34,559 bases of DNA, from NCBI GenBank assembly GCA_945786965.1, contig CALZFZ010000102.1:1-34559 (forward strand), written 5' to 3'. The notes under the pieces were generated by a model, which worked only from the letters and a program-made list of their open reading frames with translations, was not told the origin of the DNA and did no database searches. The position numbers were made by a program, and so were the translations under genes. The DNA comes from an uncultured Muriicola sp. Its GTDB lineage: Bacteria; Bacteroidota; Bacteroidia; Flavobacteriales; Flavobacteriaceae. Positions within the stretch are counted from its first letter, which is position 1; each line of letters begins with the position of its first letter. This document shows, one piece after another, positions 1 through 34,559 of the stretch.

Positions 1-325
1 CTTTTGAATAAATCGCTATTGCGTCTTTATAATTTCCAAGGTATGCTGTTCTGCGGCCATACCAGATGAGCAGGTCTATATTAGCTGTATCTTTTTCATA
101 AGCAATCCTGGCCTCCTGGTAATGCTGCAAGATATTTTTACTCGGTTTGTTTCGGGGATAAACTTTACCCAGAGGAGTGGTAAATGGCTCGGGTATATTG
201 GGGATGTGAGATTTTCCGAAATCGCATGAAGAACATAAAAGGGTAGAGCCAAGGGCCGTGATCAGAAGGATTGTAATTCTCTTTGAAGGTATTATGGTTT
301 TTAAGATTGATGCAGGTAATGGCAT
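1..325 (-). CDS. Partial lipoprotein with a TPR-like segment (N-terminal part)
   Basis: The first 108 codons of a minus-strand gene are visible; the rest lies beyond the window edge. The start is the ATG at 325-323. The protein opens with a basic stretch, then a hydrophobic segment and a possible lipobox ending LCSSC (Cys at about residue 36), so it is probably an outer-membrane or periplasmic lipoprotein. Near the visible end, the stretch YGRRTAYLGNYKDAIAIYSK looks like one tetratricopeptide helix pair. Function is unknown; a TPR protein suggests protein-protein contacts, but this is inference. It lies downstream of sigA, separated by a terminator, with its own promoter-like box at 337-344. 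The reading frame is clear; the family assignment is weak. Confidence 0.7.
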   Translation of the reverse strand, partial: MPLPASILKTIIPSKRITILLITALGSTLLCSSCDFGKSHIPNIPEPFTTPLGKVYPRNKPSKNILQHYQEARIAYEKDTANIDLLIWYGRRTAYLGNYKDAIAIYSK

Positions 326-336
326 ATTTAAAGGTA

Positions 337-344
337 CAAAATTA
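337..344 (-). promoter_or_regulatory. Promoter -7 box for the TPR-like lipoprotein gene
   Basis: On the minus strand the bases read TAATTTTG, matching the Bacteroidota -7 element TAnnTTTG. It sits 11 bases before the ATG at 325, so the leader would be very short. No convincing -33 TTTG is visible. Its place between the sigA terminator and the next gene fits a separate transcript. Confidence 0.45.
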
Positions 345-360
345 GTACCAGGCCTTAATT

Positions 361-390
361 GAAAAACTCCGGTAATCAGCCGGAGTTTAT
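361..390 (-). terminator. Intrinsic terminator of sigA
   Basis: A perfect 9-bp stem (364-372 with 380-388, arm AAACTCCGG) encloses a 7-base loop. On the minus strand it is followed by a run of five T. It lies about 120 bases after the sigA stop codon. Confidence 0.85.
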
Positions 391-508
391 TCATCAATCA
401 AAAAACGAACAGTCATGATAAACTGTTGTTATTGTTAGCAAATTAAGTTAAAATAATCATAAATCCAACTTTTTAGATCATGATATTCAACGATTTGCCA
501 TAGGTTAT

Positions 509-1372
509 TTACCCTAGATATGTCTTTAAAATTTTGCTTCTTGAGGTATGTTTTAACCTGCGAATAGCCTTTTCTTTTATTTGACGTACCCGTTCTCTTG
601 TAAGTTCAAAGGTTTCACCAATTTCTTCCAGGGTCATTGAGTGTTGTCCGGCCAGTCCAAAATATAGACGAATAACATCTGCTTCCCTCGGAGTTAAAGT
701 TTCCAAAGCTCTTTCAATTTCAGTACGCAAAGATTCGTGTAACAGATCTTTGTCTGGGTTAGGAGATTCACCACTGCGCAATACGTCGTACAAATTAGAA
801 TCCTCACCATCTATTAAGGGCGCATCCATGGATACATGACGTCCTGAATTCTTCAAAGATTGTTTAACATCTGCAACGGTCATATCTAATTCCTTGGCAA
901 TTTCTTCTGCTGAAGGAACACGTTCGTGCGCCTGCTCCAAAAAAGCAAAGGTTTTGTTTATTTTATTGATAGATCCAATCTTGTTCAAAGGCAATCGTAC
1001 AATACGGGATTGTTCTGCCAATGCCTGAAGGATGGATTGTCGAATCCACCATACCGCATAGGAGATAAATTTAAATCCACGAGTTTCATCAAATCGCTGC
1101 GCGGCTTTTATAAGGCCAAGGTTACCTTCATTGATTAAATCGGGTAAAGTAAGCCCCTGGTTCTGATATTGCTTTGCAACGGATACTACAAAACGCAGAT
1201 TGGCTTTGGTCAACTTTTCTAAGGCCGATTGATCACCGGCTTTAATACGTTGTGCCAATTCTACTTCTTCATCGGCTGTGATCAAATCAACTTTGCCAAT
1301 TTCTTGTAAGTATTTATCCAATGAGGCGGTTTCCCTGTTGGTTACCTGTTTTGTAATCTTTAGCTGTCTCAT
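509..1372 (-). CDS. rpoD: Primary RNA polymerase sigma factor SigA/RpoD (short Bacteroidota type)
   Basis: This is the housekeeping sigma-70 subunit that directs RNA polymerase to most promoters. At 287 residues it lacks the acidic region 1.1 of proteobacterial RpoD, as is normal in this phylum. Region 1.2 is at about 17-50, region 2 at 57-120 (with the -10-melting segment [10 protein letters not shown] at 105-114), region 3 at about 130-200 and region 4 at 222-275. The region 4.2 helix-turn-helix contains [18 protein letters not shown]. It is followed by a strong terminator and preceded by the pnp terminator, so it is probably its own transcript. An AAAGGA stretch lies about 10 bases before the ATG, though Shine-Dalgarno pairing is generally weak in this phylum. 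The promoters in this window have the sequence this sigma type is known to recognise. Confidence 0.97.
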
Positions 1373-1490
1373 AACTTAAGTTCCTTTCAATTTAGGTTCA
1401 TTGTGCATGGGCTGCATATACTTATACGTAAAAAAGAGCGGAATGTTACAATTAGGGTATGAAATTTTGATATAAATGTTAAATAAAACC

Positions 1491-1517
1491 AAAAAACCCC
1501 GACAAACGGTCGGGGTT
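1491..1517 (-). terminator. Intrinsic terminator of pnp
   Basis: A perfect stem (arm AACCCCGAC at 1495-1503 with 1509-1517) has a 5-base loop. On the minus strand it is followed by six T (1496-1491). It begins about 24 bases after the pnp stop. Confidence 0.9.
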
Positions 1518-1540
1518 GGGCATTTATTTATGAAAATGAC

Positions 1541-3754
1541 TTAATCTCGGCGTTGTCTGCTTGGTCTGCGATTTCCACCCCTATCGCTTCTTTCGTTACG
1601 ATCTTTTCGTGGTGGACGTTCTACATAACCTTCTGGTTTAGGCAACAAGGCTTTCTTGGAAACTTTATCTTTCCTTGTCCTAGGATCCAGGCCAAAGTAC
1701 TTAACATCAAAAACATCTCCCATGTTTACCACATCGGTGACTTTTTCTGTACGTTCCCAGGCCAATTCAGAAACATGAAGAAGTACTTCATTCCCTGGTG
1801 CTTCCATATATTCAACTACAGCTCCAAAGTCCAAGATTTTGATGACTTTTACTTCATAGATGCTCCCCACTACCGGTTTAAAGGTAATAGACTCTATTTT
1901 AGCAAGGACGGCATCAATACCAGCCTGGTCTGTTCCAAGGATCTCTACCAATCCTTCTTCTGTGACGGGATCTTCGTTAATTACAATGGTTGTCTTGGTT
2001 GTTTTCTGTAATTCCTGGATCACCTTTCCACCAGGACCAATTAGGGCACCAATATATTCACCGGGTATGGTAGTAGTAACCATTTTTGGTGCATGGGCTT
2101 TTACATCCGCATTTGGTGCAGATATTGTATCCGTTAATTTGGTAAGGATGTGTAATCTTCCTTCCCTGGCCTGTTTTAAAGCCTTGACCAAAATCTCATA
2201 CGACAATCCTTTTACCTTAATGTCCATTTGGCATGCTGTGATACCATCAGCGGTACCTGTTACTTTGAAGTCCATATCGCCCAGGTGATCTTCATCTCCC
2301 AGGATATCAGATAGAACGGCAAACTTACCGGTCTCAGTATCTGTAATGAGCCCCATTGCAATTCCGGAAACAGGTTTCTTTAACTGAACACCGGCATCCA
2401 TGAGCGCCATGGTTCCCGAACATACTGTAGCCATTGAAGAAGAACCGTTACTTTCCAGTACTTCAGAAACTATACGTACTGTATATGGACAATCAGCAGG
2501 GATCATACCTTTTAAGGCACGCTGTGCTAGATTTCCATGTCCTACTTCCCTACGTGAAGTACCGCGTATAGGTCTTGCCTCACCAGTGGAAAATGGAGGG
2601 AAATTATAATGTAGATAAAAAGTTTCTTCACCCTCAAAGGATGGCATATCTATCTGGTTCGCTTCACGCGAGGTTCCTAGTGTAACTGTTGCTAAAGCTT
2701 GTGTTTCCCCTCTTGTGAAGATCGCCGATCCGTGAGTTGATGGTAAATAATCTATTTCGCACCAGATAGGCCTAATTTCATCTGTTTTTCTCCCATCTAA
2801 ACGCAATCCTTCATTCAAGGTAAGGTCGCGTACCGCTGCTTTTTCGGCTTTGTAGTAATATTTAGAGAACAATTCTCCTTTTTCTTCTGTTTCTTCTTCA
2901 GAAAACGAAGCTTTCACTTCCTCTTTTATGGTTGAAAATGCTTCACTGCGTTCGTGCTTGGACGAACCTGCTTTGGCTACGGCATATACTTTATCGTATG
3001 CCATGTCATGAATCTTCTTGGCCAATGCCTCATCTTCATCTTCCTGTTCGTATTCCCTGACCTCTTTCCTGCCAAAAGCTTCTGCCAATCGCATTTGAGC
3101 GGCAACCTGAACTTTCGCAGCTTCATGTCCGAATTTAATGGCTTCTACCATTTCCTCTTCGGAAATTTCACCCATTTCACCCTCAACCATCATTACAGAA
3201 TCTGCAGAGGCACCAATGACCATATCAATATCAGATTCTTCCAGTTGCGCTCTTGTCGGGTTGATAATAAATTCTCCGTTAACTCTTCCTACGCGAACTT
3301 CAGAGATAGCGCATTCGAACGGAAAATCCGAAAGTTGAATGGCTGCAGAAGCGGCCAGTCCGGCCATAGCATCGGGCATAACATCGTCATCATGAGACAT
3401 TAATTGGATCATTACCTGTGTTTCGGCATGGTAATCTTTTGGAAACAAAGGACGTAAAACACGATCTACCAATCTCATAGTGAGTACCTCCCCATCACTT
3501 GGTCTTGCTTCCCTTTTAAAGAACCCACCAGGGTAGCGACCCGAAGCGGCAAATTTTTCACGGTAATCTACCGTTAAAGGTAAAAAGTCTACATCCGAAT
3601 TTTTGTAGTTCGAAACTACAGTACAAAGGAGCATACATTTACCTGATTGAACAACAACAGAACCATGGGCCTGTTTTGCGAGTTTTCCGGTTTCGATAGA
3701 AATTTCTCTACCGTCCCCAAGGTCTATGACCTCTTTAAATGTTTTTGGAATCAT
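1541..3754 (-). CDS. pnp: Polyribonucleotide nucleotidyltransferase (PNPase)
   Basis: PNPase degrades RNA from the 3' end by phosphorolysis, releasing nucleoside diphosphates; it acts as a trimer in the cytoplasm. The 737 residues hold the full family layout: a first RNase PH domain (about 10-145), an all-helical linker, a second RNase PH domain (about 325-545) with the phosphate-binding [13 protein letters not shown] segment at 435-447 and acidic residues D487 and D493, a KH domain with LIGPGGKVI at 571-579, and an S1 domain at about 629-700. The tail after 710 is rich in Arg and Asp. The gene lies directly downstream of rpsO on the same strand, the same order as in many bacteria, and upstream of sigA. 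No clear promoter box was seen in its 184-base leader, so readthrough from rpsO is possible. Confidence 0.98.
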
Positions 3755-3905
3755 AAATTTTTTTTAAACCTGCTTTAAACAGGCATGTTAAACAATGGTC
3801 TGCCGCCATCATGGTCGGCCGAAGTTGTGTTGTTGTGTATTATGGACCAATGAAAAACTGTGTGTAAGCTTTTTAAAATTGCCCGTTGCAGGGACTTGTA
3901 AGAAT

Positions 3906-3931
3906 AAAAAAAGGGGAAGCCTGGCTTCCCC
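3906..3931 (-). terminator. Intrinsic terminator of rpsO
   Basis: A perfect 8-bp GC-rich stem (GGGGAAGC at 3913-3920 with 3924-3931) has a 3-base loop. On the minus strand it is followed by seven T (3912-3906). It starts 8 bases after the rpsO stop codon. Confidence 0.9.
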
Positions 3932-3938
3932 CTAATTA

Positions 3939-4208
3939 TTATTTTCTAATATTCAATTCTATAATTAGTTCGCGGTATTTTACAATATCCTTTTTCTTTA
4001 AATAATCCAAAAGACTTCTTCTCTTACCAACGAGTCTTACCAAAGAACGCTCTGTATTGTAATCTTTTTGATTGTTTTTTAAATGCCCGGTAAGGTGATT
4101 GATGCGATGCGTAAATAAAGCGATCTGTCCTTCTGTAGAACCCGTATTATTCTCGGCTCCTCCGTGCTTTTTAAAAATTTGTTTTTTAACCTCTGTAGTT
4201 AAATACAT
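3939..4208 (-). CDS. rpsO: 30S ribosomal protein S15
   Basis: S15 is an early-binding small-subunit protein that organises the central domain of 16S rRNA. The 89-residue length is the family norm. The conserved core is present: the segments TGSTEGQIALFTHRINHLTGHL (about 22-43) and SLVRLVGKRRSLLDYLKKKD (about 55-74) contain the rRNA-binding residues. It has a good promoter box at 4263-4270 and a strong terminator after the stop, then pnp on the same strand. In E. coli, S15 represses its own mRNA; nothing in the roughly 50-base leader here shows whether that applies. Confidence 0.98.
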   Translation of the reverse strand: MYLTTEVKKQIFKKHGGAENNTGSTEGQIALFTHRINHLTGHLKNNQKDYNTERSLVRLVGKRRSLLDYLKKKDIVKYRELIIELNIRK

Positions 4209-4262
4209 GCCAATATTTTATTTAATGATTTTTATGTATCAGATTGATTTTCAACCAGGGCG

Positions 4263-4270
4263 CAAAGATA
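4263..4270 (-). promoter_or_regulatory. Promoter -7 box for rpsO
   Basis: The minus strand reads TATCTTTG followed by CGCC, an exact TAnnTTTG match. Transcription would start near 4256, giving a leader of about 45-50 bases. A TTGG lies about 26 bases upstream, longer than the usual spacing. Confidence 0.7.
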
Positions 4271-4374
4271 GGAATATTTTTAGAATTTATAGCCAGCCAA
4301 TCTTTTTTTTGAACTTCAATTAAACCTTTGGGCATTACCAAGGTCCTAGGAATGTAATATTTAAAAACTTAATT

Positions 4375-5238
4375 ATGAAAAAGAGTCTCAAAACAATGAA
4401 CTATGCAGGAGCAATGCTGATGGCAGCTTTGATCTTATTTTCCTGTAACAAAGAAGAATCCACTGAATTTGTGGAGGAACAAACAACTTTTGATGTTGCT
4501 GAATTAAAGGCCAGTGACGAATCCGAATTGATCTCAGAAGAGGTCATGAGTATCGCGGAAGATGTCTATACTGCCGATGAGGTATTGGCCACTTCGAAGT
4601 TTTCCTATAATTCTGATTTTTTGCCAGATTGTGTTACTATTACCACGGTAATTACATCTTCTTCCAAAGAAAAAACCATTGATTTTGGTGAAGGATGCGA
4701 ATTGCCTAATGGAAATGTGCTTAGTGGAATTATTTACCTAAGCTATTTAAAGGATATGGAAATGGCTACTAAGACACTAAGTGTATCGTTGGAGAATTTC
4801 ACATTTAATGGAGTAGCCATCGAGGGAAGTGCCTCCATCGAAAGGTCGCGTTCCAATGACAACGGAAACCCACAGTCTGTAGCTAACGCGAGCTTCAGTG
4901 GTACCTGGCCAGATGGTAGTACAGCCAGTTTCACAGGCAACCGTACCAGAGAATGGATCGAAGGTTTTGGTACCGGATTTTGGGGAGATAACGTGTATTT
5001 AATTACAGGCAAGGGAACCTATACGGGTAAAATGGGAACTGTATTTATGAAGGAAACCATAACCCCATTGCGCAGGGAATTGGCATGCAGGTTTATTGTT
5101 AGTGGCATATTGGAAATATCAAGGAATGATGCTACAGCCAGTTTGGATTTTGGAGATGGAAGTTGCGATGCCAAAGGGGTGTTAACCTATCCTGATGGAA
5201 CTTCAGAAGAAATATTCTTACGAAGGTTTAAGAATTAA
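4375..5238 (+). CDS. Unrecognised lipoprotein, probably surface exposed
   Basis: I do not recognise the family. The 287-residue protein has a signal peptide ending in a lipobox LFSC (Cys24). After it come N-K-E-E, which resembles the lipoprotein export signal (K followed by two acidic residues) described in Capnocytophaga canimorsus, so the mature protein may face outward. Residues 28-75 are very acidic. The rest looks beta-rich with an internal repeat: DFGEGC at 103-108 resembles DFGDGSC at 258-264, and WPDGST (178-183) resembles YPDGTS (272-277). Four Cys beyond the lipobox (86, 108, 238, 264) could form disulfides. It stands alone, divergent from rpsO and ending in a terminator shared with accD. 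Function unknown. Confidence 0.85.
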   Translation: MKKSLKTMNYAGAMLMAALILFSCNKEESTEFVEEQTTFDVAELKASDESELISEEVMSIAEDVYTADEVLATSKFSYNSDFLPDCVTITTVITSSSKEKTIDFGEGCELPNGNVLSGIIYLSYLKDMEMATKTLSVSLENFTFNGVAIEGSASIERSRSNDNGNPQSVANASFSGTWPDGSTASFTGNRTREWIEGFGTGFWGDNVYLITGKGTYTGKMGTVFMKETITPLRRELACRFIVSGILEISRNDATASLDFGDGSCDAKGVLTYPDGTSEEIFLRRFKN

Positions 5239-5253
5239 TTATCCTCAATAAAT

Positions 5254-5288
5254 AAAAAGGGCCCTGAGATAATCAGGGCTTTTTTTTT
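5254..5288 (+). terminator. Intrinsic terminator, probably bidirectional (lipoprotein gene / accD)
   Basis: The stem GCCCTGA (5261-5267) pairs with TCAGGGC (5273-5279) around a 5-base loop, and the flanking bases extend it by G-T and A-T pairs. Nine T follow on the plus strand (5280-5288). The upstream A run (5254-5258) gives a T run on the minus strand, so it can also serve accD. The accD stop codon lies inside the plus-strand T run. Confidence 0.85.
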
Positions 5289-6144
5289 ATCGGATCGGAT
5301 TGTTTTGTATCAGGTCAAGATACAAGTTGATCTTCTTTTTCAGCTCACTTCGGTGAACGATAAAATCAAGAAAACCATGTTCTTTTACAAATTCCGCTGT
5401 TTGAAAGTCTTTTGGAAGGTCTTTGCCCTTAGCTTCTCTAACTACCCTGGGACCGGCAAACCCGATTAACGCTCCCGGCTCGGATATGTTAATGTCTCCA
5501 AGCATTGCATACGATGCCGTTGTACCTCCGGTTGTAGGGTCTGTGCATAGCGAAATATACGGGATCTTTGCTTCTGCCAATTGTGCCAGTTTTGCCGATG
5601 TTTTAGCCAGTTGCATTAAAGACAATGCGGCTTCCATCATTCTGGCACCTCCGGATTTTGAGATCATGACAAAGGGCACATTCTTTTTAATGGAAACATC
5701 AATAGCGCGCGCTATCTTTTCTCCGACGACGCTTCCCATGGAGCCACCGATAAAAGTAAAATCCATACAGGCAACAACCACATCCTTGCCCATAGATTTA
5801 CCAATAGCCGTTTTTACGGCATCCTTTAAACCTGTTTTTTTTTGAGCTGCCTTTAAGCGTTCCGAATATTTTTTCGTGTCTTCGAACTTTAGCGGATCTT
5901 TTGAGGATAACTTTGGATCTAGTTCAGTAAATTTATTATCGTCGAACAGGATCTCGAAATATTCTTTACTTCCTATTCTAACATGATAATCGTCTTCCGG
6001 GCTGACGTAAAAATTCTTGGCAAGATCTTCAGATTCTACAATTTTTCCAGTTGGGGATTTGTACCAAAGACCCTTTGGAGTATCTTTCTTTTGCTCCGTT
6101 GCAGTCTGAATCCCTTTTTCCGTTCGTTTAAACCAAGCCGTCAT
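5287..6144 (-). CDS. accD: Acetyl-CoA carboxylase carboxyltransferase subunit beta, zinc ligands missing
   Basis: AccD with AccA moves the carboxyl group from biotin on BCCP to acetyl-CoA, making malonyl-CoA for fatty acid synthesis. The 285 residues match the family length. The carboxyltransferase core is clear: [37 protein letters not shown], and the glycine-rich [17 protein letters not shown] and [14 protein letters not shown]. The N-terminal region that normally holds a four-Cys zinc ribbon is present in outline ([11 protein letters not shown] at 24-34, [15 protein letters not shown] at 44-58) but has Ser, Gly, Ser and Asp at or near the Cys positions; no Cys occurs before the core. I believe this is common in flavobacteria, but this is from memory. 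It lies 29 bases after fbaA and is probably cotranscribed with it. Confidence 0.96.
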
Positions 6145-6173
6145 AATCTCATCTTTTTGGATACGAAATATAC

Positions 6174-7241
6174 TTATAAAGTATCAATATTGTTCAGATC
6201 TTCAAATGCTTTTTTAAGACGGTCAACAAATGTCTTTTCGCCTTCACGTAACCAAACGCGTGGATCATAGTATTTTTTATTGGGTTGGTCGTCTCCTTCA
6301 GGATTACCTATCTGGCTTTGTAAATAGGGGCCTTTACCTTGGACATAGTCGCGGATACCCGTCATAAAGGCATACTGAAGGTCGGTGTCGATGTTCATTT
6401 TAATTACTCCGTATCCTATGGCCTCCCTGATTTCTTCAACTGTAGATCCTGATCCTCCATGAAAGACAAAATCGATATGATTGTGCTCCACGCCATATTT
6501 TTTGGTGATATACTCCTGTGAATTCTTCAGGATTTTGGGAGTAAGCTTAACGTTGCCCGGTTTGTATACCCCGTGGACATTACCAAAAGCTGCTGCAATG
6601 GTAAAACGATGGCTTACTTTTGATAATTCCTCATAGGCATAGGCCACTTCTTCAGGTTGGGTATAGAGTTTGGAATCATCAACATCTGTATTGTCTACAC
6701 CATCTTCTTCCCCTCCGGTAATTCCCAATTCAATTTCAAGCGTCATGTTCATTTTACTCATGCGGGCCAGATACTTTTTACAGATCTCTATATTTTCCTC
6801 TAATGGCTCCTCAGAGAGATCTATCATATGTGAGCTATACAGCGATTTGCCTGTGGCAGCAAAATGTTCTTCACTGGCATCGAGCAAGCCGTCTATCCAT
6901 GGCAGTAATTTTTTTGCACAATGATCGGTATGTAAAATTACGGTAGCCCCGTAAGCTTCTGCAAGTTCGTGTATATGTTTGGCACCGGCAATAGCCCCTT
7001 TTATGGCGGACTGTTGTCCTTCATTGGATAATCCTTTGCCGGCATTGAATTGAGCACCCCCATTGGAGAACTGAATGATAACAGGTGAATTAAGTGTGGC
7101 TGCAGTTTCCAGAACCGCATTGATTGTACTGGATCCGATTACATTCACAGCCGGCAATGCGAATCCTTTTTCTTTTGCATAGTTGAAAATGTCCTGGACT
7201 GCATTACCTGTTGCAACACCTGGTTTTATTGTGTGGGCCAT
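6174..7241 (-). CDS. fbaA: Class II fructose-bisphosphate aldolase
   Basis: This zinc enzyme cleaves fructose 1,6-bisphosphate to glyceraldehyde 3-phosphate and dihydroxyacetone phosphate, and makes it in gluconeogenesis. The 355 residues match the long FbaA type of E. coli (359). Residues equivalent to the E. coli active site are all in place with an offset of three: D106 and zinc ligand H107 in HTDHC, E171, H223 in NVHGVYKPG, and H261 in HGGSGS; the [10 protein letters not shown] segment (about 283-292) binds substrate phosphate. A promoter box lies 38 bases upstream of the ATG. accD follows after 29 bases; tamL lies 60 bases upstream on the same strand. Confidence 0.98.
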
Positions 7242-7278
7242 AGTTTTTGGTCTGTTATGTTAGTAATGATAGTAGCGG

Positions 7279-7286
7279 CAAAAGTA
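7279..7286 (-). promoter_or_regulatory. Promoter -7 box for fbaA-accD
   Basis: The minus strand reads TACTTTTG followed by CCGC, an exact TAnnTTTG match in the 60-base gap between tamL and fbaA. The -33 region is T-rich but has no TTTG. Confidence 0.6.
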
Positions 7287-7301
7287 ATAAAATAAATAGG
7301 T

Positions 7302-9887
7302 CTAAAAAGGATAATTGATTCCAATTTGGATTACAGCGTTGGAAAAGTTATACTCACTAAACCATCTCTTTGAAGGCTCTTTGGCAGGATTATAGGTTTT
7401 AAAACCGGTATCTACCCGAAAAACAAAGTAGGTAAAATCGTATCGCAGCCCAAACCCGGTACCCAATGCAATATCTGAAAGGGAGTTTAAACCACTAAAA
7501 GTTTTGGCAGGGTCGTCCACATTGTCCCAAACATTCCAAATGTTTCCGGCATCGCCAAACAGGGCTCCTTTTATATTTCCTACAATGGGAAAGCGGTATT
7601 CCAAATTAAAGGCTAATTTTAAATTAGCTTCGTTAAAATCGTTCACATCTTCGGAACTTCCCGGCCCAAGTGAATAAGGGAACCACGCCCTGTTGTCATT
7701 AGATCCGCCGGCAAAATAACTTCGTACGAAAGGAATGCTTTCGGAATTGCCATAGGGTACAGCTACACCCAAGAAACCATGAAACGCCAGTACAATAGAC
7801 CTCCTGACGTCCCAGTGTTTAATAAAAACGAATTCTGTTTTGAAATATTGTGAATATGGAACCCCAAAAACCAACAAATTAGCATCTTCATTCTGTTCAA
7901 AAGGAATGAGGTAGGATATCCCGGAAAGAAGGTTTCCGGCACTTTCCAAATTTAATTGAAACTGATAAAAACTATTGTCGTTAATACCACTCTTGTTGTT
8001 TTTGGTAAAGGTATAATTACTGGAAAAGATCAGGTTATTTTCCGTAAGCCGCGCTCGTCGTTCCTCAATCCGGCTTACGTTTATAAAATCTGAAGAACTG
8101 GAACTTACAGTGCCATCCAGAATGGCCTCAGTAAACCCTGTAGTTCCCGCTGGGATGATTAGCCTTGGATCATCAGGATCGCCTGTGGGCTCAAAAAATG
8201 TTGTTAATGCGGGATCGTCCTCATAATTACCTGCAATATTGTCTAATTGTCGGTAACTACTCCCGTAAACATTGAAAAATCTATTGGGATTCACATTCCT
8301 GACAAAAAGTATATTCAAAAGTTCCAGCGAATTTCTTTTAAAAGTATTGGGCCGCCAGGTATACCCTAAAATGGTATTGAACGTCTGTTTGTCAAGGCCA
8401 ATATTTTTTTGAAAACTGGTCCCTGCAGAAACCCGGGTCTGCGGGAGCATATAGTAGGGTATAATTTTCTTGGTATTTATCAAAGGAAACCAGATTCTTG
8501 GAAAGGTCAGGTTTATATCGGCTCCGATTTCAGAAAAGAAATCTTCCGGAAGTGATGTATCAGAGAGCAAGCCAAAGGACCCTCTGGCGGACAGGCTCAG
8601 TGTTTCTGCTCCTCCAAATACATTCCTGGTAATTAAGGAACTGCTGAAGCCTATACCAAGTCGTTGTATATTAGAGTGGGTTACATCCAGGTTCAGCCCA
8701 AGCGAGTACTTTGGACGCGCTGTGAGATAAATGTTGGATACCAGCATGGTTTGTGTGCTATCCTCTAAAATCTGAACATTGGGATATTTAAAAGTGTTTA
8801 GGTTGGTGATCTGACGATAGGTTCGGAGTCTGTCCAGATCCCTGTAAACACTATCTTTCTCTAGGAATATGGCATCGGTTAAAGCTTTAGGTTTGTATCG
8901 CAACTTGTCCTTATAGTAGATGGTATAATTTTCGTATTCCCGGGACTGCAGTTCATTAGGATCATCATCAAAACTATAATCCGGGTAAATATTAATTTTT
9001 TTAAATTTATATACTTTGTATTCTGAAGTGGTAACAGCTGTATCGCCCCGTTTTCGAAGGTTTTCAATATTCAATTCCACATTCATCCGCTGATCATCCC
9101 TTTCTTCTGTGGTGTCACGAAGAATATTATATGTAATTGAGCTTTCCTGAAAATTATAGACTCCCGAATTCCTGAATAAAATAGTAAGTCGTTCCCTTTC
9201 ATTGTTGAAATCGGTGAGGTCAAATTGCTTGTTCTCCTTAATAAATGCAGCTTTTGTGTTTAGGGTGTAGATAGAATCGATCGATTTTGATGCGATATTT
9301 TTAGACAAGGAATCGATCATGTAAGGCTTACCCAAATTGATCTTATAGTTTATGCCGGCCCTTTGTTTACGTTTTCCCTCAACGATATCGAAGGTCGTAG
9401 TGTTTTTAAAGTACCCTTTACTTCCGTAATAGGAACTTAACCTGCCCAAGGTTTTTCGCGTTTTAGATGTATCTATGATAACAGGAGGTTCCCCAATATT
9501 TTTTAACCATTCACTATAGCCTTTTACCAGGAAAGACTCACCTAATCGGTCTACCTGTTTTTTGGAAAGTAAATTGGTCAGGCGTTTCTCCCTTTTTTCC
9601 TTTTTTTGCAACCATGCCTGATACAGTGAATCTGGATTTTTTTTGGCCAAACTGTACAGATTAAGTCTCAAGGGATATCCAAGAACACGGCTATTGGCCC
9701 CCTGTACAATTAAACTCCTAATATCCTCGTCTAAAACTTTTTCCCCGTTGGTTAAAATGGTATTCTTTGTCAAAAGTAGTTCCCCCTCTTCAACCCTTTT
9801 GAGTGCGTTGCATGAAGTAAATAGCACGCAAATCATAAAGATACCTATTTTTGCAGCATAACCTTTAAGAGGAAAGGGGGTATTCAT
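7302..9887 (-). CDS. tamL: TamA-like outer-membrane lipoprotein of the Omp85/BamA superfamily (TamL)
   Basis: TamL is the Bacteroidota form of TamA, an Omp85 barrel thought to help insert or assemble outer-membrane proteins, possibly with TamB; no tamB is in this window. The frame is open from 9929, but the ATG at 9887 is preferred: it gives a normal signal peptide with lipobox LFTSC (Cys26) and avoids overlap with the divergent gene at 9912. The 861 residues hold POTRA-like repeats (about 30-390) and a C-terminal barrel. The Omp85 loop motif appears as VRSY at 721-724 (usual form VRGY/F) in SYFAGGSNDNRAW. The chain ends in INYPF with the C-terminal Phe typical of outer-membrane barrels. Being anchored by lipid as well as a barrel separates it from TamA and BamA. 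Confidence 0.9.
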   Translation of the reverse strand: MNTPFPLKGYAAKIGIFMICVLFTSCNALKRVEEGELLLTKNTILTNGEKVLDEDIRSLIVQGANSRVLGYPLRLNLYSLAKKNPDSLYQAWLQKKEKREKRLTNLLSKKQVDRLGESFLVKGYSEWLKNIGEPPVIIDTSKTRKTLGRLSSYYGSKGYFKNTTTFDIVEGKRKQRAGINYKINLGKPYMIDSLSKNIASKSIDSIYTLNTKAAFIKENKQFDLTDFNNERERLTILFRNSGVYNFQESSITYNILRDTTEERDDQRMNVELNIENLRKRGDTAVTTSEYKVYKFKKINIYPDYSFDDDPNELQSREYENYTIYYKDKLRYKPKALTDAIFLEKDSVYRDLDRLRTYRQITNLNTFKYPNVQILEDSTQTMLVSNIYLTARPKYSLGLNLDVTHSNIQRLGIGFSSSLITRNVFGGAETLSLSARGSFGLLSDTSLPEDFFSEIGADINLTFPRIWFPLINTKKIIPYYMLPQTRVSAGTSFQKNIGLDKQTFNTILGYTWRPNTFKRNSLELLNILFVRNVNPNRFFNVYGSSYRQLDNIAGNYEDDPALTTFFEPTGDPDDPRLIIPAGTTGFTEAILDGTVSSSSSDFINVSRIEERRARLTENNLIFSSNYTFTKNNKSGINDNSFYQFQLNLESAGNLLSGISYLIPFEQNEDANLLVFGVPYSQYFKTEFVFIKHWDVRRSIVLAFHGFLGVAVPYGNSESIPFVRSYFAGGSNDNRAWFPYSLGPGSSEDVNDFNEANLKLAFNLEYRFPIVGNIKGALFGDAGNIWNVWDNVDDPAKTFSGLNSLSDIALGTGFGLRYDFTYFVFRVDTGFKTYNPAKEPSKRWFSEYNFSNAVIQIGINYPF
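9846..9853 (+). promoter_or_regulatory. Promoter -7 box for the TrmH-family methyltransferase
   Basis: The plus strand reads TATTTTTG followed by CAGC. It lies inside the first codons of the opposite-strand tamL, 58 bases before the ATG at 9912. The gap between the two divergent genes is only 24 bases, so the promoter must overlap coding sequence. Confidence 0.5.
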
Positions 9888-9911
9888 AAGAACCAAAAAT
9901 ACATTATTTGA

Positions 9912-10634
9912 ATGGTTGTAAAAAGTCAAATAAAATTTATAAAAAGCTTACAACAGAAAAAATACAGAATCCTTCATTCTCTGTTCGTTGCAGAAGGAGT
10001 TAAGATGGTAAATGAACTGTTGAGATCGGACCTGAAAGTAAAGGATATTTATACGGTAGATGCCCATGCCATTCCTTTCAACAATGATTATTGCCATATA
10101 ATTAGCGAAGCCGATTTAAGGAGGATTAGTGGACTGAAATCCCCTAATAAGGTTTTGGGAATTTTCCATATTCCTGACCCGGACCGCCTTGAATTTAAGG
10201 ATTGGATTGTTGCTTTGGATAGTATAACAGACCCTGGTAATTTGGGAACGATTATTAGGCTCTGTGATTGGTTTGGAATTAAGCATTTAGCCTGTGCTTC
10301 AGATACGGTAGATTGCTATAATCCAAAAGTATTACAAGCCACGATGGGTTCTATTACGAGGGTAAATGTAGTATACACCGATATTGCCGATCTTGCGGCA
10401 CATGCAGATGTACCCGTGTACGGCGCATTTATGGACGGTGAATCGGTCTATGATCAAAATTGGACAAAATCAGGAATATTGATCCTGGGGAATGAAGCTC
10501 ATGGTATTTCTCAGCCTTTGGAAGCGCATATTCAGAAAAAAGTAGGGATCCCGCAATTCGGAAGTGTTACAGCGGAAAGTTTGAATGTAGCAACGGCTAC
10601 TGCCATTATCCTAAACGAAATAAGAAGATCCTAA
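9912..10634 (+). CDS. TrmH/SpoU-family RNA 2'-O-methyltransferase
   Basis: This family methylates ribose 2'-OH groups of rRNA or tRNA with S-adenosylmethionine, using a trefoil-knot SPOUT fold. The 240 residues carry all three motifs: motif 1 DPGNLGTIIR at 107-116 with the catalytic Arg, motif 2 ILGNEAHGIS at 191-200, and motif 3 SLNVATATAI at 223-232. The N-terminal part (about 5-90), with FVAEGVKMVNELL, is the substrate-binding domain of the RlmB-like branch. The target nucleotide cannot be read from sequence, so no symbol is given. It faces tamL across 24 bases and converges on porT with only 7 bases between stop codons. Confidence 0.93.
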   Translation: MVVKSQIKFIKSLQQKKYRILHSLFVAEGVKMVNELLRSDLKVKDIYTVDAHAIPFNNDYCHIISEADLRRISGLKSPNKVLGIFHIPDPDRLEFKDWIVALDSITDPGNLGTIIRLCDWFGIKHLACASDTVDCYNPKVLQATMGSITRVNVVYTDIADLAAHADVPVYGAFMDGESVYDQNWTKSGILILGNEAHGISQPLEAHIQKKVGIPQFGSVTAESLNVATATAIILNEIRRS

Positions 10635-10641
10635 AGGCAGG

Positions 10642-11340
10642 CTATTCAAATGTAAAATTAACAAAGACTCCACGCGTACGCAGGGCTTCAATATTTCCGG
10701 TCCAGGGACTATTTGGATCATTGTCCGGTACCAACTCATCAGTTATGGCAAACACACCGCGGATAGATGGTGAGAATTTAAAATATTCTGTATAAAAATC
10801 AATGCCAAACCCAAGTTCGTAATTAAAAACCTGTTTTTTCATTCGAAACGTACCGCTACTGTTATCATCCAGACTGGCTTCATTGCTTCCAAGGTTAAGT
10901 GAGGCAGAGCCGCCACCCACAATAAAGGGTTTCCAGTTACCCAGTCTTTTTGTACTCACTTTTAGCAATAATGGAAAGTTTATATAGGTCGATTTCACAT
11001 CTCTGATGGCATCATTTTCTTCTGTAAAACTAGGAAAACCGACCAATCTGGAAGTGTAATATAATCCTGGTTCAAAACGCAGATCCAAAAATTCATTGAT
11101 GCGCAGCTCCCCTATAAGCCCTACATTAAAACCTAGGGATTTATCAACTAATATGTCTTGCAGATCGTTTTTGTATTCAAATTTGAAATCGTACTGGTTA
11201 AATCCTAAAAAATAACCCCAATTTAAAAAGGCCTTATCCTCGTTTTCCAAATTAAGGATAGGCTTTTCATTAAATTGTGCATGCATCACATGAGCATTTA
11301 GCAAAAAAACTAATGCCAAAAGGAACAAAACTCTTCTCAT
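10642..11340 (-). CDS. porT: Type IX secretion protein PorT/SprT
   Basis: PorT (SprT in gliding flavobacteria) is an outer-membrane beta-barrel protein required for type IX secretion, which exports proteins and adhesins carrying a C-terminal signal. The 232-residue product has a signal peptide (hydrophobic core 4-18, cleavage probably after A21), then alternating hydrophobic strands such as LDLRFEPGLYYTSRLVGF and FKFSPSIRGVFAI, and ends VFVNFTFE like an outer-membrane barrel. The length fits the PorT family. It starts 4 bases after the ubiE stop, so the two form an operon; this ubiE-porT pairing is familiar in flavobacteria. Other barrels of the broad porin-like class are possible, but context and length favour PorT. 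Confidence 0.87.
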   Translation of the reverse strand: MRRVLFLLALVFLLNAHVMHAQFNEKPILNLENEDKAFLNWGYFLGFNQYDFKFEYKNDLQDILVDKSLGFNVGLIGELRINEFLDLRFEPGLYYTSRLVGFPSFTEENDAIRDVKSTYINFPLLLKVSTKRLGNWKPFIVGGGSASLNLGSNEASLDDNSSGTFRMKKQVFNYELGFGIDFYTEYFKFSPSIRGVFAITDELVPDNDPNSPWTGNIEALRTRGVFVNFTFE

Positions 11341-11344
11341 ACAA

Positions 11345-12073
11345 TTACTTTGTGGCTATATAAATAGAGGCAACCCCGAAAGTTTGCGGTCTATTCTCCA
11401 TAGCTATAAACCCTGTTTTCTTCAAAATATTGTTGAATTCGCTCCCATGTGGAAAAACAGCAGCCGATTCCGATAAATAAGTATAGGCAGAACGGTCTTT
11501 TGAAAAGAGTTTGCCTATGACAGGAAGCATATATTTGGTGTAGAATTTATATCCTTGTTTAAAAGGTGTTTTAGTAGGTACCGAAGTCTCTAATACTACA
11601 AAAGTGCCCCCGGGTTTTAACACTCTGAGAATTTCACTCAAACCCTTGTTAAGGTCTTCAAAATTGCGCACCCCAAAAGCCACAGTTACCGCATCGAAGG
11701 TACGGTCTTCAAATTCAAGGTTTTCACTATCGCCTACCACCATTTCGATCGTACTTCCCAGGTTCTTTTGCAGTACTTTTTTCTTGCCGATGTCTAACAT
11801 ACCCTTAGAAATATCCAGACCCACTATTTTATCAGCACCCGTTTCAACCAAATTTATAGCCAGGTCTCCGGTACCTGTTGCAATATCTAAGATAGTTTTA
11901 GGTTTTTTCTCTTTTAAAATGTTGACTACTTTACGTCTCCATTTTACATCGATTCCAAAGGAAATAACCCGGTTTAAGCCGTCGTAATTGCCCGATATGG
12001 CATCGAACATAGCAGTGACCTGTTCTTTTTTTCCTTTAGCAGAGTCCTTATACGGGATAACTTTTTTAGCCAT
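11345..12073 (-). CDS. ubiE: Demethylmenaquinone methyltransferase (UbiE/MenG)
   Basis: This SAM-dependent enzyme C-methylates demethylmenaquinol, the last step of menaquinone synthesis; flavobacteria use menaquinone, so the MenG role applies. The open frame extends to 12109, but the ATG at 12073 is preferred: it gives the 242-residue family length and places the promoter box at 12090-12097 upstream rather than inside the gene. Motifs: [16 protein letters not shown] (23-38), the SAM site [12 protein letters not shown] (61-72), and [15 protein letters not shown]. porT follows after 4 bases. The quinol product is the electron acceptor pool of the Na+-NQR encoded later in the window. Confidence 0.96.
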
Positions 12074-12089
12074 TGAAGCAATTTTGCCG

Positions 12090-12097
12090 CAAAGATA
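12090..12097 (-). promoter_or_regulatory. Promoter -7 box for ubiE-porT
   Basis: The minus strand reads TATCTTTG followed by CGGC, an exact TAnnTTTG match. It lies 17 bases before the ATG at 12073 and decides against the upstream start at 12109. Confidence 0.7.
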
Positions 12098-12197
12098 CAC
12101 TAAAGACATATTTCAGCATGGAATCAGAATAATTTGTGGATTTCATAACAGGGTGCATGCAAAGTAGATTTTTGAATCAGTTTGATATAAAATTGTG

Positions 12198-12205
12198 TAA
12201 TTTTG
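12198..12205 (+). promoter_or_regulatory. Promoter for trkA-trkH
   Basis: The plus strand reads TAATTTTG (exact TAnnTTTG). A TTTG at 12171-12174 lies 23 bases upstream and could be the -33 element. The start would be near 12212, leaving a leader of about 100 bases before the ATG at 12314, in which I saw no known riboswitch. Confidence 0.6.
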
Positions 12206-12313
12206 TCCCGCAAAACCATGCAACCCTTTTTTTAAGTGACTGCTGTGGCTTTTTAGATCGAATGAGAACTTCCATTATGATCTTTACAATATGATAAAAG
12301 ACCATTTGTACGA

Positions 12314-13663
12314 ATGAAAATTATTATAGCAGGCGCAGGGGAAGTAGGCTTCCATTTAGCAAAACTTCTTTCCTACGAATCCCAGGATATTACGTTAATA
12401 GACACCAAAAAAGAAAACCTTATTTATGCAGACAATCACCTGGATATTAGGGTTTTAAAAGGAGATGCTACTTCTATTTCCGTTTTAAAGGACGCCCATG
12501 TAGATAAATCGGATCTGGTCATTGGAGTTACTTCTTCCGAAACAACTAATATTACGCTTTGTATGCTCGCAAAGCAATTGGGTTCTAAAAAAACGATCGC
12601 CAGGATCTCGAATACCGAATTCATGGATTATCGGGAACTCATACGATTTCAGGAATTAGGGATCGATGAACTTATTTCGCCGGAAGAATTAGCAGCATCA
12701 GAAATTCAATTGCTCTTAAATCAGTCGGCTTTTAACGATACCTATGAATTCGAAAATGGTGCCCTGATCATGGTTGGGGTTTCCTTACCTAAAAGCGCTC
12801 CATTTATTGGAAAATCGGTAAAAGAAGCGGCATCTATATTTCCTGAACTACATTTTATGCCCATTGCTATGCAACGTGGTGGCACCCAATATACATTGAT
12901 ACCCAGGGGAGATACGATCTTTAAGGAAGATGATCAGGTTTATTTCATCACTGATAAGAAAGGGGTAGATGAACTTTATAAATTAACGGGAAAAAAGAAG
13001 GAAGTTTTAAAGAATGTAATGATCCTGGGAGGGAGTAAAGTAGGATTTAAAGCGGCCAGAGATTTATGCGGCAATAAATTCAACGTAAAACTTATTGAAA
13101 AAGACAAGGAGAAAGCATTTGACCTGGCCGATATCTTGCCCAATGCCCTGGTAATAAATGGTGATGGCAGGAATGTAGAACTCTTGGAAGAAGAAAGCCT
13201 GGAATCCATGGATGCGTTTATTGCTGTTACCGGAAATTCCGAAACCAATATTATGTCTTGTTTGGTGGCGAAATCCAAGAAAATAAAAAAGACCATCGCT
13301 CTGGTAGAAAATATGGACTACTTTCAGTTGTCCCAATCCATCGGGATCGATACACTTATAAATAAGAAGTTATTGGCTGCCAATAATATCTTCAGGTATA
13401 TCCGGAAAGGGGAAGTAGTAGCGCTTACGAGGCTCAATAATTTAAATGCTGAAATATTAGAATTTCAGGTAAAGCCCGATTCTAAAATGGACGGTCAGGT
13501 TATTCGTGAACTGGAATTTCCCCGTAGTGCAATCATAGGGGGTGTAATCCGGGATGGGGAAGGGATCGTTGCTTTGGGAGATTTTGAGATCGTGGAAGGA
13601 GACCGGGTGGTAGTGTGCTGCTTGCCACAGGCCATACAGAAGGTAGAACGGTTATTTTTATAA
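12314..13663 (+). CDS. trkA: Trk potassium transporter, peripheral NAD-binding subunit TrkA
   Basis: TrkA is the cytoplasmic regulatory ring that opens the K+ channel TrkH in response to nucleotides. The 449 residues show the tandem layout: RCK-N domain 1 with GAGEVGFHLAKLL (7-19), RCK-C domain at about 140-225, a second RCK-N with ILGGSKVGFKAARDL (about 237-251), and a second RCK-C at about 370-449. Acidic residues at the ends of the second strands (D38 and its equivalent) fit NAD(H) binding. trkH starts one base after its stop codon, so the two subunits are translated from one message. The start MKIIIAGAGEVG is standard for the family. Confidence 0.96.
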   Translation: MKIIIAGAGEVGFHLAKLLSYESQDITLIDTKKENLIYADNHLDIRVLKGDATSISVLKDAHVDKSDLVIGVTSSETTNITLCMLAKQLGSKKTIARISNTEFMDYRELIRFQELGIDELISPEELAASEIQLLLNQSAFNDTYEFENGALIMVGVSLPKSAPFIGKSVKEAASIFPELHFMPIAMQRGGTQYTLIPRGDTIFKEDDQVYFITDKKGVDELYKLTGKKKEVLKNVMILGGSKVGFKAARDLCGNKFNVKLIEKDKEKAFDLADILPNALVINGDGRNVELLEEESLESMDAFIAVTGNSETNIMSCLVAKSKKIKKTIALVENMDYFQLSQSIGIDTLINKKLLAANNIFRYIRKGEVVALTRLNNLNAEILEFQVKPDSKMDGQVIRELEFPRSAIIGGVIRDGEGIVALGDFEIVEGDRVVVCCLPQAIQKVERLFL

Positions 13664-13664
13664 G

Positions 13665-15155
13665 ATGAGATTTAACGCCAAAATTATATTGCATCTCATG
13701 GGATTGCTATTGCTGTTTAATGGCGGCTTTATGATATTGGCAGCTCTGATGAGTGGAATCTATCAGGATGGGGTTACCCTGGAGATTACGCTGGCGGCTA
13801 TCGTAACAATGCTTACCGGGATCGTTGCCATGTTCTTTACAAGAGGGCATGAAAAGGAAGTAAACAGAAAAGAGGGGTATATTATAGTTACATTCGGATG
13901 GATCATCATGTCTGTATCTGGAGTACTACCTTACCTATTCTCAGGCGCAATCCCGGATATTTCCAATGCTTTTTTTGAGACCATGTCCGGGTACACCACT
14001 ACCGGGGCTTCCATAATTGATGATATTGAAGTCCTCCCCCAGGGGATCTTGTTTTGGAGGAGCCTTACCCATTGGATAGGGGGTATGGGGATCATTGTTT
14101 TGGCCATTGCTATATTACCACTTCTGGGCATTGGGGGAATGCAATTATTTGCAGCAGAAGCACCGGGACCTAACGCAGATAAATTGCACCCAAGAATTAC
14201 AGATACGGCCAAACGATTGTGGTTAATTTATTTTGGGTATACAGTGGCTGAAACCATCTTACTAAAACTCGCAGGAATGTCTTTTTTTGATGCCATTAAT
14301 CATTCGTTGTCAACACTTTCTACAGGAGGATTTTCGACCAAGAATTCCAGTTTGGCCTATTTGAACAATCAACCCCTGATACAATATATCGTGATCTTCT
14401 TCATGATTTTAGCAGGTAGTAATTTTGTATTGAGTTATTTTGCTTTTAAAGGCAAGGTGCAAAAGATTTTAAAAGACGAGGAGTTTAAATATTATGGTCT
14501 CTTGATTGTGTTATTTACCATCATTACATCTTTGGTAATTTACTTTCGGGCAAATGTTCCAACCTCAGAGTATCATCCCATGGTATTGGGCGATCTGGAA
14601 AGTACCATCAGGCATGGGCTTTTCCAGGTAGTTGCGGTCCTTACCACAACAGGATTTGTAACGGCCGATTTTACGGCCTGGGCGCCATTTTTAACCGTTT
14701 TCTTTTTCGGACTGATGTTTTCTGGGGGATCTGCAGGTTCTACGGCAGGTGGAATCAAGATCATGCGCCATATCGTAATTATCAAAAATGGTTTGCTGGA
14801 ATTTAAGCGCACATTACATCCAAACGCCGTAATCCCGGTTCGCTTTAATAACAAAACAGTTACAGAACATATAGTTTATAATGTAATAGGATTTTTTGTG
14901 CTGTATATGTTGTTATTTATTATAGGGGCCCTGGTCTTAGGATTTTTAGGTCTTGATTTTGAATCGGCGGTGGGAGGTGCGGCCTCCTCCCTGGGGAATG
15001 TTGGGCCCGCATTTGGAAGCCTCAGTCCCCTGAACAATTTTAATAGTCTTCCCACCTTGGGAAAATGGTGGTGTGGGTTTCTGATGTTAGCAGGAAGGCT
15101 CGAATTATTTACGGTCCTTATATTAATGACCCCATATTTCTGGAAGAAAACCTGA
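13665..15155 (+). CDS. trkH: TrkH-family potassium uptake channel subunit
   Basis: TrkH is the inner-membrane K+ translocating subunit that works with TrkA. At 496 residues it has about ten hydrophobic segments arranged as four membrane-pore-membrane repeats. The four selectivity-filter loops are visible, each with its key Gly: SGYTTTGAS, LSTLSTGGFST, LTTTGFVTADF and SSLGNVGPAFG. The GGSAGSTAGGIKIMR segment between repeats 3 and 4 is the intramembrane gating region. It follows trkA by one base. No good terminator is visible in the 65 bases before the convergent aminotransferase gene; a weak inverted repeat (ATATCAT/ATGATAT, about 15175-15201) is the only candidate. Confidence 0.96.
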   Translation: MRFNAKIILHLMGLLLLFNGGFMILAALMSGIYQDGVTLEITLAAIVTMLTGIVAMFFTRGHEKEVNRKEGYIIVTFGWIIMSVSGVLPYLFSGAIPDISNAFFETMSGYTTTGASIIDDIEVLPQGILFWRSLTHWIGGMGIIVLAIAILPLLGIGGMQLFAAEAPGPNADKLHPRITDTAKRLWLIYFGYTVAETILLKLAGMSFFDAINHSLSTLSTGGFSTKNSSLAYLNNQPLIQYIVIFFMILAGSNFVLSYFAFKGKVQKILKDEEFKYYGLLIVLFTIITSLVIYFRANVPTSEYHPMVLGDLESTIRHGLFQVVAVLTTTGFVTADFTAWAPFLTVFFFGLMFSGGSAGSTAGGIKIMRHIVIIKNGLLEFKRTLHPNAVIPVRFNNKTVTEHIVYNVIGFFVLYMLLFIIGALVLGFLGLDFESAVGGAASSLGNVGPAFGSLSPLNNFNSLPTLGKWWCGFLMLAGRLELFTVLILMTPYFWKKT

Positions 15156-15220
15156 GAGATATGAGGGTAGGGTTATATCATGGTCAAGCCTTCAATGATA
15201 TTCCTTTAAAGCAAGTTTAA

Positions 15221-16405
15221 TTAGAGTACTGCTTTGATCCTGGTAACTGCCTCCTTTATTTCAGATTCCGAAGCCGCATAGGAGATTCGGATACAATTGG
15301 GATTGCCAAAGGCAGCCCCGGGAACCGTAGCGACATTTGCATGCTCCAGAAGATACATCGCAAAATCAGAAGAGTTTTGAATGGTGGTTCCATTGAGTTC
15401 CCTGCCAAAGAAGGATGATATGTCCGGAAAGACATAGAAAGCACCTTCTGGAACATTAAGTTGGAAGCCATCGATCGTACCCAATAGTTCTAAGATAAGA
15501 TCCCTGCGTTCCCTGAACTTATCTATCATATACTGAATCTTACTAACTGGGGCCTCCAAAGCTGTAATGGTAGCACGCTGGCCAATGGCATTGGCGCCAC
15601 TCGTTATTTGGCCCTGGAATTTGGTACAGGCCTTCGCAATCCAGTCGGCTGCACCAATGTATCCAATTCGCCATCCGGTCATGGCAAATGCCTTTGATAC
15701 CCCATTCACGGTAATAGTACGGTCGTACATGCCTTCTATGGTTGCAATACTGGCATGTTTGCTACGAAAATTGATGTGTTCATAAATTTCATCTGAAACC
15801 ACAAAAATGTTAGGGTATTTTCGTAAAATGGCCGCCAAACCTGCAAGTTCTTCCTCGCTATACACAGATCCACTGGGATTGCAGGGAGAACTAAACCACA
15901 ACATTTTAGTTTTTGGTGTAATAGCCGATTCTAACTGGGCGGGTGTCATTTTAAAATCGGTTTCTATACTGGTAGGGACCTCAACTGGAGTTCCTTCGGC
16001 TAATTTCACAATATCGCTATAACTTACCCAATAAGGGGCCGGTAAGATAACTTCATCCCCTTTATTAAGCATAACCATGGCTATATTGGCAAGCGATTGC
16101 TTGGCCCCGGTAGAAACCACTATTTGGTTTAGCGCATAATCAAGGTTATTATCCCTCTTAAATTTATTGGAAATAGCCTGCTTTAGATCCGCATAACCAT
16201 CCACGGGAGAATAGCTGCTGTAATTGTCATCAATTGCTTTTTTGGCCGATTCTTTAATAAAATCGGGGATATTGAAATCGGGTTCTCCTAAACTGAGTCC
16301 TATAATGTCTTTACCTTCATTTCTTAGTTCCCTGGCCTTTGCTGCCATAGCCAGTGTGGCCGAAGTAGATAATTTATTTATTCTATCGGATAACGGGATG
16401 CTCAT
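15221..16405 (-). CDS. PLP-dependent class I/II aminotransferase, aspartate aminotransferase type
   Basis: The 394-residue enzyme belongs to fold-type I aminotransferases and most resembles the class Ib aspartate/prephenate aminotransferases. Residues seen: YSSYSPVDGYADLKQAI (62-78) at the start of the large domain, NPSG (176-179), the cofactor Asp in VVSDEIYEH (D205), the Schiff-base Lys in VSKAFAMTGWRIGY (K238), and a substrate carboxylate Arg in CIRISYAASE near the end. It would transfer amino groups between aspartate and 2-oxoglutarate; use of prephenate or aromatic substrates cannot be excluded. It follows the desaturase gene by 13 bases on the same strand, although the two have no obvious pathway link. 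Confidence 0.93.
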   Translation of the reverse strand: MSIPLSDRINKLSTSATLAMAAKARELRNEGKDIIGLSLGEPDFNIPDFIKESAKKAIDDNYSSYSPVDGYADLKQAISNKFKRDNNLDYALNQIVVSTGAKQSLANIAMVMLNKGDEVILPAPYWVSYSDIVKLAEGTPVEVPTSIETDFKMTPAQLESAITPKTKMLWFSSPCNPSGSVYSEEELAGLAAILRKYPNIFVVSDEIYEHINFRSKHASIATIEGMYDRTITVNGVSKAFAMTGWRIGYIGAADWIAKACTKFQGQITSGANAIGQRATITALEAPVSKIQYMIDKFRERRDLILELLGTIDGFQLNVPEGAFYVFPDISSFFGRELNGTTIQNSSDFAMYLLEHANVATVPGAAFGNPNCIRISYAASESEIKEAVTRIKAVL

Positions 16406-16418
16406 ACCTGCAATAAGT

Positions 16419-17522
16419 TTATTGATACTGTAAACTGGGTTTTTTACCCAATTCCCTTAAATGTTTGAAGTGCGAAATTATGGCTTTTCTGGTAGTTTTA
16501 TATTCATTGTAGGGCAAATTAAACTCCCTGGCCGTTTCTTTAACAATTTTTGAAATTTTTGTGTAATGTATATGGCTAATATTTGGAAAAATGTGGTGTT
16601 CTACCTGGTGATTCAATCCACCGGTAAACCAATTGACGATACGATTCTTTGTCCCGAAATTGACTGTTGTGAATAACTGGTGTATTGCCCAGGTGTTTTT
16701 CATGGTCCCGTCTTTTTCTGGTATAAAGGTTTCTGCCTCATCCACGACATGGGCCAGCTGAAATACCACACTCAAGATAACCCCTGCCACATAATGCATT
16801 ATAAAGAAGCCCAATAAAATTTTCCACCAGGCGATATCCAGAATAAGCATTGGCAATACGATCCATATAGTTACATAGATTGCTTTTGTGGCAACCAAAA
16901 CACTCCAATTCAGAAAAGGATTGGGGAATTTACCGTAGGATAACTTCCGCTTGGTATACCGGGACATTTGCATAAAATCTGTCGTTATAGCCCAGTTGAA
17001 TGTTAGCAGGCCATAAAGGAACACCGAGTAATAATGCTGAAATTTATGAAACCTATGCCATTTGGCATGTTCGGAAAAACGTAGAATTCGCCCTGCTTCC
17101 AAATCTTCATCATGTTCATGGATGTTGGTATAGGTATGGTGCAGTACATTGTGTTGAACCTGCCAGTTGTATACATTTCCGGCTAAAATATAGATACTGC
17201 TACCCATCATTTTATTTACCCATTTTTTAGTAGAGTACGATCCATGGTTACCATCGTGCATTACGTTCATGCCCACTCCGGCCATGCCCACACCCATGGT
17301 AATCGTTAGTAATAAATTAGCCCAATTGGGTAAATTAAGGGTTAATATCAGAAAATAGGGTGCCAAAAACAAGGCGAACATTACGGCTGTTTTCAAATGC
17401 AAACGCCAGTTTCCTGTTTTTTTTAAGCCATTGTCCTTGAAGTATTCGTTAACTCTCTTATTTAAGGTTCTAAAAAATTGTGCAGAGTCTTTTCGGGAAA
17501 ATTTTACTGTATTGGTATCCAT
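16419..17522 (-). CDS. Membrane fatty acid (acyl-CoA type) desaturase, front-end-like
   Basis: This is a di-iron membrane desaturase that puts a double bond into an acyl chain. Three His boxes are present: HDGNH (89-93), HNVLHH (124-129) and HQVEHH (305-310). The Gln in the third box is typical of front-end desaturases (delta-5/delta-6, linoleoyl-CoA type), but there is no fused cytochrome b5 domain, so an external electron donor is needed. Hydrophobic segments around 46-85 and 205-260 place it in the inner membrane. The frame is open to 17585; the ATG at 17522 gives 367 residues starting MDTNTVKFSRKD and leaves a promoter-like TATCTTTA (17542-17549) upstream. Position and substrate of desaturation are unknown. 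Confidence 0.92.
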   Translation of the reverse strand: MDTNTVKFSRKDSAQFFRTLNKRVNEYFKDNGLKKTGNWRLHLKTAVMFALFLAPYFLILTLNLPNWANLLLTITMGVGMAGVGMNVMHDGNHGSYSTKKWVNKMMGSSIYILAGNVYNWQVQHNVLHHTYTNIHEHDEDLEAGRILRFSEHAKWHRFHKFQHYYSVFLYGLLTFNWAITTDFMQMSRYTKRKLSYGKFPNPFLNWSVLVATKAIYVTIWIVLPMLILDIAWWKILLGFFIMHYVAGVILSVVFQLAHVVDEAETFIPEKDGTMKNTWAIHQLFTTVNFGTKNRIVNWFTGGLNHQVEHHIFPNISHIHYTKISKIVKETAREFNLPYNEYKTTRKAIISHFKHLRELGKKPSLQYQ

Positions 17523-17643
17523 AAATTTGTAATCAAAGGTGTAAAGATAACGTATTATCTTGCTTAATAATGCCTTGAGCATCATAAAATAAGTACAAAT
17601 AATGATTGTGAATATGGTATTTTAGCAGAAATTAAAGGCATCA

Positions 17644-18279
17644 ATGAAGCTAGAGATCATCTATAAGTACTTCCCGGACCTCAGTGAACATCAGAAAGAA
17701 CAATTAGAACAATTGGAAGTGCTGTATCAGGATTGGAACCAAAAGATAAACGTGGTCTCAAGGAAGGATATCGATGAACTCTATCTCCGGCATGTTTTGC
17801 ATTCCTTAGGGATCGCTAAGGTGGTGCAGTTTAAACCCGGTTCAGCCGTTTTAGATGTGGGAACAGGAGGTGGATTTCCCGGTATTCCTCTGGCTATTCT
17901 TTTTCCTGACTCCAATTTTACGCTGGTAGACGCCATTGGAAAAAAAATAAAGGTGGTACAGGAGGTGATCGATGGCCTGGGATTAAAAAATGTAAGGGCC
18001 TTACATACCCGTGTAGAGCAAATAGATCAACAATTTGATTTTATAGTAAGTAGGGCTGTGGCCGCTATGCCTACTTTTGTACATTGGGTAAAGGGAAAGG
18101 TTAAAAAGAAATCGGCTCATTCCATAAAGAATGGCATACTCTATTTAAAAGGCGGGGATCTGACCGAGGAATTAAAGGACTACAAAACAGTGAAGATCTA
18201 TGAACTTTCTGACTTCTTTAAAGAAGATTTTTTCGAAACGAAGAAGGTTGTTTATTTACCTGTGAAATTTCATGGCTAA
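17644..18279 (+). CDS. rsmG: 16S rRNA (guanine-527-N7)-methyltransferase RsmG
   Basis: RsmG (formerly GidB) uses SAM to make m7G527 in 16S rRNA of the 30S subunit; loss in other bacteria gives low-level streptomycin resistance. The 211 residues show the family signature INVVSRKDIDELYLRHVLHS (35-54), the SAM-binding VLDVGTGGGFPGIPLAI (69-85), and the acidic VDAIGKK after the second strand. The VSRAVAAMP segment (about 135-143) is also conserved. It is divergent from the desaturase; a near-match to the -7 box (TATTTTAG) lies about 30 bases upstream. It is followed by the longest gene-free stretch of the window. Confidence 0.96.
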   Translation: MKLEIIYKYFPDLSEHQKEQLEQLEVLYQDWNQKINVVSRKDIDELYLRHVLHSLGIAKVVQFKPGSAVLDVGTGGGFPGIPLAILFPDSNFTLVDAIGKKIKVVQEVIDGLGLKNVRALHTRVEQIDQQFDFIVSRAVAAMPTFVHWVKGKVKKKSAHSIKNGILYLKGGDLTEELKDYKTVKIYELSDFFKEDFFETKKVVYLPVKFHG

Positions 18280-18666
18280 TTTAGAAGGTGAACATATTTA
18301 AATATGCAAACCTGCAATTTTGAGCATAGGTCCTTACATACTGCTGCATCTTTTTAAACGAAAACGTATTCCCTTTTTTATTTGAGGATATCATATCATT
18401 TTCTTTCATAAGGGCTTTTTTTATTTAAAAGTTCAATACAAATTTACTAAAAATTTACATTTACTTAACGTTAAATTTACATAAAAAGTATACTAGCAAA
18501 ATTTTAACTGTATAACATGTTGACATACAATATGTTATAAGTTTAAATAGATCATGCCTTTTAAAAGCAGAATTAGGTCCTATTTGGAAATATCGTTGCG
18601 CTTGTAAAAATCAAAAAACCCCTTCGAAAGGGGTTTTTTAAACTCAATTTCTATTAAAAGTGAACT
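18280..18666. other. 387-base gene-free region between convergent rsmG and pruA
   Basis: No open frame worth calling. It is very AT-rich. It contains four copies of ATTTAC within 40 bases (18442-18480), an inverted repeat TATAACAT/ATGTTATA (18511-18518 and 18532-18539, 13-base loop), a T-rich stretch after GGGC at about 18413-18422 that may end rsmG transcripts, and the strong hairpin terminator at 18613-18639. It could hold a small RNA or simply two long 3' regions. Confidence 0.5.
18613..18639 (-). terminator. Intrinsic terminator of pruA, bidirectional
   Basis: A perfect 12-bp stem (AAAAAACCCCTT at 18613-18624 with 18628-18639) has a 3-base loop. Six T follow on either strand, so it works for pruA (minus) and for anything arriving on the plus strand. 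It lies 28 bases after the pruA stop. Confidence 0.9.
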
Positions 18667-20298
18667 TTATTTACCTAAAAAGGGATATCTGTAATCTTCA
18701 GGACTTACAAAGGTTTCCTTAATTAATCTTGGTGATACCCAACGCATGAGATTTTGGGCGGAACCGGCTTTATCATTAGTACCTGAGGCTCTGGCACCTC
18801 CAAAAGGCTGTTGCCCAACAACGGCGCCTGTAGGTTTATCATTAATGTAGAAATTGCCAGCGCAATTCTGCAAAGTCCTGGTAGCCTCATCTATTGCATA
18901 CCGATCGGTAGCCAGCACAGCTCCCGTTAAAGCATACGGGGAAGTAGTGTCAACCAAAGTCAGAACCTTGGCCCATGATGCGTCCTCGTACACATAAATA
19001 GTAACGACGGGCCCAAATAGTTCAGTTTCCATAGTCACATAATGTGGATCGGTCGTAAGGATAACGGTTGGTTCTATAAAATATCCTTTGGATTTATCAT
19101 AATTTCCACCCGCAATAATTTTTGCTTCTTTATCTTTTTTAGCTCCTTCAATATATCTTGCCAGCTTATCAAAGGCTCCTTCATGGATCACTGCAGTAAT
19201 AAAATTACTCATGTCTTCTGGTGACCCGGGTGAATTAAAAGAAGCTATATCTTCTTTTACATATTCCAATATTTCATTAGCGGTAGATCTGGGTATATAT
19301 ACCCTGGAAGCCGCACTGCATTTTTGTCCTTGAAATTCAAACGCTCCGCGAACTATCGCTGTGGCCACCTGTTTTGGTTTCGCAGTTGGGTGTGCTACAA
19401 TAAAATCTTTGCCCCCTGTTTCTCCAACAATTCGGGGATACGTTTTGTATGTGTGAATATTTGCCCCTATCTGGGTCCACAAACTTTTAAATACATCTGT
19501 GGAACCGGTAAAATGAATCCCTGAGAAATCGGCATGGCCAAGAATAGTCTTAGTGATCATTACAGGATCTCCATAAACCACGTTTATGACCCCATCTGGC
19601 AGCCCTGCCTCTTTAAAGATATCGACCAGAATCTTAGCCGAAAAGATCTGACTGTCGCTGGGTTTCCAAACAACAACATTACCCATCATGGCAGCACTGG
19701 CAGGAAGATTTCCGGCGATCGCTGTAAAATTAAATGGTGTTACTGCGTACACAAAACCTTCCAATGGGCGGTATTCAACACGGTTCCAAATACCTTCAGA
19801 AGAATCGGGTTGTTCCTGGTAGATCTGAGCCATGTACTCAACATTAAAACGCAGGAAATCGATGAATTCGCAAGCTGCGTCTATTTCTGCCTGGTGAATG
19901 GTCTTGGACTGGGCAATCATAGTCGCAGCATTGATTTTAGCCCGGTAAGGTCCGGCAACTAATTCAGCTGCTTTTAGGAAAATAGCGGCCCGTTGTTCCC
20001 AGGAAAGATTTGCCCAATCGTTCCTGGCAGTCAACGCATTTTCAATAGCCTTGACTACGTGTTTTTTTTCTGCCAAGTGGTAGTGACCAACAATATGCTT
20101 ATGATCGTGAGGAGGTGAAAGGGGTTTGGTGTTTCCTGTTCTTATTTCGTCCTTACCAATATATAATGGGATATCTACTTTTGCTTTGTAAAAAGATTTG
20201 TATTGAATAAGAACCTCCGTTCTTTCCGGTGATCCGGGAGCATAACTTTTAATTGGTTCGTTGACCGCAACTGGCACTTGAAAGAATCCTTTACCCAT
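18667..20298 (-). CDS. pruA: L-glutamate gamma-semialdehyde dehydrogenase (1-pyrroline-5-carboxylate dehydrogenase)
   Basis: This NAD+-dependent aldehyde dehydrogenase oxidises glutamate semialdehyde to glutamate, the second step of proline breakdown. The 543-residue length and the MGKGFFQVP start match the single-function PruA of Bacteroidota and animals, not the fused bacterial PutA. The NAD-binding segment TPFNFTAIAGNLP, the general base E293 in GETGGKDF and the nucleophile C327 in FQGQKCSAASR are all present, as is the late GPVVTIYVYED segment. No proline dehydrogenase gene is in the window. It has its own promoter box at 20325-20332 and a strong terminator. Confidence 0.97.
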   Translation of the reverse strand: MGKGFFQVPVAVNEPIKSYAPGSPERTEVLIQYKSFYKAKVDIPLYIGKDEIRTGNTKPLSPPHDHKHIVGHYHLAEKKHVVKAIENALTARNDWANLSWEQRAAIFLKAAELVAGPYRAKINAATMIAQSKTIHQAEIDAACEFIDFLRFNVEYMAQIYQEQPDSSEGIWNRVEYRPLEGFVYAVTPFNFTAIAGNLPASAAMMGNVVVWKPSDSQIFSAKILVDIFKEAGLPDGVINVVYGDPVMITKTILGHADFSGIHFTGSTDVFKSLWTQIGANIHTYKTYPRIVGETGGKDFIVAHPTAKPKQVATAIVRGAFEFQGQKCSAASRVYIPRSTANEILEYVKEDIASFNSPGSPEDMSNFITAVIHEGAFDKLARYIEGAKKDKEAKIIAGGNYDKSKGYFIEPTVILTTDPHYVTMETELFGPVVTIYVYEDASWAKVLTLVDTTSPYALTGAVLATDRYAIDEATRTLQNCAGNFYINDKPTGAVVGQQPFGGARASGTNDKAGSAQNLMRWVSPRLIKETFVSPEDYRYPFLGK

Positions 20299-20324
20299 GA
20301 TGGTGAATTTAAATTATAATCAGG

Positions 20325-20332
20325 CAAAGGTA
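20325..20332 (-). promoter_or_regulatory. Promoter -7 box for pruA
   Basis: The minus strand reads TACCTTTG followed by CCTGAT. A TTTT lies about 19 bases upstream at the -33 position. The 14 bases 20319-20332 are identical to those before the plug gene at 22163-22176. Confidence 0.7.
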
Positions 20333-20376
20333 CTAAAAGCAAGAGGTTTCTAAAATTTAAGAGAGGTAAAAAAATC

Positions 20377-20763
20377 CTAATTTAATGCGAATGGAGCACT
20401 GAACTTAAAAGAGGGAACATAGACCCTGAATTTTTCTGTAGTAGTAAAATTCACCATATTATAAAAGCCTTTCATAGAGCCTAATGGTGAGCCAAGAAGG
20501 CAACCGGAACTATAGGTGTGAGACTGCCCTGGTTTTATAACCGGTTTTTTTCCAATGACCCCTTCTCCATCCAGGATCTCCATTTCATTCAGGGCATCAA
20601 AGATCTGCCAGTGACGGGAAGTGAGTTGTACCGTATCTCTGGTTTGATTCTCAATAGTGATCGTATAGCCAAAAGCAAAATGTGTTTTGTAATTCTTAAA
20701 GAACGTTCCTTCAAAACTCGTAGCCACAGAAATCTTGATGCCTTTTGTAACTTGTGTAATCAT
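20377..20763 (-). CDS. apaG: ApaG domain protein
   Basis: The 128 residues form one ApaG domain, a small immunoglobulin-like beta fold. Family marks: HFAFGYTITIENQTRDTVQL (28-47), the glycine-rich GEGVIGKKPVIKPGQ and the run SSGCLLGSPLGSMKGFY. ApaG is linked to cobalt resistance in Salmonella, but its molecular role is not settled. It lies between the plug gene (141 bases upstream) and pruA (78 bases downstream), all on the minus strand. Upstream, TATTGTTTG (minus strand, about 20799-20807) resembles a -7 box with one extra base, so an independent promoter is uncertain. Confidence 0.93.
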   Translation of the reverse strand: MITQVTKGIKISVATSFEGTFFKNYKTHFAFGYTITIENQTRDTVQLTSRHWQIFDALNEMEILDGEGVIGKKPVIKPGQSHTYSSGCLLGSPLGSMKGFYNMVNFTTTEKFRVYVPSFKFSAPFALN

Positions 20764-20904
20764 ATGGTGATGTTGAATCGTAAATTAATAGTGACAAACA
20801 ATAAAATCCTAATTGTGAGCAAGATAATTATTCTTGATGAAAAGTAACTACTTAACTAAAGATAATCGGTGTAGCGATAATTTTTTCTGCTGTACGCTTT
20901 ACGA

Positions 20905-22149
20905 TTAGTTGCTTATGGTCCTTGAATTGGCGGTTCCCAGGCCTATAATGCTATCGTAGAGATCCCCAAAATTCCGGTAATATACCAGGATCAAATAATT
21001 GTTTTCTGTAAAATGAAAATTGCCTCCAATTGCATTTGGTTCTGTAGTACCATCACTTCTTTTTAGCAGGTAATTGTAATTATAAAAACCTTGTTTTAGA
21101 AGCAATGTGGCTTCCAAATCCCCAGTTTTATCATTGTAAACCATTTTGTTTCCCTCGTTCAGTGCGTAATTATTATATTTTCCATAGACATACACATCAT
21201 CCAACCCGATTCGCTCCGTGTAGGGTAATGTAAAATGGACGGCCGTATATTCTGCCTCACGGGAGCCATTTTCACCTTGAAGGGTTCTGATAACAAAATC
21301 GCCATTAATATCCGGGAAGTAAGTGTATGGCCTGTCCCACCTGTACATATCAGGAAAAAGATAATGATGATAAATGTCCATAAACTCAATTCGGGAGATG
21401 GCCGCTGTTGGGGCACGCAGATCACTGGTATCAAAATTCAGAAACTCATTACCCCCATAAAAACTGGTTTCCTGGTCGTATTTGTAAACCAATTCATCAC
21501 CCAGTGTGTACTGAGGAACAATATTGGCGATGGCAGAGGTCCATTGATAATTCTGAATGAGAATGACTTTCACTTCCTTCTTAGGGTTTACCCATCTAAA
21601 ACCTGCAGCGTGAATGGAGAATTGTACGGATTGTTTCTCATCCAGAAAATTGAAATCGCGTGAGCGTTTTACTACAGCTCCCACTTTTACTTTATCCTGA
21701 TAAACGATAAATCGGCGTGAGAACTGAAGTTCATAGGAACTGTTGTAAATCTCAAGCACATAATTACCGCTAACCCTAAGACGCACATTTGTATTCGGGA
21801 TTGTTAATTGGTAATTGGAATAAGGCTGCAGGGTAGAGTAGCTATTTTCGTAATTAATGATACGTTGGTTATCAATGCCAATTAAATATTGCGATTTCAA
21901 TAGATCGGAAGGGGTCCAGTCATAATCACAGTGAACGATCCTGTAATAGTAGTCCTGTTCAACCGCAAGAATGTCGTCGAATTCCAGATAAATAGGATCG
22001 CCTAATTGTACTATTGGAAATTGGTCTTCGGTGGGTCCTTTGAAGATGACAGTTTTAATATTCTCCGGCGGATTTACCTCTTCCTGTATCTGCGCAAGTG
22101 ACTGGATAGCAAAGAACAACAAAAAATATTGTTTAAGATTTAGGCGCAT
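20905..22149 (-). CDS. Type IX secretion system plug protein (DUF5103 family)
   Basis: The 414-residue protein matches my memory of the DUF5103 family, whose Flavobacterium johnsoniae member closes the periplasmic side of the SprA translocon as the plug. It has a signal peptide (hydrophobic 8-17, cleavage near SLA-Q at 18-20) and a beta-rich body. Family-typical segments are PVVQL/IVQLGDPIYLEFDDI near 45-62, YYYRIVHCDYDWTPSDLLKSQYL at about 67-89, and the later DVYVYGKYNNYALNEGNKM. The protein would sit in the periplasm at the outer membrane. With porT it is the second type IX secretion gene here. It has a clear promoter box and is divergent from nqrA. Confidence 0.87.
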   Translation of the reverse strand: MRLNLKQYFLLFFAIQSLAQIQEEVNPPENIKTVIFKGPTEDQFPIVQLGDPIYLEFDDILAVEQDYYYRIVHCDYDWTPSDLLKSQYLIGIDNQRIINYENSYSTLQPYSNYQLTIPNTNVRLRVSGNYVLEIYNSSYELQFSRRFIVYQDKVKVGAVVKRSRDFNFLDEKQSVQFSIHAAGFRWVNPKKEVKVILIQNYQWTSAIANIVPQYTLGDELVYKYDQETSFYGGNEFLNFDTSDLRAPTAAISRIEFMDIYHHYLFPDMYRWDRPYTYFPDINGDFVIRTLQGENGSREAEYTAVHFTLPYTERIGLDDVYVYGKYNNYALNEGNKMVYNDKTGDLEATLLLKQGFYNYNYLLKRSDGTTEPNAIGGNFHFTENNYLILVYYRNFGDLYDSIIGLGTANSRTISN

Positions 22150-22168
22150 TATTCGAATATTTATCAGG

Positions 22169-22176
22169 CAAAGGTA
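22169..22176 (-). promoter_or_regulatory. Promoter -7 box for the T9SS plug gene
   Basis: The minus strand reads TACCTTTG followed by CCTGAT, 20 bases before the ATG at 22149. TTTT lies about 18 bases upstream. The 14-base block is identical to that of the pruA promoter. Confidence 0.7.
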
Positions 22177-22259
22177 AACAAAAAGTATGCCCTTAAAATT
22201 CGGTTCGACATAATGCCCAAATTTATAGTCAATTATTATGAAAACTTTCTTTTAAGTGG

Positions 22260-22267
22260 TATTTTTG
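22260..22267 (+). promoter_or_regulatory. Promoter -7 box for the nqr operon
   Basis: The plus strand reads TATTTTTG followed by GGCC, an exact TAnnTTTG match, 38 bases before the nqrA ATG at 22305. No clear -33 TTTG is present. Confidence 0.6.
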
Positions 22268-22304
22268 GGCCTAATTTTTATAACCAAAAAAAGGTCTACA
22301 CTTC

Positions 22305-23657
22305 ATGTCCAAAGACATTCGAATTAAAAAGGGATTAGACATTAACCTCGTAGGAGTCGCAGAACCTACTACTTCCAAAGCTGCTTTAAGCAACGTTTAC
22401 GCTTTAAATCTTAGAGATTTTCACGGACTTACGCCAAAAATGCTTTTAAAGGAAGGTGCAGAGGTTAAAGCTGGAGAAGGAATATTCTACAATAAGAATA
22501 ATGAGAAAATGTTATTTGTTTCCCCTGTAAGTGGAGAAATCATTGAGGTTGTCAGGGGAGCGCGCAGGAGAATCCTAACCATTAAAATACTCGCCGACAA
22601 AACTCAGGAACAGGTTTCACATAAACCGCTCGACCTGAATAAGACCTCTCCAGACGAGATTAAAAATTTCTTGCTTAAAACAGGATGTTGGCCTTTTATA
22701 AAGCAACGGCCGTATGATATAATTGCTGATCCTGATACCACTCCCAAGGCTATTTTTATCTCAGGGTACAATACGGCTCCCCTGGCGGCAGACGTGGATT
22801 ATGTGTTGCAAGGGAAAGAGAAAGAGATACAAGCGGCATTGGACGCTCTTGGTGCGTTAACCCCGGGAAAGGTACATGTTTCGATAGGCAAAAACGGTAA
22901 TTCCCCACTTTCATCTATGCAGGGGATTGAACTGCATAAAGTTTCCGGACCCCACCCTGCAGGACTTGTTGGAACACAGATCAATAAAATAGACCCTATA
23001 AACAAAGGAGAACTTGTATGGACCATTGCTCCTCAGGATCTAATAATAATCGGTGAGACCTTACAAACGGGGAAGTTTAATGCTGAGCGACTTGTGGCAT
23101 TGGCAGGTTCGTATATCAAAAAACCACACTACTACAAAACAAAAATAGGAGCCGAAATCTCAACATTCTTATATGCCAGCGGGGTCAATGAGGGTAGGTT
23201 TAGGTTAATAAATGGAGATGTGTTAACAGGGTCCAAAGTTCGCCCGGATGGATTTTTAGGATTTTACAATTCTACGGTAACTGCCATACCGGAAGGGGAC
23301 GACTACGAACTTTTTGGATGGAACAAACCTGTTTTTGATAAGGTATCTACAACCCGTGCCCTTACATTTTCCTGGTTACGGCCCAAAAAGAAATACGATC
23401 TTAATACCAATACTAATGGAGAACACAGGGCTTTTGTAGTCACCGGACAATACGAAGAAGTATTCCCGCTAGACATATATCCATTACAGCTATTAAAAGC
23501 ATGTATGGTTCAGGACTTGGATGAGATGGAACAGTTAGGTCTGTATGAAGTGATCCCTGAAGATTTTTCACTAACCGAATTTATTTGCATTTCCAAACAA
23601 CCTCACCAACAAATTATCAGAGAAGGATTGGATCTGCTACATAAAGAAATAGGATAA
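22305..23657 (+). CDS. nqrA: Na+-translocating NADH:quinone reductase subunit A
   Basis: NqrA is the cytoplasmic, membrane-associated subunit of the six-subunit Na+ pump that oxidises NADH, reduces quinone and exports Na+. The 450 residues have the usual start IRIKKGLDINLVGVAEP and no membrane segments. KEGAEVKAGEGIFYNK (about 44-59) resembles a biotinyl/lipoyl-like fold, and the middle part is related to RnfC but lacks its ferredoxin clusters. It is the first gene of a tightly spaced operon, 2 bases before nqrB. Confidence 0.97.
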   Translation: MSKDIRIKKGLDINLVGVAEPTTSKAALSNVYALNLRDFHGLTPKMLLKEGAEVKAGEGIFYNKNNEKMLFVSPVSGEIIEVVRGARRRILTIKILADKTQEQVSHKPLDLNKTSPDEIKNFLLKTGCWPFIKQRPYDIIADPDTTPKAIFISGYNTAPLAADVDYVLQGKEKEIQAALDALGALTPGKVHVSIGKNGNSPLSSMQGIELHKVSGPHPAGLVGTQINKIDPINKGELVWTIAPQDLIIIGETLQTGKFNAERLVALAGSYIKKPHYYKTKIGAEISTFLYASGVNEGRFRLINGDVLTGSKVRPDGFLGFYNSTVTAIPEGDDYELFGWNKPVFDKVSTTRALTFSWLRPKKKYDLNTNTNGEHRAFVVTGQYEEVFPLDIYPLQLLKACMVQDLDEMEQLGLYEVIPEDFSLTEFICISKQPHQQIIREGLDLLHKEIG

Positions 23658-23659
23658 AG

Positions 23660-24934
23660 ATGAGCAACAAAAGATTAACGTTTAAGAAAAGACTCCATAT
23701 TCTAAAGCATCGTTACAGGGATAAAAAATTAGCTCCTGCTTTTAATGCTTTTCATACCTTTTTATTCACTCCGGATGAGACAACGCATTCGGGTAGTCAT
23801 ATCCGTGGTGCTGATGATCTAAAGAGAACCATGAACACAGTGATCATGGCGTTGATCCCTGTCTTATTGTTTTCTATGTTCAATGCCGGTTTCCAGTATT
23901 ACTCAGCCGTGAATGGCAGGCCTGAAGATTTTTCAGTTTTGGAACATTTTCTTACCTGGGATAATTTTTGGATTGGGATTATAAAGGTTTTACCACTTGT
24001 TGTTGTGTCTTACGGTGTTGGATTACTGGTCGAATTTATTTTTGCAGTTATCAAAGGCCATGAAGTAGAAGAAGGTTACCTGGTAACCGGGATGTTGGTG
24101 CCATTGATCGTTCCTATTGATACTCCTTTATGGATGTTAGCCGTAGCAATTGTTTTTGGAGTTGTTATTGGTAAGGAAGTATTTGGCGGAACGGGGATGA
24201 ATATTTTAAACCCTGCCTTAACCATTCGGGCATTTTTATTTTTCGCATATCCCACCTGGATGACAGGCGACAAAGTTTGGGTACATGAGGCGGTAGAACT
24301 AGCCGGGACACCCGATGCCATTTCCGGAGAAACAATCTTAGGCTATTTGGCACAAAACAATGCCAGTGAATTTTCATACAGTGTATCCGATATGTTCTTT
24401 GGATTTATTCCCGGATCTGTTGGGGAAACCTCTGCATTCTTGATATTATTGGGAGGTCTCTTTCTGATATTCAGTAAAATAGCAAGCTGGCGGATCATGG
24501 TAAGCGCCGTTATAGGGTCTTTGGTTATGGGACTTATTTTTAATGGAGTAGCAGATGCAGGATGGATCAGCGAGACCAGTAATTTTTATGGTTTGATGAG
24601 TTTCGATTTCTGGAAACATTTAATAGTAGGAGGGCTGGCCTTTGGAATTGTGTACATGGCCACCGACCCGGTTACCGGATCCCAGACCAATAAGGGGAAA
24701 TGGATCTATGGATTCCTGATTGGATTTATTTCTGTTATGATCCGTGTTTTCAATCCGGCGTATCCTGAAGGTGTATTCCTGGCAATCTTACTTATGAATG
24801 TTTTTGCGCCTACTATAGATCATTACGTAGTGCGAGGAAATATTAGAAAACGTATGAAACGACTTAAAAATGCTGTGATCCTTCCTAAGGAAACGAAAGA
24901 ACAAAAAGAGCAGCTAAAAGTTGAAACAATTTAA
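23660..24934 (+). CDS. nqrB: Na+-translocating NADH:quinone reductase subunit B
   Basis: NqrB is the large membrane subunit that carries covalent FMN and riboflavin and forms the main Na+ path. The 424 residues include about ten hydrophobic segments. The stretch FIPGSVGETSAFLILLGG (249-266) is where the family's FMN-bearing Thr is expected, most likely T257; that residue choice is inference. EVFGGTGMNILNPALTIRAF (173-192) is also strongly conserved. ApbE, encoded about 4 kb downstream, would attach the FMN. The gene starts 2 bases after nqrA. Confidence 0.97.
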   Translation: MSNKRLTFKKRLHILKHRYRDKKLAPAFNAFHTFLFTPDETTHSGSHIRGADDLKRTMNTVIMALIPVLLFSMFNAGFQYYSAVNGRPEDFSVLEHFLTWDNFWIGIIKVLPLVVVSYGVGLLVEFIFAVIKGHEVEEGYLVTGMLVPLIVPIDTPLWMLAVAIVFGVVIGKEVFGGTGMNILNPALTIRAFLFFAYPTWMTGDKVWVHEAVELAGTPDAISGETILGYLAQNNASEFSYSVSDMFFGFIPGSVGETSAFLILLGGLFLIFSKIASWRIMVSAVIGSLVMGLIFNGVADAGWISETSNFYGLMSFDFWKHLIVGGLAFGIVYMATDPVTGSQTNKGKWIYGFLIGFISVMIRVFNPAYPEGVFLAILLMNVFAPTIDHYVVRGNIRKRMKRLKNAVILPKETKEQKEQLKVETI

Positions 24935-24942
24935 TTATACCA

Positions 24943-25689
24943 ATGGATAAGGAAAAAAATCTTTATACAGTTCTTTTTGCAGGTGCCATGGTTATAGTGG
25001 TAGGTACTATTTTGGCCTATCTGGCATCTGCCCTGAGCGCAAGAATCAAGGAGAATGAAAGGTTCGAGAAACAACAGAACATTTTGTACGCCATGGGCGT
25101 AAACGAGAATGAGGGTGACGGCAGTGTAGATTTTATCCCTACGGATAGGGTTGAGCAGGAATTCACTAGTTACATAACAGATCAGCTGGTAATTGAGGGG
25201 GATAAGATCACAAAGGACGATCAGGCATACCTGATCGATATAAAAAAGCAGTTAGATATTCTCAAGAATGGAGAAACGCCTAAGTTACCTGTTTTTATAG
25301 GGGAGAAGGATGGAGAAAAATTCTATATCATTCCAATGTACGGAAAAGGGCTTTGGGATGCCATTTGGGGATTTATGGCCCTCGATGAAGATATGACAGT
25401 TAAGGGTGTATTTTTCGATCACAAAGCGGAAACTCCCGGTCTGGGGGCTAATATAAAACAGCGCTACTTTATGGACGATTTTAAAGGAGAGTCCATTTTA
25501 GCCGGTACGCAATATGCAGGTATAAAAGTAGCCAAGGGAAATAATGACCCGGTGAACACCATTAAGGACGACAATGAAGTGGATGCCCTGGCAGGTGCAA
25601 CCATTACCGGTAATGGGGTATCGTCGATGATCTCTAAGACAGTGAATCTCTATAAAGATTATTTTGAAACATTAAGAAATAAAGAATAA
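24943..25689 (+). CDS. nqrC: Na+-translocating NADH:quinone reductase subunit C
   Basis: NqrC has one N-terminal membrane segment (about 8-29) and a periplasmic FMN domain. The flavinylation motif DALAGAT is at 214-220, so the FMN would be bound by phosphoester to T220; the usual consensus has Ser or Thr where this has A217. The acceptor Thr is intact. Length (248) is normal. The gene lies 8 bases after nqrB and 1 base before nqrD. Confidence 0.97.
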   Translation: MDKEKNLYTVLFAGAMVIVVGTILAYLASALSARIKENERFEKQQNILYAMGVNENEGDGSVDFIPTDRVEQEFTSYITDQLVIEGDKITKDDQAYLIDIKKQLDILKNGETPKLPVFIGEKDGEKFYIIPMYGKGLWDAIWGFMALDEDMTVKGVFFDHKAETPGLGANIKQRYFMDDFKGESILAGTQYAGIKVAKGNNDPVNTIKDDNEVDALAGATITGNGVSSMISKTVNLYKDYFETLRNKE

Positions 25690-25690
25690 T

Positions 25691-26338
25691 ATGGCACTAC
25701 TTTCAAAAAAGGATGCAAACTTAATATTAGATCCACTAGCAGATAACAACCCTATTACCATTCAGGTATTGGGAATTTGTTCGGCCCTGGCGATTACCGC
25801 TGAATTGAAAGCGTCTATTGTAATGGCCTTGTCGGTTATTTTCGTACTGGGCCTTGGAAATGTGGTGATCTCATTAATGCGTAATATCATCCCTTCTAAG
25901 ATCAGGATTATTGTTCAACTTGTGGTAGTGGCCGCTTTAGTTATCGTTGTTGATCAGGTTCTTAAAGCATTTGCCTATCAGTTGAGTAAAACCCTGGCGG
26001 TCTTTGTAGGCTTAATTATAACGAATTGTATCATCATGGGTCGTTTCGAAGCATTTGCCTTAGGAAATGGGGTAAAGCGCTCGTTTCTTGATGGAATTGG
26101 AAATGCAGCTGGATATGGAATAATTTTGATTATCGTAGGGTTTTTCAGGGAATTACTTGGATCCGGAACCCTTTTGGGCTTTGCAGTCCTTGGAGACCCG
26201 ATAGCAAAAACAGGACTGTATTCTTTTGGGTACGAAAACAACGGCTTTATGCTTTTATCTCCCATGGCCTTAATTGTGGTGGGGTTATTGATTTGGGTAC
26301 AGCGTTCCCGTAACAACGCATTGATCGAGGAAAACTAG
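25691..26338 (+). CDS. nqrD: Na+-translocating NADH:quinone reductase subunit D
   Basis: NqrD is a six-helix membrane subunit; with NqrE it holds an iron centre between buried Cys residues. The 215 residues include C30 in LGICSALAIT and C113 in ITNCIIMGR, matching the Cys pair of the Vibrio protein. The GNAAGYGIILIIVGFFRELLGSG stretch is conserved in the NqrD/RnfE family. It starts 1 base after nqrC and ends 21 bases before nqrE. Confidence 0.97.
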   Translation: MALLSKKDANLILDPLADNNPITIQVLGICSALAITAELKASIVMALSVIFVLGLGNVVISLMRNIIPSKIRIIVQLVVVAALVIVVDQVLKAFAYQLSKTLAVFVGLIITNCIIMGRFEAFALGNGVKRSFLDGIGNAAGYGIILIIVGFFRELLGSGTLLGFAVLGDPIAKTGLYSFGYENNGFMLLSPMALIVVGLLIWVQRSRNNALIEEN

Positions 26339-26359
26339 AATAGCTTTTAAACAAGAATT

Positions 26360-27106
26360 ATGTTAGAGCACATAGAATTATTTTTCAAGTCTATTTTTAT
26401 AGATAATATGGTATTCGCCACATTTTTGGGAATGTGTTCCTATCTGGCGGTATCGAAAAAAGTGACCACGGCTGTGGGCTTGGGTGCAGCGGTTATATTT
26501 GTACTCGCCGTTACGGTTCCCCTTAACTGGTTATTAGATCAGTATTTATTGCGCGATGGCGCTTTGGCATGGTTGGGACCAGAATATGCCGATTATAATT
26601 TAAGTTTCTTATCGTTTATCCTCTTTATTGCCACCATCGCAACTATGGTGCAATTGGTCGAAATAGTGGTGGAGAAGTTTTCACCGGCACTTTATAATTC
26701 ACTGGGAATTTTTCTCCCATTGATCGCAGTTAATTGTGCCATTTTAGGAGGCTCTTTATTTATGCAAGCTCGTGAAATCCCATCTTTGGGACTCGCTTTC
26801 AATTATGGTCTGAGTTCAGGGATCGGATGGTTTTTGGCGATTTTCGCGATCGCAGCCATTAGAGAGAAAATACGATATTCCAATGTTCCTCCACCATTAC
26901 GCGGACTGGGGATTACATTTATTATCACAGGACTTATGGCTATTGGGTTTATGAGTTTTGGTGGCATGCTTACAGGCGGAGATGAAGCACCTGTAGTTCC
27001 CGAACCAACCACCGTTCAAAAAACCGAAAAAGAAGAATTAAAATTGGATAAAGAGCAGGAAGAAACCGCGGTCTCTTTTAACTCAATAACAAAAGAAAAA
27101 GAATGA
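26360..27106 (+). CDS. nqrE: Na+-translocating NADH:quinone reductase subunit E with acidic C-terminal tail
   Basis: NqrE is the inverted membrane partner of NqrD. C26 in FLGMCSYLA and C126 in VNCAILGG are the expected iron ligands. The family's usual end comes at MAIGFMSF (193-200); Vibrio NqrE has about 198 residues. Here the chain continues to 248 with a Pro- and charge-rich tail containing DEAPVVPEPTTVQKTEKEE. A short insertion (GPEYADYN, 73-80) precedes the third helix. The stop overlaps the nqrF start (ATGA, 4 bases), so the two are translationally coupled. The tail reads as real coding sequence in frame with no sign of frameshift. Confidence 0.96.
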   Translation: MLEHIELFFKSIFIDNMVFATFLGMCSYLAVSKKVTTAVGLGAAVIFVLAVTVPLNWLLDQYLLRDGALAWLGPEYADYNLSFLSFILFIATIATMVQLVEIVVEKFSPALYNSLGIFLPLIAVNCAILGGSLFMQAREIPSLGLAFNYGLSSGIGWFLAIFAIAAIREKIRYSNVPPPLRGLGITFIITGLMAIGFMSFGGMLTGGDEAPVVPEPTTVQKTEKEELKLDKEQEETAVSFNSITKEKE

Positions 27107-28410
27107 TATTAGCTACAAGTACATTAGGCACAATTCTGATTACTGTTGTTGCCTTTATGATTTTATTGCTACTGTTGGTTGCACTATTGCTCTTTACTAA
27201 AGAGAAATTGTCTCCTTCAGGACCTGTTACCATTACGATCAATGGTGAAAAGAAAATACAGGTAAGTTCAGGAAATTCGTTGTTGTCTACGCTGGGGAAC
27301 CAGAAGATATTTCTCCCATCGGCTTGTGGTGGTGGAGGTACCTGTATACAATGCGAATGCCACGTACTTGCTGGTGGAGGTGAAGCATTGCCTACTGAGA
27401 CTCCTCATTTTTCTAAAAAAGAATTGAATCATGGTGCCCGTCTGGCGTGTCAGGTGAAGGTTAAGCAAGACATGGAGATCACTATTCCGGAGGAAGTTTT
27501 CGGAATAAAGAAATGGGAAGGTACAGTAGTTCGTAACTATAATGTGGCCTCATTTATTAAAGAGTTTGTGGTTAAAATTCCGGAGGATATGAACTACAAG
27601 GCTGGGGGTTATATTCAAATAGAAATACCTCCCTGCCAGATCAAGTATTCGGACATTGATATTACTGCACACCCCGAAGAACATGAAACCCCGGATAAAT
27701 TTCAGACCGAGTGGGACAAGTTTAATCTTTGGCCGCTGGTAATGAAAAATAATGAAATAGTAGAACGAGCCTATTCCATGGCTTCTTACCCTGCAGAAGG
27801 CCGGGAGATCATGTTGAATGTAAGGATAGCAACACCTCCATGGGATCGTTCCAAGAATGGTTGGATGGATGTGAATCCCGGTGTGGCCTCGTCCTATATT
27901 TTCGCTCAGAAACCGGGTGATAAGGTTACCATTTCTGGTCCTTACGGTGAGTTCTTTATAAACGAATCGGATTCTGAAATGCTGTATGTAGGTGGTGGTG
28001 CCGGTATGGCTCCAATGCGGTCGCATTTATACCATCTTTTTAAAACGTTAAAAACGAATAGAAAGGTTTCCTATTGGTATGGAGGACGTTCCAAACGAGA
28101 ATTGTTTTATATAGACCATTTTAAAAAATTGGAAGCGGAATTTCCAAATTTCAAATTCTATATGGCGCTATCTGAACCACAGGAAGTCGATAATTGGAAG
28201 GTTAAAGAAGATCTGGACGCCCCTGGAGACGGTTTTGTTGGGTTTATTCATAATTGTGTGATCGATAACTATCTTAGTAAACATGAGTCTCCTGAAGATA
28301 TTGAATTGTATTTCTGTGGACCTCCATTGATGAACAAAGCTGTTCAAAAAATGGGCGAGGATTACGGTATCCCGGATGAACATATAAGATTCGATGACTT
28401 CGGTGGATAA
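27103..28410 (+). CDS. nqrF: Na+-translocating NADH:quinone reductase subunit F
   Basis: NqrF is the NADH-oxidising entry subunit with FAD and a 2Fe-2S cluster. The 435 residues hold one N-terminal membrane segment (about 8-31), a ferredoxin domain with cluster Cys C75, C81, C84 and C116 (SACGGGGTCIQCEC and ARLACQV), an FAD domain with RAYSMASYP, and an NADH domain with YVGGGAGMAPMRSHL. The chain ends EHIRFDDFGG, as expected for the family. Its start overlaps the nqrE stop by 4 bases. A strong terminator begins 21 bases after its stop and closes the operon. Confidence 0.98.
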   Translation: MILATSTLGTILITVVAFMILLLLLVALLLFTKEKLSPSGPVTITINGEKKIQVSSGNSLLSTLGNQKIFLPSACGGGGTCIQCECHVLAGGGEALPTETPHFSKKELNHGARLACQVKVKQDMEITIPEEVFGIKKWEGTVVRNYNVASFIKEFVVKIPEDMNYKAGGYIQIEIPPCQIKYSDIDITAHPEEHETPDKFQTEWDKFNLWPLVMKNNEIVERAYSMASYPAEGREIMLNVRIATPPWDRSKNGWMDVNPGVASSYIFAQKPGDKVTISGPYGEFFINESDSEMLYVGGGAGMAPMRSHLYHLFKTLKTNRKVSYWYGGRSKRELFYIDHFKKLEAEFPNFKFYMALSEPQEVDNWKVKEDLDAPGDGFVGFIHNCVIDNYLSKHESPEDIELYFCGPPLMNKAVQKMGEDYGIPDEHIRFDDFGG

Positions 28411-28431
28411 CCCTTTTCATAAGAATAATAG

Positions 28432-28463
28432 AAAAACCGATATCAATACATATCGGTTTTTTT
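28432..28463 (+). terminator. Intrinsic terminator of the nqr operon
   Basis: A perfect 12-bp stem (AAAAACCGATAT at 28432-28443 with 28450-28461) has a 6-base loop and a run of seven T (28457-28463). The next gene starts 15 bases later, so it depends on readthrough or a promoter I could not identify. Confidence 0.9.
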
Positions 28464-28478
28464 GATATTGTATGTGAT

Positions 28479-28835
28479 ATGATAGCACTTACTGAACAGG
28501 AATTACACAATCTGGCCATGAATATCGTTGGCAGGGAGCTGGAATCTAGTGGGTATGAATTTATGGCGGTTAACAGCAAGCCTAAACGGAATCCACAATT
28601 TGTTTGTCTGAAGGACAAGCAATTGCATTTTATTGTGGTCAGAAATGTAGTATATCCAGATGATCCCAGATCTTATGACAGGGAATTGTTATCAAAAGTT
28701 AAGGAACAGGCTTTTAAGTTCGAGGCGAAGACCTTTTATGCCGGAGTTGGCCTTTCCAATGCTATTGATCAAAACCTTCCTGTGTACCTTAACGAAAAAT
28801 ACATTGTAGATTATGAAGGCCTTATTGAAATTTAG
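28479..28835 (+). CDS. Small conserved-looking protein of unknown function between nqrF and apbE
   Basis: The 118-residue protein has no signal peptide or membrane segment, so it is cytoplasmic. I recall similar flavobacterial proteins being labelled as NADH-quinone reductase subunit F, but it has no Cys cluster, flavin or NADH motif, so that label is not supported. The pattern of LESSGYEFMAVN, then QFVCLKDKQLHFIVVRNVVY, then EQAFKFEAKTFYAGVGL resembles the alpha-beta order of PD-(D/E)XK-like folds without their catalytic residues; this is a weak impression. Its last 23 bases overlap the apbE start in another frame, so the two are translationally linked. Position suggests a role in Na+-NQR assembly or flavin insertion. 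Confidence 0.85.
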   Translation: MIALTEQELHNLAMNIVGRELESSGYEFMAVNSKPKRNPQFVCLKDKQLHFIVVRNVVYPDDPRSYDRELLSKVKEQAFKFEAKTFYAGVGLSNAIDQNLPVYLNEKYIVDYEGLIEI

Positions 28836-29844
28836 GAATACATTCCAGGTACTGGTAGTAGTGCTGCTATTTTTGTCGGCCTGTACAGGAGATCATTCCA
28901 CATGGGTGAGGAATACCAATGCAGGACCGGCTTTGGGTACCTCATATAGCATTATTTATTTAACAAAGGATTCTACCGATCTGCAGACCGGTATTGATTC
29001 AGTTTTTAATGCCGTGAATGCTTCTATGTCTACCTATATCCCCAATTCTGATATTTCAAGAATAAACGAAGGTGATACTTCGGTGCAGGTAGATCATATG
29101 TTTATTGAAGTACTTGCCATTTCCAAGGAGGTTTACCATAATACGGATGGTTATTTTGATCCCACAGTAGGAATCCTGGTTAATGCCTGGGGATTCGGCC
29201 CAGAGGCCGGAATTCAAATGGACAGTGCTTATGTTAACAGTTTACTTCACTATGTGGGCCTTGATAAAGTAAGTTTAACCCAAGATAACAGGATACTAAA
29301 AGAGCAAGCCGAAATTCAACTCGATTTCAATGCTATTGCCAAAGGGTATGCCATAGACATGTTGGCTTCTTATCTGGATACGCAGGGGATACAGAACTAC
29401 CTCGTAGAAGTAGGGGGTGAGATCGTAACCAAAGGCGAAAACAGGGTAAAGCAAAAAATGTGGGTTGTAGGCGTAGATGACCCACAGGTAGAATTGGGCA
29501 GGCAGCTCAAGATTACCTTGAATCTTAAGGACAAAGCCCTTGCATCTTCCGGAAATTACAGGAAATTCCGGATCGATTCGCTTACCGGGGAAAAATACGT
29601 CCATACCATTGATCCAAAAACTGGTTTTACCAAAAATTCAAATATCCTGGCTGCCACAGTTGTTGCCGAGACATGTGCCATGGCCGATGCCTATGCCACG
29701 GCTTTTATGGCCATGGATTTACCTAATTCCATAGCCTTATTGGAACAGCAAAAGGATCTTGAAGGCTATATAATTTATTTGGATGCGGAAGGACAGGCAA
29801 CTGAGTTTATGACCGAAGGCTTCAAAAAGCTGGTCAATAAATAA
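28813..29844 (+). CDS. apbE: FAD:protein FMN transferase ApbE (lipoprotein)
   Basis: ApbE moves FMN from FAD to a Thr of NqrB, NqrC and related proteins on the outer face of the inner membrane. The 343 residues start with a signal peptide ending in lipobox LSAC (Cys24). Family motifs follow: GTSYSIIY, DGYFDPTVGILVNAWGFG, DFNAIAKGYAIDML, YLVEVGGEI, HTIDPKTG, and the metal-binding AETCAMADAYATA. Its place 402 bases after nqrF matches its job. It overlaps the preceding gene by 23 bases, and its stop codon abuts the stop of the convergent methyltransferase gene. Confidence 0.96.
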   Translation: MKALLKFRNTFQVLVVVLLFLSACTGDHSTWVRNTNAGPALGTSYSIIYLTKDSTDLQTGIDSVFNAVNASMSTYIPNSDISRINEGDTSVQVDHMFIEVLAISKEVYHNTDGYFDPTVGILVNAWGFGPEAGIQMDSAYVNSLLHYVGLDKVSLTQDNRILKEQAEIQLDFNAIAKGYAIDMLASYLDTQGIQNYLVEVGGEIVTKGENRVKQKMWVVGVDDPQVELGRQLKITLNLKDKALASSGNYRKFRIDSLTGEKYVHTIDPKTGFTKNSNILAATVVAETCAMADAYATAFMAMDLPNSIALLEQQKDLEGYIIYLDAEGQATEFMTEGFKKLVNK

Positions 29845-30612
29845 TCACACTTTAGATACCAGAGGAATGATCTCTCTTTTAGCCAACCGATAGGTATCTA
29901 TCGCTTCGTTGCTCAATTGGGCCGTATAAGCAACCTCGTTGACTTTAAATCCCACACTGCGCAACTTGTCAAAATAATCGCGCCCGTATATGCGTACATG
30001 GTCGTATTGACCAAAGATACGAGCCCGTTCTTTTTTGTCAGTGATCGTAGAATCTTCAAACGTCTTTTCCCTATTCAGATCTTGGGGTATCTGGAATATT
30101 CCCCATCCTCCGGGTTTTAAAATTCGAAACAATTCGGCCATAGCCTTTTTGTCATCAGGAATATGTTCGAGGACATGATTGCATAATAGCACATCATACG
30201 TATTATCCTCAAAAGGAAGGTTACAAATGTCTGCTTTCACATCGGCCAGGGGGGAATTAAGATCTGTGGTGGTGTAATCCAGATTTTCAAGTTTCCTAAA
30301 CCTTTTATAAAAGGCCTGTTCGGGAGCAAAGTGTAATACTTTGTGTTGCTTTGTGAAAAAGTTGGTTTCATTTTGGAGATATAGCCACAACAGTCTGTGC
30401 CGTTCCAGGGAAAGGGTAGAAGGGGACAGGACATTCTCTCGTGGATTTTCGTATCCGTAAGGTAAAAATCGCCTGAATTGTCTACCGTCAATGGGATCCG
30501 TATACCGTTTACCACTTAAAAAAAGGGCTAGCAAAGGTCTGGCCAGATAACTCAATTTTATTAGAAATGGTCTGGGGAAAACTTTGAGTATGTACTTAAA
30601 AATTCGTTTCAC
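29845..30612 (-). CDS. Class I SAM-dependent methyltransferase, unusual motif I
   Basis: The 255-residue protein has a Methyltransf_11-like domain at about 90-200. In place of the usual Gly-rich motif I it has VLHFAPEQAFYKRF (about 91-104). The acidic end of strand 2 (TTTDLNSP), the strand 4 segment YDVLLCNHVLEHIPD and the ELFRILKPGGWGIFQIP strand-5 region are normal. The N-terminus is basic and hydrophobic (residues 1-35), which may anchor it at the membrane. The substrate is unknown. It follows map by 16 bases and is the last gene of a gpmI-map run; no terminator separates it from convergent apbE. Confidence 0.88.
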   Translation of the reverse strand: MKRIFKYILKVFPRPFLIKLSYLARPLLALFLSGKRYTDPIDGRQFRRFLPYGYENPRENVLSPSTLSLERHRLLWLYLQNETNFFTKQHKVLHFAPEQAFYKRFRKLENLDYTTTDLNSPLADVKADICNLPFEDNTYDVLLCNHVLEHIPDDKKAMAELFRILKPGGWGIFQIPQDLNREKTFEDSTITDKKERARIFGQYDHVRIYGRDYFDKLRSVGFKVNEVAYTAQLSNEAIDTYRLAKREIIPLVSKV

Positions 30613-30628
30613 AAGGATTCCCCCTAAA

Positions 30629-31447
30629 TTATAATTGTGGTTTTTTTACCCGGAATTCTTCTTCTTCATCCGATACAATTCCAAGGGCTTCATATATGTA
30701 TTGAAAGGTAGAGAGCAATTCCGGTTTGCCGTTCACCAGGGCCACGTTGTGTTCAAAATGCGCACTGGGTTTACCATCTGCTGTCAGGATGGTCCAACCG
30801 TCCTTTAACTGTCGTATTCTACGGGTTCCCATGTTGATCATAGGTTCTATTGCTACCACCATACCCTCGACAAACTTTTTACCACGGCCACGTTTACCAT
30901 AATTGGGCATTTCCGGAGCTTCATGTAGTTTTTTACCCAAACCATGTCCTACTAATTCACGAACAATGCCATAGCCTTGGGCTTCGCAATAGTGTTGAAT
31001 GGCATAGCCCACATCGCCCACACGATTCCCCAATTTAAATTCACGGATCCCCACATAAAGGGATTCCTTGGATATTTTCAGTAGTTTTTTCGTTTCGGGA
31101 GCTACATCGCCTACTTCAAAAGTATAGGCGTGATCACCATAAAATCCATTTTTAAGGGATCCACAATCTACAGAGAGGATGTCTCCTTCTTTTAAAGGTT
31201 CATTGTTGGGGATTCCATGCACCACCTGAGCATTTGGGCTTAAGTTTAACGTATTTGGAAAATCGTACATCCCAAGGAAACCGGGTTCTGCACCATGATC
31301 CCTAATGAACGCTTCTGCCAATTCATCCAAATACAATCCGGTTACCCCCGGTTTAATCTCCGAGGCCAGCATCCCCAGGGTTTTAGAGACTATCAGGGCG
31401 CTTTCGCGTATTAATTCTATTTCTTCAGCCGATTTAATATGGATCAT
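30629..31447 (-). CDS. map: Type I methionine aminopeptidase
   Basis: Map removes the initiator Met from new proteins when the second residue is small. The 272 residues show every metal ligand at the family positions: D94 and D105 (VDCGSLKNGFYGDHA), H168 (VGHGLGKKLHEAP), E201 (AIEPMIN) and E232 (FEHNVALV), plus substrate His H77 in VVHGIPNN. A charged C-terminal tail (DEEEEFRVKKPQL) follows the catalytic domain. It lies 19 bases after gpmI and 16 before the methyltransferase gene, and is probably cotranscribed with both. Confidence 0.97.
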   Translation of the reverse strand: MIHIKSAEEIELIRESALIVSKTLGMLASEIKPGVTGLYLDELAEAFIRDHGAEPGFLGMYDFPNTLNLSPNAQVVHGIPNNEPLKEGDILSVDCGSLKNGFYGDHAYTFEVGDVAPETKKLLKISKESLYVGIREFKLGNRVGDVGYAIQHYCEAQGYGIVRELVGHGLGKKLHEAPEMPNYGKRGRGKKFVEGMVVAIEPMINMGTRRIRQLKDGWTILTADGKPSAHFEHNVALVNGKPELLSTFQYIYEALGIVSDEEEEFRVKKPQL

Positions 31448-31466
31448 AAGTGATTAACTCAATTTT

Positions 31467-32984
31467 TTAGACAAGCGATTTTTGGGTCATAACATCGGGT
31501 TGGGGAATACCCATCATGTGCAGGATTGTAGGTGCAATATCGCCCAGGACACCATTTTGAACTTTTTTGATGTCGTTATCCACCACGATAAGAGGTACCG
31601 GGTTGGTAGTATGTGCAGTATTAGGGCTGCCGTCCGGATTGATCATGGTATCGCAATTCCCATGATCTGCAATGACAAGGGTACTGTACCCATGTTCTAA
31701 TCCGGCAGTAATGACTGCTTTTGCACATGCGTCGACCGTTTCACAAGCTTTTATGGCGGCCAGCATATCGCCTGTATGCCCTACCATATCTGGATTTGCA
31801 AAATTCAGACAAACAAAATCTACTTCACTCAATTTCAATTCAGGGATAATAGCATCCCTAATTTCGTAAGCACTCATTTCGGGCTTCAGATCGTAGGTGG
31901 CTACTTTCGGTGAAGGACACATGATTCGGCCCTCACCTTCGAACGGGATTTCTCTTCCACCGTTAAAAAAGAAGGTTACATGCGGGTATTTTTCTGTTTC
32001 TGCGATCCGTATCTGCCTTTTTCCGGCTTTGGAGAGTACTTCACCCAGGGTAAGTTCAATATTCTCCTTATCATAAACAACGTGCACACCTTCATAAGAA
32101 TCATCGTAATTGGTCAAGGTTACATAATACAAATCCAGTTTGTGCATATTGTATTCGTGCATATTTTTTTGAGTCAGTACCTCTGTTAATTCCCTTCCCC
32201 GATCGGTCCGGAAATTAAAGAAGATCACGACATCGCCCTCTTCAATTTTGGCTAATGCCTCCCCATTTTCATCGGTCGCTACAAAGGGTTTCAGGAATTC
32301 ATCTGTAATACCTTCATCATAGCTTTTTTGTATGGCAGACAAAATATCAGTCGTTTTTTCACCCTTTCCATTCACCAACAGATCATAGGCAAGGTGTACG
32401 CGTTCCCATCTTTTATCCCTGTCCATGGCGTAATACCTTCCTATTACCGAGGCGAGTTTCGCACTTTTGTCGGAACAATATGTAATCAGGTCTTGTAAAA
32501 ATCCTTTTCCACTCCTTGGATCTACGTCTCTGCCATCCGTAAATGCATGTACAAATACGTTTTTTAAGGCATAGCTTTCGGCTGCCCTGATAAGGCCTTT
32601 TAAATGGTTGATATGGCTATGTACGCCACCATCACTTACCAATCCCAAAAAGTGCACCGCTTTGTTATTATTTTTAGCAAAAAGTAATGCTTCCTTAATA
32701 GCAGGTTCATCCTTTAGTGTATCGTCCTTAATAGCCAAATTAATTTTAGCAAGATCCTGATACACAATTCTACCGGCTCCCAGGTTCATATGTCCAACTT
32801 CACTATTTCCCATTTGACCTTCCGGTAACCCCACATTCATACCATCTGTTAGCAACGTGGTATTTGGGTAGTTTTTATACAAAGAATCCACAAAGGGAGT
32901 GTTGGCATTGTCGATGGCAGATACCTTTGGATCCGGAGAAATTCCCCAGCCATCAAGGATCATTAAAATCACTTTCTTATGCAT
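31467..32984 (-). CDS. gpmI: 2,3-bisphosphoglycerate-independent phosphoglycerate mutase
   Basis: GpmI interconverts 3- and 2-phosphoglycerate in glycolysis with two Mn2+ ions. The frame is open to 33017, but the ATG at 32984 gives MHKKVILMILDGWG and 505 residues, the family norm, and leaves the promoter box at 33015-33022 outside the gene; the ATG at 32990 is a close alternative. Metal ligand D11 (LDGWG) and phosphorylated S61 in GQMGNSEVGHMN are in place, as are HAFTDGRDVDP, FFNFRTDRGREL and the late VIADHGNCD and NTAHTTNPVP. It heads a gpmI-map-methyltransferase run. Confidence 0.97.
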   Translation of the reverse strand: MHKKVILMILDGWGISPDPKVSAIDNANTPFVDSLYKNYPNTTLLTDGMNVGLPEGQMGNSEVGHMNLGAGRIVYQDLAKINLAIKDDTLKDEPAIKEALLFAKNNNKAVHFLGLVSDGGVHSHINHLKGLIRAAESYALKNVFVHAFTDGRDVDPRSGKGFLQDLITYCSDKSAKLASVIGRYYAMDRDKRWERVHLAYDLLVNGKGEKTTDILSAIQKSYDEGITDEFLKPFVATDENGEALAKIEEGDVVIFFNFRTDRGRELTEVLTQKNMHEYNMHKLDLYYVTLTNYDDSYEGVHVVYDKENIELTLGEVLSKAGKRQIRIAETEKYPHVTFFFNGGREIPFEGEGRIMCPSPKVATYDLKPEMSAYEIRDAIIPELKLSEVDFVCLNFANPDMVGHTGDMLAAIKACETVDACAKAVITAGLEHGYSTLVIADHGNCDTMINPDGSPNTAHTTNPVPLIVVDNDIKKVQNGVLGDIAPTILHMMGIPQPDVMTQKSLV

Positions 32985-33014
32985 ATCCATGGGTTCGTTT
33001 TCTATTTTGAACAT

Positions 33015-33022
33015 CAAAAATA
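33015..33022 (-). promoter_or_regulatory. Promoter for gpmI
   Basis: The minus strand reads TATTTTTG, with a TTG 23 bases upstream that could be part of the -33 element. It overlaps the most upstream possible start of gpmI (33017) and so supports the start at 32984. Confidence 0.65.
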
Positions 33023-33130
33023 GTGCGATTTTATCGGGATTGCCACAATTCTCATAGCTTTTTCAATCCATCGAAGGGTCCATCGAACATTTAATAGAAA
33101 ATAAAGTCAGGAATGCAGGATGTTAATCAT

Positions 33131-33159
33131 AAAAAAACCCCGATGAAGCCATCAGGGTT
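33131..33159 (-). terminator. Intrinsic terminator of the DUF6747-like gene
   Basis: A 10-bp stem with one G-U pair (33136-33145 with 33150-33159) has a 4-base loop. On the minus strand it is followed by seven T. It begins about 62 bases after the small gene's stop and separates it from gpmI. Confidence 0.88.
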
Positions 33160-33221
33160 ATTATACGTAATTTACTTACGAGTTTAGTGTTCACGTAAAA
33201 GAGTAAATAAATACGATACTT

Positions 33222-33389
33222 TTAAAATTCAAAACCTGTAAATGCCCTGTATAAAAACGCATATACTGCCATAAATAACATTAATACGCAAAATACTGAG
33301 TACGCTTTTAAAAGCACTACCACGAATTCCGGTTTGCAGTCATCAAAAGCCTCTACATAAAGGTTTTTAAAGTGTAATAGTGTTCCCAT
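33222..33389 (-). CDS. Small membrane protein, DUF6747-like
   Basis: This 55-residue gene runs from the ATG at 33389 to the TAA at 33222. The product begins MGTLLHFKNLYVEAFDDCKP and has one strong hydrophobic segment (about residues 22-45, with VLLKAYSVFCVLMLFMAVYA), ending YRAFTGFEF. It matches my memory of the DUF6747 family of flavobacteria, a small single-span protein of unknown function. It is framed by a promoter-like box upstream and a clean terminator downstream, so it is a single-gene transcript. Topology and partner are unknown. Confidence 0.82.
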   Translation of the reverse strand: MGTLLHFKNLYVEAFDDCKPEFVVVLLKAYSVFCVLMLFMAVYAFLYRAFTGFEF

Positions 33390-33455
33390 ATAGTCTAATT
33401 TGAATTATAGCTATAAGGGGTTAAATCAGGGGCAAATAATGATTTGGGAGAATTC

Positions 33456-33463
33456 CAAAGATA
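33456..33463 (-). promoter_or_regulatory. Promoter -7 box for the DUF6747-like gene
   Basis: The minus strand reads TATCTTTG followed by GAAT, an exact TAnnTTTG match, 67 bases before the ATG at 33389. A TTG lies 15 bases upstream, slightly closer than usual. Confidence 0.6.
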
Positions 33464-33506
33464 GAAAAAAATGCAGAACAACCTAATTTATGACGACATA
33501 TTGCAC

Positions 33507-34274
33507 CTAAACTCCGCGTTCATACTTTTTAATGGCTTTTTTTATTTTGGCTATTCTATTTTCGGGGTCGGGATGTGTACTTTGAAACTCGGGTACACGG
33601 TTAGAACCGGCAGCTGCTTTAAGGATCTCCATGACCCGGATCATTTCTAAAGGTTTATACCCGGATCGTATCATTAATAAGACTCCCAGGTCATCACTTT
33701 CCAGTTCATCTCCCCGGCCATTTTTTAAAAGGGTATTCTGGCCAATACTTCCTACAATGTCCCCGGCATCGGCACCCACAGAGGCCCCCATGCTGATCGT
33801 TTTCCAAAAATTACTTTCTGCGATGCGCTCGGCCGAATGCCGGCCAATGACATGTCCAATTTCATGGCCTAAAACCCCGGCCAACTGAGCTTCATTCAAT
33901 TGGGAGAACAGCGCATAGGTTATAAAGATCTGTCCGCCTGGCAGGGCAAAAGCATTTATGGTTCTGTCATCTGCCAATAAATGGAATTCATATCGATAGG
34001 GTGTTTCGCGGGCAATGCTATTTTGCACAAGTTTGTTACCTACAACATCTACATAAGACTGCATGCGCTCATCAGGGTAAAGGCCACCGTATTGCTGTGC
34101 AATCTGTGGGGTGCTTTGTAAGCCAATGGCAATTTCCTGGTCTGCGGTCATATTAATATTTTGAACGCGGCCTGTATACGGATTTGTTTCCTTGTTGCTC
34201 CAACGTTGAATCAAGGCAAAAGCAACAATGGCAAGACCAATAAATATCCTGATTTTCCAATTGGTTCTTCTCAT
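33507..34274 (-). CDS. M48-family zinc metallopeptidase, membrane anchored
   Basis: The 255-residue protein has one N-terminal hydrophobic anchor (about 8-23) and an M48 peptidase domain facing the periplasm. The zinc site is HEIGH at 137-141, with E190 of ELESDDLG as the likely third ligand. The segments INAFALPGGQIFITYALF (106-123) and STHPDPENRI near the end are typical of the BepA/LoiP-like M48 group, which handles outer-membrane or misfolded envelope proteins. There is no TPR domain, so it is closer to the short LoiP type. It follows the M15 peptidase gene by 36 bases and probably shares its message. Confidence 0.94.
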   Translation of the reverse strand: MRRTNWKIRIFIGLAIVAFALIQRWSNKETNPYTGRVQNINMTADQEIAIGLQSTPQIAQQYGGLYPDERMQSYVDVVGNKLVQNSIARETPYRYEFHLLADDRTINAFALPGGQIFITYALFSQLNEAQLAGVLGHEIGHVIGRHSAERIAESNFWKTISMGASVGADAGDIVGSIGQNTLLKNGRGDELESDDLGVLLMIRSGYKPLEMIRVMEILKAAAGSNRVPEFQSTHPDPENRIAKIKKAIKKYERGV

Positions 34275-34310
34275 TACTACACGGTTTTATTCGCAATAAA
34301 TTTTAAAATA

Positions 34311-34559
34311 TCACAAAAGTTCCCTGTTGATATCTAGTATATTATCGCGGATATAGGTTTTGATAAATCCTGTTGTAAAATGTTCACTGCCAATGAGATC
34401 TTCCTGGATCAATAATTGAAGAATGTTCTTTTTTCGGAAGGTCGCAAGCATTGGCACAGAAAGGGGAGCATAGCTATAATGCCATGGTTCATATTTAAAT
34501 CCCCGTCTCTTAGGTTCATCGGTATACACCAGATAGAAATTATATTCATTCGCATGTTC
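34311..34559 (-). CDS. Partial M15-family (VanY-like) D-Ala-D-Ala carboxypeptidase, C-terminal part
   Basis: Only the last 82 codons and the stop are in the window; the frame stays open to the edge, so the first visible codon is internal and not a start. The visible part reads EHANEYNFYLVYTDEPKRRG and then the M15 signature EPWHYSY, whose His is the third zinc ligand. The family trims the D-Ala-D-Ala end of peptidoglycan stems in the periplasm. The catalytic first half lies outside the window. The M48 peptidase gene follows 36 bases downstream on the same strand. Confidence 0.88.
   Translation of the reverse strand, partial: EHANEYNFYLVYTDEPKRRGFKYEPWHYSYAPLSVPMLATFRKKNILQLLIQEDLIGSEHFTTGFIKTYIRDNILDINRELL

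Follow-up and report, generated by a model that had tools for sequence, protein, structure and literature searches.

An unnamed Flavobacteriales protein family with a predicted restriction-endonuclease-like fold is linked to Na+-NQR and ApbE

The short open reading frame between nqrF and apbE in an uncultured Muriicola sp. encodes a member of a so far unnamed protein family of Flavobacteriales (the order being assigned from named records), and the link of this family to Nqr and ApbE is real. This association was observed directly in the genomes compared here; the mechanism behind it we infer. As the best single reading, which we hold with less than even confidence, the 118-aa protein would assist Nqr maturation in Flavobacteriales from the cytoplasm, as an accessory without enzymatic activity. 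The window, i.e. the whole stretch of 34,559 nucleotides that was analysed, contains the following features.

22305..27106, + strand: nqrA, nqrB, nqrC, nqrD and nqrE in this order, upstream of nqrF
22305-23657, + strand: nqrA, match to the nqrA model
23660-24934, + strand: nqrB, match to the nqrB model
24943-25689, + strand: nqrC, assigned by eye and from its position; operons of relatives have matching ORFs
25691-26338, + strand: nqrD, assigned by eye and from its position; operons of relatives have matching ORFs
26360-27106, + strand: nqrE, assigned by eye and from its position; operons of relatives have matching ORFs
27103..28410, + strand: nqrF, TIGR01941 (E 3e-171)
28429..28464, + strand: terminator-like hairpin of 15 pairs followed by a T run, between nqrF and the 118-aa ORF
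28479..28835, + strand: accessory ORF (the subject of this study), 118 aa, predicted restriction-endonuclease-like fold with a degenerate active site
28813..29844, + strand: apbE, FAD:protein FMN transferase, predicted lipoprotein, PF02424 (E 5.4e-79), LSAC lipobox read by eye

The 118-aa ORF runs from ATG to TAG and starts 68 nt past the end of the nqrF ORF. An earlier note on this DNA had described a 118-residue protein between nqrF and apbE whose gene end and the apbE start share 23 bases, and both statements agree with our annotation, in which the apbE ATG lies at 28813. Short proteins at such a position are often labelled NqrF in databases. The note had found none of the NqrF motifs, and indeed the protein neither matched the NqrF model TIGR01941 nor contained Fer2, FAD or NAD domains. 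The terminator-like hairpin had been overlooked. Composition gave a GRAVY of -0.28 and a predicted pI of 5.4, and no long hydrophobic stretch was seen by eye; the protein is therefore probably cytoplasmic, as the note had stated, although this localisation is a prediction from composition. Downstream, genes judged by eye to be methyltransferase-like and methionine aminopeptidase-like lie convergent to apbE (29845-31447), and many relatives have the same pair in this convergent arrangement, including loci with nqr located elsewhere.

Relatives, profile matches and low dN/dS confirm that the 118-aa gene is real and not a chance ORF. A scan of named genome contigs revealed 25 relatives with 57-81% identity. 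The record titles of 24 of these name a genus, the family or 'Flavobacteria', the genera being presumably all Flavobacteriaceae, and one title reads Bacteroidia only; Eudoraea, the nearest relative, and Dokdonia were placed in Flavobacteriales on checking. The gene is under purifying selection: dN/dS was 0.03-0.11 in the five of 11 pairs with unsaturated synonymous sites, and dN was 0.14-0.26 in the remaining six, in which synonymous sites were saturated. Across 44 diverse relatives, with identities down to 37%, 13 columns were invariant. H10, M14, G18, E27, S33, P39, Q40, F51 and V54 were identical in 44/44, and E8 was (nearly) invariant.

Sequence searches did not connect the family to any described one. 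The 118-aa protein had no match among Pfam, NCBIfam, PHROGs and PADLOC models or in plasmid records, and kinship to phage or defence families was rejected on the PHROGs and PADLOC results. Its single hit among PDB sequences (E 1.6) was not significant, and a profile of the 44 relatives reached E 0.44 against the PDB at best, with an unrelated inhibitor. Weak Pfam matches were scattered over a few of the 44 relatives, with 22 families reached by any member at E 5. The best was Peptidase_C39 (E 0.0012, two members), and IL12 was matched by eight members (best E 0.011); both were taken as chance.

The distribution of the gene follows that of nqr in one direction. In a sample of the window's family, a profile search detected the 118-aa gene in 334 of 397 genomes, and nqrF (called at E 1e-90 or better) was present in 384. 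In the order sample, an even draw of 196 genomes, the gene occurred in 30 genomes and nqrF in 113. The earlier note had proposed a Bacteroidota-specific factor, which is too wide: matches in the class samples were confined to the window's family (3/247 with a single-sequence search, 3/198 with the profile), and those in the order sample to this family and five more. Cross-tabulation gave 330 family genomes with both genes, 4 with the 118-aa gene only, 54 with nqrF only and 9 with neither (Fisher p 1.6e-5). In the order sample the respective numbers were 28, 2, 85 and 81 (Fisher p 5.3e-6). The crossing was done by hand, with unlisted genomes sorted by elimination from printed lists, and the p values do not describe independent trials, given the relatedness of the genomes and the overlap between the two samples.

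Hence nqrF accompanied the gene in 330/334 family and 28/30 order carriers, and the co-occurrence count that the earlier note had suggested as a check shows a near-strict dependence on nqr. Five of the six carriers without nqrF hold nqrA and/or nqrB (G402, G494, G628, G707, G727). These additional checks covered only the six carriers, G000 and, for nqrA, G568. The one exception is G382, which is 99% complete and keeps the pair of 118-aa gene and apbE (L140:9366-10729), and in which nqrA, nqrB and nqrF were not found. The frequent presence without nqr that the note had named as contrary evidence was thus not observed. The absence of nqr from G382 may be a real loss or an assembly gap; G568, from the same genus, has nqrA and nqrF.

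In the opposite direction the dependence fails, as 54 of the 384 family genomes and 85 of the 113 order genomes with nqrF lack the gene. Genome incompleteness explains only part of these absences, because among the 329 good genomes of the family nqrF was found in 325 and the 118-aa gene in 295. The protein is not general to Nqr and no universal Nqr factor, and these genomes, together with G382, count against the accessory reading. When presence of the gene was mapped onto a tree of 79 NqrF proteins, eight changes were required, compared to a mean of 26.1 in shuffles, none of 500 being as low. Inheritance of the gene is block-wise, with either several losses or few gains, and genome counts therefore overstate the number of independent events.

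This clustering would also be expected of a house-keeping protein of the order that rides with apbE and owes its Nqr link to shared ancestry and loss. Such a role would agree with the presence of the gene in 295 of the 329 good family genomes, with its retention in G382 and with its different gene context in f81, f79 and g3. We consider it unlikely, in view of genus g2 and family f2. In genus g2, two of 17 order-sample genomes carry the gene and both have nqrF, one (G744) has nqrF only and 14 have neither (Fisher p 0.022). In family f2, of which at least two other genomes were sampled, a single genome contains the gene or nqrF, and it contains the two of them, approximately 85 kb apart. The accessory reading is favoured by the finding that nqrF lies directly upstream in only 9 of the 30 order carriers, so that co-occurrence does not result from linkage alone. 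G744 contains a complete nqrA-F-apbE operon without the 118-aa gene (L100:4296-11504). Its NqrF forms a long branch beside a genome of another family, a placement rated unsure by the tool, and the operon is a candidate for transfer.

The second association, a conserved contact with apbE, was evident from gene neighbourhoods. In the order sample, apbE was directly downstream of the gene in 17/30 carriers, and the 13 carriers with neither apbE nor nqrF adjoining belong to f81 (8), f79 (2) and f1 (3), a separation that counts against the accessory reading. Among 108 distinct loci, which had the best scores or were selected, after removal of duplicates, and were not drawn at random, apbE followed on the same strand within 400 nt in 91; three of the remaining 17 offer too little sequence. 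With apbE starts picked by rule (none was obtained for two of the 91 loci), the start overlapped the stop of the 118-aa gene in 61/91. The apbE linkage claimed in the earlier note persists without an adjoining nqrF: of 46 loci of this kind, 30 have apbE downstream, with an overlap in 16 of these 30. Away from apbE, the neighbours of the gene vary. In G134 and G562 (genus g3) it overlaps or abuts, on the downstream side, a DEAD-box RNA helicase gene, and five f81 nqr loci that could be read through the junction have apbE directly after nqrF with no 118-aa gene between.

The frequent overlap, also at loci without adjacent nqrF, would fit an escort or inhibitor that is made just ahead of ApbE and keeps the nascent enzyme inactive or export-competent until it leaves the cytoplasm. 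We regard this function as rather improbable. All 14 genus g2 genomes without nqrF and without the gene have ApbE, so ApbE alone does not bring the gene along; nqr-apbE operons without it exist, and f81 carriers have it away from apbE. The accessory reading meets a difficulty of its own here, since ApbE is exported and the two proteins cannot meet afterwards.

Two further features of these loci were recorded. The 118-aa ORF of L095 and that of L119, the two cases tested, are each immediately preceded by a DUF4846 (PF16138) gene with a one-base overlap, which in L095 lies between nqrF and the ORF (L095:3254-4117); L088, L090 and L120 have genes of similar length, judged by length alone, at this place. 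In addition, the NqrE of the window is extended at its C-terminus by a tail of approximately 45 residues that is rich in acids and bases. By length, full NqrE proteins form two classes, a long one of 237-266 aa (25/75) and a short one of 204-209 aa (50/75), and the extension was found in 22/40 carriers compared to 3/35 non-carriers (four partial rows dropped). As a partner of the 118-aa protein the long tail leans the right way, but it was rejected, as 18 carriers have the short form.

An AlphaFold2 model based on 26 relatives (mean pLDDT 95.3, pTM 0.86) predicts the elements H6-23, E27-31, E41-45, E48-58, H68-80 and E83-94, which is the alpha-beta-beta-beta-alpha-beta core of the PD-(D/E)XK fold. 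The closest structures in VIA-align were archaeal Hjc (1gef; Z 10.4, 92 residues, 2.1 A) and the splicing endonuclease chain 2zyz (Z 9.4). The assignment rests on this comparison and not on Foldseek, which by itself gave a best E of 1.6e-3 and nothing at E 0.001 or better. The earlier note had compared the order of elements to a PD-(D/E)XK fold that has lost its catalytic residues, and the predicted structure bears out the fold. The second half of that guess also appears correct. If residues are paired by element order, the acid of the PD motif corresponds to P39-Q40 in 44/44 relatives and the (D/E) to residue 53, which is always V, I, L or M, so that both acids seem to be missing. At the place of the lysine, residue 55 is K or R in 41/44 and Q or E in three. 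The protein may thus be described as a nuclease look-alike apparently without catalytic acids and is not filed as a nuclease. With E8 and E27 (nearly) invariant and residue 55 mostly basic, it may nevertheless retain some catalysis or have a different one.

Nucleic-acid enzymes being the closest folds, with the non-catalytic SEN15 (2gw6) also among the matches, the protein could be an RNA-binding regulator that has preserved the nucleic-acid binding of its fold and adjusts how efficiently apbE, nqr or other messages are translated or how stable they are. The two g3 genomes with the RNA helicase neighbour and the hairpin of the window, which ends 14 nt before the ATG, may be seen in the same light. 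We think this improbable, as the predicted pI does not suggest nucleic-acid binding, the neighbours vary once the gene leaves apbE, and the hairpin goes with nqrF. In a uniform scan, a hairpin followed nqrF in 55 of the 62 loci of relatives that have the gene next to nqrF, and at 46 of 72 nqrF ends where the gene lies elsewhere or is missing. Of 45 regions upstream of a gene without neighbouring nqrF, 9 contained one. Loci were selected as for the linkage counts, each of the five mononucleotide shuffles made per set had 0-4 hits, and the scan missed the hairpin of the window, so that the counts are low rather than high. A function as leader of the 118-aa gene was therefore rejected; because the hairpin tracks nqrF and not the gene, it marks where the nqr operon ends. 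Between hairpin and ATG there is hardly space for a promoter, and the gene would be reached by read-through at a reduced level.

In the accessory reading, the 118-aa protein would be a soluble, cytoplasmic, non-catalytic protein with a restriction-endonuclease-like fold that serves Na+-NQR biogenesis in one Bacteroidota order. It may provide a binding scaffold at a cytosolic face of the Nqr complex, or for an intermediate of its assembly, in coordination with flavinylation by ApbE across the membrane. Read-through of the hairpin would yield less of it than of Nqr, and coupled translation would produce it together with ApbE. It may further be speculated, although we find this rather doubtful, that a nuclease fold turned into an Nqr assembly factor times or proofreads assembly from the cytoplasm while ApbE attaches FMN on the opposite side, a leaky terminator supplying limited amounts of it along with ApbE. 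If so, this would be one more dead nuclease fold reused as a scaffold.

Our search of the literature on Na+-NQR and apbE in Flavobacteriaceae, outside of which most subscription papers lay, found no paper on such a protein. It is not mentioned in the accessible parts of PMC8238504, PMC4014512 and PMC12052999, and PMC6560451 contains none of the four terms sought. As for Na+-NQR assembly outside Vibrio, ApbE is known, and our search of 30 genomes, which had no positive control, did not detect NqrM. The 118-aa protein, strictly conserved, unnamed, almost never without Nqr and usually next to apbE, is a direct experimental candidate in common marine bacteria.

Conserved cysteines are a feature of NqrM (PF04400), the Nqr assembly factor of Vibrio, whereas the sole cysteine of the 118-aa protein, Cys43, is kept in 27/44 relatives. 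The two are alike as accessory genes downstream of nqr near apbE. According to the accessible part of PMC12174285, nqrM lies after nqr in Vibrio cholerae and NqrM is a small membrane-bound protein. In contrast, the 118-aa protein is predicted to be soluble, and neither it nor the 44 relatives matched PF04400. The earlier note had seen no nqrM-like protein here, and PF04400 was likewise matched in 0/30 genomes at E 0.1 (17 carriers and 13 non-carriers, including the window's own genome, which is 80% complete), with no positive control and hence unproven sensitivity: one of the tool's 14 control genomes matched, below the cut-off, and none is known to hold nqrM. This absence and the gene position might suggest a functional replacement of NqrM that helps to insert the membrane 2Fe-2S centre. 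We consider that highly improbable, as NqrM was equally not found in the 13 Nqr genomes lacking the 118-aa gene (under the same search), the cysteine is not conserved and no membrane segment was seen; a stand-in for NqrM is not indicated on this evidence.

UPF0102/YraN (PF02021), a PD-(D/E)XK protein present in 12/13 relatives' genomes, resembles the 118-aa protein in element order and in a short local alignment. Kinship by sequence was not supported: PF02021 was not among the 22 families matched by any of the 44 members at E 5, and the 118-aa protein lacks the E-V-K and E-I-D motifs found in YraN. A profile-profile comparison, with only three sequences on the YraN side, gave an hhalign probability of 3.5%. 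SEN15 is a non-catalytic subunit of the tRNA splicing endonuclease. It has the same general fold (Z 6.6, a range called common by the tool) but works in a tRNA-cutting complex, and no sequence similarity to the 118-aa protein was seen. Hjc, for which kinship by sequence was rejected (best PDB profile hit E 0.44), differs at the places of its presumed active-site acid pair, which in the 118-aa family are Q40 and V/I/L/M53, and shares with the predicted model the core fold over residues 6-118.
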